Positions 1-64,000 of a stretch of DNA of 64,000 nt are shown piece by piece. The notes under the pieces are model-generated. The model did no database searches. It saw only the letters and a list, made by a program, of their open reading frames with translations, and had not been told where the DNA came from. How positions within the stretch are numbered: the first letter of the stretch is position 1; each line of letters begins with the position of its first letter. Location: assembly GCA_937899415.1 (NCBI GenBank), contig CALBPI010000059.1, positions 1 through 64,000 on the forward strand, written 5' to 3'. The position numbers were made by a program, and so were the translations under genes. The stretch comes from an uncultured Gammaproteobacteria bacterium. GTDB taxonomy: Bacteria > Pseudomonadota > Gammaproteobacteria > Steroidobacterales > Woeseiaceae.

Positions 1-29
1 CCCACCACTGCATCGTGACTTCCAAGGAC

Positions 30-230
30 CTACTCCTCGACGAACGGCGACGCGGCCGTATCGGCAGACTCCGTGAACCGGCACTCGAACTCACGGTGTG
101 AGTCCAGCTCGGCGAAACCAATCGCCTGCTGTACCCACTCCCAGCGCTCGCGGGTCTCGGGGTTGTTAAAGGTCTGGCTCACAGTCTCTTCGGGATCGCT
201 CTGTTTCACTGTGTTACGTGTAGCTGCCAT
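30..230 (-). CDS. small hypothetical protein (66 aa)
   Basis: I do not recognise this protein. It is a short, hydrophilic 66-residue product with no signal peptide or membrane segment. Its middle is rich in aromatic and charged residues (ERWEWVQQAIGF), which looks like a real helix, and its end is acidic. The frame stays open upstream to 314, but the ATG at 228-230 follows an AAGAG-type ribosome-binding sequence and does not overlap the preceding small gene, so I prefer it. It lies 38 nt after the 269-508 gene on the same strand, and the two may be co-transcribed. The call rests on composition and arrangement only. Confidence 0.4.
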   Translation of the reverse strand: MAATRNTVKQSDPEETVSQTFNNPETRERWEWVQQAIGFAELDSHREFECRFTESADTAASPFVEE

Positions 231-268
231 TGCTCTTGCCGTTGTCTCGTTACTGCGGTTTTCCGCGC

Positions 269-508
269 CTAGTCGTCCTGGTCGTTCATGCCGCGCGAGA
301 CGCCTTCTTTCCACTGCCGGTACCCTTTCCAGGTGTACAGCGTGGGATCGAACGACGCACGACGACGTGCCGGGGCGCGATTCAGCCAGCTGCGAAAGAC
401 ATCAGCACCGCTCGGAAGCTCCTGTGAAGTCTCCGACTCGTTGTCCGACGCAGACTCGCCGGGCCAGTTGAAATGTTTCTCGTCCTGCACCTTTCCGTCC
501 TCGCACAT
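269..508 (-). CDS. small hypothetical acidic protein (79 aa)
   Basis: I do not recognise this protein. The N-terminal half is acidic and probably disordered. The C-terminal half has a basic stretch followed by an aromatic segment (YTWKGYRQWKEG) that looks like a folded motif. There is no signal peptide and no membrane span. The ATG at 506-508 has no obvious ribosome-binding sequence, so the start is uncertain. It lies just upstream of the other small gene (30-230) on the same strand. Between it and ppnN (stop at 641) are about 130 bases in which I see only a weak hairpin around 611-624. Confidence 0.45.
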   Translation of the reverse strand: MCEDGKVQDEKHFNWPGESASDNESETSQELPSGADVFRSWLNRAPARRRASFDPTLYTWKGYRQWKEGVSRGMNDQDD

Positions 509-640
509 GGCTTGGATTTGATGCAGAGGCTACGCGCCGAATGGCCGCCTGACGAGGAACTGCTTCACAACCCCGAAGAACGGCAAACCCTTTAGGGTCA
601 GTAACTTACACTACGTTTTTACGTAATGACCGGGCGCAGT

Positions 641-2002
641 TCACAGAGGATGCGTGATCACCCGGAAACACGGGCGGTAGTCGCTCGAGATCTTCATGCG
701 CCGCTGTGCGACAAAGTCGCGGAGCAACTCGTCGAGCAACTCGGCCACACGCGGGGAGCCGCGCAACTCGAACGGGCCGTGCGCTTCGACCATGGCGACC
801 GTCTCTTCGCGGATGTTGCCCGAGACGATGCCCGAGAACGCGCGCCGAAGATTGGCAGCCAACAGGTGGGGCGGTAAATCCTCGGAGAGATTGAGGCTCG
901 CCATGGACTCGTGGGTGGCCACGAACGGGCGCTGGAACTCGGCCTCGATGTGCAGGCGCCAGTTGAAGTAGAACGCATCGCCGTCACGGCGCCGGCGCAT
1001 CTCGACGCGGTCGAGCCCGTCCTGGACGATCTGCGCAACGCGTACCGGATCATCCACAACGATTTCGTAGAGCGAGGCCGCAGACGCTCCCAGCGTGGCC
1101 TTGATGAACCGGTCGATCTTGGCGAAATAGTCGGCGCTGCCCGCGGGCCCCGTCAGCACCAGCGGCACGGGGTTTCCCGCGTTCTCCGGGTGCAGCAGGA
1201 TACCCAGCAGGTAGAGGATTTCCTCAGCCGTGCCCACGCCGCCAGGAAACACGACAATGGCGTGTCCCACGCGCACGAAGGCCTCAAGCCGCTTCTCCAT
1301 GTCCGGCAGGATCACGAGCTCGTTGACGATGGGGTTGGGCGATTCGGCGGCGATGATGCCGGGCTCCGTGAGCCCGATGTAGCGCCCGTCACGCACGCGC
1401 TGCTTGGAGTGCCCAATCGTCGCGCCCTTCATGGGGCCCTTCATCGCACCGGGCCCGCAGCCCGTGCAGATCTGCAAGTGGCGCAGCCCGAGCTCGTAGC
1501 CAACCTGTTTCGTGTAGTCGTACTCGTTGCGGCTGATGGCGTGCCCGCCCCAGCACACCACCACGTCGACATTGCGGCGCGCCTGCACCACGTCCGCGTG
1601 GCGCAGCACGTGGAATACCACGTTGGTGAGGTGTTCTGACTTGCTGAAGTCAAAGCGCTCCGTGCCGGCAAACTCCGTGTGGAAGAACACGATGTCACGT
1701 AGTACGGCGAACAGCAGCTCGCGCGTGCCGCGAATCATCTGTCCATCAACGAAGGCCATTTCAGGCGCGCCCTGAAGCGCGAGCCGCACACCGCGGTCCG
1801 TCTCCAGGATCGTAATGTCGAAGTCTTCGTAGGCACGCAGCAGCTCGCCCGCGTCGTCGGTCATCGAACCACTCGTGAGTACGGCCAGCGCGCACCGGCG
1901 CAGGAGCGGGTACAACCCACCCTCGCCCTGATTGCGCAGCGCGTTGACTTCTAGCTGAGAGAGGACCTCGAGGGACCCCTCGGGAGCGACTTCAATATCC
2001 AT
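641..2002 (-). CDS. ppnN: pyrimidine/purine-5'-nucleotide nucleosidase PpnN (YgdH)
   Basis: This is a cytosolic enzyme of the LOG/lysine-decarboxylase-like family that cleaves nucleoside monophosphates into free base and ribose 5-phosphate; in E. coli it binds (p)ppGpp. The 453 residues match the E. coli length (454). The family signature PGGVGTAEE lies near the middle with the Rossmann-like core around it (the segment VCWGGHAISR, and CGPGAMKGPMKGA in the nucleotide pocket). The N-terminal part (LRNQGEGGLYPLLRRCALAVL) is the PpnN-specific extension that separates it from short LOG proteins. It is followed 12 bases later by an L,D-transpeptidase gene on the same strand, with no functional link known to me. 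Confidence 0.93.
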   Translation of the reverse strand: MDIEVAPEGSLEVLSQLEVNALRNQGEGGLYPLLRRCALAVLTSGSMTDDAGELLRAYEDFDITILETDRGVRLALQGAPEMAFVDGQMIRGTRELLFAVLRDIVFFHTEFAGTERFDFSKSEHLTNVVFHVLRHADVVQARRNVDVVVCWGGHAISRNEYDYTKQVGYELGLRHLQICTGCGPGAMKGPMKGATIGHSKQRVRDGRYIGLTEPGIIAAESPNPIVNELVILPDMEKRLEAFVRVGHAIVVFPGGVGTAEEILYLLGILLHPENAGNPVPLVLTGPAGSADYFAKIDRFIKATLGASAASLYEIVVDDPVRVAQIVQDGLDRVEMRRRRDGDAFYFNWRLHIEAEFQRPFVATHESMASLNLSEDLPPHLLAANLRRAFSGIVSGNIREETVAMVEAHGPFELRGSPRVAELLDELLRDFVAQRRMKISSDYRPCFRVITHPL

Positions 2003-2014
2003 GTCGGGTAGCCC

Positions 2015-2566
2015 TCAGGGCCTGATTTCGATGGGGGTGCCGGGACGCGTCATAAGCCAGATATCAATCATGGCCAGGTTGGACACGGCGATGCAGCCGT
2101 TGGTCCAGTCAGTGCTTGCGTAGAACCCGGGCGAATAGCGCGGTTCATTGGGCTGGCCGTGGATCATGATCTGTCCGCCCGGATCGGTGCCGACTGCGCG
2201 TGCCGCAGCCGCGTCTGAAGGAGAGGGGTAGGAGATTCGAATCGACAGGAAAAAGTCGCTGTCGGGATTGCGGACATCAAGCGTGTAGCGTCCCTCGGGC
2301 GTCTTGTTATCGCCTTCCTGCCGCTTGTCACCCTCTGGCTCCTGGCCCAGCGAGATTTTGAACTCGCGCAGCACCTCGTCGCCGTCGTAGAGCCGCATCC
2401 AGCGTTCCGACTTATCGACGAGCACGCGGTCTGCGACCGGTAACTCGTTTGCCGCTTGCGCACCGGTCCCGAGCGCCCACAACGTCGCGAGAACCGCAAT
2501 AAACGACACGGCCGGACGCGTTGCGCCCGGCCGTGTTGTGTTCGGATTAGCGTGCGCGATGCGCAT
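2015..2566 (-). CDS. L,D-transpeptidase (YkuD family), exported
   Basis: This is a predicted periplasmic enzyme of 183 residues that cross-links or trims peptidoglycan stem peptides through a catalytic cysteine. The YkuD signature is clear near the C-terminus: IMIHGQPN supplies the histidine and DWTNGCIAVSN supplies the Cys in the (S/T)xGCI motif. The start at 2566 gives an n-region followed by a hydrophobic stretch and a GAQA-type signal cleavage site. An upstream in-frame ATG at 2620 would overlap the neighbouring DUF4332 gene (stop at 2575), so I reject it. A GGAG sequence lies close to the ATG. The short length suggests a single catalytic domain without a LysM or PG-binding domain. A perfect 10-bp hairpin lies inside the signal-peptide codons (see 2506-2536). 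Confidence 0.85.
   Translation of the reverse strand: MRIAHANPNTTRPGATRPAVSFIAVLATLWALGTGAQAANELPVADRVLVDKSERWMRLYDGDEVLREFKISLGQEPEGDKRQEGDNKTPEGRYTLDVRNPDSDFFLSIRISYPSPSDAAAARAVGTDPGGQIMIHGQPNEPRYSPGFYASTDWTNGCIAVSNLAMIDIWLMTRPGTPIEIRP
2506..2536 (-). other. perfect 10-bp inverted repeat within the signal-peptide codons
   Basis: The arms 2506-2515 and 2527-2536 (ACACGGCCGG and its exact complement) flank an 11-nt loop. On the minus strand the hairpin comes 30 nt after the L,D-transpeptidase start codon and is followed by a short T-rich stretch. It could be an intragenic attenuator or a weak terminator for the gene upstream. Confidence 0.5.
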
Positions 2567-2574
2567 GCGCTCCG

Positions 2575-2979
2575 TCAGTGGTGCACTGCCCGCGGCAGTT
2601 TCTTGGCCTGCGCGACCCACTTGGTCACCGACTTAGCCGACGGCACGACGCGAACGAGTTTTTTCTTGTCGTTCACTTCTTTCATTTTTGCCGCCAGGTT
2701 TTCGGCATTGCGCGACGCCAGCTCAGGTACTGAGTCAACACCCGCGTTCTCCAGCAGGTCAGCGTACTCGCTGCCGACACCCTTCACGCGACACAGATCG
2801 GCGCGGTTCACCCACTCGAGGACCTGCTTCTCGGTGCAGCCCGAATCCGCTGCAATCTTCTTACGCCCCGCCTTGGTGCCGCCGACTTCGAGCATGTGCT
2901 CCATACTGCGGCAGCCTGCTGCGGTCAGCTTGGCTGCATACTTCGGGCCGATCCCCTCGACATCGCTCAACTTCGTCAT
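2575..2979 (-). CDS. DUF4332 helix-hairpin-helix protein
   Basis: A 134-residue soluble protein. The segment DVEGIGPKYAAKLTAAGC near the N-terminus is a helix-hairpin-helix motif, and a second one follows around residues 60-75 (VKGVGSEYADLLENAG). This is the layout of the DUF4332 family. Two HhH motifs suggest binding to nucleic-acid backbone, but I know of no assigned function. The C-terminus is rich in lysine (KEVNDKKKLVRVV). It precedes the L,D-transpeptidase by 8 bases on the same strand, so the two are probably co-transcribed. There is no signal peptide, so the product is cytosolic. Confidence 0.8.
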   Translation of the reverse strand: MTKLSDVEGIGPKYAAKLTAAGCRSMEHMLEVGGTKAGRKKIAADSGCTEKQVLEWVNRADLCRVKGVGSEYADLLENAGVDSVPELASRNAENLAAKMKEVNDKKKLVRVVPSAKSVTKWVAQAKKLPRAVHH

Positions 2980-3068
2980 CCGTCCTCTCCCCGTTTATCT
3001 GGACTGGGGTCGCCTCTTGCGACCTCGGCGTATCCTAATCAACGCGCGCCAAGCGCACAAATTGGGTA

Positions 3069-3488
3069 TCAGCGCACCCGTCGGTGCTCGGCCAGAGCGC
3101 GGCCGACGATCCAGCCAATCGCAAAGCCAATGCCACCCGCGACCGCCGCATAGATGGGCAGAAAGAAGAACAGGAGTTCGGGCGTCACAGCGCCCGACGC
3201 AATGCCGCGCCAGTCGTTTAGGAAGGCCAGGTGCACGTAGCCAGACAGCCCCAGCGCCGGCACCAGGAAGCCCACCCAGCCCAACCACCAGCGCGGTGAT
3301 ACGGGTTGGCGCATGAGTATCCAGACGAGCAACACCCAGGCCGCCGCAGCCGGTGCCACGTTGTTGCCTACATATCGGCCCGTTGGGTTGGCTGTTGCGG
3401 CCAGCCAGGCGAAGCCCGCCACGACGACGCTGAAGCCAATCAGGGCCACCCGCAGGCGCATGAGATGTTGTTTTTGGGGGCCGTTCAT
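3069..3488 (-). CDS. four-helix integral membrane protein, unknown function
   Basis: A 139-residue protein with four clear hydrophobic segments: around residues 12-32, 45-60, 68-90 and 110-130. The last contains a glycine-rich AGGIGFAIGWIVG stretch. The N- and C-termini are short and basic, which predicts both in the cytoplasm. I do not recognise the family. It stands alone on the minus strand between the DUF4332 gene and the divergent deacylase gene at 3575. A 6-bp hairpin (3005-3021) lies in the 89-base gap downstream of it and could contribute to termination. Confidence 0.65.
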   Translation of the reverse strand: MNGPQKQHLMRLRVALIGFSVVVAGFAWLAATANPTGRYVGNNVAPAAAAWVLLVWILMRQPVSPRWWLGWVGFLVPALGLSGYVHLAFLNDWRGIASGAVTPELLFFFLPIYAAVAGGIGFAIGWIVGRALAEHRRVR

Positions 3489-3574
3489 CGCGAAATTCGA
3501 GAGTCAGCGCACGGTTCAGAGCGGTCACGGTGCCTAGACTCACTATGTTAACTTAGCCGACCCGCAGCACCTGC

Positions 3575-4756
3575 ATGATGCCGAGCATGCTCCGAGCCCT
3601 GATCATCCCAGCGCTGGCCCTGGTGGCCGGCACGGCGTCGCTGCACGCCGAAGAGGCCGTCAGTGACGACCAGTCGCTGGCCGCGGCCGAGCCGCAGGAC
3701 GTGCTCGTTCCCGGCAACCTGTTTGTGGCGCCCGCAGGTCTCGAGCCCGTGCCGTTCGAGCTGCTCGGCGAGTCCATCCCGCCCGGCAGCTACCGCCAGA
3801 TGGCCTGGTCGGGTACGGAGCTGTTCGAGGGTTTGCCCGTAGACACACCCGTACTCGTCGTACACGGTGCCGCAGCCGGTCCCGTCGTCTGCCTGACCGC
3901 GGCGATCCACGGTGACGAACTCAATGGCATCGAAATCGTGCGACGTGTGCTGCACGGCCTGCAGCCCAGCAAGCTCGCCGGCACCATCGTCGGCGTGCCC
4001 ATCGTCAACATCCAGGGATTTCGGCGCGGCAGCCGCTACCTGCCGGACCGTCGCGACCTCAATCGCTACTTCCCGGGATCGCGTGGCGGCTCTGCCGCAT
4101 CGCGCATTGCCTACGCATTCTTCAATGAGATCGTCGTGAACTGCGACGCGCTTGTGGACCTGCACACAGGTTCATTCGAACGCGCCAACCTGCCGCAGCT
4201 GCGCGCCGACCTGAGCAACCCGGGCGTTGCCGCGCTGGCCGCGGGCTTTGGCGCCACCGTCATCGTTAACAGCCAGCCGCAGGCCGGCACCTTGCGCTAC
4301 TCGGCCACACTGGCCGGCGTACCGACGGTGACACTCGAGGCAGGCGGACCCGAACGACTCGAGCCGCAGGAAGTGATTCACGGTGTGCGCGGCGTCGAGT
4401 CGCTGCTGCACACGCTGCGCATGGTGCCCGACGGGACACCCTGGGCAGGCACAGAAGCGACCTATTTTCGCTCCTCGTGGGTGCGCGCCGACTCGGGCGG
4501 CATCCTGATTTCAAACGTGGAGCTCGGCAGTGAAGTCGCAGAGGGCGAACTGCTGGGCCGAGTGACCGACCCGATCACCAATGAGACTGCCGGCATCTAT
4601 GCGCCCAGCGACGGGCGGATCATCGGGATGGCGCGCAATCAGGTGGTGATGCCGGGCTTCGCCGCCTTCCACCTCGGGGTGGCACGACGCGGCGCAGACA
4701 ATCCTGCACTCGCGCCGCCCATGCCCGACGAGGAAGCGGGCGACAAGTCCGAGTAG
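3575..4756 (+). CDS. exported succinylglutamate desuccinylase/aspartoacylase family protein
   Basis: A zinc-dependent amide hydrolase of the M14-like AstE/AspA superfamily. Its substrate is not predictable from sequence. The metal-binding motif AAIHGDELNG near residue 112 supplies His and Glu, and DLHTGS near residue 195 supplies the third ligand. A C-terminal beta-domain with a biotinyl-like fold follows (VRADSGGILISNVELGSEVAEGELLGRV), common in the subfamily often annotated as deacylase. The first 25 residues form a signal peptide ending LHAEE, so the product is probably periplasmic, which differs from cytosolic AstE. Three nearby in-frame ATGs (3575, 3578, 3587) make the exact start uncertain. 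It is a single gene, convergent with htpX. Confidence 0.82.
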   Translation: MMPSMLRALIIPALALVAGTASLHAEEAVSDDQSLAAAEPQDVLVPGNLFVAPAGLEPVPFELLGESIPPGSYRQMAWSGTELFEGLPVDTPVLVVHGAAAGPVVCLTAAIHGDELNGIEIVRRVLHGLQPSKLAGTIVGVPIVNIQGFRRGSRYLPDRRDLNRYFPGSRGGSAASRIAYAFFNEIVVNCDALVDLHTGSFERANLPQLRADLSNPGVAALAAGFGATVIVNSQPQAGTLRYSATLAGVPTVTLEAGGPERLEPQEVIHGVRGVESLLHTLRMVPDGTPWAGTEATYFRSSWVRADSGGILISNVELGSEVAEGELLGRVTDPITNETAGIYAPSDGRIIGMARNQVVMPGFAAFHLGVARRGADNPALAPPMPDEEAGDKSE

Positions 4757-4768
4757 ATTGCTAGCAGA

Positions 4769-5665
4769 CTAGGCCTGACGGAAACCCTGCTTCTGAAGCG
4801 CTTCGATGCGCGCTTCGAGCGGCGGGTGCGTCATGAACAAGGCACGCCAGCCCTGGCTGCGACCCCCGAAGATACCGAACGCCGCCATTTCCTGCGGCAG
4901 ATGGCTCTCCGCGCCCTGCTGCGCCTGCAGGCGACGCAGTGCCGCCGTCATCTTCTCGCGGCTGGCGAGCTGTGCGCCGGCCTCGTCCGCCCGGAATTCA
5001 CGCTGGCGCGAGAACCAGCAGACGATGGTGCTGGCCAGAATACCCAGTACGATCTGAGCGATGATCGACGACACGAAGTAGCCGATGCCGAGGCCCTCTT
5101 CGTTCTTGAGCAGCACGCGATCGACGAAGTAGCCGACCAGGCGCGACAGGAATACGACAAACGTGTTCACAACACCCTGAATGAGCGTCAGCGTGATCAT
5201 GTCGCCGTTGGCCACGTGGCCGACCTCGTGGCCCAGTACGGCCTCGGCTTCGTCGCGGGTCATTGAGCGCAGCAAGCCCGTGCTCACCGCAACGAGCGCC
5301 GAGTTGCGGCGTGCGCCCGTGGCGAACGCGTTGACCTCAGGGGCATCGTAGATCGCGACATCAGGCATGCCGATACCGGCCTGCTGCGCCTGGCGCTGCA
5401 CCGTCGAGACCAGCCAGGCCTCGATTTCGTTGCGCGGCTGCTTGATCACCTGGGCGCGCGTGCTGCGCAGCGCCATCCACTTCGAGAGGGCCAGCGAGAT
5501 GAACGAACCCATGAAGCCGATGATGGCCGACATGATCAGCAGCGCCGTGAGATCGAGCTGACCGTTCGGGGTCTGGATGCCGTCTCTCCCAGTCAACTGG
5601 AATACAACGCTGATCACGACGAGAATCGCGACATTGGTCATGACAAACAAAGCAATACGTTTCAT
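4769..5665 (-). CDS. htpX: heat-shock membrane metalloprotease HtpX
   Basis: An inner-membrane zinc protease (M48B) that degrades misfolded membrane proteins together with FtsH. Two N-terminal membrane spans (residues about 5-23 and 40-60) are followed by the catalytic HEVGH at residues 146-150, then two further hydrophobic segments (around 158-178 and 195-215) and the third ligand region ([12 protein letters not shown]). The length of 298 residues is typical. The C-terminal [25 protein letters not shown] motif is diagnostic of HtpX. A sigma-32-type promoter lies 40-67 bases upstream (5705-5732), consistent with heat-shock control of this gene in other gammaproteobacteria. Confidence 0.97.
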
Positions 5666-5704
5666 GGCCTTGGCAACTCCATGGAAATAGATGATCTGGG
5701 GCAG

Positions 5705-5732
5705 ATATGGCTGCCCGGCTTACGATTTCAAC
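5705..5732 (-). promoter_or_regulatory. sigma-32-type heat-shock promoter for htpX
   Basis: On the minus strand, GTTGAAA (5732-5726) matches the -35 consensus CTTGAAA at 6 of 7. After a 13-base spacer, AGCCATAT (5712-5705) matches CCCCATNT at the CC-AT-T positions. Spacing and position (about 35 nt leader to the htpX ATG) are as expected for RpoH-dependent promoters. Confidence 0.65.
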
Positions 5733-5775
5733 CGCACAAGGATGGCTGACCAGCCTGCCGACTGCCACCGTTACA

Positions 5776-6705
5776 ATGTCATTCGTGACCGACGTCCCAA
5801 ACAGATTCGACAAAGCCTCCGCGTCCGAGTTCGCCCGATCGGCGCCCACGCGTGTCCTGGCGGCGCTGGCGCTGGGCCTGCAGTGGCTTGTGGCCCGCCT
5901 GCCCTGGGCTGTGCAGCGCGGTGCGGGCGCGCTCGCGGGCCGCATAGCCGCCCGCGTGGCCTCCCGCCGCTCGACGATCGTCGACGAGAATCTCGCCACA
6001 GCATTCCCGGACTGGAGCCAGTCGCGGCGCGATGCCCTGCGAAACCGCCATTTTCGCGAGCTCGGTATCGGCATCGCCCAGGTCGGCATGGCCTGGTGGG
6101 CCGGCGACCGGCGGCTCGCACGACTCGTCGATATCGAAGGCCTCGAGCACCTACCCACTGGCCCCGACGCACCCGCCACGCTGCTCGTGTCCGGGCACTT
6201 CACAACGCTGGATCTCTGCGCACGCGCCATTTCGCTGTACGCGCCCGTCGACCTCGTGCACCGCGCACTCGGCGAACCTGCGGCCGACGCTGTTACACGC
6301 TGGCGTCGCGGGCGCTTCGCCGCCCGCCTCGTCGATAAGCGCCCGGCCCGCGCCATCGTTGCGTCCCAGCGCGAGCGGCGTACGGTGTGGAACGCCCTAG
6401 ACCAGGCCGACCCCACGAGCGGCGCCGTCGAGGCCCCGTTCTTTGGGCGGCCCGCGCTCACGAACACAACCGCCAGTCGACTGGCAGGCCGCCACGGCGC
6501 CTGCGTGTTGCCCGTCTGCTGTGTGCGCACGCCCGACGGCCGGTTCCGTGTGCGCATCGAGCCGCCGCTCGAGGGCTTTGGTCACGACGTTACGGCAGAC
6601 GCCAGTCGCCTGAATGCGATTGTGGAGCAGCACGCGCGCGCCACGCCCGAGCAGTACTTCTGGATTCACCGCCGCTTCAAACGCGAGCGGTCGAGCGCGG
6701 CATGA
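5776..6705 (+). CDS. LpxL/LpxM-type lipid A acyltransferase (first of two)
   Basis: A lysophospholipid acyltransferase of the HtrB/MsbB family that adds a secondary acyl chain to lipid A at the inner membrane. The catalytic HX4D motif is SGHFTTLDL, and the family end motif EQYFWIHRRFKR is intact. The start is uncertain. ATG 5776 is chosen; an earlier ATG at 5707 lies within the htpX promoter and a GTG at 5785 is also possible. The second family member starts inside its stop codon (ATGA overlap at 6702-6705), so the two are translationally coupled. This copy is more divergent, with a long RRSTIVDENLATAF region. I cannot tell which acyl position each enzyme serves. Confidence 0.85.
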   Translation: MSFVTDVPNRFDKASASEFARSAPTRVLAALALGLQWLVARLPWAVQRGAGALAGRIAARVASRRSTIVDENLATAFPDWSQSRRDALRNRHFRELGIGIAQVGMAWWAGDRRLARLVDIEGLEHLPTGPDAPATLLVSGHFTTLDLCARAISLYAPVDLVHRALGEPAADAVTRWRRGRFAARLVDKRPARAIVASQRERRTVWNALDQADPTSGAVEAPFFGRPALTNTTASRLAGRHGACVLPVCCVRTPDGRFRVRIEPPLEGFGHDVTADASRLNAIVEQHARATPEQYFWIHRRFKRERSSAA

Positions 6706-7634
6706 GCGAATCACGGTCGCTGAAAGGCCTGTTCGGTCCGCGCTATTGGGGCACCTGGCTTGGCTTCCTGTTGCTGCGCGCCCTGAGCTTTGCGCCGTTC
6801 CGTTGGCAAATGGCGGTCGGCCGCGCGCTGGGATGGCTCGCGTTCAGGGTCGCGACCTCACGACGACGCATCGCGAGCCGCAACCTGCGGCTGTGCTTCC
6901 CGGACCTCGATGCTGAAGCGCACGCGCGCCTGCTGCGCGCACACTTTGAGAACTTAGGCGTGAGCGTGGCCGAGATGGCCATGTCCTGGTACCGGCCGCA
7001 GCGCTTCCGGGGTCGCATCCGCCTGCACGGCGCCGAACACCTGGACGCCATCGGGCACGGCCGCATCATCATCCTCACGGCCCACTTCGGCGCGCTCGAG
7101 GTGGGCGGGGTGGCACTCGCCAACACGGGCCTCGTGTTTGACGCCGTGTACCGCGAGGACCGCAACCCGCTCGCCAACGAACTGATCCGGCGCGGTCGCG
7201 AGCGCGCGGGCCGCGAGACGATTGAGAAGTCCAACATCCGGGGCATGGTGCGCAGCCTGCGCGCTGACGTTCCTGTCTGGTATGCGCCCGACCAGTCCTA
7301 CCGCCGCAAGCAGTCGGAGACCATCCCGTTCTTCGGCGTGCCCGCACAAACCAATACGGCCACCAGTGCGCTGGCGCGGCTGGCCAAGGCGACCGCGGTG
7401 CTATTCGTACCCGTGCGCCGCGTCGATGGCACTTACGACATCACCGTCTCACCGCCGCTCGCAGACTTTCCCGGCGACGATGCCGTCGCCGACACAGTGC
7501 GCATCATGGGCCACATCGAGGACGCCATCCGGGAGGCCCCTGAGCAATACTATTGGGTGCACCGCCGCTTCAAGGGTGTGCCGACGGATGACGGCGACCC
7601 CTACGACGCGCTGGCCGACGAAGACGCCGCGTAA
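6702..7634 (+). CDS. LpxL-type lipid A acyltransferase (second of two)
   Basis: A 310-residue secondary acyltransferase for lipid A. An N-terminal hydrophobic segment (TWLGFLLLRALSFAPF) anchors it to the inner membrane. The catalytic HX4E motif reads TAHFGALEVGG, and EQYYWVHRRFKG closes the domain. SRNLRLCFPDL and VWYAPDQSYRRKQSETIPFFG are strong LpxL/LpxP-type signatures. It overlaps the preceding acyltransferase by four bases (ATGA). Its last 34 bases overlap the convergent kdkA gene, so transcription from the two sides meets here. With kdkA, the heptosyltransferases and hldD it makes an envelope-lipid block. Confidence 0.9.
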   Translation: MSESRSLKGLFGPRYWGTWLGFLLLRALSFAPFRWQMAVGRALGWLAFRVATSRRRIASRNLRLCFPDLDAEAHARLLRAHFENLGVSVAEMAMSWYRPQRFRGRIRLHGAEHLDAIGHGRIIILTAHFGALEVGGVALANTGLVFDAVYREDRNPLANELIRRGRERAGRETIEKSNIRGMVRSLRADVPVWYAPDQSYRRKQSETIPFFGVPAQTNTATSALARLAKATAVLFVPVRRVDGTYDITVSPPLADFPGDDAVADTVRIMGHIEDAIREAPEQYYWVHRRFKGVPTDDGDPYDALADEDAA

Positions 7635-8302
7635 CCTTCCGTGAACGCTGCCCAATCGGCGGCGTCGGTGTGGCAGGGACCCAGCAAACGCAGTTTCTCG
7701 AGCGAGCGGCTCAGGCGTACGAGATTGGCCTGCGTCCAGTCACCGGGCGCGCGCAGGCGCGCGCGGTCAAAGTCGATGAGATGAAAGCCACCCGCCGCAT
7801 CGACGAGCACGTTGTGCGCATTGAGGTCAGCGTGCCAGGCCCCGGCCGCATGCAAGCGCGCAATGAGTGCGCCCAGCGCGTGCCACTGCGTCTCGTCGAG
7901 GGGCTCGCGCGCCAGCCTTGCAGCAAGCGTCTCGCTGTCCGAAATCGATACGGTCAGGATCGCCGCGCGGTAGAACAGACCGTGACGCCAGTAGCCAGCG
8001 GCGGCAGGCACGGGGACCGGCAGGCCTCGGGCACGCAGGTGCTCCAGAATCTCGAACTCGCGGAAGCCCCGACTCGACGCCGCGCCCGTGGCAACGTAGT
8101 GCGCGCGCGAGAGTCGTGCCACGAGGCCGCCTCGGCGAAAATGCCGCAACACGTAGTCACCCGTGTCGTCGCCCACGAACCAGGCGGCGCCCCGCCCGGC
8201 ACCCGCGCGGCCGTGCGTGCGCGGCCAGGCCCCGCCGTCGAATAGATAGTCGGGCGGCACGAGCCAGCGCTGCGCGTCGATACGCACGCTGCTCGTCGTC
8301 AT
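7601..8302 (-). CDS. kdkA: 3-deoxy-D-manno-octulosonic acid kinase KdkA
   Basis: An ATP-dependent kinase that phosphorylates the Kdo residue of lipid A-Kdo on the cytoplasmic face of the inner membrane. The kinase-like fold shows the catalytic loop WHADLNAHNVLVD and the metal-binding LIDFDRAR. The N-terminal LRHFRRGGLVARLSRAHYV matches the KdkA family closely. The start at 8302 gives 233 residues, in line with the family; an upstream ATG at 8338 is possible but adds residues without similarity. KdkA is usually found in species whose inner core has one phosphorylated Kdo, so this organism may make that core type (inference). Confidence 0.88.
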   Translation of the reverse strand: MTTSSVRIDAQRWLVPPDYLFDGGAWPRTHGRAGAGRGAAWFVGDDTGDYVLRHFRRGGLVARLSRAHYVATGAASSRGFREFEILEHLRARGLPVPVPAAAGYWRHGLFYRAAILTVSISDSETLAARLAREPLDETQWHALGALIARLHAAGAWHADLNAHNVLVDAAGGFHLIDFDRARLRAPGDWTQANLVRLSRSLEKLRLLGPCHTDAADWAAFTEGYAASSSASAS

Positions 8303-8365
8303 AAGGCCCGAAGGCCCTCTGGTTTCCCCGTCAGCCATGGCTGGTGCACACTTGTCGGGATCGCC

Positions 8366-8377
8366 GCCCCCGGGGGC
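8366..8377. repeat. perfect 12-bp GC palindrome between divergent LPS genes
   Basis: GCCCCCGGGGGC is exactly self-complementary and sits in the 140-base gap between kdkA and the divergent heptosyltransferase gene. It could be an operator, but there is only one copy. Confidence 0.3.
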
Positions 8378-8442
8378 ATTCTACCGGCTCTTCACGTTGC
8401 CGGTCTTGCCATGGGCTGCGGCGCGCCCGGAGCCCGACTCTC

Positions 8443-9483
8443 GTGACTGCAATCGACAAACTCTGCGTGCTCAGGCTGTCCGCCATCGGCGACTGCTGCC
8501 ACACGCTGGCTGTGGTTCGAACGCTGCAACAACACCTGCCCGACACCGAGCTGACCTGGGTCATTGGCAAGACCGAGGCGGGTCTCATGGCGGGCCTCGA
8601 CGGTGTGGAACTCATCGTGTTCGACAAGGCGGGCGGGCGCCGCGCCATCCGCGACGTGCAAAGCGCCCTGGGCGGTCGCGAATTCGATGTGCTGCTCAAC
8701 ATGCACGCATCCTGGCGCGCCAACCGCGTGAGTCGGCTCGTGCGCGCGCAGCGGCGCATCGGCTTCGACCGCGACCGTGCGCGCGACCTGCAGTGGCTGT
8801 TCACCGATGAGCACATCGCGCCGCAGCACCAGCCGCATGTCATCGATGGCCTGTTCGGCTTTGCCGAGCGCATCGGCGTGCGCGGGCGCACGCTCGACTG
8901 GCGCCTGCCGCTTGACGACGAGCACCGCGAGTTTGCGGCGACGCTGGCCGACGCGGGCCAACCACTGGTTGTCATCAGCCCCTGTTCGAGCATCCGGGCG
9001 CGCAACTTCCGCAACTGGCCGGCGTCGCGTTACGCGGACGTCGCACAGCATCTTGCCGATCGGTACGGTGCGCGCATCGCCGTTACAGGCGGCGGCTCGG
9101 CGCTCGAAATGGAGTACGCATCCGAGATCGTCGACTCGGGACCCGACGGTGTTGTCGACCTCGTGGGCAAGACCTCGCTCAAGGGACTTGCCGCGATCAT
9201 CGAACGTGCCGCGCTCGTGCTCTGCCCCGACTCGGGTCCCGCCCACATCGCCACAGCCGTTGGCACCCCCGTCGTCGGCTTGTACGCGACCTCAAACCCG
9301 GGCCGCACGGGCCCCGTGTCGAGTCAGGACACGACGGTCAACGCGTACCCACGCGCGCTCGAGCAATTCATGGGCAAGACCATCGACGAGGTGCGCTGGG
9401 GCCAGCGCGTGCGCCACCCGGACGCCATGGGCGTCATTACCGTCGACGAAGTCACGGCCGTCATCGACGGCCTCCTCGCTTAA
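8443..9483 (+). CDS. glycosyltransferase family 9, heptosyltransferase I-like
   Basis: A GT-B fold transferase of family 9 that adds a sugar, probably a heptose, to the LPS inner core. The N-terminal LCVLRLSAIGDCCHTLAVV is the family nucleotide/acceptor motif and VLCPDSGPAHIATAVGTPVVGLY is the donor-site signature. The start is the GTG at 8443, preceded by a GGAG at a longish spacing; an upstream ATG at 8344 would add unrelated arginine-rich sequence. At 346 residues it is close to WaaC/RfaQ. It ends four bases inside the convergent waaF gene. Its acceptor position cannot be fixed from sequence. Confidence 0.85.
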   Translation: MTAIDKLCVLRLSAIGDCCHTLAVVRTLQQHLPDTELTWVIGKTEAGLMAGLDGVELIVFDKAGGRRAIRDVQSALGGREFDVLLNMHASWRANRVSRLVRAQRRIGFDRDRARDLQWLFTDEHIAPQHQPHVIDGLFGFAERIGVRGRTLDWRLPLDDEHREFAATLADAGQPLVVISPCSSIRARNFRNWPASRYADVAQHLADRYGARIAVTGGGSALEMEYASEIVDSGPDGVVDLVGKTSLKGLAAIIERAALVLCPDSGPAHIATAVGTPVVGLYATSNPGRTGPVSSQDTTVNAYPRALEQFMGKTIDEVRWGQRVRHPDAMGVITVDEVTAVIDGLLA

Positions 9484-10493
9484 GCGCGCGCAGCCTCCAC
9501 CGAGGCCAGCACCGCTTCGGGTGTGATCTGCCACAGGCAGTCAAGGTGCTTGAGCGGGCACTCGCGCGCAAAGCACGGGCTACAGGACAACGCGAGATCG
9601 TGGATGGTTTGTCGGTCCGTCAGCGGCGGCGTGAATGCCGGGCTCGTCGATCCGTAGAGCGCCACCGTGTGACAACCCACGGCCGCCGCAACATGCATGA
9701 GCCCGGAGTCGTTGCTCACCACCGTGCCGCAGAGCGAGAGCAGATCGATGGCTTCGGTGAGCGAGGTCTTCCCCGTCAGGTCGGCAACCGGCACTTCGGC
9801 CTGGGCCGAGATCGTCGCAGCGGCGGCCTGGTCACCGGGCCCGCCGAACAGCCAGACGGCGTAGCCCGCGTCCACGAGCCATCGCGCGAGCCGCGCGAAA
9901 TGCGCATGCGGCCAGCACTTGGCCGGCCCGTACTCGGCGCCGGGCAACAAACCGATCACGGGACGCGACAGGTCCAGGCCCAGGCGTGCCGCGGCCGCGT
10001 CGCGAGCGGTGTCATCGATCCGCAGCCTGGGGCGCGGGGGCGCAGGCAGCGCCGCGTCTTCGGGTAGACCCAGGGCGAGGAACCGTTTGACAGTCTGGTC
10101 GAGGCGTTCGCGATCGAAGGCGCGCATGTCATTGATGAGGCCAAAGCGCATCTCGCCACGAAACCCCGTGCGCCTTGGGATCTTCGCGAACCAGGGTACG
10201 AGCGCTGCCTTGGCGGAGCGCGGCAATACGATGGCCTGCGAATAGCCCACCTCACGCAGCGAGTGACCGATGCGACGTCGCACGCCCAGCCCCAACGCAC
10301 CGTGCCCCAGCGGCAGGGCCACACCGCGACGTACCTCGGGCATCCGATTGAGCACAGGCAGCGACCAGGCGGGCGCCACGACGTCGATATCGGGCCTGGG
10401 CTCGGACTGCGCGAGCCATTTGAACAGGGACTGCGCCATGACCATGTCGCCGACCCACGAGGGTCCGACGACGAGCACGGCCTGCGAACTCAT
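9480..10493 (-). CDS. waaF: lipopolysaccharide heptosyltransferase II WaaF
   Basis: Adds the second heptose to the LPS inner core from ADP-heptose at the cytoplasmic membrane. The N-terminus [19 protein letters not shown] is the classic WaaF motif, and [28 protein letters not shown] is the C-terminal family 9 signature. The cysteine-rich end ([17 protein letters not shown]) is also typical. Its ATG overlaps the stop of hldD by four bases (ATGA), so it is translationally coupled to the gene that makes its donor sugar. The order hldD-waaF is conserved in many Gram-negatives. Confidence 0.95.
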
Positions 10494-11434
10494 TGGGCGT
10501 CGAGCGTGTCGAGGTAGGCGCGAACACCATCGGCGACGCTGCGGAATACGCCGTCATAACCCGCAGCGCGCAGGTTGCTCAAATCCGCCTCGGTGAAACT
10601 CTGGTAGGCACCGACGAGGTGCTCGGGGAACGGGATGTACTCGATCTCGCCGCGGCCGTGCCAGTCGATGACGCCATGGGCCATGGCATTAAACGGCTCA
10701 GCCTGGCCTGTGCCGCAATTAAACACACCACTCACGGTAGGGTGCTCGAGCAGCCAGAGGTTGACGGCAACCACATCATCGACGTAGACGAAGTCGCGCC
10801 GCTGCTCGCCGTCGTCGTAGCCGTGGCTGCCCTCGAAAACGCGCACCCGGTCCGACGCGATGAGCTGATTATTAAAGTGGAAGGCCACGCTGGCCATGCT
10901 GCCCTTGTGCTGCTCTCGCGGCCCGTAGACGTTGAAGTAGCGCAAGCCGGCGACCTGCGTGTTGAGCGAGGTCGCATGACGGCGGTAGTACTGATCAAAC
11001 AGCAGCTTCGAATAGCCGTAGACGTTGAGCGGCTTTTCGTTGGCCGGATGCTCGACGAACGTGGTGTTGCCGCCGTAGACCGCCGCCGAGGATGCGTAAA
11101 TGAACGGGACACGCCGCGTCTCGCACCAGGCCAGCAGGCGCTTCGAATACTCGAAGTTGCGCGCCATCATCATGCGCCCGTCCCACTCCGTGGTGGTCGA
11201 GCAGGCACCCTGATGGAAGACCGCGCTGACGCCGCCGAAGTCATCACCGGCGTCGATGCGGTCCAGAAAGTCGTCGCGATCAAGGTAATCGGCAATCGTG
11301 AGGTCAACCAGGTTGACGAACTTGTGCCCGTCCTCGAGATCGTCGACCACGAGTACGGGCTCGGCCGTGTGCCGATTGAGCGCTGCGATGAGATTACTGC
11401 CAATAAAGCCAGCGCCGCCGGTGACGATGATCAT
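10490..11434 (-). CDS. hldD: ADP-L-glycero-D-manno-heptose 6-epimerase HldD
   Basis: An NADP-dependent short-chain epimerase that produces ADP-L-glycero-D-manno-heptose for the inner core. The N-terminal [13 protein letters not shown] is the Rossmann motif. SSAAVYGG and [11 protein letters not shown] supply the Ser/Tyr-Lys catalytic set. [23 protein letters not shown] is HldD-specific. The length of 314 residues is usual. It begins 12 bases after the zinc-finger gene and overlaps waaF by four bases, forming a tight operon that may begin at glnE. Confidence 0.96.
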
Positions 11435-11446
11435 GGGTGCGCCAGG

Positions 11447-11659
11447 TCAGTCGTCACGCCGCAGCCGGTACAGGGCACCGCAATACGGGCACTGCGCCTC
11501 GCCCGACACTTCGATGGCGAGATACACGCGCGGGTGCGAGTTCCAGGGCGTCATGCCGGGCATGGGGCAACACACGGGCAGATCTTTCTCGGTAACTTCG
11601 TAGACGTCCTGCGCGTTGGCGCGTTCCAGTTTACGCGAGTCGGTCGGTGCCGTGGCCAC
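11447..11659 (-). CDS. CHCC-type zinc-finger protein (NDUFS6-like)
   Basis: A 70-residue protein of the zf-CHCC family. It shows CCPMPGM at the N-terminal side, HPRVYL with the histidine ligand, and CPYCGALY at the end. This is the fold of the mitochondrial complex I subunit NDUFS6, and bacterial members have no firmly assigned role. A GGAG lies nine bases before the ATG. It is located between glnE and hldD on the same strand, with gaps of 49 and 12 bases. Confidence 0.85.
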   Translation of the reverse strand: MATAPTDSRKLERANAQDVYEVTEKDLPVCCPMPGMTPWNSHPRVYLAIEVSGEAQCPYCGALYRLRRDD

Positions 11660-11708
11660 GTGCGATTCTCCGGGTTCCTAACAGCGCGGGATTATAGCAA
11701 GAGGGCCA

Positions 11709-14582
11709 TCAGCTGGCGGGTCTCACGGCACCCAAAATGGCGTCCCAGGCCGCACGAACGCAGGCGCGCGCGTCGCGCAACTGCTGGTCGTCGACAACGC
11801 GACCCCGTCGGTCGAGCGAACGCCGGTGAATGACAGCACGAAAGGCGCGGTAGGCCTGCTGCAGCCCGGCAGCCGTGTCGGCATCGAGCAGCCCGGCACT
11901 GGCCAGGCTGTCGAGCTGGCGAATGTTGTCGCTCCAGTCCGTCACCGCCGGGACCCCGCAGGCGTGGCGCAGCACGAGGTACTGCACCAGGAACTCAAGC
12001 TCCCCCATGCCCCCGCGGTCCTGCTTGATATCGAACTCGCCGGCTTTGGCTTCCGAGAGGTTGTCACGCATCTTTTTGCGCATGGCAACCACGTCGTCGG
12101 CCAGGCTGTCCCGGCGCACGTCGCGGCACAGCACCTCGATGCGCAGCGTCTCGAAGCGCTTGCAGACGTCCGCGTCCCCGGCAACCGCCCGCGCCCGCGT
12201 CAGCGCCTGGTGCTCCCAGGTCCAAGCGTCTTCAGCCTGGTAACGCCGGAATGCGCTCAGGCTCGAAACCAGCAAACCCGACCGGCCGCTGGGGCGCAGT
12301 CGCGTGTCGACTTCGTAGAGCTGTCCGTCGCCCGTCTGCACACTGAGCAGATGCACGATGCGCCGCGCGAGGCGCATGACGAACATCGTCGCGTCGATGG
12401 GCTGGGCGCCATCGGTGTCGCCCGCGCCCACGTCGTGCAGAAACACAATGTCGAGGTCCGATCCGTAGCCAAGCTCCCAGCCGCCCAGCTTGCCGTAGGC
12501 CACGATGGCGAAACGCATCTGTTCGTTACTGCAGCCCGGCGGGCGGCCGTGGCGTGCCACCAGGTCCGCCCAGGCGATATCGAGCACACGCTCGAGAACG
12601 ATCTCGGCCACATCCGTGAGCCGGTCACTCACCTTCATGAGCGGCAAGGTCTCGCTGACGTCAGCCACGGCGATGCGAAACCAGGCCGCGCGGGCAAAGC
12701 GCGCCAACGCCTGCACGCGGGCTTCGCTATCCGCGGGCCCAAGGTCCGCCTCGACGGCCGCAAGATCGTCAGCCAGCGCCGCACTATCCTGCGGCGCCAG
12801 CGACCAGCGCGTATCGAGCAGCGCATCGAGCAGTGGCGGATGCGCGGCCAGCTGATCGGCCAAAAACGCACTCATGCCGGCGAGCGACACAAGCCGTTCG
12901 AGCGCTGCGGGCTGCTCGTTAAGCAACGCCAGATACGCACTGCGCCGCAATACCGCGCTGGCGACCCCCAGAACCCGTTGCAGCGCGACGGCGGGCTCGG
13001 GGTGCGCCGCGAGCGTCCCGATCACACCACTGATGAAGCGTTCGAGCCGCTCGCGCGACACGGTGTCGATCGGTGTTCGCGCGATTTGCTGGCGAAACTG
13101 TGTCAGCGCCGCGGACACGCCCTGGGGATCGGCGATCCCGCAGTCCGATACGGCCGCCTCAAGCACCTCAGCCGACTCGTCGAGCCAACGGGCACCCTCA
13201 TCGTCGCCCACCTCCGCCTGGAACAGCATGGCTTCGAACGCCCCGGACACAACGCGACGATGCGCGTCGAGATCGTCGCGCAGCGATTCCCAGTCCGCAT
13301 TGCCCATGGCGAGCGTGAGCATTCGCTGACCCGCGTCATCGCTTGGCAACGCGTGAACCTGTCGGTCATCTAGGGCCTGCAATCGGTTCTCGCACACGCG
13401 CAGCGCGTCGTAGGCGCGGCGCAGACTGTCCACGGCTGTCGCCTCAAGCAAGCCGGCAGCAGCGATCGCGTCGAGTGCGGCGTACAGCCGCTCGGTGCGG
13501 AGCTGGCTCATCTGGCCGCCGCGGATGAGCTGCAGCGACTGGGCCACGAATTCCACCTCGCGGATGCCGCCGGGCCCCAGTTTGAGGTGGTCAACGAGGT
13601 CGCGGCGCTGCACCTCGCGCGCAATCATGGCCTTCATGTCGCGCAGCGACGCGAGTACGCCAAAGTCGAGGTAGCGCCGATAGACAAACGGGCGAATCAC
13701 CGCCTCGTGAAACGCAAGTGCCGGCTCAAGCGCCGTGCCCTCGCCCGCTACGAACCGTGCCTTGACGAACGCGTAGCGCTCCCAGTCGCGGCCGTGTAGC
13801 TGCAGGTAGTTTTCGAGCGCCGGGAAACTGATCGCCAGAGGGCCCGCCTCGCCGAACGGCCGCAGTCGCGTGTCGACACGAAAGACGCGCCCGGACGCCG
13901 TGTTGCTGTCGATAAGGTCGATAACGATGCGCGCCTCGCGCAGGCAGTACTCCGAGGCGCTGAGCGGGCGACGCCCGTCGCTCTCACCCTCGACGGGGTA
14001 GGCAAAAACAATATCGATGTCTGACGAGAAGTTAAGCTCGCGCCCGCCAAGCTTGCCCATGCAGATCACAAACAGCGGGATGACCTGGCCTTCCGCGTCG
14101 CGCAGCTCACCGTGGCGCCGGTGCATGGCGAGCCTTGCCGCCGCCAGCGCCGCCTCGAGGCATTGATCGGCCAGTGCGGAGAGCGCCTCGAGCGTCTCAC
14201 CCAGTCCGGCACGATCGGCAAGGTCACGCCAGGCGATGGCCAGCATGATACGGCGTCGGTGTGTGCGCAGCGCCAGGCCCAGCGCCTCGGCATCATCGCG
14301 TGGCGCCGCCGAGAGGCGTGATACGGTGACGGGCGTGGCCCCATCCATCACGGCCAGGGCCGTGGCAGGCTCTGCCGAAACGCTGCGTCTCAGGAATTCG
14401 CTGGCGGCCAGTGCGCGCCACCAGGATTGACCCGATACATCCGTCGACGCCAACTCGAGCCGGGCTGCGAGCTCCGGGTGATCGAGGCCCGCCAGCCAGT
14501 CGGCGAGATTCCCGAGCTGGCGGTCATCGATCAGCGATGCGAACGACGCCGGGCGCAGTGCGGCTTCGAGCGAGAAGGACAT
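11709..14582 (-). CDS. glnE: bifunctional glutamine synthetase adenylyltransferase/deadenylase GlnE
   Basis: Controls glutamine synthetase by adding AMP to a tyrosine or removing it by phosphorolysis, under PII. The two nucleotidyltransferase domains are plain: CMGKLGGRELNFSSDIDIVF near residues 175-195 (deadenylase) and AYGKLGGWELGYGSDLDIVF near residues 690-710 (adenylyltransferase). Both carry the G-x-D-x-D metal motif. QDRGGMGELEFLVQYLVL and GPGGIREVEFVAQSLQL are the paired helper motifs. The length of 957 residues is close to E. coli (946). It heads a possible operon with the zinc protein, hldD and waaF. Confidence 0.97.
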   Translation of the reverse strand: MSFSLEAALRPASFASLIDDRQLGNLADWLAGLDHPELAARLELASTDVSGQSWWRALAASEFLRRSVSAEPATALAVMDGATPVTVSRLSAAPRDDAEALGLALRTHRRRIMLAIAWRDLADRAGLGETLEALSALADQCLEAALAAARLAMHRRHGELRDAEGQVIPLFVICMGKLGGRELNFSSDIDIVFAYPVEGESDGRRPLSASEYCLREARIVIDLIDSNTASGRVFRVDTRLRPFGEAGPLAISFPALENYLQLHGRDWERYAFVKARFVAGEGTALEPALAFHEAVIRPFVYRRYLDFGVLASLRDMKAMIAREVQRRDLVDHLKLGPGGIREVEFVAQSLQLIRGGQMSQLRTERLYAALDAIAAAGLLEATAVDSLRRAYDALRVCENRLQALDDRQVHALPSDDAGQRMLTLAMGNADWESLRDDLDAHRRVVSGAFEAMLFQAEVGDDEGARWLDESAEVLEAAVSDCGIADPQGVSAALTQFRQQIARTPIDTVSRERLERFISGVIGTLAAHPEPAVALQRVLGVASAVLRRSAYLALLNEQPAALERLVSLAGMSAFLADQLAAHPPLLDALLDTRWSLAPQDSAALADDLAAVEADLGPADSEARVQALARFARAAWFRIAVADVSETLPLMKVSDRLTDVAEIVLERVLDIAWADLVARHGRPPGCSNEQMRFAIVAYGKLGGWELGYGSDLDIVFLHDVGAGDTDGAQPIDATMFVMRLARRIVHLLSVQTGDGQLYEVDTRLRPSGRSGLLVSSLSAFRRYQAEDAWTWEHQALTRARAVAGDADVCKRFETLRIEVLCRDVRRDSLADDVVAMRKKMRDNLSEAKAGEFDIKQDRGGMGELEFLVQYLVLRHACGVPAVTDWSDNIRQLDSLASAGLLDADTAAGLQQAYRAFRAVIHRRSLDRRGRVVDDQQLRDARACVRAAWDAILGAVRPAS

Positions 14583-14611
14583 CGGGGCAGTGTAGCGCAG
14601 CGATCGGCGCC

Positions 14612-14678
14612 AAAAAAAACGTCGTCGGGCCCCGAAAAAGGCGTGTGCTGAAGGGGTTTTCCCGGCACCCGACGACGT
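14612..14678 (-). terminator. rho-independent terminator with 11-bp stem, long loop and U8 tract
   Basis: The arms 14619-14629 and 14668-14678 are perfectly complementary over 11 bp. On the minus strand the stem runs straight into eight T residues (14619-14612). The 38-nt loop contains a smaller GGG-AAAA-CCC hairpin. It lies downstream of the small membrane-protein gene at 14752-14898 and upstream of glnE, so it probably ends that transcript. Confidence 0.85.
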
Positions 14679-14751
14679 ACAACAGCGGGTATTACTTACC
14701 CTTTATCTTGCTCTTGAACCGATCCCTGGTTCTCGCACCTGGTGACCCGCG

Positions 14752-14898
14752 TCAGAGCCAAGCCAGATTCATCACGATCACGGCGAGCAGGAACGTCGCA
14801 TAAATCCCGGCCAGGCAAAGCACCGACGTGCTGAGCTCGCGGTCCGTCAGGCCGCCGCCGAAATCGCCACCTGCGTGTTGTCGCTGCGTCGAATTCAT
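14752..14898 (-). CDS. small single-pass membrane protein (48 aa)
   Basis: I do not recognise this protein. The 48 residues begin with a polar, glycine-rich N-terminus (HAGGDFGGGLTDRELS) followed by one strong transmembrane helix (VLCLAGIYATFLLAVIVMNLAWL) that ends the chain. An ATG further up (14958) is also in frame. The one at 14898 follows GGGGA at nine bases, and the segment before it does not look like protein. The strong terminator 70 bases downstream shows that a transcript ends here, which supports a real gene. Function unknown. Confidence 0.5.
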   Translation of the reverse strand: MNSTQRQHAGGDFGGGLTDRELSTSVLCLAGIYATFLLAVIVMNLAWL

Positions 14899-15011
14899 GT
14901 ACCAAGTCCCCAAGCAAATGAGCCCTCCCTGCGAGCGCTCACAGGAGAACTGCACCATGCGGGCGGTTTATCCCACGGGATGCGAAAAAAAGTTGAAACG
15001 ACCCGAACGGG

Positions 15012-15467
15012 TCAGAAGATGCCGGCGACGAGGCCTTCAGCCAGCGTTTGGGCAAGCGTGGCCGCCTGCTCAGGAAACTCCGGGTTCCAGGCGCCGTGCA
15101 GCACGAGCGGCGGCTGCGCCCAGCGCCAGGTCAGCCCTTTCACGATGCGCTCGAGCTGCAGGCAGCTCCCGGCCCCGTCTTCCCCCGCGCGTACCCAGGC
15201 GACCACGGGCAAACCCGGTGTCAGCTCCCGGCAGGGGTAGTAGATGCGCTCGAACCAGTCCTTGCTGCGACCCGCCATGCTGCCGAAATTTTCCGTGGTG
15301 CCAACGGCGACACCGTCGCACCAGGCCACGTCAGCGGGCGTTGCTGCCAGCGGTGGCAACCAACGCAGCTGCAGCCCGTCTACATCGGCAAGCCGCTCAC
15401 GGACCGCCACCGCGACCGCGCGCGTGTTCCCGGAAGGGGTGTGACTGACGACGAGGAGTCTCGGCAC
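15012..15467 (-). CDS. flavodoxin-family protein
   Basis: A 151-residue FMN-binding protein of the flavodoxin/NAD(P)H-quinone reductase type. The first strand and loop, LLVVSHTPSGNTRAVA, match the phosphate-binding loop of flavodoxins (T/S-x-S/T-G-x-T). VAVGTTENFGSMAGRSKDWFERIYYP is the second flavin-contact region and resembles WrbA-like reductases. The C-terminal part is short, so it is near the lower length limit. It is a single gene on the minus strand. The partner or substrate is not predictable from the neighbourhood. Confidence 0.75.
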   Translation of the reverse strand: MPRLLVVSHTPSGNTRAVAVAVRERLADVDGLQLRWLPPLAATPADVAWCDGVAVGTTENFGSMAGRSKDWFERIYYPCRELTPGLPVVAWVRAGEDGAGSCLQLERIVKGLTWRWAQPPLVLHGAWNPEFPEQAATLAQTLAEGLVAGIF

Positions 15468-15541
15468 GACATTTGATCGGGGCGCCCGTAGCGGGCGGAA
15501 GACCTGAGTCTAGCGTCCGGGGCGCGCCCCGGCAGCCCGAA

Positions 15542-17431
15542 CTAGCCCAGCGTGCCCGTGTTCGTGCGTTCGGCCTCAAGCAGGCCCGTGAGGTTGAGCA
15601 TGCCCGAGTTCGTGCCCTCGGACAGCGCCTCGAGGCGTGCGTCGAGCGGCTTGGGCTTGCCGAGCAGGAAGCCTTGGCCGTAGTCGACGCCCAGCTGTAC
15701 GAGACCGTCGCGGACCGCTTCGGTCTCCACAAACTCGGCCACGGTCTTGAGTCCCATGACGCGGGCCACCTGGGCCGAGGCCGCAACCATCGACTCCGAC
15801 ACCTTGTTGGTGTCCATGTCGCGCACAAAGCTGCCGTCGATCTTCAGGATGTCCACCGGCAAATCGCGCAGGTACGCGAACGAGCTCAGGCCCGCGCCGA
15901 AGTCGTCGAGTGCGAATCGGCAGCCCAGCTCGCGCATGGTGTTCATGAAGGCGATCGCGCCTTCGCGGTTGGCGATGGCCGCCGTTTCCGTAATCTCGAA
16001 ACAAATCTGTTCCGGCGACAGCGAACCGTTGAGCACGGCCTGGCGCACAAATTCGTGGAACGCGGGCTCACCCAACGACTGACCGGACAGGTTGAGCGCA
16101 AACGAGGCCTCGTGCAGCGCCATGGTGTCCATGTGGCGACCCACGGACTCGAAAAAGGACTGGATCACGAATCGGTCGATACGCGGCATCATCTGATAGT
16201 GCTCGGCCGCGGCAAAGAACTTCTCGGGCAGCATGACATCGCCACTCGGGCCATTCATGCGCAACAGAATCTCGTAGTGCACGGAGCCGACGTCGCTCAC
16301 GAGCGGCACGATGGGCTGTGCATCCAGCGTGAACGCCTCGTTCGTGATGGCTTCCTGCAGTTGCGCAAACAACTGCAGGTTATCGACGCGGCGTACGATG
16401 CTCTTGTCGGCCGAGTCGAAACACTCCACGCGATCGCCGCCGTGGTCTTTCGCTTTCTCGCAGGCCATGCGCGCCACGATGAGCGGGCTCTCTTCGGACG
16501 ACTCGTAGTCGTTGAGCGCGACCACACCCGCTGACAGCGTGACCGGGAACGTCTTCTTGCCGCGCGCATAGAGCAGTTTCTGGGACTGGCCGCGCACGCG
16601 CTCCGCAAACGCGACGCCGGCCTCGACGTCGCGGTAACGCAAGAGCACCGCAAACTTGTCACCACCGATGCGCGCCAGCGTCGCGCCCGTTGGCATCTCG
16701 GACTGCAGCAGGTTGGCCACGCGGACGAGCACTTCATCCCCGGCGCGCTGGTCGAAGGTGTCATTGAAGACCGTAAGCTGATCGACGTCGAAATAGACGA
16801 GGCAGTGGGTGTCCTGCACGTCCTGGAGCTCGTCGATGGAGCTGTCCATCACAGACACGAAGTCGTTGCGTCGCATCAGGCCCGTGAGCTGGTCGTAACT
16901 GTCATCGATGATGCGCTTGGCAAACCGCCCGACGTAGCGCACCAGTCGCTCAGCAGAAACAGACAACGGCTTACCCTCGACCTGGCAGAACGTCGCCAGA
17001 ACACCGACGGCGTCGCCCGAGCGATCCATCACGGGATACAAAATCAGCTGGTACGGGTCGACACGGCCACGCGCGCCCGAGGGCGGGGATTGCATCTCCA
17101 GCAACACGGGCTTGTTGTAGGTCGAGTACTTCGGAAACAGCTGGCGCAGCATCGTGGCGTCGAGCTTGCGGCGGTCGACAGGTTTCCAGTTGCTGTGGGT
17201 GATGCTGATGCGAATGTGCTTCGACGGGATCAGCAACACCGTATAGCTCATATTGAGGAAACGGGTAAGTTCGCCCAGCAGCCGGCTCAGGCGCGCCTGG
17301 CCGTGCGGTTCGTGAGCGACCTTCTCATCGACGTGGTAGATGAGATCCAGCTCGTCGCGCATTGCCTTCATGGCATCGCGCAGTTCGCCGATGTCGCCGT
17401 CTTCGAGTTGTTGTTCGTTGAGCGTCGCCAT
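15542..17431 (-). CDS. GAF-like/GGDEF/EAL protein, predicted c-di-GMP phosphodiesterase
   Basis: A 629-residue cytosolic signalling protein. An N-terminal sensor-like region (about residues 40-180) resembles a GAF domain. The central GGDEF domain (about 190-335) carries IGGDKF where an active cyclase has GG(D/E)EF, so cyclase activity is doubtful. The C-terminal EAL domain (about 350-600) keeps the expected catalytic residues: EILLR, NLSGQSL, CFEITET, LDDFGAG, LKIDGSFV and AEFVE. I predict a phosphodiesterase whose GGDEF part has at most a regulatory role. No membrane span is seen. It is alone, in a 147-base gap from the next gene. Confidence 0.88.
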   Translation of the reverse strand: MATLNEQQLEDGDIGELRDAMKAMRDELDLIYHVDEKVAHEPHGQARLSRLLGELTRFLNMSYTVLLIPSKHIRISITHSNWKPVDRRKLDATMLRQLFPKYSTYNKPVLLEMQSPPSGARGRVDPYQLILYPVMDRSGDAVGVLATFCQVEGKPLSVSAERLVRYVGRFAKRIIDDSYDQLTGLMRRNDFVSVMDSSIDELQDVQDTHCLVYFDVDQLTVFNDTFDQRAGDEVLVRVANLLQSEMPTGATLARIGGDKFAVLLRYRDVEAGVAFAERVRGQSQKLLYARGKKTFPVTLSAGVVALNDYESSEESPLIVARMACEKAKDHGGDRVECFDSADKSIVRRVDNLQLFAQLQEAITNEAFTLDAQPIVPLVSDVGSVHYEILLRMNGPSGDVMLPEKFFAAAEHYQMMPRIDRFVIQSFFESVGRHMDTMALHEASFALNLSGQSLGEPAFHEFVRQAVLNGSLSPEQICFEITETAAIANREGAIAFMNTMRELGCRFALDDFGAGLSSFAYLRDLPVDILKIDGSFVRDMDTNKVSESMVAASAQVARVMGLKTVAEFVETEAVRDGLVQLGVDYGQGFLLGKPKPLDARLEALSEGTNSGMLNLTGLLEAERTNTGTLG

Positions 17432-17578
17432 GCACCTGTGCCTCGGGGCGTCGCACGCATCGGTGCAACGTGGGCAGGTCCATGACCTTACGTAAAGCGG
17501 GCTGCGGTTTCCGTGATCGAGGTCTCAGGGCCCCGTACCGCCTGGGATCGCACCAGATCGGCGCATTGGGCGGTTTGC

Positions 17579-18187
17579 TCAGTAAATGCGGAAGCCACCG
17601 TGGCGTTTGCGGCTGCGACTGTCGATCCACCAGAAACCACCTACGAAGCCGAGCACCAGGGCGACCAGGACGGCGCCCAGCGCGAGCGGCCAGGGTAACG
17701 CCAGGCCGTACACCCGCATCTTGCGCTCGTAATCCGCGTTGGCCGCGGCCGCGTCGTCGTACTGCGTCTGCAGATTGGCCAGCGCATCGCGTGAGCCCTG
17801 AAGGTCGGACTCCAGACCCGCAATACGATTGGCGGAGCCGCTGAATTCGTCGCGCACCGAGGCGAGTGTTGCCTCGGACTGGGCCAATGCCTCACGGGTC
17901 TCGGTGACGACGAGGCGTGCCGGCTTGTCGTCGACAAGGAAGCCTGCCTTGACGTAGCCCTCGGTGCCGTCGGGCAGCCGGATACGTGCATAGAGCCGCG
18001 AGCGTTCAAGCACCGTCATTTCCTGGCCACTCTCGAGCGACCGGAACGGCGCATCGGAGGTGTCCGCGGCGCGGTGCAGCCCCAGTCGCAAGACGTCCGT
18101 GACATAGGCCGTCTGTGTCTGCGCCTTGGCCTGAAGGGCACACGCCAACATCGCCAACGCGATCAGCATTCGAAGCCCATTATTCAT
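17579..18187 (-). CDS. TIGR04211-type SH3 domain protein with C-terminal membrane anchor
   Basis: A 202-residue envelope protein. A signal peptide (to about residue 22, ALQAKAQ) is followed by a bacterial SH3 domain (about 25-90, ending DGTEGYVKAGFLV), a coiled-coil segment (about 95-155, with LASVRDEFSG and LESDLQGSRDALANL) and a C-terminal transmembrane helix with a basic tail. This is the YgiM layout. The start at 18187 has GGAG at six bases and overlaps the dacB stop by one base (TGATG), so translation is coupled to dacB. The function of the family is not established. The context suggests a role at the cell wall. Confidence 0.82.
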   Translation of the reverse strand: MNNGLRMLIALAMLACALQAKAQTQTAYVTDVLRLGLHRAADTSDAPFRSLESGQEMTVLERSRLYARIRLPDGTEGYVKAGFLVDDKPARLVVTETREALAQSEATLASVRDEFSGSANRIAGLESDLQGSRDALANLQTQYDDAAAANADYERKMRVYGLALPWPLALGAVLVALVLGFVGGFWWIDSRSRKRHGGFRIY

Positions 18188-19719
18188 CAGTCGCTCCCGG
18201 TCATTGCATCGCCGTTGTCGTCGGGCAGCTGTGTCAGCACAGGCCCGGTCTCGCGCGGCGTGTAAGCGTACAGCCAACGCAACAGCGCGTCTTGTACGGC
18301 CTCGCCACCGCCACGGTGAACGCCACGCGCATTGTGCAGCGTCACCACGATATAGCGGCGGCCATCGTTAGCCATTAAATAGCCGGCCATGGCCGACACG
18401 TCGTCGAGCCTGCCCGTCTTGAGATGCGCGCGCCCCGTCAACGGACCGCGCCGGAGTCGGCGTCGAAATGTTCCGTCCGTGCCGGCCAGCGACAAGGACG
18501 ACAAAAACTCGGGCATGAAGGGACTACGCCAGGCGTGCCCCAGCAGCGAGGCCAGGCTGCGCGCCGTGATGCGGGAGTCTCGGGACAGGCCCGAGCCGTT
18601 GTCGATGTAGAAGCCCGGAAAATCGAGCCCGCGATCATCCAGCCACTGCTCTACGGCCTCGCGCGCCTTCGTGGACGATGCAGGCTCGCCGAAATAGTGC
18701 GCGCCCAGCGTCAGGAACACCTGGCGGGTCATGACGTTGTTGGAGTGCTTGTTGATGAGCCGGATGACTTCACCGTAGGGCCGCGACGGCCAGTTCATTA
18801 TCGGCTCGGCCTCGGTGTCGATAGGCGCTCGCCGGACGCCGCCGCTGATGGTGCCGCCGAGACGCTCCCAGGATTGCCGGATCAATCCGTAGGCGTAGTC
18901 TTCGTGCGTGAGCAGCGAGCGGCCCAGCGAATAGCGCCGACAACCGTCGGGAAAGCGGCCGTGAAACCGTACGCGATCGCCATCGGTTTCGGCGTCGATC
19001 TCGATGCCACGCAGATAGCCCCGGCAGCGCCCGCCCACGAGCTCGATATCGTTGATCACTTCGAGGTTGGGCAACTCAGGCAACGAGGTAATTCGCACCG
19101 CGCGCGACCCCGGCACGGGCTCGAACCAGAACTGCACGACCTTGAAGTTGACGAGCATGGCATCGGGGCCGACGTTGTAGGCACGCAGCGGCTCGCCGTC
19201 GAAGGCACCGGGATCCTCGGGCTCGAGTTCGAAGCGGCTGTTGTCGATGACGATGTCGCCAGCAATGTGATTGACGCCGCGCCGCCGGAGCTCCATGAGC
19301 AGCTGCCACAACACCGACTCAACGAGGTAAGGATCGCCGCCACCGCGCAAGCCCAGGTCGCCCTGCAGCACGCCGTCGGCATCAATCTCGCCAAGCGCAA
19401 ACACCTCGGTTTCCCAGGTGTGACCCGGCGTCAGCGCGTCGAGTGACGCGTAGGTCGTCACAAGCTTCATGGTCGAAGCCGGGTTCCGCGGGACATCGGC
19501 CGCGAAGTCGATGACGGGCTGACCGGTTTCCACGTCGACGACGTACACGCTCAGGCCATCGCGACCAAGGTCGAAGCGGTTCAGTGTGCGGATCAGCGAG
19601 GGTGGCAGATCATTGCTGGCCGCCTGTGCGCGGTCGGCCAGTGTGGCGGCGCAGACGACGGCCGCTGTGGCCAGGCCAAGCTGGGCGACCACGGCCTGGA
19701 TGAAACCCCGATTTGTCAT
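18187..19719 (-). CDS. dacB: D-alanyl-D-alanine carboxypeptidase/endopeptidase DacB (PBP4, S13)
   Basis: A periplasmic penicillin-binding protein that trims pentapeptides and cuts cross-links. All three active-site motifs are present: SxxK as STMK (S82-K85), SxN in KHSNNVMTRQ, and KTG in HLKTGRLDDVSAMAGY. The long insertion between motifs 1 and 2 is typical of family S13. The N-terminus is a signal peptide ending AQAA. Its last base is shared with the start of the SH3-domain gene, so the pair probably acts together on peptidoglycan. It is divergent from the DUF3187 gene with only a 70-base gap. Confidence 0.95.
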   Translation of the reverse strand: MTNRGFIQAVVAQLGLATAAVVCAATLADRAQAASNDLPPSLIRTLNRFDLGRDGLSVYVVDVETGQPVIDFAADVPRNPASTMKLVTTYASLDALTPGHTWETEVFALGEIDADGVLQGDLGLRGGGDPYLVESVLWQLLMELRRRGVNHIAGDIVIDNSRFELEPEDPGAFDGEPLRAYNVGPDAMLVNFKVVQFWFEPVPGSRAVRITSLPELPNLEVINDIELVGGRCRGYLRGIEIDAETDGDRVRFHGRFPDGCRRYSLGRSLLTHEDYAYGLIRQSWERLGGTISGGVRRAPIDTEAEPIMNWPSRPYGEVIRLINKHSNNVMTRQVFLTLGAHYFGEPASSTKAREAVEQWLDDRGLDFPGFYIDNGSGLSRDSRITARSLASLLGHAWRSPFMPEFLSSLSLAGTDGTFRRRLRRGPLTGRAHLKTGRLDDVSAMAGYLMANDGRRYIVVTLHNARGVHRGGGEAVQDALLRWLYAYTPRETGPVLTQLPDDNGDAMTGSD

Positions 19720-19789
19720 GTGATTCCGTTATGCTGCGCGCACGCAGCGATCCGCTGCGCCCGACGATTATCGGAATCGGACCGCGAAT

Positions 19790-20776
19790 ATGCAAAACCG
19801 TTGGCACCGGGTTGGCTGTGCGCTGCTGCTTGGCCTCTGCGCGACACCGAGTCAGGCCCAGGGCGAGGCCACGCTCGACTTTACGGCGGGTGTGCGCAAT
19901 CTCTCGCCCATTGCTGCCTTGTTTGCACTCGAACCACCCATACTGCGAGAGCAGGACGGCCTCGTCGTATCGCTGTCCACAGCCAGCCACGCCGTCGGCG
20001 AGTCCGAAGGCAACAACGTTCTGCTGATCGATGGTGAAACCAACGTACTCGACCTGGTCGCCACGTTCAGCCTTGGTGCGGATTGGCGCGTTGCCGTAAC
20101 AGTGCCCTACGTGTGGCACGCGACGGGTTCACTGGATCCGCTGATCGACGACTGGCACCGATTTTTCGGTCTGCCGGACGGCATCCGCGACGAGATCCCC
20201 CGCGACGAGCTCCAGTTCGAGTATTTGCGTGACGGCCTGCCCGTCGTCGATCTCACCCGCAATTCGCGGGACCTCGGCGATGTGCGTCTTGCAGCAAGCT
20301 GGGCCCCTGAGGCGCTCGCCCGACACGGACTGTCGCTGGCCCTTGGTGTCAAACTGCCCACGGGTGATGCCGAGACACTCACAGGTAGCGGTGGCACCGA
20401 TGTCAGCGCGGTGCTGCACTGGCGCCGACAGGCACCGACATCGCGCTGGCTGCTTGAGGGTTCGGCGGGCGTCGCCGCACTGGGTGACGCAGACCTCGCG
20501 CTCGGCGACCAAACAGACACCGCGTGGCTGGGCCATGTTGCGGTGGGTTACACCGTGTCGCCGAAGCTGGTGCTGGGTACCCGCCTTCAGTTACACACGG
20601 GCCCTGTCGCCGATGGTCCAGACCCGCTAAGCGATACCAGTGTGATGCTGACTACGGGTGGCAGCATCACGCTGAACGACGACTGGCGCCTCGACATCAC
20701 CTTCGATGAGGACATCAACGTCGACTCCGCGCCGGACATCGTGTTCCGGTTTGCGCTGTCTCGACGCTTCGACTGA
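19790..20776 (+). CDS. DUF3187 family protein, likely outer-membrane barrel
   Basis: A 328-residue exported protein with a signal peptide ending SQAQG. Alternating amphipathic strands run throughout and the chain ends in an aromatic residue pattern (VFRFALSRRFD) common in outer-membrane barrels. The segment around residues 120-150 (DDWHRFFGLPDGIRDEIPRDELQFEY) is the hallmark of DUF3187. The function of the family is unknown to me. It is the only gene transcribed from the gap shared with dacB and ends two bases before the convergent TVP38-family gene. Confidence 0.75.
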   Translation: MQNRWHRVGCALLLGLCATPSQAQGEATLDFTAGVRNLSPIAALFALEPPILREQDGLVVSLSTASHAVGESEGNNVLLIDGETNVLDLVATFSLGADWRVAVTVPYVWHATGSLDPLIDDWHRFFGLPDGIRDEIPRDELQFEYLRDGLPVVDLTRNSRDLGDVRLAASWAPEALARHGLSLALGVKLPTGDAETLTGSGGTDVSAVLHWRRQAPTSRWLLEGSAGVAALGDADLALGDQTDTAWLGHVAVGYTVSPKLVLGTRLQLHTGPVADGPDPLSDTSVMLTTGGSITLNDDWRLDITFDEDINVDSAPDIVFRFALSRRFD

Positions 20777-20778
20777 TC

Positions 20779-21552
20779 TCAGACGGCCTGCCCGTTCAGG
20801 GGCTCGTCTTGCGACTCGCCCGACTCGTGGGCGACGGACTCCGCGATCGACTCACGCAGCACGCGCGATGCGGTGCGCTGGATGATCACGCCCGTCGCCA
20901 GGATCGCGACCAATCCGCCAATCAGAAGTGCGGCCTGCCAGGGGCCACTGATCTGTCCGCCTTCCATAAGCGCGTCGATGTTGCGTGCCACGGACCCGAT
21001 GTACACGAACAGCACGACGGGCGGCAGCATGCCGGCGGCCGTGGCCACGAAGTACGGCATCACACGAATGCGCGTGACGCCGAAGATGTAGTTGAGCACG
21101 TTGTAGGGCAGCAGCATCGAGACGCGCGTGAGCAACACGATCAGCGCGCCCTTCTGGTCCAGGGCGCGATCGATGGCATCGAATTTCGGGTAGCGTGCGG
21201 CGACGGCGGCAACCTGGTCGCGTGCGACCGTCGCGCCCAGCAGGAACGCCGCGGTCGCCGCCACGGGTGTGGCGATGGCGACGAGCAAAACGCCCCAGCC
21301 GAACCCGAACAGGAACCCGCCCGTCATAAAGAGCAGTGAGCCCGGCACCATGATGCAGGCGCCGATGACAAAGGCGAGCAGGAACCAGGCCCGACCCTGC
21401 CAGGGGTGCGTCTCGATCCAGGCGGAGGCCTGCGTGAGCCAGGCTTCGAGGGGCAGCGTCCATACTGCGACGAGCATCCCCGTGAGGAACAGTCCGCCGG
21501 CGATGAGACGGCCTTTGCCGCCCGCTGCTTGTGGTGTGCTTTGTGTGTTCAT
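20779..21552 (-). CDS. TVP38/TMEM64 family (DedA-superfamily) membrane protein
   Basis: A 257-residue polytopic inner-membrane protein with about five or six hydrophobic segments. The core signature is present: PGSLLFMTGGFLFGFGWGVLLVAIATPVAATAAFLLGA, then LLTRVSMLLPYNVLNYIFGVTRI. These proteins are thought to act in lipid transport or membrane homeostasis, and the exact substrate is not known. The C-terminal tail is acidic and cytosolic (ESGESQDEP). It is convergent with the DUF3187 gene and divergent from the fasciclin gene. Confidence 0.88.
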   Translation of the reverse strand: MNTQSTPQAAGGKGRLIAGGLFLTGMLVAVWTLPLEAWLTQASAWIETHPWQGRAWFLLAFVIGACIMVPGSLLFMTGGFLFGFGWGVLLVAIATPVAATAAFLLGATVARDQVAAVAARYPKFDAIDRALDQKGALIVLLTRVSMLLPYNVLNYIFGVTRIRVMPYFVATAAGMLPPVVLFVYIGSVARNIDALMEGGQISGPWQAALLIGGLVAILATGVIIQRTASRVLRESIAESVAHESGESQDEPLNGQAV

Positions 21553-21699
21553 GTTTGCGGCTTCGTCAGAAAGCGGACAGCGGATTCGCAGCTAGTTTGC
21601 CGCATCAAATGCGTCAGTGTCCGCATCCGTTGTCGCCGCAGCGGCGAAAAGCGCTCATGACCCCCGGCGCCGGGTCACTCGCACTCTCGGAGACACACT

Positions 21700-22545
21700 A
21701 TGTTGACGTCTGTATTGAAATTGAACCGCCGTGCCGCGACGGCCGCGTCGATCTTTGCGATCGCCGCTATGGTCACCCTAACCGCACCGGTCCAGGCTGG
21801 CCACCATGAAGAGAAAATGAGCGCCAAGAACATTGTCGAGACGGCCCAGTCCGCTGGCCAGTTCGGCACGCTGCTCGCTGCAGCCCAGGCTGCCGGCCTC
21901 GCCGACACGCTGGCGAACGGCGGTCCGTTCACGGTTTTCGCACCGACCGACGAAGCGTTCGCCAAGCTGCCGGAAGGCACCGTCGAGACGCTGCTGAAGC
22001 CTGAAAACCAGGACCAGCTCGCGCGCATCCTCAAATTCCACGTGCTGTCAGGCAAGGTCAAGAGCTCCGCACTGGCCGACGGCATCAGTGTCGACACGCT
22101 TGCAGAAGCCGCTGCCGGCATCGCTGCCAAGGGCGACGGCTTCACCATTGAAGGCGCCAACATCGTGGCCGTGGACATCGCTGCCAGCAACGGCGTCATC
22201 CACGTCATCGATTCCGTCATCCTGCCGCCAGAGCCGACCGCTTACATGAGCGGCAGTGACCGTGCGCTGGACATCATCGACACGGCCATCGACACGGGCG
22301 TACCGCTGTTCAATCACGGCAACGCTGCCGCGACGACAGCCGCCTACACGGTCGCCGCGAAGAGCCTCATGCAGTTCGCTGACGAAGCCGGCCTGTCGAA
22401 TGCAGCCCGCGCGCGCCTGGCCTCGAGCCTCGATCGCGCACACAGTCAGTCGAGCGATCGTGCCAGTGCCTGGACGCTGCGCTACGCCCTCGATGACGTC
22501 CGCGCCGAGCTCACACACGGCACCATGCAAATGGCAAGGAACTGA
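21700..22545 (+). CDS. exported fasciclin-domain protein
   Basis: A 281-residue secreted or periplasmic protein. After a signal peptide ending VQAGHH, one FAS1 domain spans about residues 42-175, with FTVFAPTDEAFAKLP and the closing NGVIHVIDSVILPP. FAS1 domains mediate adhesion. A second, alpha-helical alanine-rich part follows (about 185-281) without known similarity. The next two genes encode an ECF sigma factor and an RskA-like anti-sigma factor, so this may be both target and first gene of a stress-response cassette. A 13-bp hairpin lies between it and the sigma gene. Confidence 0.9.
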   Translation: MLTSVLKLNRRAATAASIFAIAAMVTLTAPVQAGHHEEKMSAKNIVETAQSAGQFGTLLAAAQAAGLADTLANGGPFTVFAPTDEAFAKLPEGTVETLLKPENQDQLARILKFHVLSGKVKSSALADGISVDTLAEAAAGIAAKGDGFTIEGANIVAVDIAASNGVIHVIDSVILPPEPTAYMSGSDRALDIIDTAIDTGVPLFNHGNAAATTAAYTVAAKSLMQFADEAGLSNAARARLASSLDRAHSQSSDRASAWTLRYALDDVRAELTHGTMQMARN

Positions 22546-22588
22546 TGGTAAATCTCGCCTTGAGCACATTTGCAAACAGCCCTGAAAC

Positions 22589-22617
22589 GCACTACCGTCG
22601 CTCCGCGGCGGTAGTGC
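22589..22617 (+). terminator. 13-bp stem, 3-nt loop hairpin between fasciclin and sigma genes
   Basis: The arms 22589-22601 and 22605-22617 pair over 13 positions with one G-T wobble around a TCC loop. Only a short ATTT follows, so it may be a leaky terminator or a processing/attenuation element that lowers sigma expression relative to fasciclin. It rules out translation from the in-frame ATG at 22545 as the main sigma start. Confidence 0.6.
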
Positions 22618-22679
22618 AGATTTCAGACCGTAAGCAAAGCACTGCCGCACGCAATCCCAACGCCAAAAAGGGTGCCTCT

Positions 22680-23240
22680 GTGAGCGGTGATTCAGGTCTT
22701 TTGCAGCGTGTTGCAGCCGGCGAACAAGCCGCTGTGGCAGCATGCCTCGACCAGTTCGGCGGCCTCGTGTGGTCGCTCGCACGCAGGCTCTCGCCCAATG
22801 AGGCGGATGCCGAAGACGCCGTGCAGGAAATCTTCGTCGAAATCTGGCGTTTCGCCGATCGCTTCGATCCGTCCAAGGCCAGCGAAACCACGTTTGTGGC
22901 CATGCTCGCCCGACGCCGTCTGATCGACCGGTTGCGCAAGCACGGTCGACAGCCCATCGAAGAAGAATACGAAGACCACCTCGAGCACGCGCCCTCGGCC
23001 GAAGAGTCGGCCGGCCTCGGCAACGATGTCGCGCGCGTGGCGCAAGCCCTCGAGGGCATGAAACCCGAACAACGAGAAGCCATCCGCATGTCGGCGTGGC
23101 TCGGCATGTCGCATAGCGCGATTGCAGAGGAAATGGACCTTCCACTGGGCACAGTGAAGAGTCACATCAGACGCGGACTGATCGCGCTCCGGGAAGATCT
23201 CGGGGCCGGCGAAACCGCGCAGTACCGCGGGACAATGTAA
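22680..23240 (+). CDS. ECF-type RNA polymerase sigma factor
   Basis: A 186-residue group 4 sigma factor. Region 2 covers about residues 20-90 (NEADAEDAVQEIFVEIWRFADRF, ARRRLIDRLRK). Region 4 covers about 125-175 (LEGMKPEQREAIRMSAWLGMSHSAIAEEM, LGTVKSHIRRGL). I chose the GTG at 22680 because an AGGG ribosome-binding sequence precedes it at seven bases and the longer frame from 22545 would include the hairpin at 22589-22617. Its stop overlaps the start of the anti-sigma gene (TAATG). The order fasciclin, sigma, RskA-like anti-sigma is a recurring arrangement. Confidence 0.9.
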   Translation: MSGDSGLLQRVAAGEQAAVAACLDQFGGLVWSLARRLSPNEADAEDAVQEIFVEIWRFADRFDPSKASETTFVAMLARRRLIDRLRKHGRQPIEEEYEDHLEHAPSAEESAGLGNDVARVAQALEGMKPEQREAIRMSAWLGMSHSAIAEEMDLPLGTVKSHIRRGLIALREDLGAGETAQYRGTM

Positions 23241-24058
23241 TGAACACAGATAATCCAACGCTCGATCGCCTGATCGAGCAGGTGACAGAAGATCCGGGTG
23301 GCGGGCTCACGGGCCTCGACGCGGCAAGCCTCGATGCGCTGGCGAAAGACGCCGGTGCGACGTCGGGCAGTACCTTCGCCGAGGAGCTTGAACTGGCGGC
23401 CGCAGCAGCAATGCTGGCCACGGCGCCCGCGCTCAGTAACGAGACCATGCCCGCCGGGCTGCGCGACAAAGTACTCGCACAGGCGGCAGAGTGCGTGCGC
23501 CCCTCGGCGAGCGTTACCGACCTGGCCAGCCGTCGCACCGCCGAACCCGCAGCGGCACCCGCGCGCAACGGCTGGGTTGGTGGGCTGGGTTGGGCCGCGG
23601 CGGCAGCCATGTTCATCGCGCTTATCGTGCAGCCCCGCCCCGAGACGGTCAGCCCCGCAGCGCCCGTCCCCGTGGCCAGCGACGTGCGTGACGCACTGAC
23701 GCAACAGCCCGGCACCATTACCGTGCCCTGGGCGGCATCGGAGTTTGACGCCTACGCGGGCGTTACCGGTGACGTGGTCTGGAACAACGACGAACAACGC
23801 GGTTACCTGCGTCTCGCCGGAATGCCGGCGAACGACCCGTCGGTACGCCAGTACCAGCTCTGGATCGTCGACCCGGACCGTGACGCGGAGCCTGTCGATG
23901 GCGGCGTCTTCGATGTCCTGTCGGCCGACGCCGAGGTATTGATTCCGATCGACGCCAAGCTTCCGGTGCTATCACCAGCGGCGTTCGCGATCACGGCCGA
24001 GCAGCCCGGTGGTGTCGTCGTATCTGAAGGCCCGCTGCTGCTCGTCGCAGCCACCTAG
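23240..24058 (+). CDS. RskA-like anti-sigma factor
   Basis: A 272-residue single-pass membrane protein. The N-terminal cytosolic part (about 1-110) would bind the sigma factor. One transmembrane helix lies around residues 113-132 (GLGWAAAAAMFIALIV). The periplasmic C-terminal domain (about 165-270) has the RskA core, with DVVWNNDEQRGYLRLAGMPAN, YQLWIVDPDRD and AFAITAEQPGGVVVSEGPLLL. It starts in the stop codon of the sigma gene, so the pair is made in fixed ratio. I see no zinc-binding HxxxCxxC motif in the N-terminal part. Release of the sigma factor probably involves regulated proteolysis. Confidence 0.85.
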   Translation: MNTDNPTLDRLIEQVTEDPGGGLTGLDAASLDALAKDAGATSGSTFAEELELAAAAAMLATAPALSNETMPAGLRDKVLAQAAECVRPSASVTDLASRRTAEPAAAPARNGWVGGLGWAAAAAMFIALIVQPRPETVSPAAPVPVASDVRDALTQQPGTITVPWAASEFDAYAGVTGDVVWNNDEQRGYLRLAGMPANDPSVRQYQLWIVDPDRDAEPVDGGVFDVLSADAEVLIPIDAKLPVLSPAAFAITAEQPGGVVVSEGPLLLVAAT

Positions 24059-24067
24059 TTTCCGCGG

Positions 24068-25204
24068 TCAGCGACGCCGAAAGGCGTTGCGGCCGAGGCG
24101 CTGCGCCTCCGCATCCAGGGCTTCCGCCCTGCCGTCATAGTCCTCCGCCAACGCTGTATCGTTTAGCGCCGTCGCCGCGACGGCGGCTTTGCGGTAGAAC
24201 AGCGGCTCGCCGGGCTCAAGCGAAATGGCACGCTGTAAGCGCGCCAGCGCATCCCCGAATTCCGACTCAGCCAGATGCCGTTCGCCCAGCGCGAACTGGT
24301 AGTAGGGGTTGTCGCGTTGCGCGCCTGCAATCTTGGTCGCCAGTGCCTCAGCTTCCTCGGTCGCACCCCGCTCGCGCAGCACGCGCGCCAGGTTGGCCAT
24401 GGCCGAGGTATTGCGGCCATCGATGGCTACGGCGCGTCGCAGCGCCCACTCGGCCGCGTCCGACTGGCCATTGCGCGAGTACGCCACGGACAGGTTTGAC
24501 CACAGAAAACTGATCCGGGGCGCCATTTCAATGCCGGCCACGAAATGGCGGTAGGCCGCGACGATCGATCCCTCGGCGAGGTGGTTGGCGCCGATGTTGT
24601 TGTAGTACTGGGCAATCGCCTCCGCATCGGTGAGACGCTGCCGGCCCACTTCGCGGCGGGCGACGTAGGGTGAAAAATCCATGACGTAGGTCGTGCCGGC
24701 TGTGATGCGCCCGCCAACATTCACGTGACGCGTTGCGAAGACGACATCGCCCGCGAGTGTCCATTCCGGGACCATGTTCACCTCATAAAAGCGCGCTTCG
24801 ATGCCGGCTTCGCGCGCCAGCGCCACGAACAGCATCGACAACGACAGACAGTTGCCATTAGCCGTCTCAAAGGTCTCGGACGCCGTTCGTGTCATGCGGT
24901 CGTGGTAGGCAATGCCCAGCGTGCCCGGGTGCAGCACCGCACTCGTGAGTTGTCGAATGCGTCGCTCAACGTCCACGTGGCGGCTCACGTTTTGGGCCAC
25001 AAACCGCCGCATGTCATCCGTGACCGCGAGGATGTCCTCGGGCGGTCTTGGCGCGGGGGCTTCGGACAGGTGTTGTGCATCGATGCCCGTAAGGGGCCGC
25101 GGAGACTCCGGAGCCACGCGTCCCAGGCCCGTGCAGGCCGTGAGCGCCAGCGCTACCACGCCCGCCCCGGCTCTCGTCGCCACCCAAATACCCAGCCGTC
25201 CCAT
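24068..25204 (-). CDS. transglutaminase-like TPR lipoprotein
   Basis: A 378-residue exported lipoprotein with lipobox LALTAC (Cys near residue 24). A transglutaminase-like cysteine protease fold spans about 90-215. NCLSLSMLFVALAREAGIEARFYEV gives the catalytic Cys, FATRHVNV the His and YVMDFSP the Asp. TPR repeats follow (about 225-350, e.g. ISFLWSNLSVAYSRNGQSDAAEWALRRAV split over two repeats). The substrate is unknown. It is convergent with the anti-sigma gene (9-base gap) and sits 41 bases downstream of the sigma-54 activator gene on the same strand. Confidence 0.8.
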   Translation of the reverse strand: MGRLGIWVATRAGAGVVALALTACTGLGRVAPESPRPLTGIDAQHLSEAPAPRPPEDILAVTDDMRRFVAQNVSRHVDVERRIRQLTSAVLHPGTLGIAYHDRMTRTASETFETANGNCLSLSMLFVALAREAGIEARFYEVNMVPEWTLAGDVVFATRHVNVGGRITAGTTYVMDFSPYVARREVGRQRLTDAEAIAQYYNNIGANHLAEGSIVAAYRHFVAGIEMAPRISFLWSNLSVAYSRNGQSDAAEWALRRAVAIDGRNTSAMANLARVLRERGATEEAEALATKIAGAQRDNPYYQFALGERHLAESEFGDALARLQRAISLEPGEPLFYRKAAVAATALNDTALAEDYDGRAEALDAEAQRLGRNAFRRR

Positions 25205-25245
25205 GTCTAATCAGACTCGCAGCAGCACCACGCGGTTCCGCGACC

Positions 25246-27069
25246 CTAGCGCGGCCGCTCGATGCCCCAACGGCGCATGCGGTCCGCGAGTGTGCTCGGC
25301 CGAACGCCCAGCAACGCCGCGGCACCCCCGTCGCCGCTGACCTTCCAACCCGTGCGCTCGAGCGCTGCAAGCAGGTTGTCGCGCTCGAGCGTGCGCAGCT
25401 CCTGTTCACTGAGTATCTCGTTTTGCGCGGGCTTTGTAACGGGTACCGCAGGCACGGCAGCACCGGGCTCGGCTTCGGCTTCGGGCAATGACAGGTCGAG
25501 TCTCAGGTTCGCGCCCGGCGAGAGGATCACGGCCCGCTCGATCACGTTCTTGAGCTCCCGCACGTTACCCGGCCACGGATAACGCGACAGCGCCTCGGCC
25601 TGCCGTCGCGTGAGCTGCATCGGTTTGCGGCCGAAATCACGCACCGTCTGCTGCAGGAAATGCTGCGCCAGTGCGACCACGTCATCGCCGCGCTCTCGCA
25701 GCGGCGGCACGGCAATCGGAAACACACTGAGCCGGTAGTAGAGATCGCCACGAAAGCGGCTGGCCTCGACCGCTTCGACGAGATCCCGGTTGGTGGCGGC
25801 CACAACGCGCACGTCGACCTTGCGCGTGACGTCTTCGCCGACCCGTTCGAACTCGTTTTCCTGCAGCACCCGCAGCAACTTGCCCTGCAGGTCGAGCGGA
25901 ATCTCACCGATTTCATCAAGGAAGATCGTGCCGCCGTCGGCCAGCTGAAACCTGCCGATGCGATCGCGCACGGCGCCCGTGAACGCGCCCCGAACGTGAC
26001 CGAAAAACTCGCTCTCGAAGAGCTCCTCAGGAATCGACGCACAATTGACCTTCACGAGCGGCCCTGCGGCGCGCTCACTGCGCGCGTGGACCTCGCGCGC
26101 AACAAGCTCCTTGCCCGTGCCCGACTCTCCGGTAATCAACACGCTGGCCGGTGTCCCCGCCACGGCCTCGAGCTGTGCCAGCATTTCGGTGAGCGCCGGG
26201 CTGTCGCCCACGATTCGGCCGAAGCGCAGGGAGACTTTGACCTCCTCGCGCAGGTAATCGCGCTCGAGCTCGAGCTCATGACGCAACCGCGCGTTCTCGG
26301 CCACCGACTCACGCAGCGCGCGCTCGGCCTGGTTGCGTTCCGTGACGTCCTTCGACGCCACGAGCATGCGCAGCACGTCGCCACGCGCATTGCGTTCGGC
26401 CACCGACGACATCATAAGTTCGAGCACACGACCATCGCGCGTCTTCATTTCGCGGTTCTGGTTCTGCTTGCCGCCCAAGGCGATGAGCGATTCGAGCGCG
26501 TGCTGACCTCCGATGCGCTTGCGGAAGGCATCGGTCATGAACTCCAGGATGGAGCGCCCCAGCACCTCCTCGCGCGTGTAGCCAAGCTTGGTCAACCAGC
26601 GGTCGCTGACGTTGGTGATATTGCCGTGCTCATCGACCGTGTGGAGCATCGCCGGGGTGGCGCGGTAGATGGCCTCGAACCGCGCCTCAATATGCGCGAT
26701 GGCCTTCACGTCTTCGTAGACCGCGATCGTGCGCAGGTACTGACCGCTCGCATCGAGCTCGTGCAGCGCACTCGTGCGTAAGGCAACGGCCGTGCCATCG
26801 CTCGCGATGAAGGTCACGGGCACGTCACTCACGGAGCCCGTGCGCCTGAGCTGCGGAATCATCTCCTGCTCGATGCGCCGCACGGAATCGGCGTCGGCGA
26901 TGTCCCCTGGGCGCAGCGTGACCAGCGTGTCCCGGTCGTAACCCAGCCGGTCGATGAGCCGATCACTCTGGTCGAGGAAGTAACCGCGGCCGTCGAGCGC
27001 CGCGACCATGATCGGCAGACGCCGAAAGAGCGTTTGATATCGCTGGTCTGTGTCTGTGGTCATCGCCAT
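25246..27069 (-). CDS. sigma-54-dependent activator with two PAS domains
   Basis: A 607-residue enhancer-binding protein. Two PAS domains occupy about residues 10-130 and 135-255. A coiled linker leads to an AAA+ domain (about 290-520) with Walker A GESGTGKE, the sigma-54 contact loop GAFTGA, Walker [11 protein letters not shown] and [10 protein letters not shown]. The C-terminal Fis-type helix-turn-helix ([23 protein letters not shown]) resembles the FhlA type. The PAS domains suggest sensing of redox state or a small ligand, without any visible heme motif. Three palindromic sites lie in front of the gene, the first only ten bases from its ATG, so autoregulation is likely. The likely target is the divergent gene at 27271, which has a sigma-54 promoter. 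Confidence 0.93.
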
Positions 27070-27078
27070 CCTCAGAAT

Positions 27079-27133
27079 TTACGGAAATCCGTAATTGTTG
27101 TCACGGGAAATCGTAAATTACGGAATTCCGAAA
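27079..27133. promoter_or_regulatory. three palindromic operators (UAS) of the sigma-54 activator
   Basis: Three sites share the pattern TTACG-N6-CGTAA: 27079-27094 (arms of 7 bp, perfect), 27101-27116 (TCACG-N6-CGTAA) and 27118-27133 (TTACG-N6-CGAAA). Centre spacing is 22 and 17 bases. They lie 45-100 bases upstream of the -24 element at 27178, the usual place for enhancer sites, and directly against the start of the activator gene. Confidence 0.7.
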
Positions 27134-27175
27134 GTTTGATTTCTCGTAACCCCCTGATTTTATTGGATCTCAAAG

Positions 27176-27194
27176 TTGGCACACCCCATGCAAT
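27176..27194 (+). promoter_or_regulatory. sigma-54 (-24/-12) promoter
   Basis: TTGGCACA-CCCC-ATGCA fits the consensus YTGGCACG-N4-TTGCW, with the invariant GG (27178-27179) and GC (27190-27191) exactly ten bases apart. The predicted start point is near 27203, giving a leader of roughly 68 nt to the small secreted-protein gene at 27271. Confidence 0.8.
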
Positions 27195-27270
27195 AGAGAT
27201 TAGCGAATGCAGTGCTGCGTTCATGCCGGTGACCTCTCGCCAGCCGCAGTACCGCAAGGCAGGTAGCAAC

Positions 27271-27561
27271 ATGAAAACGAACCGAAAGCACCGCATAGCG
27301 ACTGCCGTACTGGCCGCGCTTGCGACGATCGGCTCGCTGCATGCGCCGTTACACGCCAATGAGACGTCGACGGCCATCGACGAAGTACGCGCCGAGATCG
27401 TGCGTACGGGATACGAGGCCGCCCCCGCCCAGGCGCTGGAACGGTCCGCAGCAGCGGCCCTGACACGAGCCGAGGTGGCGATCCAGGCCGAGCTGGCCCT
27501 CGACCTCGAGCTCAAGCTCGGCGCGCGGGCAGCCCTTGTGGTTGCCAACGCGGATCCTTAA
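27271..27561 (+). CDS. small secreted helical protein under a sigma-54 promoter (96 aa)
   Basis: I do not recognise this protein. A clean signal peptide (residues 1-29, ending PLHAN) precedes a mature part of about 67 residues. The mature part is alanine-rich, almost entirely helical and without cysteine (STAIDEVRAEIVRTGY, LTRAEVAIQAELALDLEL). It is probably periplasmic or secreted. The ATG at 27271 is the only one that gives a signal peptide, and AGGTAG precedes it. The gene has its own sigma-54 promoter and is divergent from the PAS activator. Its stop codon is followed after 27 bases by a highly structured RNA region (27589-27785), so it may also serve as the carrier of that RNA. Confidence 0.7.
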   Translation: MKTNRKHRIATAVLAALATIGSLHAPLHANETSTAIDEVRAEIVRTGYEAAPAQALERSAAAALTRAEVAIQAELALDLELKLGARAALVVANADP

Positions 27562-27588
27562 CTCTGAGTCTCTCCCCGCCCGAATGGC

Positions 27589-27785
27589 ACCGTCGCCTCC
27601 CCCCCCTTTGTTGACGGTTCCCAGCGGGCACGAGGCCCCGTGACGGGCCTCACTCGATCCTGACGGATCGGCGACGCACCCCCCCCTTAGCGTCGCATTC
27701 GTCGGGGCCGGATCCGGTGACCACACCGGTGGCGTTACGCCTGGTCCTTCCCCCCTCCGGACCATCCGGCCCCGACTTCTTTTTT
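27589..27785 (+). ncRNA. candidate structured small RNA with C-rich loops, ending in a four-way junction terminator
   Basis: The + strand folds into consecutive hairpins. H1: 27589-27594 with 27613-27618, 18-nt loop containing CCTCC and eight C. H2: 27632-27638 with 27645-27651. H3: 27655-27660 with 27665-27670. H4: 27671-27677 with 27690-27696, loop with eight C. Then a closed junction: a 13-bp perfect stem (27701-27713 with 27764-27776) encloses three hairpins, 27714-27719/27724-27729, 27731-27734/27738-27741 and 27743-27747/27759-27763 (loop with six C and CCTCC), joined by single T linkers. TTCTTTTTT follows (27777-27785), a rho-independent end. No Rfam family I know matches. C-rich loops that pair with G-rich mRNA sites are known from sRNAs such as sX13 of Xanthomonas. 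Function here is inferred. Confidence 0.65.
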
Positions 27786-27808
27786 GAGCGCACCCACGAC
27801 GCCCACCG

Positions 27809-27837
27809 CTTGAAATCCCGCCCGCAAAGGCCAACAT
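27809..27837 (+). promoter_or_regulatory. possible sigma-32-type promoter for cnoX
   Basis: CTTGAAA (27809-27815) is a perfect RpoH -35 element. After 14 bases, GCCAACAT (27830-27837) is only a partial match to CCCCATNT. The position, just after the terminator of the preceding RNA and 33 bases before the cnoX ATG, is suitable, and ybbN/cnoX is a heat-shock gene in E. coli. Confidence 0.4.
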
Positions 27838-27869
27838 CGTCAGCCTGGGACACGCACTGGGAGCCCGAT

Positions 27870-28739
27870 ATGTTTGAAGCCAACACCGACAGCAACTGGG
27901 TCTTTGACGTCACGGCACGCGATTTCGACGCGCGCGTTGCCAAGGCCGATGTGCCCGTCGTCGTGGACTTCTGGGCCGAGTGGTGTGGTCCCTGCAAGCA
28001 GATCGCGCCCATCCTCGATTCGCTGGCCAGCCAGTACGCGGGCCGCCTGCACGTGGCCAAGGTCAACGTCGACGAGGAAACCACGCTGGCCACGGGGTTT
28101 GGTGTGCGCAGCATCCCCTACCTGGTGGTCTTCAAGGACGGCAAGGTCGTCGAGGAACTCGTCGGTGTGCAGCCCGAAGCGGAGCTCAAACAGATTCTCG
28201 ACAAGCACGTGGAGAAGGCGCCCATGGGGCTGCGCGTGTCCGTGCAGGACGCACTGATGTCCGGTGACTACGACACGGCGCTGGCGGCCCTGGAGCAGGC
28301 GCGTGCCGCCGAACCCGAGAATCCGGGCATCGTTGCTGACATTGCCCGAACCCTGTTTGCCATGGGCCGCGCAGCCGATGCCGATGCTGCGCTTGCGGAT
28401 TTGCCAGACGAGCTCGCGGCCGCGCCCGAGATCGAGCAGCTCAAGGCAGAAATCGCCCTGGCGCGCGCCGCCGATGGGCTGCGCGACAAGGACACGCTCG
28501 AGTCCCTGCTCGCACAAAGCCCGGGTGATGCCGCGCTGACCCACGAACTAGCCCAGGTTTCCGCCGCGACGCGCGACTACGACACGGCGCTCGAGCAGTT
28601 TTTTGGACTCATGCGCGACCACCGCGACTTCGGCGAAGACGCCGGTCGGCGGGGGCTTATCGGGCTATTTGATGTGCTGGGCGCCAATGACGGGCGCGTG
28701 CGCGACTACCGCCGCCGGATGGCGAATCTGCTCAACTGA
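27870..28739 (+). CDS. cnoX: thioredoxin-fold TPR co-chaperone CnoX (YbbN)
   Basis: A 289-residue cytosolic chaperone-like protein that holds oxidised proteins and hands them to GroEL or DnaK. The thioredoxin domain (about 1-115) has the active site WCGPC (C39, C42), unlike E. coli CnoX where the motif is degraded, so this one is probably redox-active. TPR-like helical repeats follow (about 120-289, with DALMSGDYDTALAALEQA and RTLFAMGRAADADAALADL). The ATG at 27870 has GGAG at seven bases. The frame is open upstream to 27717, but that part overlaps the structured RNA and is not protein-like. Confidence 0.92.
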   Translation: MFEANTDSNWVFDVTARDFDARVAKADVPVVVDFWAEWCGPCKQIAPILDSLASQYAGRLHVAKVNVDEETTLATGFGVRSIPYLVVFKDGKVVEELVGVQPEAELKQILDKHVEKAPMGLRVSVQDALMSGDYDTALAALEQARAAEPENPGIVADIARTLFAMGRAADADAALADLPDELAAAPEIEQLKAEIALARAADGLRDKDTLESLLAQSPGDAALTHELAQVSAATRDYDTALEQFFGLMRDHRDFGEDAGRRGLIGLFDVLGANDGRVRDYRRRMANLLN

Positions 28740-28751
28740 GGGTTGCGGCGC

Positions 28752-29006
28752 TCAGCGGTGGCCGTCGATATTGCGGCCGCGCAGCGCGCTGCCCGCGTCG
28801 CTCATCTTGCGGCGCAGGCGCTTGAGCCAGGACCGCGCCCAGGTGAATTCAACGGCGAGAATGGCGAGGCCCGCCGCTACCCCGGCAATGCCGGGACCGG
28901 GCGCAACCAGCATGACGACGCCCAGCACGAGGACGGTGCCGCCAATCACCCCGATAGCGACCCGCTTGGCCATCTTGTAGCTGCCGTTCACGATGCGCTG
29001 AACCAT
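28752..29006 (-). CDS. PGPGW-type small transmembrane protein
   Basis: An 84-residue inner-membrane protein with one long or two short hydrophobic segments (VAIGVIGGTVLVLGVVMLVAPGP and GIAGVAAGLAILAVEF) separated by the PGPG turn that defines this family. A basic tail follows (WLKRLRRKM). The function is unknown. The ATG at 29006 is preceded by a GGGGG run at a long distance. An upstream in-frame start at 29135 would add an unrelated arginine/glutamine-rich extension overlapping the divergent gene, so I leave it out. It ends 12 bases from cnoX (convergent). Confidence 0.75.
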   Translation of the reverse strand: MVQRIVNGSYKMAKRVAIGVIGGTVLVLGVVMLVAPGPGIAGVAAGLAILAVEFTWARSWLKRLRRKMSDAGSALRGRNIDGHR

Positions 29007-29047
29007 GTGCCCGTGCCCCCAATGAGGTTTCGCGTTAGGGTTGCGCG

Positions 29048-29518
29048 ATGACCCTGCTGACGATTGCCACTGCGCTGCTTGCAACCGCCTCCCCGGCTGT
29101 TGTTGAGCTCGAAGCCGAACAACGCGCGCCCACACCGCACTCAGACAGCGACGGCCCGCTCGCGTTCCATCTCAGCATTCGCGCGCGCTGCGCCGATGCC
29201 GATGACGCGCTGCTCGTGGCCGCCTCGCTGGGCGACACGCTGTCCGACTGGCAACCCGCCGATGATGGCGAGCTGCCGCCGCTCACGCTCGACGTGCCCC
29301 GACGCCAGCTCGTGCTGAGCGCCCCGACGATCTGCGCCCGGCGTGGCGTGGAGGCGCCCACCGATTCGGCGCTTGAGGCCGCGTTCACCGCGCAGGTGGT
29401 GGCCCGTTGCAAGAACAGCAATGGCGAAACGACGGAGCGCAGCACAACCGCACCGCTGACCATTCGTTTCAGCTGCAATACAGAACCCGAAGCCGAGGAC
29501 ACCGAGCCAACCGAGTAA
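29048..29518 (+). CDS. hypothetical exported protein (156 aa)
   Basis: I do not recognise this protein. A short signal peptide (residues 1-17, LLATASPA) precedes an acidic protein with two or more beta-strand segments and four cysteines (RARCADADD, TICARRG, VARCKNSNG, RFSCNTE), which could form two disulfides in the periplasm. The C-terminal tail is very acidic (EPEAEDTEPTE). An AGGG lies before the ATG. It is in the 41-base-spaced divergent arrangement with the PGPGW gene and abuts the convergent dienelactone hydrolase gene directly. Confidence 0.6.
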   Translation: MTLLTIATALLATASPAVVELEAEQRAPTPHSDSDGPLAFHLSIRARCADADDALLVAASLGDTLSDWQPADDGELPPLTLDVPRRQLVLSAPTICARRGVEAPTDSALEAAFTAQVVARCKNSNGETTERSTTAPLTIRFSCNTEPEAEDTEPTE

Positions 29519-30391
29519 TCAGCTCGTGCGCAGGTAACGGTCGAGGAACGCCGCAGTGCGCCGCCAGGCCTGCTCCGCAGTCCGGTTGTCGTAGCGCGAG
29601 TCGTCGGGGTTCGCAAAGCCGTGATTGGCCTTCGGATAGATAATCACCTCAACACTCTTGTCGAGCGCCTGCGCCTGCTCGCGAAATGCGCGTACGGACT
29701 CCGCGGGAATGGAACGGTCGGCGCCCCCATAAAGCCCGAGCACGGGCGCCGAAATGGCCGAGACCATGTCGGGATCGGCATCAGGCTGACCGTAATACAC
29801 CACCGCTGCGGCGAACTGGTCGGGCAGGAAGCGCGTCGCCTCCACGGCCCAGTAGCCGCCCAGCGACCAACCCAGCGTGGCCACAGTCGGCGCACCTGCG
29901 GCCTCCGTCAGAAACCCGTGCGCGGCGCGCAGGTTTTTCTCGGCAAAGCCCGGCGTCTCGAGCAACTGACGCGCCAGCGCACTGGCGTCGGCCGTGCTCG
30001 AGGCCGTCTGCCCCTGGAACAGATCCACGGCCAGCACCATGTAGCCCTGCTCGGCTATTTTGGTCGCCGCCTTGCGCACGGCGTCGTTGAGACCCCACCA
30101 CTCGTGAACCACGATGACGGCCGGCAGCGGCTCAACCATGTCAGAGGGGTAGACGAAGTAGCCGCGCAGCAACTCGTCCTCGGTCTCACCGTAGGCAATC
30201 TCGATCGCATCGACGTCCACAGGGTCACGTAGCGCCGAGTCATCAACAGTTTCAGGCGCAACATCACGCCCGCGCGAAACGGTGGTGTTTGAAGTGCCAT
30301 CCGTAGTGGATTCCTCACCGTCGCCGCAGCCCGCAAGCAGCAGCGCCAGCGCCAAAACCAGCGTCAGAATCGTGCGTGACGTCATGGTCAC
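29519..30391 (-). CDS. dienelactone hydrolase-family lipoprotein
   Basis: A 290-residue alpha/beta hydrolase exported as a lipoprotein. The lipobox LLAGC ends a hydrophobic leader, followed by a Ser/Thr-rich linker. In the hydrolase domain the oxyanion region is VHEWWGLNDAVRKAA, the nucleophile motif is GWSLGGYWA (Ser where classical dienelactone hydrolases have Cys), and the histidine is in YPKANHGFAN. The DLH family acts on cyclic ester or carboxymethylene-type substrates, and the true substrate here is unknown. A second ATG six bases downstream (30385) is an equally good start. Confidence 0.87.
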   Translation of the reverse strand: MTMTSRTILTLVLALALLLAGCGDGEESTTDGTSNTTVSRGRDVAPETVDDSALRDPVDVDAIEIAYGETEDELLRGYFVYPSDMVEPLPAVIVVHEWWGLNDAVRKAATKIAEQGYMVLAVDLFQGQTASSTADASALARQLLETPGFAEKNLRAAHGFLTEAAGAPTVATLGWSLGGYWAVEATRFLPDQFAAAVVYYGQPDADPDMVSAISAPVLGLYGGADRSIPAESVRAFREQAQALDKSVEVIIYPKANHGFANPDDSRYDNRTAEQAWRRTAAFLDRYLRTS

Positions 30392-30490
30392 CGCTTCTCT
30401 CCCAAGACGGCCCTATTTTTGCATTGAATACAGGTACATGAAAGCCGGTATTGGCTTGCGGCCCAGCGGGCATGCTGCGACGATGCTCGC

Positions 30491-33400
30491 ATGCGTGTGT
30501 TTAGCGGCCAGCAAAGGACCTGGCTCGCCGGTTTGCTTGTGGGCTTGTGCCTGGGCCCGGGCTCGGCTGCGCCTGCGCGCGCCCAGGAAGCGACAACCGC
30601 CGCGCTTGATATGAACGGGTCGCTGGCCGTCGATCTGTCGCAGCGTGACGCAGCCCGGATCAAGCTACCGGGCGGCATCGGTTACGCCGTTCTGCGTGCC
30701 GATGAGCATCTGTTGTCTGCTTCCCTTTCCGTCCCCGAGGGCGACACCTCCGCGCGCCTGACCAGTCTGGGCATGGCACCCATCATTTGGCTGTTTGAGC
30801 TCGACACTGAAGACAAGATCGTCGAGATAGCGGTACTCGACCGCCACGCCCTCAAGCCCGAGGTTCGGTTGACGCTGCAACCCGCGCCGGAGGCTGCGCT
30901 CGGCGCATGGGCCGCCGAGACCGCCTTGGGACGCCTGCCAGAGAACGCCAGCGACGAGTCGCTGCAAGCTTATGGCGCAAAAGCGGAGCAAGCTGCTGCC
31001 GCGTGGGCGCTGCTCGAGTCCGAGAAGGACGTGATCCGAAATCTGCTTCGTGCGGCGGCACACTTCGAGGACGCCGACGATTATGAACGCGCCCGAGATC
31101 TCGCGAGGGCGGCCGCTGCGCGCGCTGACCGAGCCGGGAACACAGTCGCGCTGGGCCTCGCGAACAACGCCATCGGATTGGCGAGCATCGAGCTCGAAGA
31201 CTTCGACACGGCGCGCGACGTGCTTCCGCTAGCACGCACCCAGCTGAACCCGATCTACGGCAAAGAAGCGGTCAACCCGGCGCAAAGCAACCTGTGCTAT
31301 CTCGCCTTCGAGACGCGCGCCTTTGATGAGGCGGAATCCTGCTACCTGAAGCTCAAAGCCAAGGCGAAGACGGTGGGAAATGGGGGCGCCGCGATTCGTT
31401 ACGACAACCTGCTGGCTGGCGTCTACTGGAACCGCGGCAACACCTCACAGGCGGCGGAAATACTACGCAGCCTTGTCGAGCAACCCGGCATTAGCGTCCG
31501 CCAGCGTGCGCGGCTGCGCAACAACCTGGGAATCTCACTGCGTGCCCTGGGGCAGCCGCAGGACGCCCTGAACTACTACCAGCAGTCGCTGGATGTGGCG
31601 CGCGAGCTGGGTATCGTCGGCCAGATCGAGCAGGTCACCAACAACATGGCCGTCGTGTACGGAGACTTGGGAGCACCGCATCAGGCTGTCGAGCTCCTCG
31701 CGGAAGCGTACGCACTGAGTCAGGGCCGGGGTGACCGCGAAGCCGCTCGCCGGGCACGAAACTACGGCGCCGCCCTGATGAATTCAGGCCGCGCGGCGGA
31801 AGCTAGTGACATTCTCACGGGCGCTATCGATCTCGCCAAGGCACTCGAGGACCAGAGCGGATTGGTCGAGGCCTATCGTCTGGCCGCGTTTGCTGAATTT
31901 AAGCAAGGTCGAGCGGACATGGCGCTCAAGCTCGCGACGGCCGCATCGACTGCCGCCGAGGCACTGGGCGAATCGAGCCGACAGCGGGCACTGGCGTTCG
32001 CCATGCTGGGTAATGCGCAACTGGCGACGGGCGATGCCAAGGCTGCCATACGGAGCCAGCAACAATCTCTCGCGCTTTGGGAAGAGATCGGAAACCCCTA
32101 TGGCAGCGCGCAGGCGCGCATTGCACTGGGATTCGCGACGCGTGCGCAGGGAGATCTGGCCGGAGCGAGTCAGCTCGCGCTCACGGCGATCGATAACATC
32201 GAGGCACTCCGCACGGAAATCGCCAGCCGCGATCTGCGAGCCACCTACCAGTCCTATGTGGGGCAGGCCTATGAGCTGGCTGTTGAGAGCCTCATGGCGC
32301 GCGGTGATATACAGCAGGCACTGGAGATGACCGAGCGATTCCGGGCCAAGACACTCATCGACGCCTTGTCACAAGGCGCGTCACGCAGCGACATCGAGAT
32401 ACCTGCGGACCTCGCCAGGCAACGCGCCGATGCCATTGCGGCCATCAATCGCGCATCGGACGCGAAGCTGCGCGGCAGGAAAGCACCATCCGTCGCGGCG
32501 TTGCTCACGGAACTCGATGTCATCAACGATCGCATCGCCGAGAGCACCGGCATTCAGTCCGACACGCAAGAGCTCACAGACGTCGATGCCGCCGCAATCC
32601 AGGCCCTGCACGCGCCCGGTGACCTCACTCTGGTCTATTTCATGAGCGCCGACGCCGGCTTTCTCTGGATCATCGATGCAGAGAAGATCGACGTCGTGAC
32701 ACTAAACGATGTCGGAGCCATCGACCGCGATGCGCGCGACCTGCACAAGGCGATTTCTCGGCAGGGAAGATACAGTGAGCAAGCCGCCGCGCTGGGACAG
32801 AGTCTCCTGATGCCAATCGCGTCAAGGATTGAGGCTGCGAAGCGCATCGCGATCATTGCCGATGGCGCCCTCCACTACGTGCCATTCGACGTACTGACGC
32901 CTTCCAGAAATAAGCCCCCGGTACTCACTGATAAACCAGTGACCTTCCTGCCGTCTCTGACGGCCGTCGCGCTTACCCGGGAACGCTCACCGTCCAAGGG
33001 TCGCGGCATCGCCGTACTGGCTGACCCGGTATTCAATGTCGACGATGATCGGCTCGCGCCCGAAGACACGACCCGCAGCGGCTACGACCTCAACCGGCTC
33101 CGGATGAGCCGATTCGAGGCTGAGGCCATCGTCGAGCAGGCTGGCGACATTGAGGTTCGCGTTCACCTGGGGCTTGCGGCCACCGCTGATCAGCTTCGCT
33201 CGAGCGACGTTACTGATGCCAACATTTTGCACATTGCCACTCATGGCTTTGCCGACGACGAAATTCCCGCGCGGAGCGGCATCGCCCTGTCCATGGTGGA
33301 CAAGGCGGGGGACTCGGTCACCGGATTCGTTGGACTCAGGGACATCTACAACCTGCGGCTTGATGCCGATCTCGTAGTCCTTTCTGCCTGTGAGACGGCG

Positions 33401-33679
33401 CTTGGCCAGGACCTCGCGGGTGAAGGCTTGCTTGGACTGACCCGGGGCTTCATGAATGCCGGCGCCCGCCGCGTCGTGGCCTCGTTGTGGCAAGTGCAGG
33501 ACCGGGCAACCGCAGAACTCATGGGCGCGTTCTACGCCGAGCTCTTCGAAGGCGCCGCCCCGGCTGAGGCTTTGATGCGGGCGAAGACGCAGCTCAGGGC
33601 CAATCGGCGGTACAAACACCCCTATTACTGGTCCGGATTCACCCTCCAGGGCGACTGGCGCCCCTGGCAGGTGAGATAG
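30491..33679 (+). CDS. exported TPR-CHAT protein (caspase-like protease domain)
   Basis: A 1062-residue protein with a signal peptide (about residues 1-32, ending ARAQE), so the mature form is outside the cytoplasm. TPR repeats fill about residues 190-620 (e.g. NNLGISLRALGQPQDALNYY, NNMAVVYGDLGAPHQAVELL). The C-terminal CHAT domain (about 780-1058) has both catalytic residues of the caspase-like clan: His918 in HIATHGFADD and Cys967 in LSACETALG. The family end motif ARRVVASLWQVQD is present. The cytosolic TPR-CHAT protein of type III-E CRISPR is a protease, and the activity of this exported form is an inference. It heads a same-strand cluster with a small unknown gene, an ECF sigma factor and an anti-sigma-like gene. 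Confidence 0.9.
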   Translation: MRVFSGQQRTWLAGLLVGLCLGPGSAAPARAQEATTAALDMNGSLAVDLSQRDAARIKLPGGIGYAVLRADEHLLSASLSVPEGDTSARLTSLGMAPIIWLFELDTEDKIVEIAVLDRHALKPEVRLTLQPAPEAALGAWAAETALGRLPENASDESLQAYGAKAEQAAAAWALLESEKDVIRNLLRAAAHFEDADDYERARDLARAAAARADRAGNTVALGLANNAIGLASIELEDFDTARDVLPLARTQLNPIYGKEAVNPAQSNLCYLAFETRAFDEAESCYLKLKAKAKTVGNGGAAIRYDNLLAGVYWNRGNTSQAAEILRSLVEQPGISVRQRARLRNNLGISLRALGQPQDALNYYQQSLDVARELGIVGQIEQVTNNMAVVYGDLGAPHQAVELLAEAYALSQGRGDREAARRARNYGAALMNSGRAAEASDILTGAIDLAKALEDQSGLVEAYRLAAFAEFKQGRADMALKLATAASTAAEALGESSRQRALAFAMLGNAQLATGDAKAAIRSQQQSLALWEEIGNPYGSAQARIALGFATRAQGDLAGASQLALTAIDNIEALRTEIASRDLRATYQSYVGQAYELAVESLMARGDIQQALEMTERFRAKTLIDALSQGASRSDIEIPADLARQRADAIAAINRASDAKLRGRKAPSVAALLTELDVINDRIAESTGIQSDTQELTDVDAAAIQALHAPGDLTLVYFMSADAGFLWIIDAEKIDVVTLNDVGAIDRDARDLHKAISRQGRYSEQAAALGQSLLMPIASRIEAAKRIAIIADGALHYVPFDVLTPSRNKPPVLTDKPVTFLPSLTAVALTRERSPSKGRGIAVLADPVFNVDDDRLAPEDTTRSGYDLNRLRMSRFEAEAIVEQAGDIEVRVHLGLAATADQLRSSDVTDANILHIATHGFADDEIPARSGIALSMVDKAGDSVTGFVGLRDIYNLRLDADLVVLSACETALGQDLAGEGLLGLTRGFMNAGARRVVASLWQVQDRATAELMGAFYAELFEGAAPAEALMRAKTQLRANRRYKHPYYWSGFTLQGDWRPWQVR

Positions 33680-33788
33680 TTGAGACCAACATGACAGAGA
33701 GCGTCTGAGGCCTTCACGGGCTTCGGCGTGTGCCGTGACCACCATCCGCTCAAGGGCGGTACAGAGAGTAACCACGTGGGGAGAAGCA

Positions 33789-34190
33789 ATGATTGCGAAT
33801 AACACTAACAAGACGGACTACAACTACGTCTGGCGCTGCAGCAAGGCCCAGGCTGAGGATGGCAAGTCCATCCCCATGCGCGAAGGCGACTACCTGTTCA
33901 TCTGCGTTGACGCAGACGGCAAGTCGCATTTTCGCTACCGCAAAGCCGATTGGCGCGAGAGCCCCGAACTTTGTGAGGTGACACGCGACAACACCAACCT
34001 CTGGGCCAATGCGCGGGCCGATTTCGACAGCAAGTCAGGGCTGCTCACCGGGGTACTCGAAGGTGAGCGCAAGTTCGAGATGACGATCAAACCTGCGAAG
34101 CAGGGCTTCACGATTCACTGCCGCCACTACGTCAACCCAGGCGAAGGAGAATGGGACGGCGACGACGATTGGGGTAGCGGCCAGCAGTAA
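33789..34190 (+). CDS. small hypothetical protein of the CHAT-sigma cluster (133 aa)
   Basis: I do not recognise this protein. It is hydrophilic, with no signal peptide, predicted to be mostly beta-strand (YNYVWRCSKAQAEDG, YLFICVDADGKSHFRYRKADW), with a D/G-rich C-terminus (GEGEWDGDDDWGSG). Three cysteines are spread along the chain. GGGGAG before the ATG at 33789 is a strong ribosome-binding site, so I prefer it over the earlier frame start at 33735. It lies between the CHAT gene and the sigma gene, with gaps of 109 and 23 bases, which suggests a role in the same system, for example as substrate or inhibitor (inference only). Confidence 0.6.
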   Translation: MIANNTNKTDYNYVWRCSKAQAEDGKSIPMREGDYLFICVDADGKSHFRYRKADWRESPELCEVTRDNTNLWANARADFDSKSGLLTGVLEGERKFEMTIKPAKQGFTIHCRHYVNPGEGEWDGDDDWGSGQQ

Positions 34191-34213
34191 CGCACCAAAA
34201 CGGATCAACCACC

Positions 34214-34915
34214 ATGGCAACACTCACTCACACAGGCAACGGCCGACTTCTGCCACAATATCCCCCAATGAAGGGGAGGGAAGGCACAGCTGCGCGCGAT
34301 GCGGCTGCTGACGACGAGGCGACTGTCGCCGCGTCGCTGGCGGCCCGTATTGGCGCGGGCGATCGCGGCGCTGAGGGTGAGCTTGTCGAACGCTACAGCC
34401 GCCCGTTGCTGTTTATGCTGCGGCGCCGTTGTGGCGAACCTGAACTCGCTGACGACCTGCACCAGGACGTGTTTCGCGTCGTCATCGAGCGCCTGCGTGG
34501 CGAGGGCATCAAGGACCCGTCCCGCCTTGCAGGCTTTATCCAGAGCACGGGCCGCAATCTGCTCATCGGCGTGATCCGCCGGCGCCAGCGCCGCCAGACC
34601 TACGCCGACACCGACAGCGTGTCACAGGCCGCGGATACGGCGTCCACCGACCAGGTGGCGGCCGCCGATACGGAGCAAACCAACCAGCACCTGCGCGTGC
34701 TGCTTGGCGAGCTCAGCTCCGACCGTGATCGCGCCATCCTGACGCGCTTCTACCTGCTGCAGGAAGACAAGGCGAGCATCTGCCGCCAGCTCGATCTCAC
34801 GGACCTTCATTTCAACCGCGTGCTGTACCGGGCCAAGAAGCGATTCAGAGAACTGCTTGAATCGCACGACAGCCGGGCCGCACGCGATCTGGTCGACTCG
34901 CACGGAGGGGAGTGA
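34214..34915 (+). CDS. ECF-like RNA polymerase sigma factor of the CHAT cluster
   Basis: A sigma-70 family protein of up to 233 residues. Region 2 is at about 60-130 (EPELADDLHQDVFRVVIERLRG, QSTGRNLLIGVIRRR). Region 4 is weaker (SSDRDRAILTRFYLLQEDKASICRQLDLTDLHFNRVLYRAKKRF split across the helix-turn-helix), where TDLHFNRVLYRAKK replaces the usual GTVKSR pattern. The start may be 34214 or 34268 (MKGREG), and neither has a good ribosome-binding site. The stop is three bases before the anti-sigma-like gene. Sigma factors next to TPR-CHAT genes suggest that proteolysis and transcription are linked here. Confidence 0.83.
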   Translation: MATLTHTGNGRLLPQYPPMKGREGTAARDAAADDEATVAASLAARIGAGDRGAEGELVERYSRPLLFMLRRRCGEPELADDLHQDVFRVVIERLRGEGIKDPSRLAGFIQSTGRNLLIGVIRRRQRRQTYADTDSVSQAADTASTDQVAAADTEQTNQHLRVLLGELSSDRDRAILTRFYLLQEDKASICRQLDLTDLHFNRVLYRAKKRFRELLESHDSRAARDLVDSHGGE

Positions 34916-34918
34916 CCG

Positions 34919-35617
34919 ATGACTAACGACACGAGAATTACGCGCGACATGGTCGTGGCGAACAACCTCGTCGACCGCTACCTGCTGGGCCAAATGGACG
35001 AGGCCGAGGCGATGGCGTTCGAGGATTTCTACGCAGGCGACCCTGAGACGCTCGACGAGCTGGAAACCAGCGCGCAGCTTATCGACAGCATGAAGGCCGC
35101 TGGGCGACGCGGCGAGCTGCGGGCAGAAGACACCGCACCACGCAACGTCGTGCCGCTGTTCTCACGTGTGCGCAATATCGTGGCGACACCGGCTTACGGT
35201 CTGGCGGCATCGGTTGCCGCATTCGTGGCCGTAGGCGCGCTGACACTGGGCTACGGTGCGGGATCGGGTGCGCAGGACAGCGGTCAGATCATGGCATCGG
35301 TCAACACGCCCGTGGTCTTCCTGGCCGCAACTCGCGGCGCCGAGGACGGCATCCTGATCGAGGCGGAACGCTCCGGTCAGGTCGTCTTTGGGCTAGACAT
35401 CGGATATGCCGATGCCTCGAGCTACTCGGTCGCACTACACTCTGCGGCCGGCGACCTGTTGTGGCAATCGGGCGGTTTGAACCCGAATGAAGAACAGTCG
35501 CTGAGTTTGACGTTGCCTGACGCCCTGCTGCCCGCAGGCAGCTACCGGTTCACGGTGCGCCCCGAGGGCGCGGGCACTGAGGCGCTCCGCTTCCCGTTCG
35601 AGATGGCCGACGACTAA
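34919..35617 (+). CDS. anti-sigma-like membrane protein
   Basis: A 232-residue protein with a cytosolic N-terminal part (about 1-85) that has the zinc-less anti-sigma look (DRYLLGQMDEAEAMAFEDFY). One transmembrane helix lies at about 98-118 (GLAASVAAFVAVGALTLGYG), followed by a periplasmic beta-rich domain (GQVVFGLDIGYADASSYSVALH). This is the layout of anti-sigma factors that sense envelope signals. A GGAGGGGAGTG sequence straddles the sigma stop and serves as its ribosome-binding site, so the two are co-translated. I infer that it binds the adjacent sigma factor. If the CHAT protein cuts its periplasmic part, that would release the sigma factor (speculative). Confidence 0.75.
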   Translation: MTNDTRITRDMVVANNLVDRYLLGQMDEAEAMAFEDFYAGDPETLDELETSAQLIDSMKAAGRRGELRAEDTAPRNVVPLFSRVRNIVATPAYGLAASVAAFVAVGALTLGYGAGSGAQDSGQIMASVNTPVVFLAATRGAEDGILIEAERSGQVVFGLDIGYADASSYSVALHSAAGDLLWQSGGLNPNEEQSLSLTLPDALLPAGSYRFTVRPEGAGTEALRFPFEMADD

Positions 35618-35709
35618 ATCGCGCCGCGCGCGGCTGGCGCGCGCTTCTCGGTTACACTGCCTGATCACTCGCACTGCGAGCGATCGCAGCCACGGAGCGC
35701 CGCGCCAGC

Positions 35710-37539
35710 ATGTATTACCTGACTGAGGTCCTGATTTACCTGGGCGTCGCCGTGATCACGGTGCCGCTGACCAAGCGCGTGGGCCTGGGCTCTGTGCTGG
35801 GTTACCTGCTCGCGGGCGTCATCATCGGTCCCTCGGTGCTGAAGCTCGTCACCGACGTCGAGACCATCCTGCACTTCGCTGAGCTGGGCGTCGTGTTCCT
35901 GCTGTTCATCATCGGCCTGGAAATACAGCCCTCGCGCCTCTGGGTGCTGCGCAACTCCGTGTTCGGGCTGGGCGGTTTGCAGGTCCTCCTCAGTGGCCTC
36001 GCACTCACGGGTCTTACGATCCTCGCGGGCCAGCCCTGGCAGGTGGCGACGGTCGTTGGCTTTGCCCTGGCGCTGTCGTCCACGGCCTTTGTGATGCAGC
36101 TGCTCGGCGAGCGCGAGGAGCTGCCAAGCCGCTACGGTCGCGCAAGTTTCGCCGTGCTGCTGTTCCAGGACATGGCCGTCATTCCCATGCTCGCGTTGCT
36201 GCCGCTGCTGGCCGTGGGCAGCAGCCTCGACATGGACCCCAGGTCCATCGCGCTGGCCGCGGGGGCCATTCTTGCGCTCATCGTGGGCGGCCACTTCGCG
36301 CTGCGACCCATCCTGCGCATGGTCGCCGGGTCGGGCATTCGCGAGCTCATCACGGGCGTCGCCCTGTTCGTGGTCATCGGCAGCGCGACACTCATGTACA
36401 AGGTCGGCCTGTCTATGGGCCTGGGCGCTTTCATCGCGGGCATGCTGCTCGCCGACTCCGAGTTCCGCCACCAGCTCGAGGTCGATATCGAACCCTTCAA
36501 GGGCTTGTTACTCGGGCTGTTCTTCATTGCGGTCGGTATGTCCGTGAACCTCGGACTCATCAGCGAACGCGCGGGCGATATCTTCGCCATTGTCGTCGTG
36601 CTGATGCTCGTGAAAGCGCTGGTCCTGTACCTGCTGGGCGGGCGATTCTCGCTCACCACGGCCGAGCGCATCCGAATGGGCCTCATCCTCTCGCAGGGTG
36701 GTGAGTTCGCCTTCGTGCTGTTTACGGCCGCCGTAACCTCAGATGTCATGCCGGCCGAGCTGTCCGAGCTGCTCATCGTGGTCGTCAGCGTGTCGATGGC
36801 ACTCACACCACTCGTCATGATCGCGGCCGACCGGCTGCTGTCGCGCACAGGCCGTGATGCCCAGCCCAGTTACGACACGATGGAAAACGACGAGAACGAA
36901 GTCATCATCGTGAGCTTTGGGCGCTTTGGTCAGATCATTGGCCGCGTGCTGCGCAGCAAGGGCATCCCATTCACGGCGCTCGAGGCCGACCCCGAGCAGG
37001 TGGAGGTCGTGCGACGCTTCGGCAACAAGGTCTACTTCGGCGACGCGCGTCGGCTCGACCTGCTCGAGGCTGCGGGTGCTGAAAACGCCAAGTACCTCAT
37101 CATGGCCATCGACGACGTCGAGCGCTCGGTCGAGGCCGCAGAGCTCATCCGCCAGCGCTTCCCGCACCTGAAAATTCTGGCCCGCGCCCGCAACCGTGTG
37201 CACGCCTACCGGCTCATGGACCTCGGCATCTCGCGACCTGTTCGCGACACGCTGCACTCCAGCCTGCACATGGCCACGCACCTGCTCGAACTGCTCGGCC
37301 ACTCTCCGCAGGAATCGAAGCGCGCGACGGAAACGTTTCTCGAGTACGACGAGCGCTTCATGCGTGAGCAAAGCGCGTTCTATCAGGACGAAAGCCAGCT
37401 CATCCAGACGGCCAAGCAGGCCGCCGACCAGCTCGCGTCGGTCTTGCGCACGGACCGCGACCACGACAACGAGAGCCCGTCGGACGCCGCCAATGACGAC
37501 GCCGGCGAGGCGACAGACGAAGGTGCAAAAGCCGGCTAG
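35710..37539 (+). CDS. Kef-type (CPA2) potassium/proton antiporter
   Basis: A 609-residue inner-membrane antiporter. About 12 transmembrane segments fill residues 1-385, with GYLLAGVIIGPSV, FLLFIIGLEIQPSRLW and FQDMAVIPMLALLPL. A cytosolic TrkA-N nucleotide-binding domain follows (about 395-510) with VIIVSFGRFGQIIGRVL as dinucleotide motif. The acidic C-terminal tail (DHDNESPSDAANDDAGEAT) is variable in the family. In E. coli KefB/KefC are gated by glutathione adducts. The regulatory loop HALPDN-type sequence is not obvious here, so the gating ligand is open. It is a single gene, convergent with the GIY-YIG gene by four bases. Confidence 0.93.
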   Translation: MYYLTEVLIYLGVAVITVPLTKRVGLGSVLGYLLAGVIIGPSVLKLVTDVETILHFAELGVVFLLFIIGLEIQPSRLWVLRNSVFGLGGLQVLLSGLALTGLTILAGQPWQVATVVGFALALSSTAFVMQLLGEREELPSRYGRASFAVLLFQDMAVIPMLALLPLLAVGSSLDMDPRSIALAAGAILALIVGGHFALRPILRMVAGSGIRELITGVALFVVIGSATLMYKVGLSMGLGAFIAGMLLADSEFRHQLEVDIEPFKGLLLGLFFIAVGMSVNLGLISERAGDIFAIVVVLMLVKALVLYLLGGRFSLTTAERIRMGLILSQGGEFAFVLFTAAVTSDVMPAELSELLIVVVSVSMALTPLVMIAADRLLSRTGRDAQPSYDTMENDENEVIIVSFGRFGQIIGRVLRSKGIPFTALEADPEQVEVVRRFGNKVYFGDARRLDLLEAAGAENAKYLIMAIDDVERSVEAAELIRQRFPHLKILARARNRVHAYRLMDLGISRPVRDTLHSSLHMATHLLELLGHSPQESKRATETFLEYDERFMREQSAFYQDESQLIQTAKQAADQLASVLRTDRDHDNESPSDAANDDAGEATDEGAKAG

Positions 37540-37838
37540 GCGGCAACGGCAGCGCTTTCGACGAAGGCCACGAATCCCTGCTCGAGCAGGCGCAACTTGT
37601 CACGCCGGGTGAGTTGCTTGAACCGATACTCGGCCCGCGATGCGGCCGCGCGATCCCCGACCGACACCTCGGCCATGAGCTCAAGGGGCTCGCGACCTCG
37701 CAGGTAGCGACTGCCCCGCCCCGCCCGGTGCGCCTCAAGACGCGCGGCAACGTCGGGGCTGATGCCCGTGTAAAGGCTGCCGTCGCCGCAGCGCAGCACG
37801 TAGAGCGACCAGTCCGACCCCTCAGTAGGTCGGGTCAT
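37536..37838 (-). CDS. GIY-YIG nuclease-family protein
   Basis: A 100-residue single-domain protein of the UPF0213/YhbQ type. SLYVLRCGDGSLYTGIS contains the GIY-YIG motif as LYV and YTG, followed by the conserved arginine in ARLEAHRAGRGSRYLRGREPLEL and the late glutamate (SRAEYRFKQL). Biological substrates of this small group are uncertain. The start at 37838 overlaps the end of the malic enzyme gene by 17 bases, and no ribosome-binding site is visible, so it may depend on coupling to it. Confidence 0.85.
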   Translation of the reverse strand: MTRPTEGSDWSLYVLRCGDGSLYTGISPDVAARLEAHRAGRGSRYLRGREPLELMAEVSVGDRAAASRAEYRFKQLTRRDKLRLLEQGFVAFVESAAVAA

Positions 37839-39441
37839 ACATGTAGCTGGCGATGTGGCGCTCGAGATTGTCCGGGCGCGGCAGTGATGCCAGCCCGTCG
37901 TCGTAGGCGCGCTCGGCCACGGCGACCGCGACGGCCAGCGACACTTCACGGATACGCTTGAGCGGCGGATACAGCGTGCCGTCGGCCAGGTCCGTGTCCT
38001 TAATGAGGTTGGCCAGGCAGCGCGCCGCCTCGAGGAACATCACGTCCGTGATCCGCGTCGCCTCGACGGTGACCACACCGAGCCCCACACCCGGGAAGAT
38101 GTAGGCGTTGTTGCCCTGCCCCGGCCAGTGCGTCTTGCCCTTGTGGCGAACCGGCTGGAACGGGCTGCCGCTGGCGAACAACGCCTTGCCGTCACTCCAG
38201 CGGTAGGCCTGCTCGGCCGTGCACTCCGCGCGGGAAGTCGGATTGCTGAGCGCAAAAAGGACGGGGCGTTCGTTGAGTGCTGACATCTTCTGCACGATGT
38301 CTTCGGTGAACGTGCCCGGTGAGCCCGTGGCGCCAATGAGCGCGTGCGGGCGGAAGCGCTCAATGGCCTCGCCGAACGGGATCGGCGGCGCGTCGGGTGC
38401 GTAACGCGCGACGGTGTCGGGCAGACGATCGGATTGCTGCGTGATGACCCCCGCGCGGCCCACGAAACGGATGCGCGAGCAGGCATCGGCCTCACTGAGC
38501 CCCTCGTCCATCATCGACGACACGAGCAAATCGGCGATGCCCGTAGCCGCCGAGCCATGTCCCAGGAACATCGTGCGCATGTCATGCAGCGGCACACCCG
38601 TGACGCGCGTCGACGCAATCAACCCCGCAAGCGCAACCGACGCCGTACCCTGGATGTCGTCGTTAAAGCAGAGCGTCCGATCGCGGTAACGTTCGAGATG
38701 CGCCTGCGCGTTGGGCGTTGAGAAGTCCTCGAACTGAATAAGCGCCTGCGGGAAGCGCTTCTGCACACCCTGGATAAACTCCTCAACGAGCGCCTCGTAG
38801 GCCTCGCCGCGCACGCGCGGGCGCGGAATACCGAGATACACGGGGTCCTGGCGCAGCTCCTGGTTGTCCGTACCCACGTCGAGCACCATGGGCAGCACCT
38901 GCTCGGGGTGGATACCCGCGCAGGCCGTGTACAGGGCCAGCTTGCCGATGGAGATGCCCATGCCGTTGCTGCCCAGATCACCGAGGCCAAGCACGCGCTC
39001 GCCGTCGGTAACCACGATCACGCGCACGTCATCGATGGGCCAGTTCGCGAGCAGCTTGTCGACGTCGCCGGCATCGTCGATGGAGATGTACATGCCGCGC
39101 GCGTCGCGGAAGATATTTGCAAACTGCTTGCAGGCCTCACCCACGGTCGGCGTGTAGATGAGCGGCATGATTTCTTCGATGTTCTCGGTGACGAGCTTGA
39201 AGAACAGGGCCTCGCTTCGAACCTGCAAAGACCGAAGCGCGATGTAGCGCTCGATGTCGTCGTCTTTGCGGCGGATGTTCGTCAGGATGCGATGCATCTG
39301 CTGCTTCTGGGTGTTGATCGTGGGTGGCAACAACCCGCGCAGGCCCAGGCGCTCGCGCTCTTCCATTGTGAACGCCGTCGACTTGTTGAGCGTCGCGTCG
39401 CGCAGCACGTCGATGCCCCGCCGCTCGTGCTTATCCCCCAT
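37822..39441 (-). CDS. maeA: NAD-dependent malic enzyme (oxaloacetate-decarboxylating)
   Basis: A cytosolic enzyme of 539 residues converting malate to pyruvate and CO2 with NAD. It is of the large, eukaryote-like type. The tyrosine region is MPLIYTPTVGEAC, the malate/metal site is CFNDDIQGTASVALAGL, and the nucleotide fold has TMFLGHGSAATGIADLL. IFPGVGLGVV and FALSNPTSRAECTAEQAY are family signatures. The gene is often called sfcA or maeA. Four bases separate it from the upstream acyltransferase gene, so the two are likely co-transcribed. Confidence 0.95.
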   Translation of the reverse strand: MGDKHERRGIDVLRDATLNKSTAFTMEERERLGLRGLLPPTINTQKQQMHRILTNIRRKDDDIERYIALRSLQVRSEALFFKLVTENIEEIMPLIYTPTVGEACKQFANIFRDARGMYISIDDAGDVDKLLANWPIDDVRVIVVTDGERVLGLGDLGSNGMGISIGKLALYTACAGIHPEQVLPMVLDVGTDNQELRQDPVYLGIPRPRVRGEAYEALVEEFIQGVQKRFPQALIQFEDFSTPNAQAHLERYRDRTLCFNDDIQGTASVALAGLIASTRVTGVPLHDMRTMFLGHGSAATGIADLLVSSMMDEGLSEADACSRIRFVGRAGVITQQSDRLPDTVARYAPDAPPIPFGEAIERFRPHALIGATGSPGTFTEDIVQKMSALNERPVLFALSNPTSRAECTAEQAYRWSDGKALFASGSPFQPVRHKGKTHWPGQGNNAYIFPGVGLGVVTVEATRITDVMFLEAARCLANLIKDTDLADGTLYPPLKRIREVSLAVAVAVAERAYDDGLASLPRPDNLERHIASYMYDPTY

Positions 39442-39444
39442 CCT

Positions 39445-40359
39445 TCAGTCCTCTTCGGTGCCGCCCGGTCGCGCGGATACTAGCGTATCGAGTTCGGCAA
39501 ATCTTCGATCTTTCTCGACCCACAAATCCGTGAGCCAGGCCTGGAATCGCGCGCGAAACTCGGGGTCCTCAAGGTAGTCACCCGCGCTCATCCAGGGCTC
39601 CACGGGAATCTCGCGTACGTCGACAGCGACGGCCTTGAGCTCGCCCGTGCACATCTGCCAGAAACTCTTGGACCCACCGGGGTAGACAATCGTGACATCG
39701 AGTAGCGAGCGGAACTGATCCCCCATGACCGACAGGGCAAACGCGATGCCTCCAGCCCGCGGCGGCAGCAGATTTGTGTAGGGCGAGTTCACCTTGGCGT
39801 GCTTTTCGGGCGTGAACCGTGTGCCCTCGACGAAATTGATCACGCTTGTCGGCACCTCGGCGAAACGCTCGCAGGACTTACGCGTAGCCTCGAGGTCCTT
39901 GCCCTTCAGGTGCGGATTCTTCTCCAGGAACTTGCGCGAGTAGCGCTTCATGAACGGCATGTCCATGGCCCACCAGGCCTGGCCCAGGAACGGCACCCAG
40001 ATCAGCACGTGCTTGATGAAGAACTTGAGGAACGGGATACGGCGGTTGAACACACGCTGTAGCACGACGATGTCGACCCAGCTCTGGTGATTCGACGCGA
40101 TGAGGTACCAGTCCTGGCGTCGCAGGTTCTCGGTGCCCGTGATGTGGAACTGCGTGCCCTGGGTCGACTCGAGTAGCCAGCTGTTCACCGAGATCCAATT
40201 CTCACCGCAGGCCATGAGCACGCGCGACGTGAACCGCCGCACGGCCGTGAACGGCAGCACGAAGCGCACGATCGCGAACAACATGATGGGGATGAACCAG
40301 AAGACGATGTTGGACACCACCGCGATCAGCGCGATGACGCCCTTGAGCTGCTGCAGCAT
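39445..40359 (-). CDS. PlsC-type acyltransferase (YihG-like)
   Basis: A 304-residue membrane-associated acyltransferase. Two N-terminal hydrophobic segments (about 5-40) precede the catalytic HX4D motif in ASNHQSWVDIVVL. The other family motifs are IPFLKFFIKHVLIWVPFLG and NFVEGTRFTPEKH. The sequence resembles E. coli YihG and other 1-acylglycerol-3-phosphate acyltransferase relatives that keep the long C-terminal part. It probably acts in phospholipid synthesis or remodelling at the inner membrane. It ends four bases before maeA. Confidence 0.88.
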   Translation of the reverse strand: MLQQLKGVIALIAVVSNIVFWFIPIMLFAIVRFVLPFTAVRRFTSRVLMACGENWISVNSWLLESTQGTQFHITGTENLRRQDWYLIASNHQSWVDIVVLQRVFNRRIPFLKFFIKHVLIWVPFLGQAWWAMDMPFMKRYSRKFLEKNPHLKGKDLEATRKSCERFAEVPTSVINFVEGTRFTPEKHAKVNSPYTNLLPPRAGGIAFALSVMGDQFRSLLDVTIVYPGGSKSFWQMCTGELKAVAVDVREIPVEPWMSAGDYLEDPEFRARFQAWLTDLWVEKDRRFAELDTLVSARPGGTEED

Positions 40360-40465
40360 TGCGGAGAGAACTTCCGGCGGCGGACTGCGCGATTATGCCC
40401 GATGGCGGTGCATTCCGCCCCACACAACGGCCTTCAGCCAGCGTTCAGCAACGCGGCGCTAGCGT

Positions 40466-40510
40466 GGGTCCCGTCGAATCCGCAAACCGGATTCCCCTGA
40501 CGGGAGACCC
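40466..40510 (+). promoter_or_regulatory. leader hairpin covering the ribosome-binding site of the next gene
   Basis: Three stacked stems: 40466-40470 with 40506-40510, 40471-40475 with 40499-40503, and 40476-40482 with 40488-40494, around a CAAAC loop with two small 3' bulges. The GGGAG at 40502-40506, eight bases from the ATG at 40515, is inside the stem. A translational switch such as an RNA thermometer is possible. Confidence 0.55.
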
Positions 40511-40514
40511 CCAA

Positions 40515-41093
40515 ATGAGACAACGCCTGTTCAGCGCCGCCGCAACCGGTGTGCTGGCGCTTGCCGCCGGCGCCGCCAGCGCCGACGGCCTTAGCTATAG
40601 CTATCTCGAGCCCCGCTGGGCCGAAACCGAGCTCGAAGACGACACTTTCGATATCGACGGTGATGGCTTCGTGTTCAACGGCTCGCTCGAGTTCTCGGAA
40701 ACCGTGCACCTGTTCGTGGGCTACGAGCGTCTCGAGTTCGACGACAACGTCGACGTCAGCACGCGCCTCATCGGTGGCGGTCTGGCCGTGCCGCTGTCGC
40801 CGCGCGCAGATCTCGTGTTCCGCGGCGGCTTCGTGGATGCCGAGTTCGAGACGCCTTTCTTCAGCGACGATGACGAAGGCACGTTCCTGTCGGCAGGCGC
40901 GCGCGTGCTTGTGACGCCCGAGATCGAGCTCTACGGTGATTTCCGGTCGATCAATCTCGACGATGCCGGCGACGAGGAGTCGACCACGATCGGGCTCGAG
41001 TTCTACGCCAGTGATTCGTTTTCGGTGGGTCCGTCTGTGACCTGGGTGGACGACGTCACGACCTACACGCTGGGCGGCCGCATCTACTTCTGA
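40515..41093 (+). CDS. small outer-membrane barrel-like protein (192 aa)
   Basis: An exported protein with signal peptide (residues 1-23, GAASADG) and about eight amphipathic beta-strands separated by acidic turns (e.g. FVGYERLEFDDNVD, LYGDFRSINLDDAGDE), ending in phenylalanine (GGRIYF) as outer-membrane barrels do. The size fits an eight-stranded barrel of the OmpW/OmpX class, although I see no family-specific motif. The start ATG at 40515 follows GGGAG, which is folded into a hairpin (40466-40510), so its translation may be conditional. It is convergent with the korB gene. Confidence 0.7.
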   Translation: MRQRLFSAAATGVLALAAGAASADGLSYSYLEPRWAETELEDDTFDIDGDGFVFNGSLEFSETVHLFVGYERLEFDDNVDVSTRLIGGGLAVPLSPRADLVFRGGFVDAEFETPFFSDDDEGTFLSAGARVLVTPEIELYGDFRSINLDDAGDEESTTIGLEFYASDSFSVGPSVTWVDDVTTYTLGGRIYF

Positions 41094-41105
41094 TGCGGTG
41101 CGCCG

Positions 41106-42158
41106 CTAGCGCCAGGCCAACTGGATTTCGGCAAGCGCGTCCGCGCCCGGGTTGAGCGCGTCGTAGTCGAGGTCGCGCAGCGGCGTTGCGGTCGTGCCCG
41201 ACACGCCGTGCATGTCGGGCTTGGACTCGTCGATGTAGAGCAGGCCCGTGACGACTTCGCCCGCAGCCGTGTGTCGCTGCAGGAAGTCGATCGCGGCCAG
41301 ACGGTCCGTCGGGTCGTAGTCGTCGTCGACCTTGCGCAGCATCACACGGCTACCGTCGTGCATATCGACGGGAATGGCGGCGCCCGCCTCGTAGTCGGCA
41401 GTGATCTCGCCCGCGGGCGGCACAAAGTCCGTGTGCACGACCTTGTGGACGTGCTCGCGGCTCCAGCGGTAACTCTTGGTCGAGCCCTCGTGGTCATTGA
41501 ACGTTACGCAGGGGCTAATAATGTCGACGAGCGCAAAGCCGTTGTGCGTGAGCGCGGCCTTGAGCAACGGCACGAGCTGCGCCTTGTCGCCCGAGAAACT
41601 GCGCGCGACAAAGGTTGCACCCAGCGACATTGCCAATGACACGGGATCGATGGGCGGCTGCTGGTTGGCCTCGCCTTTCTTGGCCTTGCTGCCGAGATCG
41701 GCCGACGCGGAGAACTGACCCTTGGTCAGACCGTATACGCCGTTGTTCTCAATGAGGTAGGTCATGTTGAGATTGCGCCGGATCGCATGCGCAAACTGGC
41801 CCAGCCCGATCGACAACGAATCACCGTCACCCGATATCCCCAGATAAATGAGATCCCGGTTTGCGGCATTGGCGCCTGTCGTCACGGATGGCATGCGCCC
41901 GTGCACGGAATTAAAGCCATGCGACGCCGACAGGAAATAGGCCGGCGTCTTCGACGAACATCCGATGCCCGACATCTTTGCAAGTCCGTGCGGCTCGATC
42001 TCGAGCTCGAACGCGGCCTGCACGATGGCACCCGTGACCGAGTCGTGGCCGCAGCCAGCGCACAACGTCGAGACGGCGCCCTCGTAGTCGCGGAACGTGA
42101 GCCCGTGCTTGTTGCGCGGCAGGTTTGGGTGGCGAACCTTGGGTTTGCTCGTGCTCAT
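41106..42158 (-). CDS. korB: 2-oxoacid:ferredoxin oxidoreductase, beta subunit (KorB-like)
   Basis: The thiamine-diphosphate-binding beta subunit (350 residues) of a 2-oxoglutarate- or related 2-oxoacid:acceptor oxidoreductase. The TPP/Mg site is GISGDGDSLSIGLGQFAHA with the following ENNGVYGLTKGQFSAS. STLCAGCGHDSVTG and SGIGCSSKTPAYF give the cysteine motifs of the N-terminal part. It is the third gene of a minus-strand operon with korA and an NAD(P)H-linked flavoprotein. Substrate preference for 2-oxoglutarate is the usual annotation for this type (TKGQ motif), not proven here. Confidence 0.9.
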   Translation of the reverse strand: MSTSKPKVRHPNLPRNKHGLTFRDYEGAVSTLCAGCGHDSVTGAIVQAAFELEIEPHGLAKMSGIGCSSKTPAYFLSASHGFNSVHGRMPSVTTGANAANRDLIYLGISGDGDSLSIGLGQFAHAIRRNLNMTYLIENNGVYGLTKGQFSASADLGSKAKKGEANQQPPIDPVSLAMSLGATFVARSFSGDKAQLVPLLKAALTHNGFALVDIISPCVTFNDHEGSTKSYRWSREHVHKVVHTDFVPPAGEITADYEAGAAIPVDMHDGSRVMLRKVDDDYDPTDRLAAIDFLQRHTAAGEVVTGLLYIDESKPDMHGVSGTTATPLRDLDYDALNPGADALAEIQLAWR

Positions 42159-42169
42159 GGGTGACTCCG

Positions 42170-43984
42170 CTAGGCCGCGCGGCCTTCGCGCACGTGGCGT
42201 GCGATGGGCTCGATGATGCTCGCCGCCGTAATCGGCATGCCGTCGTAGTGCAGCACGGACACGAGCTTGGCCGGGTCGGCGTCGACATCGAGCATGAGCA
42301 GCGTGCGCAGCTGCGCGTCACGGTTTTGCTCTACGACAAACACGACCTCGTGCGATGCGATGAATTCGCGCACGGCATCGGCAAACGGGAACGCGCGCGG
42401 ACGCAGGTAATCGACCGCGATGCCATCCGCGGCCAGCCGGTCGAGCGCTTCGACAACGGCGCCGTCCGAACTACCCACAGCGATGATGCCCGCGTTGGCG
42501 AAATTGACGTCGACTGTGACAGGGGTCGGTAGGCGTCCACGCGCCGTCTCCCACTTGTCGTTGAGCCGATCGACGACGTCCTGATACTCAGCCGAGTCTT
42601 CGGTGTAGCCGCCGAAGCGGTTGTGGCCCGAGCCGCGTGTGAAATACGAACCGCCCGTGCCCGGCAGCGTGCGGTACGGAATCGCGTCGCCATCGACGTC
42701 CAGATAACGGTGGAAGGACTTCATCTGCTCACGCGCCTCCGCGTCGAGCACCTTGCCACGCGCGGGCTCGTAGTCTTTGGGCCACTGGAGCTCGGGCACC
42801 ATCCAGTCGTTCATGCCGATATCGAGATCGGACAGCACGATGACGGGCGTCTGCAGCGTCTCCGCGAGATCGAAGGCGTCGGCCGCCATCGTGAAGCACT
42901 CGGTCGGATCGCTCGGGAACAGCAGCACGTGCTTTGTGTCGCCGTGTGAGGCGTAGGCACAGCTCAGCAGGTCGCTCTGCTGCGTGCGCGTGGGCATCCC
43001 CGTTGAGGGTCCGCAACGTTGCACATCGAAGACCACGGCCGGTACTTCGGCGTAGTAGGCAAAGCCCAGGAACTCGCCCATCAGCGAAATACCCGGGCCA
43101 CTCGTCGGTGTGAACGCGCGGGCGCCCATCCAGGATGCACCCAGCACCATACCGATGGCCGCGAGTTCGTCTTCGGCCTGCACGATGCAGTAACGCCGCT
43201 CGCCCGTTTCGGTGTCCGTGCGCAGGCGCTGGCAGAAATGCTGAAAGGCGTCCATGAGCGAGGTCGAGGGCGTAATCGGATACCAGGCGCCCACCGTGGC
43301 GCCCGCATAGACGGCGCCCAAACCGGCCGCCGTGTTGCCATCGACGAGTACGTGGCCCGCCGTCTTGTCGAGTGGTGCCACCTTCACGGGCAGTGGACAC
43401 TCGAAATGCTCGCGGGCGTAGTCGTAACCGAGCCGGACCGCCTCGCGATTGGAATCGACAAGGTGTGGCTTGCTCGCATACGTCTCGGCGAGCAACGCCT
43501 CAATGACGTCGACATCGATATCGAGCAGCCCCGCAAGCACGCCCACGTAGGCGATGTTCTTCATAAGCACGCGCGCGCGTGCGCCTTCGAAGTGGGTATT
43601 GCAGAGCTCGGACAGGGGCACGCCGATGATGTGGATGTCATCGCGCGCCAGCAGTCGACTGCGCGGCCAGGTGGAGTCGTAGATCAGCCAGCCGCCGGGC
43701 TCCACTTCCTCCAGATCGCGGGCGTAGGTCTCTGCGTTCATGGCCACCATGACGTCGACGCGGCCCGCCGCGGCGCGGTAACCCTCGCCCGTTACCCGGA
43801 TTTCGTACCAGGTCGGCAGCCCCTGGATATTCGAGGGAAAGTAGTTCTTGCCGCAGACGGGGATGCCCATGCGGAACAGCGCCTTGAGCAGCAGGCCGTT
43901 GGCGCTCGCCGAGCCGCTGCCGTTAACGGTGCCGATCTTGACGACGACGTCGTTGACCGACGCGCGGGCCGGTTGTTCACCCAT
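42170..43984 (-). CDS. korA: 2-oxoacid:ferredoxin oxidoreductase, fused gamma-alpha subunit (KorA-like)
   Basis: A 604-residue subunit in which the gamma domain (about 1-190, KIGTVNGSGSASANGLLLKALFRMG split over the domain start) is fused to the alpha pyrimidine-binding domain (about 215-600). Signatures are YPITPSTSLMDAF, FTPTSGPGISLMGEFLGFAYYAEVP and QRCGPSTGMPTRTQQSD. It binds TPP together with KorB and transfers electrons to a ferredoxin. The start codon directly follows the stop of the flavoprotein gene (0-base gap), and korB starts 11 bases after its end. The operon structure is tight. Confidence 0.92.
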   Translation of the reverse strand: MGEQPARASVNDVVVKIGTVNGSGSASANGLLLKALFRMGIPVCGKNYFPSNIQGLPTWYEIRVTGEGYRAAAGRVDVMVAMNAETYARDLEEVEPGGWLIYDSTWPRSRLLARDDIHIIGVPLSELCNTHFEGARARVLMKNIAYVGVLAGLLDIDVDVIEALLAETYASKPHLVDSNREAVRLGYDYAREHFECPLPVKVAPLDKTAGHVLVDGNTAAGLGAVYAGATVGAWYPITPSTSLMDAFQHFCQRLRTDTETGERRYCIVQAEDELAAIGMVLGASWMGARAFTPTSGPGISLMGEFLGFAYYAEVPAVVFDVQRCGPSTGMPTRTQQSDLLSCAYASHGDTKHVLLFPSDPTECFTMAADAFDLAETLQTPVIVLSDLDIGMNDWMVPELQWPKDYEPARGKVLDAEAREQMKSFHRYLDVDGDAIPYRTLPGTGGSYFTRGSGHNRFGGYTEDSAEYQDVVDRLNDKWETARGRLPTPVTVDVNFANAGIIAVGSSDGAVVEALDRLAADGIAVDYLRPRAFPFADAVREFIASHEVVFVVEQNRDAQLRTLLMLDVDADPAKLVSVLHYDGMPITAASIIEPIARHVREGRAA

Positions 43985-45793
43985 TCAGACGGCCTTTTTT
44001 ACAGTTACCGGTTTGGCGACCACGGTGCCCGCGTAGGGTTGCAGCACTTTGGACTTGAGCATGTCCCAGGCACCCGTCGGGCAACGCTCGGCGCACAAGC
44101 CACAATGCACACAAAGGTCCTCGTCCTTGACCATGACGCGTGCAGTCTGCGGTAGCGCGTCCGAGACGTAGAGCGCCTGGTCCATATTCTCGGCTGGGGC
44201 GCTGAGGCGCGTGCGCAAATCGGCCGCCTCACCGTTCTCAGTGATCGTCAGGCACGAGGTCGGGCAGATGTCGATGCAGGCGTCGCACTCGATACATGCG
44301 GGCGCCTTGAACACCGTCTGAATATCGCAGTTGAGACAGCGCTCGACCTCGGCCAGCGTCTGTTCTTCGTTGAAGCCCAGCTCCACCTCGATGTCGAGCT
44401 GCTTGAACCGCTCCTTGAGACCGACGTGCGGCATCAAACGTCGCTCGCTCGCGTCGTACTGGTTCGAGTAGCTCCACTCATGAATGCCCATCTTCTGGGC
44501 GCTGAGATTCAGGTGTCTGGGCGGGCGGTCCGTGATGTCCTGACCCGACAGATACCTATGGATCGAAATCGCCGCCGCGTGGCCGTGGGCGACACCCCAG
44601 ATGATGTTTTTGGGGCCGAAGGCCGCGTCACCGCCGAAAAACACGCCTTCGCGCGTCGCCATCATCGTGTCTTCGTCCACGACGGGGCAGTCCCACTCAT
44701 TGAACTCGAACCCGATGTCGCGCTCGATCCAGTCGAAGGCATTCTCCTGGCCGATCGCCAGAATGATGTCGTCACAGGGGATCATGGTCTCGCCCGTCAC
44801 GGCGCTCTCGACAATGCGACCGTTGTCGTCGAGCTCGTAGGTCATGACCTCGAAGTCCATACCCTTGAGCACACCGTCTTCGACCACGAACGCCTTGGGC
44901 GAGTGGTTGACGACGATGTCGACGTTCTCTTCTTCGGCGTCTTCGAGCTCCCAGTCGGAGGCCTTGAAGAACTGCCGCGGCTTGCGCGCCATCACCTTGA
45001 CGTTCTCGGCACCCAGACGCAACGCCGTGCGGCAGCAGTCCATCGCCGTATTGCCGACACCGATGATGAGCACCTGTTTGCCAATCGTCTTGGTGTGTTC
45101 GAACGCAACGGACTCGAGCCACTGGATGCCAATGTGAATTCGGTCAGAGTCATAGCGACCCGGGAGCTTGAGCTCCTTGCCTTTCGGCGCGCCCGTGCCC
45201 ACAAATACGGCGTCGAAGTGTTTGTCGAGCAGCTCGGCCATGGAATCGATGCGCGCGCCGTAGTGCACCTGCACACCCATGTCGAGGATGTTGTCGATCT
45301 CCTCGTCGAGCACCTTGGGCGGCAACCGGAACTGCGGGATGTTGGTGCGCATGAGGCCACCGGACTTCTCGAGCGCCTCGAACACGTGCAGCTCGTAACC
45401 CAGCGGTGCCAGGTCGTTGGCGACCGTCAGCGACGCACAGCCCGCACCGATGAGCGCCACGCGCTTGCCGTTACCTTGCTCGGGCGCTTTCGGCAGTCGT
45501 TCGCTGATGTCTTCACGATGGTCTGCGGCGACGCGCTTTAGCCGACAGATGGCAACCGCCTTGTCCTCGACGCGACCGCGCCGACAGGCCGGTTCGCAGG
45601 GCCGGTCACAAACACGACCGAGAATCCCGGGGAACACATTCGACTGACGGTTCACCATGTAGGCGTCGGTAAAACGGCCTTGGGCGATCAGGCGAATGTA
45701 CTGCGGTACATCCGTGTGGGCCGGGCAGGCCCATTGGCAATCAACGACCCGGTGGAAGTAGTCCGGGTGCGAGGTATCGGTGGGGTCCATCAT
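43985..45793 (-). CDS. NAD(P)H-linked Fe-S flavoprotein with ferredoxin domain (GltD-like)
   Basis: A 602-residue protein with an N-terminal Fe-S domain (VDCQWACPAHTDVPQY, and CDRPCEPACRRGRVED) like the small subunit of glutamate synthase. An FAD-binding fold (KRVALIGAGCASLTVANDL) and an NAD(P) fold (KQVLIIGVGNTAMDC) follow. A C-terminal 2x[4Fe-4S] ferredoxin domain (CIECDACIDICPTSC and CVHCGLCAERCPTGA) completes it. It is the first gene of the operon with korA and korB. I infer that it carries electrons between the oxidoreductase and NAD(P)H, as in KorABC-type systems where such a subunit links 2-oxoacid oxidation to NAD(P)+ reduction. Confidence 0.9.
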   Translation of the reverse strand: MMDPTDTSHPDYFHRVVDCQWACPAHTDVPQYIRLIAQGRFTDAYMVNRQSNVFPGILGRVCDRPCEPACRRGRVEDKAVAICRLKRVAADHREDISERLPKAPEQGNGKRVALIGAGCASLTVANDLAPLGYELHVFEALEKSGGLMRTNIPQFRLPPKVLDEEIDNILDMGVQVHYGARIDSMAELLDKHFDAVFVGTGAPKGKELKLPGRYDSDRIHIGIQWLESVAFEHTKTIGKQVLIIGVGNTAMDCCRTALRLGAENVKVMARKPRQFFKASDWELEDAEEENVDIVVNHSPKAFVVEDGVLKGMDFEVMTYELDDNGRIVESAVTGETMIPCDDIILAIGQENAFDWIERDIGFEFNEWDCPVVDEDTMMATREGVFFGGDAAFGPKNIIWGVAHGHAAAISIHRYLSGQDITDRPPRHLNLSAQKMGIHEWSYSNQYDASERRLMPHVGLKERFKQLDIEVELGFNEEQTLAEVERCLNCDIQTVFKAPACIECDACIDICPTSCLTITENGEAADLRTRLSAPAENMDQALYVSDALPQTARVMVKDEDLCVHCGLCAERCPTGAWDMLKSKVLQPYAGTVVAKPVTVKKAV

Positions 45794-45898
45794 GTCGTGT
45801 TGTCCGGGTGTCCCCTCCCTGACAACGCATCGTCCCGCTTATTGTGATGACCCAAGCTTACCGCCCCCGGCGCGCCGAGGGAACAGACGGGTTCACGC

Positions 45899-47242
45899 TT
45901 AACGCGCGGCGTTACAGAGCAGCGGCCGGCCCGCACGAATCGGCAAAACCTCCGTGCCGTCCCAGGCCAGCGTGCCGTTGACCCAGGTGCTGACGACGCG
46001 GTGCCGGAACCGGTTGCCCTGGAAGGGTGTCCAGCCGCACTTGGCCCGGGCATTGGCGTCCTCGGCGAGCCAGTTCGCATCGCTGTCAACAAGTGCAAGA
46101 TCCGCGTAATACCCCTCGCGAAGATGGCCCCGTTCGGCAATTCCAAATAATTTGGCGGGCGCGTGTGCGAGCTTGTTGACGACAAACGCGATATCCATAT
46201 CCATCTGGTCTGTCAGGTCGAGTGCCGCGACGAGCGCATGCTCGGTCAGGGGCAAACCCGCTGGCGCGGCAAAGTAGTGCCGTTCCTTTTCCTCAAGGAG
46301 GTGGGGTGCGTGGTCCGTGGCGATGACATCGAGACGGCCCTCGAGCAATGCGGTGCGCAAGGCATCCCGGTCGCTGCGTTTCTTGATAGCCGGGTTGCAC
46401 TTGATGCGCGTCCCGAGCTCGGCATAGTCGCCCTCGTCAAACCAGAGGTGGTGGATACACACCTCGGCCGTGATGCGCTTGTCCTCGATGGGGCCAGGTT
46501 CGAACAGCACCATTTCATCGGCCGTCGTCAGGTGCAGTACGTGCAGCCGTGCGTCGTGCTGACGCGCCAGCCCCGTGGCCATGGTCGAGGAGATCAGGCA
46601 GGACTCGCTCGAGCGGATATTGGGGTGCTCGGCGATAGGTACGTCGTTGCCCCAGCGCTCGCGCGCCTTCGTCTCATTCGCCCAGATCGTGGGCGAGTCC
46701 TCGCAGTGCGTGACGACAAGCACGGGCGCTTCGCGAAAGATCGCGTCGATCGCCTCGGGATCGTCGACGAGCAGGTTGCCCGTCGAGGCGCCCAGGAACG
46801 CCTTGATGCCGCAGCACTGCTCCGGCGACAGGCTCTTGATCGCCTCGAGGTTGTCGTTGGTCGCGCCGAAGTAGAACGCGTAGTTGGCGTGACATTTGTC
46901 TGCGGCCAGCGCGTACTTGTCCGCCAGCACGTCGTGCGTGATCGTGGCCGGATTGACGTTGGGCATGTCGAAAAAGCTCGTCGTACCGCCGGCAACGGCC
47001 GCTGCTGATTCCGTGGCGAGCTCGCCCTTGGCGGTCAGACCCGGTTCGCGGAAATGCACCTGGCTGTCGATCATGCCCGGCAGCAACAGCTTGCCGGCCG
47101 CGTCCACGACCGTATCCGTGGCTTCGGCAGCAATGGTGCTGTCGATCTTTGCGATACGTTCGCCCTCGATAGCGAGGTCGGCTTCGAAGCGCTTGCCATC
47201 GCTGACCAGCGTCGCGTTCTTGATAATGGTGCGTGTTGGCAT
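45899..47242 (-). CDS. pyrC: dihydroorotase, class I type (Gln at first metal histidine)
   Basis: A 447-residue amidohydrolase of the TIGR00857 type, catalysing dihydroorotate formation in pyrimidine synthesis. The fold is complete: the carboxylated lysine in GIKAFLGASTGNLLVDD, THCEDSPT, RLHVLHLTTAD and the catalytic aspartate in VIATDHAPHL. The metal motif reads DSQVHFREPG, so the usual first His of HxH is Gln. This substitution occurs in a group of related bacterial proteins (Bacteroidetes-like), so the enzyme may still be active with a single metal. Allantoinase or hydantoinase is an alternative. Its ATG overlaps the pip stop (TGATG). Confidence 0.82.
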   Translation of the reverse strand: MPTRTIIKNATLVSDGKRFEADLAIEGERIAKIDSTIAAEATDTVVDAAGKLLLPGMIDSQVHFREPGLTAKGELATESAAAVAGGTTSFFDMPNVNPATITHDVLADKYALAADKCHANYAFYFGATNDNLEAIKSLSPEQCCGIKAFLGASTGNLLVDDPEAIDAIFREAPVLVVTHCEDSPTIWANETKARERWGNDVPIAEHPNIRSSESCLISSTMATGLARQHDARLHVLHLTTADEMVLFEPGPIEDKRITAEVCIHHLWFDEGDYAELGTRIKCNPAIKKRSDRDALRTALLEGRLDVIATDHAPHLLEEKERHYFAAPAGLPLTEHALVAALDLTDQMDMDIAFVVNKLAHAPAKLFGIAERGHLREGYYADLALVDSDANWLAEDANARAKCGWTPFQGNRFRHRVVSTWVNGTLAWDGTEVLPIRAGRPLLCNAAR

Positions 47243-48210
47243 CAGTGCTGCCCCGCAAAATGATCCGTCGCATTGACGAGTGCACTCGAGTTGCCAGGCT
47301 CAAAGGCCGAGTGCCCCGCATCGGCGACGATCTCGAGCGTGCTGTTGGGCCACGCGTGATGCAGCTCCCAGGCCGAACGCGCGGGGCACACGACGTCATA
47401 GCGACCCTGCACGATGATGCCCGGGATGTGCGCGATGCGTCCGATGTCGCGCAGCAACTGGCCCTCGTCCATGAAACCGTTGTTCATGAAGTAGTGGCAT
47501 TCGATGCGTGCCATGGCCAGCGCGTGGTGCGCTTCGCCGAACTGTTCGGTCGCGAGGTCGTTGGGCTCCAGGAAACTCGTCGAGCCCTCCCAGATCGACC
47601 AGGCGCGTGCCGCCTCGAGACGCACGTTCTCGTCATCGCTGGTCAGCCGACGGTAGTAAGCCAGCATGAGGTTGCTGCGTTCCGCCTCGGGGATGGGCGC
47701 CAGGAAGTGCTGCCAGCGATCCGGATACAGCTCGCTGGCCCCGAATTGGTAGAACCAGTGCAGCTCCTGGCGACGCAGCATAAAGATGCCTCGCAACACG
47801 AGCTCGGACACGCGGTCCGGGTAGCGTTGCGCGTACGCCAGCGCAAGCGTGCTGCCCCAGGAGCCGCCAAATACCTGCCAGCGCCGCACCTGCATCGCCT
47901 CGCGCAGAATCTCAATGTCGCCCACGAGGTCCCAGGTGGAGTTGTGCTCAAGACCCGCGTGCGGCGTGCTGCGCCCGGCACCCCGTTGATCAAACATGAT
48001 GATGCGGTAGACATCCGGGCTGAAAAACTGGCGCATACCTGGCGTAGCGCCGCCACCCGGGCCACCGTGCAACACCACGACGGGCTTGCCATTGGGATTG
48101 CCCGACTGCTCGTAGTAGATGCGGTGGCCGTCGCCCACTTCCAGGAAGTCCGACTGGTAAGGCTCGATAGGCGGATAAACCTTGCGGTACGGCGTATCTG
48201 ACTGACTCAT
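47242..48210 (-). CDS. pip: proline iminopeptidase
   Basis: A 322-residue cytosolic alpha/beta hydrolase (S33) that removes N-terminal proline from peptides. HGGPGGGATPGMRQFF is the oxyanion/HGGPG motif. The nucleophile is in FGGSWGSTLALAYAQ (GxSxG), the aspartate is in QGRYDVVCP, and the histidine is in DAGHSAFEP. The WEGSTSFLEP segment is typical of the prolyl iminopeptidase subfamily. The start at 48210 (MSQSDTPYRK) fits the family length; an upstream ATG at 48312 would reach into the shared promoter region. Its stop overlaps the pyrC start. Confidence 0.94.
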   Translation of the reverse strand: MSQSDTPYRKVYPPIEPYQSDFLEVGDGHRIYYEQSGNPNGKPVVVLHGGPGGGATPGMRQFFSPDVYRIIMFDQRGAGRSTPHAGLEHNSTWDLVGDIEILREAMQVRRWQVFGGSWGSTLALAYAQRYPDRVSELVLRGIFMLRRQELHWFYQFGASELYPDRWQHFLAPIPEAERSNLMLAYYRRLTSDDENVRLEAARAWSIWEGSTSFLEPNDLATEQFGEAHHALAMARIECHYFMNNGFMDEGQLLRDIGRIAHIPGIIVQGRYDVVCPARSAWELHHAWPNSTLEIVADAGHSAFEPGNSSALVNATDHFAGQH

Positions 48211-48343
48211 AGCGCGAGTATGCGCCGCCGGAAGCGGCTTTGCCACGCTGTGCCGGCTGTGACGCGGCGCATGGACGGCACGACAGACGCTGTGCGAGAC
48301 TCCGCCCGACATCGTCTGAGGACGCCTTCACGGCGTAAGGTCC

Positions 48344-49942
48344 ATGCGACGCCTGTTACTGATTCTTGCGGTGCTCATCGCCATCATCGTTGTCGCCTGT
48401 CAAGGTGACACCACGTCAAGCCCGGACACGACGCTGACACGCGCCAACATCGCCGAGGTCGCGACGCTCGACCCGCACCGCGCAGAAGGCGTATCAGCCG
48501 CCAACGTGTTGCGCGACCTCTACGAAGGGCTCGTCGCGGAAACGCCCACGGGTTCACTCGAGCCCGGTGCCGCGGAACGCTGGGACATCAGCGACGATGG
48601 GCTGACCTACCGCTTCTACCTGCGTGATAACGGCCGCTGGTCAAACGGTGACCCCGTCGTGGCGGCCGACTTCGAAGCCGGTCTGCGCCGCACGGCCGAC
48701 CCGGCGACCGCAAGTTCCTATGCGCAGATTTTGTTGCCGCTCGAGAATGCAGACGCCGTCATCGCCGGTGATGCACCCGTCACTGAACTCGGCGTCGAGG
48801 CCATCGACGACCGCACACTGGAGCTGCGGCTCGAGCGCCACACACCCTATCTGCTCGGGCTGCTGACCAACTCGTTTGCGTTCCCACTGCACCGCGCGAG
48901 CTTCGACGAATATGGCGTCGACTTTGTGCGCCCCGAGAACCTGGTCTCCAATGGCGCCTATCAGATCGAGTCATGGCGCATCGGCGATCGACTGACGGTA
49001 GCCCGCAACCCGAATTACCGTGACGCAGACAACGTGGCCGTCGAACGCGTGGCCTTCCTGCCCATCGAGGACACGGTATCGGAGCTGAACATGTTCCGGG
49101 CCGGCGAGCTCGACATCACGTCGAACACACCCAACACGGCCTACCCGCAGCTGCGTGAGACCTACGGCGACCAACTCGTCGTGCACCCCAACCTCACCGT
49201 CTATTTCTACGTGTTCGATATGACGCAGCCACCCTTCTCGGATGCGCGCGTTCGCGAAGCCGTTGCCATCGCCGTGGACCGCGACCAGATTGCGGGCGCT
49301 GTGCTGCAGGCGGGGCAGACGGGCGCCTGGGGTCTCGTGCCGCCTGGCGTCGACAGCTATGACTCGTACAGCTACGAGTGGAAGGCCTTGCCGCGCGAAC
49401 AACAGATCGAACGGGCTCGCGAGCTCTACGCCGCAGCCGGCTACAGCGAAGACGCGCCGCTTCAGGTCAAGCTGCTCTACAACACGAGCGACATTCACAA
49501 GAAGCTGGCCGTCGCAGTTCAGGGCATGCTGCGCGAGAACCTGGAGGCTGTCGTCGAACTCGAGAACCAGGAATGGAAGGTCATGCTGGATAACCGGCGC
49601 GATCGCTCCGCCTGGGACTTGCTGCGCCTGGGCTGGACGGGTGACTACAACGACCCGTACACGTTTCTAGAGACGTTTCGCGCCGATCACCCGCAGAATA
49701 CCTCGGGTTATGTCAACGCGGCCTACGACGCGCTGCTCGACAACGTGGCCAATGAGCTTGACCCCACGCGCCGCATGCAACTTGCGCGCGACGCAGAACG
49801 CCTTTTGATGCGCGAATATCCGGTCTTGCCCCTGTATTTTTATGTGAGCAAGCATCTTGTGAGCGAGCGCGTCGGCAACTTCGTGCCGAACATCAACGAC
49901 CGCATTTACTCCCGCCACCTGACACTGGACGCTGCACCCTAA
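48344..49942 (+). CDS. oligopeptide-binding lipoprotein (SBP family 5, OppA-like)
   Basis: A 532-residue solute-binding protein. The lipobox IIVVAC after a hydrophobic leader makes it a lipoprotein anchored to the inner or outer membrane, unlike soluble OppA of E. coli. Family features are ATLDPHRAEGVSAANVLRDLYEGLV, YRFYLRDNGRWSNGDPVVAADF and a GAYQIESWRIGDRL segment. Permease and ATPase genes are absent nearby, so it must work with a transporter encoded elsewhere or as a stand-alone sensor. It is divergent from pip, and both could serve peptide use. Confidence 0.9.
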   Translation: MRRLLLILAVLIAIIVVACQGDTTSSPDTTLTRANIAEVATLDPHRAEGVSAANVLRDLYEGLVAETPTGSLEPGAAERWDISDDGLTYRFYLRDNGRWSNGDPVVAADFEAGLRRTADPATASSYAQILLPLENADAVIAGDAPVTELGVEAIDDRTLELRLERHTPYLLGLLTNSFAFPLHRASFDEYGVDFVRPENLVSNGAYQIESWRIGDRLTVARNPNYRDADNVAVERVAFLPIEDTVSELNMFRAGELDITSNTPNTAYPQLRETYGDQLVVHPNLTVYFYVFDMTQPPFSDARVREAVAIAVDRDQIAGAVLQAGQTGAWGLVPPGVDSYDSYSYEWKALPREQQIERARELYAAAGYSEDAPLQVKLLYNTSDIHKKLAVAVQGMLRENLEAVVELENQEWKVMLDNRRDRSAWDLLRLGWTGDYNDPYTFLETFRADHPQNTSGYVNAAYDALLDNVANELDPTRRMQLARDAERLLMREYPVLPLYFYVSKHLVSERVGNFVPNINDRIYSRHLTLDAAP

Positions 49943-49963
49943 ACCACGGCAAGTCAGACGCTT

Positions 49964-50124
49964 GCGGGGGGCACCCCGCGAAAACCGTGCAATACCGGGT
50001 GTCCCGGCTATCAATACCGACCGCTGAGCCGCGAGCACAAGCCTCGCAAACTCCAGGTTTGCAACGGGCTTGCCGCGACCGTTAGATTGCCGGGCTCGCG
50101 GGTGGCGCCGATCCCGGCGCCACC
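49964..50124 (+). other. cluster of four hairpins in the leader of the M16 peptidase gene
   Basis: Four stems in 160 bases: 49964-49969 with 49974-49979; 49995-49999 with 50003-50007; 50038-50043 with 50067-50072 enclosing 50046-50051 with 50057-50062; and 50101-50110 with 50115-50124 (perfect 10 bp, ATCC loop). No U-tract follows any of them. They occupy the gap between the oppA-like stop (49942) and the M16 start (50156). Some may serve as the end of the first transcript, the last as a leader structure. Confidence 0.5.
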
Positions 50125-50155
50125 GCAACCGACTTTGCTATCTGAAGGAGCCGCC

Positions 50156-52885
50156 ATGCGTTTGCTCATGCGCCTGCTTACCGTTGCATCGCTGTGCCTA
50201 ACCGCAGCCGTTCATGCCCAGACGGTGGACATCCCCTATACCGAATTTCAGCTCGACAACGGCCTGACCGTTATCGTGCATGAAGACCACAAGGCCCCGA
50301 TCGTGGCCGTCAACATCTGGTACCACGTTGGCTCAAAGGACGAGCGCCCCGGACGCACGGGTTTCGCGCACCTGTTCGAGCACCTCATGTTCAACGGCAC
50401 CGAGAACTACGATGACGAGTGGTTTGGTCCATTCGAGCGCGTCGGAGCGACGGGCGTTAACGGCACGACGTCGTTCGACCGCACCAACTACTTTCAGACC
50501 GTGCCCTCGACAGCGCTCGATCTGGCGCTCTGGATGGAGTCCGATCGCATGGGCCACCTGATTGGTGCCATTACGCAAGACAAGCTCGACGAGCAGCGCG
50601 GTGTTGTGCAGAACGAAAAGCGCCAGGGCGAGAACCAGCCCTACGGTCGCGTGTTCAGCCACATCGTCGGGAACGTCTTCCCCGACGAGCACCCCTACTC
50701 CTGGCTGCCCATCGGCTCCATGGAGGACCTGAATGCGGCCACGCTCGACGACGTCAAAGAGTGGTTCCAGACCTACTACGGCCCGAACAACGCCGTGCTC
50801 GTACTCGCGGGCGACATCACGCCGGAACAGGCGCGCGAAAAAGTTGAACTCTACTTCGGCGACATCCCGCCGGGCCCGCCGATCTCGCGCCAGGATGAAT
50901 GGGTGCCGCAGCTCAACGGTGCGCACCGCGAGACGCTCCAGGACCGCGTTCCGCAAACGCTGATCTACAAGGTCTGGCCTGCACCGGCCTGGACAAACGA
51001 GGACACCGACAGCCTGCAGATCGCTACCGCGATTCTGGGCGGCGGCAAGAACTCGCGTCTCTACGAGCGCCTCGTCTACACCGACCAAACGGCGACGTCT
51101 GTGGGCGCCAGCACACTGGCGCTTGAGATCGCCGGCATGATCTTCGTTTCTGCGACCGTCCAGCCCGGCGGTGACGCCGCGGCTGTCGAAGCGGCCATGG
51201 ACGAAGAGATTGCGCGCTTCCTCGAGCGCGGCCCGACGCGTGATGAACTCGAACGCGTGAAGACGCAGTTCCGCTCGGGTTTCGTGCGCGGCGCGGAACG
51301 CGTCGGCGGTTTCGGCGGCAAGTCGGACATCCTCGCCGAGAATCGCGTTTACGGCGGCAGCGCTGACTTCTACAAAGTCGGCCTCGAACGCCTCGAAGCG
51401 GCGACGACGCGCAGCATCCAGCAAGTGGCGCAGCGTTGGATCACCGACGACTTCTACGTGCTCACGACAGTGCCCTACGACGCGGGCCTCAAGGCTGGCA
51501 CGACGTCTGCAGACCGCAGCGGACTCCCCTACCCCGACGACCAGCCCAACGTGAGCTTCCCAGGCTTCGAACGTGGCGAGCTCGACAACGGGCTCAAGCT
51601 CATTGTGGCGCGCCACGGCGACCTGCCCATCGTGAACTTCAGCCTGATCATGGACGCGGGCTACGCGGCGGATCAGTTCGGGCTGCCGGGCACGGCGAGC
51701 TTCGCGATGAGCATGCTCGACGAAGGCACGCGCCGTAAGGACGCGCTGGAGATCAGCGAAGGCTTTGCCAAGCTTGGCGCCAACTACGGCGGCGGCGCGG
51801 GCCTCGACACGGTGACCGTGTCGCTGAACACGCTGACCGACAACCTCGAGCCCGCACTCGACCTGTTCTCGGAAGTCGTGCTGCAGCCCGCGTTCCCCGA
51901 AAAGGAAATCGATCGCCTGCGCAAGCAGCGCCTTGCCGGCATCGCCAACGAGCGTACGCAGCCGCAGAGCATGGCCCTGCGCGTACTGCCCAAGCTCATG
52001 TACGGCGAAGGTCACGCCTACTCGCAGCCCCTCACGGGTAGCGGTACTGAGGCCAGCGTCAACGCTATCGACCGCGATACGCTCGTGGCCTTCCACGACA
52101 CCTGGTTCCGCCCCAACAACGCGACGCTCGTCGTCGTGGGCGACACCTCGCTCAAGGAAATTCTGCCCGTCATCGAGGAGCGCTTCGGCGACTGGGAGGC
52201 CGCTGATGTGCCGACCAAAACACTCGACAACGTGGCGTTGGGTACCCGGGAGACGCTCTACATCATCGATCGACCCGCGTCGGATCAGTCCGTGATCCTT
52301 GCCGGCCACGTCGTACCGTCCAAGGGTGACCGTGACGACCTCGCCATCGAAGCGGCTAACCAGATTCTGGGCGGTGACTTCTCGGCCCGCCTGAACATGA
52401 ACCTGCGCGAAGACAAGGGTTGGTCCTACGGCAGCTACTCCACCATCGTCGACGCAGCCGCGCAGCGTCCGTTCATTGTTTCGGCACCCGTGCAGACGGA
52501 CAAGACGGCGGACTCCGTTTCTGAGCTGCGCCGTGAACTCCGCGACTACCTGAGCGATGCCCCGGGCACCGACGACGAGCTGGCGCGGGTTCGGGACAGC
52601 AACACGCGGTCACTTCCGGGTCGCTGGGAGACGATCGGCGCAGTATCAGGCTCGCTCGCGGAACTGGTCCGGTTCGAGTTCCCCGACGACTACTGGAACA
52701 CCTTTGCCGCCCGCACGAATGCACTTGAGCTCGACGCGGTTTCGGCGCAGGCGCAGCGCGTGCTGCAGCCTGACAGCATGATCTGGGTCGTCGTCGGCGA
52801 CCGCAGCAAGATCGAGGCAACCCTGGGCGAGCTCGGTTTCGACGAGATTCGTCTGATCGATACCGACGGCAACGCCGTCGAGTAA
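50156..52885 (+). CDS. M16 family zinc metallopeptidase (two-domain, exported)
   Basis: A 909-residue inverzincin-type peptidase with signal peptide ending VHAQT, so periplasmic. The first half has the active site HLFEHLMFNGTENYD (H72, E75, H76) with the downstream glutamate helix in EQRGVVQNEKR. The second half is the inactive paired domain (RGELDNGLKLIVARHGDLPIVNFSL). The size equals two fused halves, as in pitrilysin-like PqqL-type proteins. GGAG lies seven bases from the ATG. The start at 50087 sometimes considered would cover a strong hairpin and lacks a ribosome-binding site. A strong terminator follows (52910-52938). Confidence 0.94.
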   Translation: MRLLMRLLTVASLCLTAAVHAQTVDIPYTEFQLDNGLTVIVHEDHKAPIVAVNIWYHVGSKDERPGRTGFAHLFEHLMFNGTENYDDEWFGPFERVGATGVNGTTSFDRTNYFQTVPSTALDLALWMESDRMGHLIGAITQDKLDEQRGVVQNEKRQGENQPYGRVFSHIVGNVFPDEHPYSWLPIGSMEDLNAATLDDVKEWFQTYYGPNNAVLVLAGDITPEQAREKVELYFGDIPPGPPISRQDEWVPQLNGAHRETLQDRVPQTLIYKVWPAPAWTNEDTDSLQIATAILGGGKNSRLYERLVYTDQTATSVGASTLALEIAGMIFVSATVQPGGDAAAVEAAMDEEIARFLERGPTRDELERVKTQFRSGFVRGAERVGGFGGKSDILAENRVYGGSADFYKVGLERLEAATTRSIQQVAQRWITDDFYVLTTVPYDAGLKAGTTSADRSGLPYPDDQPNVSFPGFERGELDNGLKLIVARHGDLPIVNFSLIMDAGYAADQFGLPGTASFAMSMLDEGTRRKDALEISEGFAKLGANYGGGAGLDTVTVSLNTLTDNLEPALDLFSEVVLQPAFPEKEIDRLRKQRLAGIANERTQPQSMALRVLPKLMYGEGHAYSQPLTGSGTEASVNAIDRDTLVAFHDTWFRPNNATLVVVGDTSLKEILPVIEERFGDWEAADVPTKTLDNVALGTRETLYIIDRPASDQSVILAGHVVPSKGDRDDLAIEAANQILGGDFSARLNMNLREDKGWSYGSYSTIVDAAAQRPFIVSAPVQTDKTADSVSELRRELRDYLSDAPGTDDELARVRDSNTRSLPGRWETIGAVSGSLAELVRFEFPDDYWNTFAARTNALELDAVSAQAQRVLQPDSMIWVVVGDRSKIEATLGELGFDEIRLIDTDGNAVE

Positions 52886-52909
52886 ACGCACGCCCACGCT
52901 GTGCGAGGA

Positions 52910-52938
52910 GCGGGGCTCTCAGAGCCCCGCTTTTTTTT
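52910..52938 (+). terminator. rho-independent terminator of the M16 gene
   Basis: Stem arms 52910-52918 and 52922-52930 pair perfectly (GCGGGGCTC and complement) with a TCA loop, followed by eight T (52931-52938). Confidence 0.93.
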
Positions 52939-53015
52939 GGGCCGGGTAAACCGGCGATAACCGGCGCAAGGCAGGCGGCGAACCCCAAACCGGAACGACA
53001 GGAACCGACAGGCCA

Positions 53016-54515
53016 GTGCTCGTCGACGGAGCCGCCCACCGGCTTCGCGACGTGGCACACGTGACGCCGCTGGCGCCCGCACCGCGACTGAGCCGCCGAC
53101 TTGGCGCCACGGTCCTGCTCAAGCGCGAGGACCAGCAGCCCGTGTTCTCGTTCAAGCTGCGCGGCGCCTACAACCGCATCGCCTGTCTCGACGACACGGC
53201 CGCTGCGGCCGGCGTGATCTGCAGCTCAGCGGGTAACCACGCGCAGGGCGTGGCTCTAGCAGCCCGCATGCGCGGCATCCCGGCCACCGTTGTGATGCCC
53301 CGCACTACGCCCTCCATCAAGGTCGAGGCGGTGCGCGACTACGGCGCCGAGGTGGTCCTGCACGGCGACAACTACGACGCCGCGCAGACCCACGCCCACG
53401 AGCTCGCCGAGCAATTGGGCCGGACTTTCATTCACCCGTTTGACGACGTGCGCGTCATCGCGGGCCAGGCCACCATTGGCCGCGAGCTGCTCGACTCAGG
53501 TCTGCCCTTCGGCACCGTCGTCGTGCCCATCGGCGGCGGCGGCCTCGCGGCGGGCGTCGCGCTCGCCATCAAGGCTGTGAATCCAGAGGTTCGAATCATC
53601 GGCGTGGAGCCCGCGCAGTCTGCGAGCATGCTGGCCGCCCTCGAGAACGGCGCACCCGTCACGTTGCCGCGTGTCGGCCTGTTCGCCGACGGCGTGGCCG
53701 TGCGCCGCGTGGGCGACCAGACTTTTACACTGTGCCGCGAGTTCATCGACGAGATCGTGACCGTCGACACCGATGAGACTTGCGCCGCGATCCGCGACAT
53801 CTACGAAGACACGCGTACGGTCGTCGAACCCGCCGGCGCACTGGCCGTAGCCGGCATTCGTCACCTGTCAGAGCGCGGCGACCTGGGGGCGGACAACGTC
53901 GTCGCCATCGTCTGCGGCGCCAACCTGAACTTCGATCGCCTGCGCCACATCGCTGAACGCGCCGCGATTGGTGAACACCGCGAGGCCCTCTTCGCCGTAC
54001 GCATTCATGAGGAGCCGGGCAGCTTCCGCGCATTCTGCAACTGCATTGGCGACCGCAGCGTCACCGAGTTCAACTACCGCTACGCAGGCGCGGGCGACGC
54101 GCGCATCTTTGTCGGCATCGAACTCTCTGGCGGTGTCGAAGAAGGCGCGGACGTGCTCGAGCAAATTCGCGCCGCAGGCTACCCCGCCGAAGACCTGAGC
54201 CACAGCGAGCTCGCAAAGCTACATGTGCGCCACCTGGTCGGTGGCCGCGCGCCTGGTGAGGGCAATGAACGCGTCTACCGCTTCGAGTTCCCGGAACGCC
54301 CGGGCGCACTCGGTGAGTTCCTCGACGCCGTCGGCGAACGCTGGAACATCAGCCTGTTCCACTACCGCAATCACGGCTCCGACTACGGCCGCGTGCTGGC
54401 CGGCATCCAGGTCGACGACGACGACCGCGCGGAGCTCGATGCCCACCTCGAAACGCTGGGCTACCCCTGCTGGGATGAGACCGACAATCCCGCGTATCGA
54501 CTCTTTCTGACGTGA
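53016..54515 (+). CDS. ilvA: threonine ammonia-lyase, biosynthetic
   Basis: A PLP enzyme of 499 residues that deaminates threonine to 2-oxobutyrate, the first step toward isoleucine. The PLP lysine is K47 in PVFSFKLRGAYN. ICSSAGNHAQGVALAA binds the substrate carboxylate and VPIGGGGLAAGVALA the phosphate. Two ACT-like regulatory repeats form the C-terminal part (about 325-499; EALFAVRIHEEPGSFRAFC, YRFEFPERPGALGEFLDAV), giving isoleucine/valine control. The start is GTG at 53016, since no in-frame ATG precedes the conserved N-terminus. A GC-rich hairpin (54517-54537) lies immediately behind the stop codon. Confidence 0.96.
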   Translation: MLVDGAAHRLRDVAHVTPLAPAPRLSRRLGATVLLKREDQQPVFSFKLRGAYNRIACLDDTAAAAGVICSSAGNHAQGVALAARMRGIPATVVMPRTTPSIKVEAVRDYGAEVVLHGDNYDAAQTHAHELAEQLGRTFIHPFDDVRVIAGQATIGRELLDSGLPFGTVVVPIGGGGLAAGVALAIKAVNPEVRIIGVEPAQSASMLAALENGAPVTLPRVGLFADGVAVRRVGDQTFTLCREFIDEIVTVDTDETCAAIRDIYEDTRTVVEPAGALAVAGIRHLSERGDLGADNVVAIVCGANLNFDRLRHIAERAAIGEHREALFAVRIHEEPGSFRAFCNCIGDRSVTEFNYRYAGAGDARIFVGIELSGGVEEGADVLEQIRAAGYPAEDLSHSELAKLHVRHLVGGRAPGEGNERVYRFEFPERPGALGEFLDAVGERWNISLFHYRNHGSDYGRVLAGIQVDDDDRAELDAHLETLGYPCWDETDNPAYRLFLT

Positions 54516-54516
54516 C

Positions 54517-54537
54517 GGCGGCGCGCGAAGCGCCGCC
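54517..54537 (+). terminator. 8-bp GC hairpin just after ilvA
   Basis: Arms 54517-54524 and 54530-54537 pair perfectly around GCGAA. There is no U-tract, so it is at best a weak terminator, and it merges into the first copy of the dispersed repeat. Confidence 0.4.
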
Positions 54538-54684
54538 CCGTCATTGCGAGCCTGCGCAGTGGGCGCGGCAAACAGGCGGTGGCACGACGTGCCCCGTCAT
54601 CGCGAGGTGCGCAGCGCCGCGGCGATCTCGTAACGTGACACGTCATTGCGAGCCTGCGAAGCAGGCGCGGCAACCTCGCAACGA
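54538..54684 (+). repeat. three copies of a dispersed palindromic repeat (CGTCATTGCGAG type)
   Basis: Copies begin near 54539, 54595 and 54641. Each starts CGTCAT(T/C)GCGAG, continues with a small palindrome such as CCTGCGAAGCAGG, and ends in GGCRA(T/C)CTCGYAACG. The same unit recurs inverted at 55035-55080 and 55083-55133, direct at 59526-59569 and 59614-59651, and inverted at 60250-60292. It is intergenic, has no coding signs and is probably a non-autonomous or REP-like element. Confidence 0.8.
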
Positions 54685-54733
54685 CATCGCGTGGCCAAAC
54701 AAGCACCCCGAACCCGCCATCCCGCCGGGTCGT

Positions 54734-54816
54734 AGGGGTTTGCCGGACGCGCTCAAGTACATCCCTGTATCGCTCGCTGGGCGACGTCCTGTCGCGCAAC
54801 GGTCCGTCAAACCCCT
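54734..54816. repeat. long imperfect palindrome A with nested hairpins
   Basis: Arms of 15 bases (54734-54748 and 54802-54816) match at 14 positions. Inside are TACA-TCCC-TGTA and GCGAC-GTCCT-GTCGC hairpins, so a transcript would fold into a branched structure. It is part of the repeat region between ilvA and the aldolase gene. Confidence 0.75.
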
Positions 54817-54831
54817 CCGCCCCGACAGGAT

Positions 54832-54880
54832 GGCTGCCTTACCGAGTGCGGTGAGCTCACAGGGTGTCGCCAAGGCAGCC
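54832..54880. repeat. palindrome B with nested hairpins
   Basis: Perfect 9-base arms (54832-54840 and 54872-54880) enclose ACCG-AGTG-CGGT, a GAGCTC palindrome and CAC-AGG-GTG. It follows palindrome A after 15 bases. Confidence 0.7.
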
Positions 54881-54888
54881 TGCCTGTG

Positions 54889-54985
54889 CCGCCGATCGGT
54901 GTTGGCGGGATGTCTACGACCGTGATGTCGCTCGCCAAGCGATCCAGGGATGGACTCGAGCGTTCCCGACAACACCCATCGGCGG
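54889..54985. repeat. long imperfect palindrome C (22-base arms)
   Basis: Arms 54889-54910 and 54964-54985 match at 20 of 22 positions around a 53-base centre that contains TCGCT-CGCCA-AGCGA. It is the longest of the three tandem palindromes and contains no open frame of note. Confidence 0.78.
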
Positions 54986-55013
54986 TGCGGGCAGGCGGGA
55001 AGAGATAGCGGGT

Positions 55014-55032
55014 CGTGCTGATCGACAGCACG
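55014..55032. repeat. 7-bp hairpin next to palindrome C
   Basis: CGTGCTG (55014-55020) and its complement (55026-55032) flank ATCGA. Confidence 0.5.
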
Positions 55033-55034
55033 AT

Positions 55035-55133
55035 TTCGTTACGAGATTGCCGCGGCCGCTGCCCGGCCTCGCAATGACGCTTTGCATCAGATTGCCACGC
55101 CCACGGCGCAGGCTCGCAACAACGCTACGCGCC
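55035..55133 (-). repeat. two inverted copies of the dispersed CGTCATTGCGAG repeat
   Basis: On the minus strand the copies run 55080-55035 and about 55133-55083. The second is degenerate at the CGTCAT end. With the three direct copies at 54538-54684 they frame the three palindromes, so the whole 54516-55150 stretch is repeat DNA without a supportable gene. Confidence 0.7.
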
Positions 55134-55150
55134 AGCTTCGCGCGCCGCCG

Positions 55151-55921
55151 TCAGTCCCGGTATGACGGGTCCCGGCGGTCGAGCTTACGGAGCAGGCCCG
55201 GCCAGACGAGTTGTCCGCCCATGCCACGCTGGACTTCCCTGGCCTGCGCGCGAATGCCCGCGAGGATCTCAGGCGCAATCATCGTGATGGCATTGCCTGT
55301 GGACTGCGCCGCGAGCTGAATCTGGCAGCTGACTTCGAGGAAGTACATCGCCTGGAAGGCGTCGGCGATCGTCGGACCCGCTGTGAGCAGGCCATGATTG
55401 CGCAGGATCATCGCCATGTTCGTGCCCAAATCGGCAACGAGGCGTGGCTTTTCTTCTTCGTTGAGCGCGACGCCTTCGTAGTTGTGGTAGGCCAGCGATG
55501 CCAGCACGAACAGGCTGTGTTGGGAGATCGGCAGCAGGCCCTGCTCCTGCGTCGACAGCGCGATGCCGGCCTTGGTGTGCGTGTGCACGACGCACTTTAC
55601 GTCGTGGCGTGCCTCGTGAATCGCCGAGTGGATCGTAAAACCCGCGGGGTTGATCTCGTAAGGGGACGGCATGACCTTGTTGCCCTCGAGGTCGATCTTG
55701 ACGAGGCTCGAGGCCGTGATCTCCTCGAAGAACATGCCGTAGGGATTGATCAGGAAGTGACCTTCCTCGCCAGGCACGGAGGCCGAGATGTGCGTGTAGA
55801 CGAGGTCATCCCAGCCGTGCATGGCGATGAGTCGGTAGCAGGCGGCAAGGTCAACACGGGTCTGCCATTCCTCGTCGCTGATCTGGGCTCTTGTCGAAAG
55901 CGCGCTTTCTGCTGTGCTCAT
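55151..55921 (-). CDS. class II aldolase/adducin-family protein
   Basis: A 256-residue zinc-dependent protein of the araD/fucA-like family. Two zinc histidines are in CVVHTHTKAGIALS and a third in MILRNHGLLTAG. The substrate-side motif is DDLVYTHISASVPGEEGHFLINPYG. The catalytic Glu/Asp position of true aldolases is not clear, so an aldolase, epimerase or a non-catalytic role are all possible. Members of this subgroup often sit next to amidohydrolases. Here the M20 peptidase gene lies 11 bases upstream on the same strand, which suggests joint transcription. Confidence 0.88.
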   Translation of the reverse strand: MSTAESALSTRAQISDEEWQTRVDLAACYRLIAMHGWDDLVYTHISASVPGEEGHFLINPYGMFFEEITASSLVKIDLEGNKVMPSPYEINPAGFTIHSAIHEARHDVKCVVHTHTKAGIALSTQEQGLLPISQHSLFVLASLAYHNYEGVALNEEEKPRLVADLGTNMAMILRNHGLLTAGPTIADAFQAMYFLEVSCQIQLAAQSTGNAITMIAPEILAGIRAQAREVQRGMGGQLVWPGLLRKLDRRDPSYRD

Positions 55922-55932
55922 AACGGGGCTCC

Positions 55933-57261
55933 TCAGCGCGTGACGCGCGACTGTGTCTGTTGTGCCTGGTGAAGGTAGTCAGCCACAAGGTTCGTCAAGA
56001 TATTCACCCCCACCTTGAGCGTTGATTCGTCAACGTAGAACAGCGGCGAATGGTTGCTGGGTGCCGAAAACGGATCACGATCCGGCGGTGTGCCGCCGAG
56101 GAACAGGAACATCCCTGGAGTCTGCAGTGCGTAGTAGCTGAAGTCTTCCGCACCCGTGATGAGCGGCGACTCAATCAGATTGCCCTCGCCGACCACACGC
56201 GCCACGGTCGGCAGCATCCGTTCCGTCAATGCCGGGTCATTGATCGTGACGGGGTAACCCAGGTCGATGGTGACATCGGCGGTGGCACCCGCACTGTCCG
56301 CAATAGCAATGGCCGTCTTGCGGACCTTGGCATGTATCTGCTCGCGGATGCCCATGTCGAAGTTTCGGATGGTGCCCTCGAGGTATACCTCGTCGGGGAT
56401 GATGTTGTTGCGGATGCCGCCGTTGACGATGCCAAACGACACGACCGACGGCGCTTTCGTGACATCGACCTGACGGCTCGCAATGGTCTGTACGCCCATG
56501 ATGATCTGCGAGGCCACCACGATGGGATCGATGCCGCCCCAGGGACGTGAACCATGCGTCTGCTTGCCTCGCACCTTGATCACAAAGCGATCTGAGCTGG
56601 CCATGGCTGGCCCGGAGCGATACGCAACCATTTTCGCAGGCACGCCCGAAAATGTGTGCAAGCCAAACACGGCCGCGGGCTTGCGGCCCTCAAACAAGCC
56701 CTCGGCCAGCATGCGCTCAGCGCCGGCGACGACGCCGCCAGCGACGCCTTCTTCGGCGGGCTGGAAAATCAACATGACAGAACCTGGCAGCGACTCGCGA
56801 ACATCAACCAGAGCGCGCGCCGCGCCGAGCAGCATGGCCATGTGTGTGTCGTGCCCGCAAGCGTGCATGACGGGTACCGACTGGCCTCGGTAGTCACCCA
56901 TGGCCTTCGAAGCGAATGGCAGATCCACCTCTTCTTTCACGGGTAGCGCGTCCATGTCTGCGCGCAACGCGACGATCGGACCTGGCAGGCCACCTTCAAT
57001 CATGGCTACGACGCCCGTGCCCCCGTAATCGCGCTCGGGCTTGAGACCCATGGCCTTGAGCTCGGCTGAGACTTTCTCGGCCGTCTCAAATTCCTGGTTG
57101 CTGAGTTCGGGGTTCGCATGGAACCAGCGGCGCCACTCGATCACCTGGGACTCGTATTGATCGCCTGCGGCGGTCAGTTTGTCGGTGAGCGGGCTGTCCG
57201 CGGCTACGGGTGTGGCAGCAACAGCCAGCAAGGTGGCTGTAAAGAGAACGCTTCGGCGCAT
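55933..57261 (-). CDS. exported M20-family amidohydrolase/peptidase
   Basis: A 442-residue metallohydrolase of the aminoacylase/IAA-amino-acid hydrolase type with a signal peptide ending VAADS. Metal ligands are visible in VMHACGHDTHMAMLLGAA (Cys/His), FQPAEEGVAGG (Glu pair) and near the C-terminus NHSPLFYVDE (His). The dimerisation insert is recognised by KVRGKQTHGSRPWGGIDPIVVASQII. It probably removes acyl groups from amino acids or small peptides in the periplasm. A start at 57294 is in frame too, but the ATG at 57261 gives the better signal peptide. Confidence 0.92.
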   Translation of the reverse strand: MRRSVLFTATLLAVAATPVAADSPLTDKLTAAGDQYESQVIEWRRWFHANPELSNQEFETAEKVSAELKAMGLKPERDYGGTGVVAMIEGGLPGPIVALRADMDALPVKEEVDLPFASKAMGDYRGQSVPVMHACGHDTHMAMLLGAARALVDVRESLPGSVMLIFQPAEEGVAGGVVAGAERMLAEGLFEGRKPAAVFGLHTFSGVPAKMVAYRSGPAMASSDRFVIKVRGKQTHGSRPWGGIDPIVVASQIIMGVQTIASRQVDVTKAPSVVSFGIVNGGIRNNIIPDEVYLEGTIRNFDMGIREQIHAKVRKTAIAIADSAGATADVTIDLGYPVTINDPALTERMLPTVARVVGEGNLIESPLITGAEDFSYYALQTPGMFLFLGGTPPDRDPFSAPSNHSPLFYVDESTLKVGVNILTNLVADYLHQAQQTQSRVTR

Positions 57262-57337
57262 GGCAGGTATCCGAATAACTTCGCGGTCTGACATGGTACC
57301 GCAGGATCCTGAGGCAATGCGTATGCGCCCGAGAGCG

Positions 57338-59440
57338 TCACCACATGTCGCGAAGCTGCGCAGCGACGTCGACGGTCGCTGCGGGGCGTGCGCCGCGGTC
57401 ACCAACGGCCTCAGGCCGGCCGTGCCGCGTCGACGTCAGGGTGGTCATCACGGCATCGGTCATGAAGCGGCTGCGCGCGCCGTAGACATGCCGGTCGCCA
57501 TGTCGGCGCTGCTGCGTGACGAAGAACTTGAGCGGCGCCATGAGGTGCAGGTTGTTTTTGGCACGCGTCATCGCGACATAAAGCAGGCGCCGTTCTTCGT
57601 CGATGGCGCGGTCGTCGCCCGCCGCGAACTCATTGGGGAAATTGCCGTCTGTGACGTTGAGCACGTAGACGTCGTCCCATTCCTGACCTTTGGCCGAATG
57701 CACCGTGGACAGAATGAGGTAGTCCTCGTCAACGAGTGGCGGCCCCGCAAGATCGCCCGTTGCTCGAGGCGGGTCGAGCGTGAGCTCGGTCAGGAAGCGC
57801 TCGCGCGTGGGGTAGCGACCGGATACCTGTTCGAGCTGCTCGATGTCAGCAAGCCGTTGTTCGGCGCCGTCGTAGCGGGCCTTGCAATGAGGTTGGTACC
57901 AGCGCCGCGCGATGGCGACGTCACGCTGCCAGCCCGCACCGTCTTCGTTGCTGCGCATGGCGTGGTCCAGTGAATCCATGGCGGCGCAGAGACCCGACCA
58001 GTGTTCGGACGCAGCAGCGGGCGGCGCGAAATCCTTCAATGCCGACAGCATGTAGTCGTTGGCCGCCACAAATTCATAGCAACGCCCCGCATGCGCGGGC
58101 CCCACACCCGGCAGCAGCTGCAACACACGGAACGCGGCCACGCGGTTCTTCGGGTTGTCGGCCCACTTGAGCACCGATAACAGGTCCTTGACGTGCGCGG
58201 CTTCGAGAAACTTGAGCCCGCCGTATTTCACATAGGGAATGTTGCGCCGTGTCAGTTCGAGTTCGAGCCGATCGCTGTGATGGGCCGTGCGAAACAGAAC
58301 GGCCTGCTCGCGCAATGGCGTCCCGGCCTCGCGCGCAGCCAGTACGCTTTCGACGACGTAGTCGACCTCCGCATCGGGGTCCTCGACGGTCACGTAGCGC
58401 GGTTGCTGCGCCGACGGGCGTTCCGAGTAGAGGTCCTTCCGGTACTGCCGTTCACTCTCCGCGATGAGGCGGTTGGCCGTATCGAGGATCGGTTGTACGG
58501 AGCGGTAGCTGCGCGTCAGCGTCACGACCTGGGCGGCAGGCACGAAGCGGTCCGGAAACTCGAGGATGTTGTCGACTTCCGCTGCACGAAACGCATAGAT
58601 CGACTGCGCATCATCGCCGACCACCGTAAGCCCGGAACCGTCGGGCCGCAGTGCAGACAGGATGCCGGCCTGCAGCTTGTTCGTGTCCTGGTACTCGTCG
58701 ACGAGGATGTGTGAGAAGCGCGCGCCCATGGCCGCTGCGATCTCGGGGACGGCGGCCAGGTGGTGCCAGTAGAGCAACAGGTCGTCGTAGTCGAGCACGC
58801 TGCTCGACTGCTTTTGGGCGACATAGCCGCGAAACAGCTCACGCAGCTCGTCTCTCCAGTCGCTGCACCAGGGGTAGTGCGCGTCAATGCACTCGGCCAG
58901 CGACTCGGTCGCATTGACGCAGCGCGAGTAGAGCGCCAGGCAGGTGTCCTTGCGCGGGAAGCGACGGTCGAGTGCGGCCAGGCCCTGCTCGTGACGCACG
59001 AGGTCCATAAGGTCCGCCGCGTCGCTGCGATCGAGCACCGTGAAGCTCGGATCCAGGCCCGCGTTGGCCGCAAACTCGCGCAGCAGGCGGTTGGCAATGG
59101 CGTGAAACGTGCCCGACCACGGAAACCGTACGTCCTGGGCACGGGCAGCATCGCCAAGCGCCGCACGCACGATGCGTTCCGCGCGCCGCATCATCTCCGC
59201 GGCCGCCCGGCGCGAGAAGGTGAGCAGCAGGATGCGCTCGGGCGCGACGCCGGAAATCACGAGATGCGCGACGCGGTGCGCCAGCGTCATGGTTTTGCCC
59301 GTGCCAGCACCCGCGATGACCAGCAACGGCCCGCTGTCGAAACCGCCCTCGGCGCCCGCGTGCCCGTAAGCCGCGGCGGCCCGCTGCTCGTCATTGAGCA
59401 GGGACAGGTGTTCGGGGACGGACTCGAGTACGGCCGACAC
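57338..59440 (-). CDS. UvrD/Rep-family (SF1A) DNA helicase
   Basis: A 700-residue ATP-dependent 3'-5' helicase. The Q motif is in LNDEQRAAAAYG, Walker A in VIAGAGTGKTMTLAHRV, Walker B in ILVDEYQDTNKLQAGIL, motif III in GDDAQSIYAFRAAE, motif V in STVHSAKGQEWDDVYVLNV and motif VI in RRLLYVAMTRAKNNLH. It is somewhat shorter than E. coli UvrD (720) and lacks an obvious C-terminal extension. The start is GTG at 59440, with GAGG at eight bases; the frame goes on to 59515 but into the upstream regulatory region. A LexA-like box lies 16-35 bases upstream, so SOS control is plausible. I do not call it uvrD outright because several paralogues share this pattern. Confidence 0.92.
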   Translation of the reverse strand: MSAVLESVPEHLSLLNDEQRAAAAYGHAGAEGGFDSGPLLVIAGAGTGKTMTLAHRVAHLVISGVAPERILLLTFSRRAAAEMMRRAERIVRAALGDAARAQDVRFPWSGTFHAIANRLLREFAANAGLDPSFTVLDRSDAADLMDLVRHEQGLAALDRRFPRKDTCLALYSRCVNATESLAECIDAHYPWCSDWRDELRELFRGYVAQKQSSSVLDYDDLLLYWHHLAAVPEIAAAMGARFSHILVDEYQDTNKLQAGILSALRPDGSGLTVVGDDAQSIYAFRAAEVDNILEFPDRFVPAAQVVTLTRSYRSVQPILDTANRLIAESERQYRKDLYSERPSAQQPRYVTVEDPDAEVDYVVESVLAAREAGTPLREQAVLFRTAHHSDRLELELTRRNIPYVKYGGLKFLEAAHVKDLLSVLKWADNPKNRVAAFRVLQLLPGVGPAHAGRCYEFVAANDYMLSALKDFAPPAAASEHWSGLCAAMDSLDHAMRSNEDGAGWQRDVAIARRWYQPHCKARYDGAEQRLADIEQLEQVSGRYPTRERFLTELTLDPPRATGDLAGPPLVDEDYLILSTVHSAKGQEWDDVYVLNVTDGNFPNEFAAGDDRAIDEERRLLYVAMTRAKNNLHLMAPLKFFVTQQRRHGDRHVYGARSRFMTDAVMTTLTSTRHGRPEAVGDRGARPAATVDVAAQLRDMW

Positions 59441-59455
59441 GGTGCAACCTCGGAA

Positions 59456-59475
59456 GCATGGGGATATATACAGTA
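59456..59475 (-). promoter_or_regulatory. LexA-like box upstream of the helicase gene
   Basis: On the minus strand, TACTGTATATATCCCCATGC matches the first 12 positions of the E. coli LexA consensus exactly. The second half has CAT in place of CAG (CTG-N10-CAT). It lies 16-35 bases before the GTG start. An unrelated AT-rich promoter element is the alternative. Confidence 0.5.
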
Positions 59476-59525
59476 TTGGATGCATACACAGGTGTCTAGT
59501 GACGCGGCGCCGCAAAGCGGCCGCC

Positions 59526-59651
59526 CGTCATCGCGAGCCTGCGCAGCAGGCGTGGCGATCTCGCAACGCAGCGCAGTGGCCGCACGTCACCGTGAGGCGC
59601 CAAAGGCCGGGCCCGTCATCGCGAGCCTGCGCAGCAGGCGTGGCGATCTCC
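59526..59651 (+). repeat. two further copies of the CGTCATTGCGAG repeat
   Basis: Copies at 59526-59569 and 59614-59651 are nearly identical to each other over their first 35 bases, with a shorter related unit at 59585-59610 between them. The gap 59441-59782 holds these, the LexA-like box and the presumed promoter of the next gene, and no other supported gene. Confidence 0.78.
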
Positions 59652-59782
59652 CGGATCACTCAATCCGCCGCACAGTCCGGCGCACCAAAGCTCTGAAAAC
59701 TTGACACCTAGGTACCAGGGTAACAATATCGCCGTTTCAGTCGACACTGTTCGCCAAACCGCAGGATTCAAGGAGGCACCCA

Positions 59783-60178
59783 ATGAAAACGCACGCTTCC
59801 CTACGACTCAGATTCGAGAATCTGGAAATCCCTGCCCCTGACTTCCACCACGAGGATCACGTCAAAGTCGCGTTTGAGATGCTCGAGGCCTATGACTTTT
59901 TGGAAGCGAGTACACGGTACGCCACGACCATTCGCACGATGGCGTGTCGCGTTGGCGTCCCCGAAAAATTTAACGTGACCATCACATTGGCCTTCATGAG
60001 TTTGGTTGCCGAAAGAAAGTCGTTGTGCCCTGCAGCGGATCTCGACACCTTTCTTGCCAAAAACAACGATCTGCTTGATAAGCACGTCCTGAGGCGGTGG
60101 TACTCCGATGAACGTTTGACCTCAGCCAAGGCGCGGGGTCTTTTCTTGTTGCCCGATGCCGGGAACCGAGCCGCCTAA
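59783..60178 (+). CDS. hypothetical cytosolic protein (131 aa), HxDH-type helical
   Basis: I do not know a function for this protein. It is helical and hydrophilic, with FHHEDHVKVAFEML near residue 25, a pattern I recognise from uncharacterised proteins of similar length that share the segment VPEKFNVTITLAFMSLVAER. A metal-binding role for the clustered histidines is possible. AAGGAGG nine bases before the ATG is an excellent ribosome-binding site, so the start is secure. It is flanked on both sides by dispersed repeats. The region shows somewhat lower GC than its neighbours, which may indicate later arrival (weak evidence). Confidence 0.7.
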   Translation: MKTHASLRLRFENLEIPAPDFHHEDHVKVAFEMLEAYDFLEASTRYATTIRTMACRVGVPEKFNVTITLAFMSLVAERKSLCPAADLDTFLAKNNDLLDKHVLRRWYSDERLTSAKARGLFLLPDAGNRAA

Positions 60179-60249
60179 TGCAGGAAAATTCGGCGGTGGT
60201 GGCGCTGGGGCGATTTCGCGACGCTGTCGCACTGGTGACGAGTACGACG

Positions 60250-60292
60250 TCGTTACGAGATTGCCGCGCCTGGTTCGCAGGCTCGCAATGAC
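60250..60292 (-). repeat. inverted copy of the CGTCATTGCGAG repeat
   Basis: The minus strand reads TCATTGCGAGCC, a CCTGCG..GCG palindrome and GGCAATCTCGTAACG. A fragment of another copy follows at 60301-60318. Confidence 0.75.
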
Positions 60293-60353
60293 CCTGCGGG
60301 TCAGCTCGCGATGACGGGCGACCGCGGCGCGGCGCCGCGTCATAATCCTCGCG

Positions 60354-61226
60354 ATGGATTTCACCCTCTACTGGTTCATGTTCCCGGTTTCGATCTGTGT
60401 TGCGACCTGCGCGATGCTGTCGGGCATCGGCGGCGCGGCGCTGTTCACGCCGATTTTCATCCTCGTTTTGCCGTTGCTCGGTCCCGAGTACCCGCTGCAA
60501 AGCACCGTCGCCGCCATCGGCACGGCGCTGCTCACCGAAACCTTTGGTTTCACCTCGGGCTTTATTGGCTACTACCGAAAACGCCTGATCGACTTCGATA
60601 TTGTGAAGCGCTTCATCCGCTGGTCGGTGCCCGTCGCCGTCGCGGGCGCCTTCCTGGCGCAGTATGTGGCGGAGGCCTTGCTGATCGCGGGTTACGCGCT
60701 GCTCGTACTCGTGCTGGCCATTATTCATGTCTTCGTGAGCCACGACCCCGAACGCGCCGACGTGGCCGCCGGCACAGAGGCGCGCACACTCACAGACGCC
60801 AGCGGGCGCTCCTGGCACTACGCCATCCCTAGGCTGACATTCATGGACCGCGTAGTCACCGTCATCGGGTCCTTTCTCACAGGCATGCTGTCGGTGGGCA
60901 TTGGCGAAGTGATCGTGCCGCAGCTCACCAAGCGCGGTGTGCCCGTAGCCGTGGCCGTGGCCGCCTCCGTGACGATCGTCATCATCACGGTAGCCTGCGC
61001 CTCGTTCACACTCATCGCCCAGGTGATTCGCGAGGGCGGCGTGTCGGCCGTGCCCTGGAATCTCGTGTGCTACTCGATCCCCGGCGTACTCATCGGCGGC
61101 CAGATCGGGCCGCGCCTACAGGGGCTGGTCTCGCAACGCACGATGGAACATGCGATAGGCGCCCTGTTTTTTGTTCTCGCCGGGGCGATGGCCTTAGTGG
61201 CCCTGCAGAAAGGCGGGATCGGATAG
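60354..61226 (+). CDS. TauE/SafE-family (sulfite exporter-like) permease
   Basis: A 290-residue inner-membrane protein with about eight hydrophobic segments. The two halves each start with a glycine motif: MLSGIGGAALFTPIFILVLPLLG at about 20-42, and GMLSVGIGEVIVPQL at about 180-195. This inverted-repeat layout defines the family, which transports sulfonates, sulfite or other sulfur-containing anions. The substrate cannot be read here. A universal stress protein gene follows 90 bases downstream on the same strand. Confidence 0.9.
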   Translation: MDFTLYWFMFPVSICVATCAMLSGIGGAALFTPIFILVLPLLGPEYPLQSTVAAIGTALLTETFGFTSGFIGYYRKRLIDFDIVKRFIRWSVPVAVAGAFLAQYVAEALLIAGYALLVLVLAIIHVFVSHDPERADVAAGTEARTLTDASGRSWHYAIPRLTFMDRVVTVIGSFLTGMLSVGIGEVIVPQLTKRGVPVAVAVAASVTIVIITVACASFTLIAQVIREGGVSAVPWNLVCYSIPGVLIGGQIGPRLQGLVSQRTMEHAIGALFFVLAGAMALVALQKGGIG

Positions 61227-61266
61227 GTCACGGTAAGATTAGACAATCCTATGACGAAAGGCGCAG

Positions 61267-61316
61267 TCTGGGGGGCTCACTAACACGCCCTAAGGGTGAA
61301 TCTGGGGGGCAGATTC
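61267..61316 (+). promoter_or_regulatory. duplicated G-rich motif with the ribosome-binding site in a hairpin loop
   Basis: TCTGGGGGGC occurs twice (61267-61276 and 61301-61310). The second copy is part of a 7-bp hairpin, 61298-61304 with 61310-61316, whose loop is GGGGG and whose 3' arm touches the ATG at 61317. The only G-rich ribosome-binding sequence is therefore held in a loop. It could be a target for a C-rich RNA such as that at 27589-27785. Confidence 0.55.
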
Positions 61317-62291
61317 ATGACTGATAAAGACACCATTCTGGCCGTCATCGATGCCGATGCCGAAGACCTGTCGGCAGCCGAGCGTGCGGCCTATTTTGCA
61401 GAGGGCAGCGGTGCCCGGATCGAGCTGTTCTCCTCGATCTTTGATCCCTACATCGCGGGCGAACGTCTGTTCGATTCCGAAGACCTCATCGCGGCCAAGG
61501 AAAAGCGCCTGGCAGAGCAGCGCGAGAAACTCGAGGACGTAGCGCGCCCGTTGCGCGATGACGGCTTCGATGTCGTCGTCGACGTCGTCTGGGACGAGCC
61601 CGTTTACGAAGGCGTCGTGCGCAAGGTACTGCGCACCAAGCCTGCCATGGTGATCCGGAACAACCACTATCACCATGCGCTGCAGCGCGGCCTGTTCTCC
61701 AACGACGACTGGAACCTCATCCGCACCTGCCCGGCGCCGCTGTTGATCACGCGTCACGGTAAGCACCCCAGCGAGCGCATGAATATCTGCGCAGCGGTCG
61801 ACCCCATGCACGCGCATGACAAGCCCGCCGAGCTCGACCACGAAATTCTGAAGACGGCCATCGCTATCGCCGACAGGATTGAAGGCGACGTGTCGGTGGT
61901 GCACTGCTACGACGCGGCCGCGGTCATCGCGGGTATGGCGGCAGGCTCCATGACACCGATCATTCCCGACACCGAGCAAATCGCCGAACAGGTGCGTGAC
62001 GAACACTGGGTGTCCGTCGCCAAGCTGCTCGAGCCCTACGGCGTTGCGAAATCCGATGTGCACCATCTGCCCGGCAACCCACGCATGGTGCTGCCGGGTT
62101 TCGTGGCTGAGCAGAAGATCGACCTCATGGTCATGGGCGCAGTCTCACGAGGCTTTCTCGAGCGCACCTTCATCGGCAACACCGCAGAGCAAGTGCTCGA
62201 CCGCATGCCTTGCGACCTGCTGATCATCAAGCCGGCCAGTTTCGAATGCACCGTGAAGGCGGATTCGCGGCACCGCTTCCACCCGCAGTAG
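61317..62291 (+). CDS. universal stress protein with two USP domains (UspE-like)
   Basis: A 324-residue cytosolic protein with two tandem USP folds (about 1-150 and 160-310). The second has the ATP-type loop as VMGAVSRGFLERTFIGNTAEQVLDRMPCDLLII, matching GxSxRGxxxxxxxGxx...; the first is degenerate (VIRNNHYHHALQRGLFSNDDWNLIRTCPAPLLI). This is the UspE layout. The ATG at 61317 lies directly after a hairpin containing the ribosome-binding G-run. A start at 61296 is in frame but inside that hairpin region. Confidence 0.9.
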   Translation: MTDKDTILAVIDADAEDLSAAERAAYFAEGSGARIELFSSIFDPYIAGERLFDSEDLIAAKEKRLAEQREKLEDVARPLRDDGFDVVVDVVWDEPVYEGVVRKVLRTKPAMVIRNNHYHHALQRGLFSNDDWNLIRTCPAPLLITRHGKHPSERMNICAAVDPMHAHDKPAELDHEILKTAIAIADRIEGDVSVVHCYDAAAVIAGMAAGSMTPIIPDTEQIAEQVRDEHWVSVAKLLEPYGVAKSDVHHLPGNPRMVLPGFVAEQKIDLMVMGAVSRGFLERTFIGNTAEQVLDRMPCDLLIIKPASFECTVKADSRHRFHPQ

Positions 62292-62304
62292 CCGCGCCCA
62301 GACT

Positions 62305-63699
62305 CTACAGATAAGGCATAAACAGGCTGCAAAAGGCGTTGCGCAATCGAACGGGCAAGGACGCGCCAGTGAGTTCGGCGGGATCGAGCGCGTCCGCGTC
62401 CGCAAGCCGGGCGTCAAAGTAGCCGTCGAGGTCGTGAGCGAGGTGCTCGCTCCAGGCCTCGACCACCACCTCGAAATTCAGCCGCAGGCTGCGCGGGTCA
62501 ATGTTGGCAGAACCGACGACGCTGAAGCGCTCATCCACGCGCAGCAGTTTGCTGTGATCGAAACTGCCGCGCTGGTAGGACACGCGCACCCCGTACTGCA
62601 ACAACTGCGGCAGCAGGTGCCGCGTGGCCCAGTGCACAAACGGCAGGTTATTGCGCGCGGGCAGCACGATGTCCACGACGACGCCGCGCAGCGTGGCGGC
62701 CTGCAGGGCCGACACGATTTCGCGCGGCGGCAGGAAGTACGGCGTCATGATGCGAACGCGTTCGCGCGCACTCGAAATAGCGGTCTGCAACACAAGGGTC
62801 AGCAGGTCCACACGGTTGTCGGGCCCATCAATGGTCACGCGACAGCGCGCATCGCCCGCAGTCTCGTCCGCCGTTGCCGGCGTCAGCGGTAGCAGCGTGT
62901 TCGTTGTCAGGTACCAGTCGTCGCGAAACACGGCCGCCAGTGACTGCACGACAGGCCCCATAAATCGAAAGTGACTGTCCTTGATCTTCGCGGGCGCCGC
63001 TGCGTCCTCAGGCACGTAACCGGGGCGAATGTTCATGCCGCCCGTGAATGCCACCGCACCGTCAACGACAAGGATTTTGCGGTGGTTGCGCAGGTTGGCG
63101 GCCCACTGAAACGGAATCAGCCGGGGTGGCGCGAACATCGCGACCTCGACACCAAGCGCCGTCAGCGCACGGCGCGTACTGCCCCGTGCGTACAAGGCAC
63201 CCACGCCGTCGAGTAGCACGCGCACGCGAGCGCCCCGCGCCGCGGCCGCGCCCAGCGCGTCGATGAACTGCGTACCGACCCCGCGCTTCTCGAAAATGTA
63301 CTGCGACAACCAGACCGTCTCGCGCGCACCTGCGATCGCCGCAAGCATCGCCTCGTAGGCATCGGGGCCATTGAGATAGGTCTCGATCGCATTGCCTTCG
63401 AGCGGGTCGGGCGCTACGTGCACGGGCGCGTCGCCGAGCACCTGGTAACGCCCGTCGTCAACGGGTGACTCGCCCAGCGCCTTGAGCTTGCGCGCACGGC
63501 GCCGCGCGCGATTGACGCCCAGCAGGAAGTAGAAGAACGCGCCGACTAGCGGCACGAACAGACACACCGCAATCCAGCCGACGGCCGAGCGCGGATCACG
63601 TTTGTTGAGCAGCGCATGCCCCGCGCTCAGGATCGAGACGAGCGCAATAAAGCCACCCCACAGCCAGGCCGTGACGAGCGAGATGTCGAAGCTGATCAT
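62305..63699 (-). CDS. cls: cardiolipin synthase
   Basis: A 464-residue inner-membrane phospholipase D-type enzyme that joins two phosphatidylglycerols to cardiolipin. Two N-terminal transmembrane helices (about 8-28 and 40-60) precede two HKD motifs: NHRKILVVDGAVAFTGGMN near residue 210 and DHSKLLRVDERFSVVGSANID near residue 390. The end (FCSLFMPYL) resembles ClsA (LxLLxPxL). At 464 residues it is of ClsA rather than ClsB type, though I assign only the general gene name. It is convergent with the universal stress protein gene. Confidence 0.93.
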   Translation of the reverse strand: MISFDISLVTAWLWGGFIALVSILSAGHALLNKRDPRSAVGWIAVCLFVPLVGAFFYFLLGVNRARRRARKLKALGESPVDDGRYQVLGDAPVHVAPDPLEGNAIETYLNGPDAYEAMLAAIAGARETVWLSQYIFEKRGVGTQFIDALGAAAARGARVRVLLDGVGALYARGSTRRALTALGVEVAMFAPPRLIPFQWAANLRNHRKILVVDGAVAFTGGMNIRPGYVPEDAAAPAKIKDSHFRFMGPVVQSLAAVFRDDWYLTTNTLLPLTPATADETAGDARCRVTIDGPDNRVDLLTLVLQTAISSARERVRIMTPYFLPPREIVSALQAATLRGVVVDIVLPARNNLPFVHWATRHLLPQLLQYGVRVSYQRGSFDHSKLLRVDERFSVVGSANIDPRSLRLNFEVVVEAWSEHLAHDLDGYFDARLADADALDPAELTGASLPVRLRNAFCSLFMPYL

Positions 63700-63723
63700 G
63701 ACCGGACCCGGCCGGCGCGGGCC

Positions 63724-64000
63724 CTAGCGGTGGAGCATGATCGCCGGCACCGAGGTCTTGTTGACCACGTAGTCGGTGAAGCCACCGAATACGCGCTCAC
63801 GCCAGCGCGGGCGGCTGTAGGCACCCATGAGCAGCAGGTCGCTGTCGGTCTCCTCATAGGCCTGACGAATCTCCGACTCCGTATCGAGACCGCGTGTGGC
63901 GATGCGCTTCGCCTTGATGCCGTGGTGACGCAGGTACTGCTGCAAGTGCGTGCTCTTCGAGCCCGTCGCATCCTCGGGTCCCGACGTGACGATCGTGACG
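63724..64000 (-). CDS. universal stress protein, C-terminal part (runs off the window)
   Basis: The open frame continues past the end of the window, so only the last 91 or so codons are visible. The final segment SDLLLMGAYSRPRWRERVFGGFTDYVVNK contains the USP nucleotide-binding pattern (GxxSR-x9-G), followed by the typical TSVPAIMLHR ending. The 5' end, start and full length cannot be judged. It lies 24 bases upstream of cls on the same strand. It is a second USP protein within 2 kb of the UspE-like gene. Confidence 0.82.
   Translation of the reverse strand, partial: VTIVTSGPEDATGSKSTHLQQYLRHHGIKAKRIATRGLDTESEIRQAYEETDSDLLLMGAYSRPRWRERVFGGFTDYVVNKTSVPAIMLHR

Follow-up and report, generated by a model that had tools for sequence, protein, structure and literature searches.

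What is encoded by the dense cluster of hairpins that lies behind a small open reading frame (ORF) in this DNA, and what might it do? In a sequence-only reading of the window, by which we mean the whole stretch of 64,000 nt analysed here, positions 27589-27785 were described as at least seven perfect stems, with a 13-bp stem closing over three hairpins, a U-tract, three loops with six to eight C, and CCUCC in two of these. A regulatory RNA or 3´-UTR RNA of no named family was proposed, with C-rich loops that pair with G-rich ribosome-binding sites.

Organization of the locus in the window

The segment 27560-27800 has a predicted minimum free energy of -113.4 kcal/mol, against -83.8 +/- 5.0 kcal/mol for 200 dinucleotide shuffles (z -5.96), none of which folds as low. 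The hairpins, the closing stem and the U-tract are all present (Table 1), as are the three C-rich loops (eight C in SL1, eight in SL4 and six in the last hairpin) and the two CCUCC sequences, one at the edge of the SL1 loop and one in the last loop. The outer stem of SL1 begins at 27578, about 11 nt ahead of the start given originally. In 27562-27785, three hairpin loops hold CCCC, compared to a mean of 0.70 in 30 shuffles. C-runs of at least five are no commoner than in shuffles of the same sequence (3 vs 2.6), and its C-runs are thus remarkable for their placement in loops.

Table 1. Features of the locus, in window coordinates
Feature	Position	Strand	Basis
Divergent activator gene: PAS domain(s), sigma-54 interaction AAA+, AAA lid, Fis-type HTH	25246..27069	-	Pfam
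Likely activator-binding sites: palindromes ACGGAAATCCGT and ACGGGAAATCGT and a third, imperfect one, ACGGAATTCCGA	27081..27131		sequence
Predicted sigma-54 (-24/-12) promoter TTGGCACACCCCATGCA	27176..27192	+	regex match
Small ORF, 96 aa, signal-peptide-like N-terminus	27271..27561	+	part of a listed ORF
SL1: long irregular hairpin, 8-C loop (27599-27606), loop UCCCCCCCCUUU	27578..27629	+	fold
SL2: GAGGCCC/GGGCCUC hairpin	27632..27651	+	fold
SL3: CGAUCC/GGAUCG hairpin, counterpart of the relatives' GGNCC hairpin	27655..27670	+	fold; covariance-model alignment
SL4: GCGACGC/GCGUCGC hairpin, 8-C loop (27679-27686), loop ACCCCCCCCUUA	27671..27696	+	aligns with the relatives' GGCGGCA-CCCCC/CCCCCC-UGCCG hairpin
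3´ module: perfect 13-bp stem (27701-27713 with 27764-27776) closing over three hairpins	27701..27776	+	fold
Inner hairpins of the 3´ module, the third with C6 loop UUCCCCCCUCC	27714-27729, 27731-27741, 27743-27763	+	fold
U-tract UUCUUUUUU, intrinsic terminator tail	27777..27785	+	sequence; U-tract also at the end of 34 aligned loci
Thioredoxin-TPR gene, downstream of the RNA	27870-28739	+	Pfam

No family reached the threshold when the whole window and the locus were searched against Rfam 15, which agrees with the original remark that no named family has this architecture, and none was found for 16 other loci of the RNA family described below. The hairpin loops of 6C RNA are C-rich, and 6C RNA (RF01066) was the sole weak Rfam match at E <= 5 in 27000-28000 (E 3.2); at 21.3 bits against a gathering score of 47, it was rejected as the identity of the RNA.

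The sequence-only reading missed the surroundings, which comprise a divergently encoded PAS/sigma-54 activator, palindromes, a sigma-54 promoter and, ahead of the RNA, the small exported-type ORF. A GAFTGA motif and a Walker A motif are visible in the translation of the activator, and there is no receiver domain among its Pfam hits. The 96-aa product of the small ORF had no match in Pfam or NCBIfam. Downstream, a PGPGW gene (Pfam) lies on the opposite strand. Further away, the window encodes a large TPR protein whose C-terminal part is a CHAT peptidase domain (30491-33679, + strand) and an anti-sigma-K-like protein (23240-24058; Pfam).

Conservation of the RNA and of its C-rich loops

A BLASTN search of 99 genomes with the RNA returned no homolog but only the RNA itself and two short matches (L002 and L003), of which L002, inside a ribosomal-protein region, was considered a chance match. 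The small protein gave weak matches in 13 of the 99 genomes (own genome included), one of which, in G033, is the true divergent locus, and the thioredoxin-TPR protein retrieved 80 distant homologs. When further activator sites were sought by pattern in the 99 genomes, the matches did not exceed those of the reversed control, and the locus of the window itself was missed; among the matches listed, the AT-rich palindromic ones lay, by eye, at this locus. Near full-length activator orthologs were found in 58 of the 99 genomes (own included), the others with 51-62% identity. The upstream regions of 60 activators from the same order were read, comprising these 58 and two in pieces.

The 60 loci share a plan of palindromes, sigma-54 promoter, usually a small ORF, and then a C-loop RNA. 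By a fixed regex, 2-4 palindromes occur in each locus, with three in 49 and two in the window, where the third fails the regex; the mean is 2.9 per locus compared to 0.02 in mononucleotide shuffles. The sigma-54 regex matched in 60/60, and conserved promoter positions extend beyond it (T before TGG and A after TGC, each in 59/60). At the sequence level, a -24/-12 promoter with putative activator sites upstream is what a sigma-54 sRNA with its own enhancer-binding protein would have.

A loop with at least four C is present in 57 of 59 assessable loci. Among these, 53 of the 60 RNAs are complete, and all 53 have at least one C-loop and 41 at least two, whereas shuffles of the same sequences average 0.25; six more were folded separately, four with a C-loop and two, L155 and L156 from one family, without. 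L116 ends inside the ORF and is hence outside the count. Bases in C-runs of five or more are unpaired in 88% of cases in the predicted fold. In the first C-loop, U directly precedes the C-run in 91% of the 53 RNAs and C precedes that U in 85%; positions further out, for which few rows are available, are variable.

In the commonest type, a hairpin with loop UCUCCCCC is followed by the GGNCC hairpin, the GGCGGCA-CCCCC/CCCCCC-UGCCG hairpin and a terminator stem that encloses an CCGNUCCGUGUCGGANCGG hairpin and a second hairpin. Relatives of the common type have two C-loops, and their 3´ module is either a stem that encloses two hairpins or simply a terminator. A structured C-loop RNA is conserved; neither a third C-loop nor a four-way junction was seen in relatives of the common type, and the four-way junction of the window is local.

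The covariance-model check that had been proposed for the stems was run on 34 of the 60 loci. Left out were 16 variant or truncated RNAs, three without a recognised SL4 and seven with a short terminator, so that the result describes the commonest type only. Within the 3´ module, 86.3% of cells pair, two-sided changes affect 22 of 38 pairs, compared to a shuffle mean of 11.1, and the covariation score reaches 0.237 against 0.152 in shuffles; none of 500 shuffles reached any of five measures, and pairing fell to 30-49% when partners were slid. The covariation is strong, yet these figures give no formal probability because the shuffles ignore relatedness. Without the window, the remaining 33 loci gave a similar picture (87.3% paired, 20/38 pairs changed on both sides, 0/500 shuffles). 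In the relatives, the closing stem has two-sided changes in 7 of 11 pairs and 99.2% of cells paired; in the small inner helix 6, only 54-58% of cells pair.

A model built from the 33 loci found the window independently, as the best of three hits in 64 kb (37.4 bits, E 4e-8), although the inner hairpins of the window's 3´ module did not align to those of the model. A second hit, at 14612-14712 on the minus strand (22 bits, E 3e-4), was set aside as probably an ordinary strong terminator. When applied to 40 further sources, the model scored at least 50 bits in 27; 17 of these (110-128 bits) are at loci that belong neither to the seed nor to its variants. The 13 variants that had been set aside scored 24 bits or less or not at all. 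We have shown at the level of sequence that the stems are maintained through compensatory change and that C-runs are maintained in hairpin loops, where they recur across genera and families. A chance or degenerate cluster of GC-rich hairpins would fit the GC-rich genome and the number of C-runs, which the composition of the stretch leads one to expect. This explanation has a negligible probability and is refuted by the folding energy, the covariation and the independent model match: the structure in the window is real.

An earlier model with the window in its seed matched 95 of 396 genomes of the order, at one place each in 94 of the 95. Within the family, 91 of 107 listed members matched. Of the 16 without a match, nine belong to a small-genome genus (g5) that also lacks the activator, and two belong to genus g3, in which the RNA is cut down to its first hairpin; in G003 a contig end cuts the locus (L123), G024 has no close activator ortholog, G045 shows a fragment of one, and the remaining two are G267 and G293. 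In the g3 loci (L115 and L118), the RNA is the first C-loop hairpin, with no terminator module found and a different gene behind it. Outside the family there were four matches, one strong, in a genome with 6% contamination (G209), and three weak. Loci from other families of the order (L104, L120, L126, L139, L146 and L151-L154) have the same promoter and activator layout with differently built RNAs that keep their C-loops; thus, the C-loops outlast the exact fold. At the class level, activators at E <= 1e-140 were found in 4 of 369 genomes: the own genome, one of the same order and two from outside it. Activators outside the order with 46-50% identity (L220 and L221) adjoin unrelated genes, and no C-loop RNA was seen there.

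The conservation of the neighbouring genes bears on two alternative functions. First, the RNA could be a cis-acting leader or attenuator of the thioredoxin-TPR gene, since in the window and in L104 the next gene on this strand is thioredoxin-like, and L151-L153 have such a gene further downstream. However, only 5 of the 60 fetched stretches (257-1651 nt, some cut by contig ends) yielded a thioredoxin-like gene, compared to 42 with PGPGW on the opposite strand, and the RNA closes with an intrinsic terminator. Because the gene behind the RNA differs among loci and is mostly on the opposite strand, the RNA is not the leader of one gene; this function is largely refuted by the non-conserved downstream gene and is very improbable.

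Second, the small exported peptide could be the effector, with the hairpins serving as a strong terminator and stabilising 3´-UTR devoid of trans targets. The small ORF is kept at the same position in most relatives and may be the main product; a loose regex picks out an LDLDIR-like C-terminus in 21 of the 40 long forms of the protein, and the 34 aligned RNAs finish in a terminator. However, the ORF is often reduced, to 55 aa or less in 17 of 57 called cases (L104, L120 and L129, in which the automatic call was wrong or the ORF absent, are not counted), and none was recognised in L104. The RNA is present in all assessable loci with a short or absent ORF (L116 was not assessable), which argues that it is more than the tail of a coding region, and C-runs in separate upstream hairpins are needless for a terminator. 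We consider an RNA without trans targets unlikely; the peptide may also matter.

Comparison with known RNAs

No description of the present locus was found among the open-access papers searched. With its C-rich loops, the RNA belongs to a known kind of sRNA; its candidate input is unusual, and it is better conserved than could be told from the sequence-only reading. A parallel for the loops is sX13 of Xanthomonadaceae, which has stable stems with three C-rich apical loops, is always found downstream of polA, is constitutively expressed and represses mRNAs that are enriched in G-rich motifs near their start codons (PMC3771888). The window RNA shares the C-rich apical loops on stable stems, of which it has three. 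It differs in lying behind a small ORF and a sigma-54 promoter, in its 3´ module and in its neighbours, which are the PAS/sigma-54 activator and the thioredoxin-TPR gene instead of polA. Repression by sX13 of mRNAs with G-rich motifs near the start codon is Hfq-independent; for the window RNA, the analysis covered the enrichment of candidate targets at the sequence level.

The nearest plan is that of the alphaproteobacterial CcsR and alpha-r14 RNAs, in which a small ORF is combined with hairpin RNAs carrying C-rich loops on differing stems. The motif CCUCCUCCC is present in CcsR. In alpha-r14 RNAs, the motif is identical in each of three hairpins whose stems differ; in Rhodobacter, ccaF1, a small ORF for a DUF1127 protein, is transcribed from an RpoHI/HII promoter together with the CcsR RNAs behind it, and the common transcript has a Rho-independent terminator (PMC10253847, PMC10746234). 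Unlike in alpha-r14, Cuckoo and CcsR RNAs, the loops described here are C-runs of the UCUCCCCC type and none of those listed holds CCUCCUCCC, the ORF is of an exported type without family match rather than DUF1127, and the promoter is of the sigma-54 type.

With regard to the input, transcription of the Qrr RNAs depends on sigma-54 polymerase and a specific enhancer-binding protein, LuxO. The window RNA resembles Qrr and GlmY in its position behind a predicted sigma-54 promoter with a candidate activator. GlmY is a sigma-54 sRNA under its own enhancer-binding protein, GlrR/QseF, and QseF is a phosphorylated response regulator (PMC7073468). The RNA described here is unrelated to GlmY, and its divergently encoded candidate regulator has PAS domains, with no receiver domain found among its matches. 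The present case is a strongly covarying RNA family with no match in Rfam 15, a clear candidate input in the divergently encoded PAS/sigma-54 activator and a testable output in G-rich ribosome sites, notably those of TonB-dependent receptors. If true, RNAs with C-rich loops arose on different backbones in several bacterial groups and, here, would control receptor-rich envelopes.

Candidate targets and a proposed mechanism

The pattern GGGGGAGA-N(2-11)-ATG, in which GGGGGAGA is the complement of the conserved loop, gave 63 rows in 10 RNA-bearing genomes compared to 11 for the reversed control, an excess that is due in part to ribosome sites being purine-rich anyway. After two G006 sites and one duplicate row were left out, 60 of the 63 were fetched, and 32 of these head ORFs of at least 100 aa. 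Eleven of the 32, from 6 of the 10 genomes, encode a TonB Plug domain; the same genomes have 384 Plug matches in all, by estimate about 1% of genes. The genome of the window, whose loops are longer C-runs, contributes none of the 11.

A second comparison addressed receptor genes directly, with p-values that are uncorrected, start positions that are heuristic, and a pattern and test chosen after the loops had been seen. It covered 86 receptors and 48 short-chain dehydrogenases (4 of 90 and 2 of 50 loci were too short), with callable starts in 84 and 43, respectively. The control sets, from which short or duplicate loci were dropped, were 24 of 30 loci of outer-membrane efflux proteins (OEP) and 48 of 50 receptors from ten genomes of the order that lack any close ortholog of the activator. 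GGGGG at -20..-3 occurs in 21/84 receptors compared to 1/43 dehydrogenases (p 0.0006), 1/24 OEP (p 0.018) and 5/48 control receptors (p 0.033). For GGGG at -20..-3, the figures are 34/84 compared to 6/43 (p 0.0016), 4/24 (p 0.025) and 10/48 (p 0.016). Complementarity of at least 6 nt is found in 21/84 receptors compared to 0/43 dehydrogenases (p 6e-5), 3/24 OEP (p 0.15) and 8/48 control receptors (p 0.19). The originally proposed pairing with G-rich ribosome-binding sites is plausible, with some support on the target side from the pattern counts and receptor comparisons, but the outcome is modest against the closest controls, and the G-rich ribosome sites of receptors may have another cause. 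The computational evidence, of moderate strength, points to TonB-dependent receptor genes as the leading candidate targets.

We consider it probable that the hairpins are the 3´ part of a sigma-54-controlled transcript, or an sRNA released from it, whose C-loops would pair with G-rich Shine-Dalgarno regions, with receptor mRNAs as leading candidates. As judged from sequence and conservation, the divergent PAS/AAA+ activator would bind the palindromes and turn on sigma-54 polymerase at the promoter. The resulting transcript would comprise the ORF for a small exported or membrane peptide followed by a compact RNA of about 210 nt ending in an intrinsic terminator, and the RNA would either persist in the transcript or be released. 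Base-pairing of its loops with G-rich Shine-Dalgarno regions would then most likely keep a set of mRNAs from being translated, such that synthesis of TonB-dependent receptors, the leading candidates, would be repressed. The peptide may have a function of its own, in which case the transcript would be dual-function. One alternative is a sponge, in which the C-rich loops would capture a protein or another G-rich RNA instead of pairing with the ribosome sites of mRNAs. Similar loops repeated on differing hairpins fit a sponge as well as an antisense RNA. We nevertheless regard a sponge as improbable, as this analysis identified no partner and the G-rich ribosome sites of the receptors provide a counterpart on the mRNA side.

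A more specific version of the favoured antisense mechanism is possible, and we put it forward tentatively. The locus would represent an RNA family not described before and a regulatory module of one bacterial order, in which the PAS/sigma-54 activator drives a dual-function transcript of exported peptide and C-loop RNA, TonB-dependent receptors are globally tuned through masking of their G-rich ribosome sites, and the peptide carries TonB-box-like motifs in some lineages. Mature N-termini resembling a TonB box were observed in some small ORFs (L102, L107, L126, L139, L146 and L151-L153), e.g., DEIVVT in L102 and EIVVTAPRP in L151-L153. A loose regex found such motifs in 11 of 40 long proteins, compared to a shuffle mean of 2.2 and a highest value of 9; because the regex was made after seeing the data, these motifs are not counted as evidence. 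In four loci with an ORF of about 30 aa (L112, L114, L130 and L131), the DNA behind the stop codon resembles, by eye, the lost C-terminal coding part (CTTGAT...CATCGA), and may be a relic or a second RNA element.
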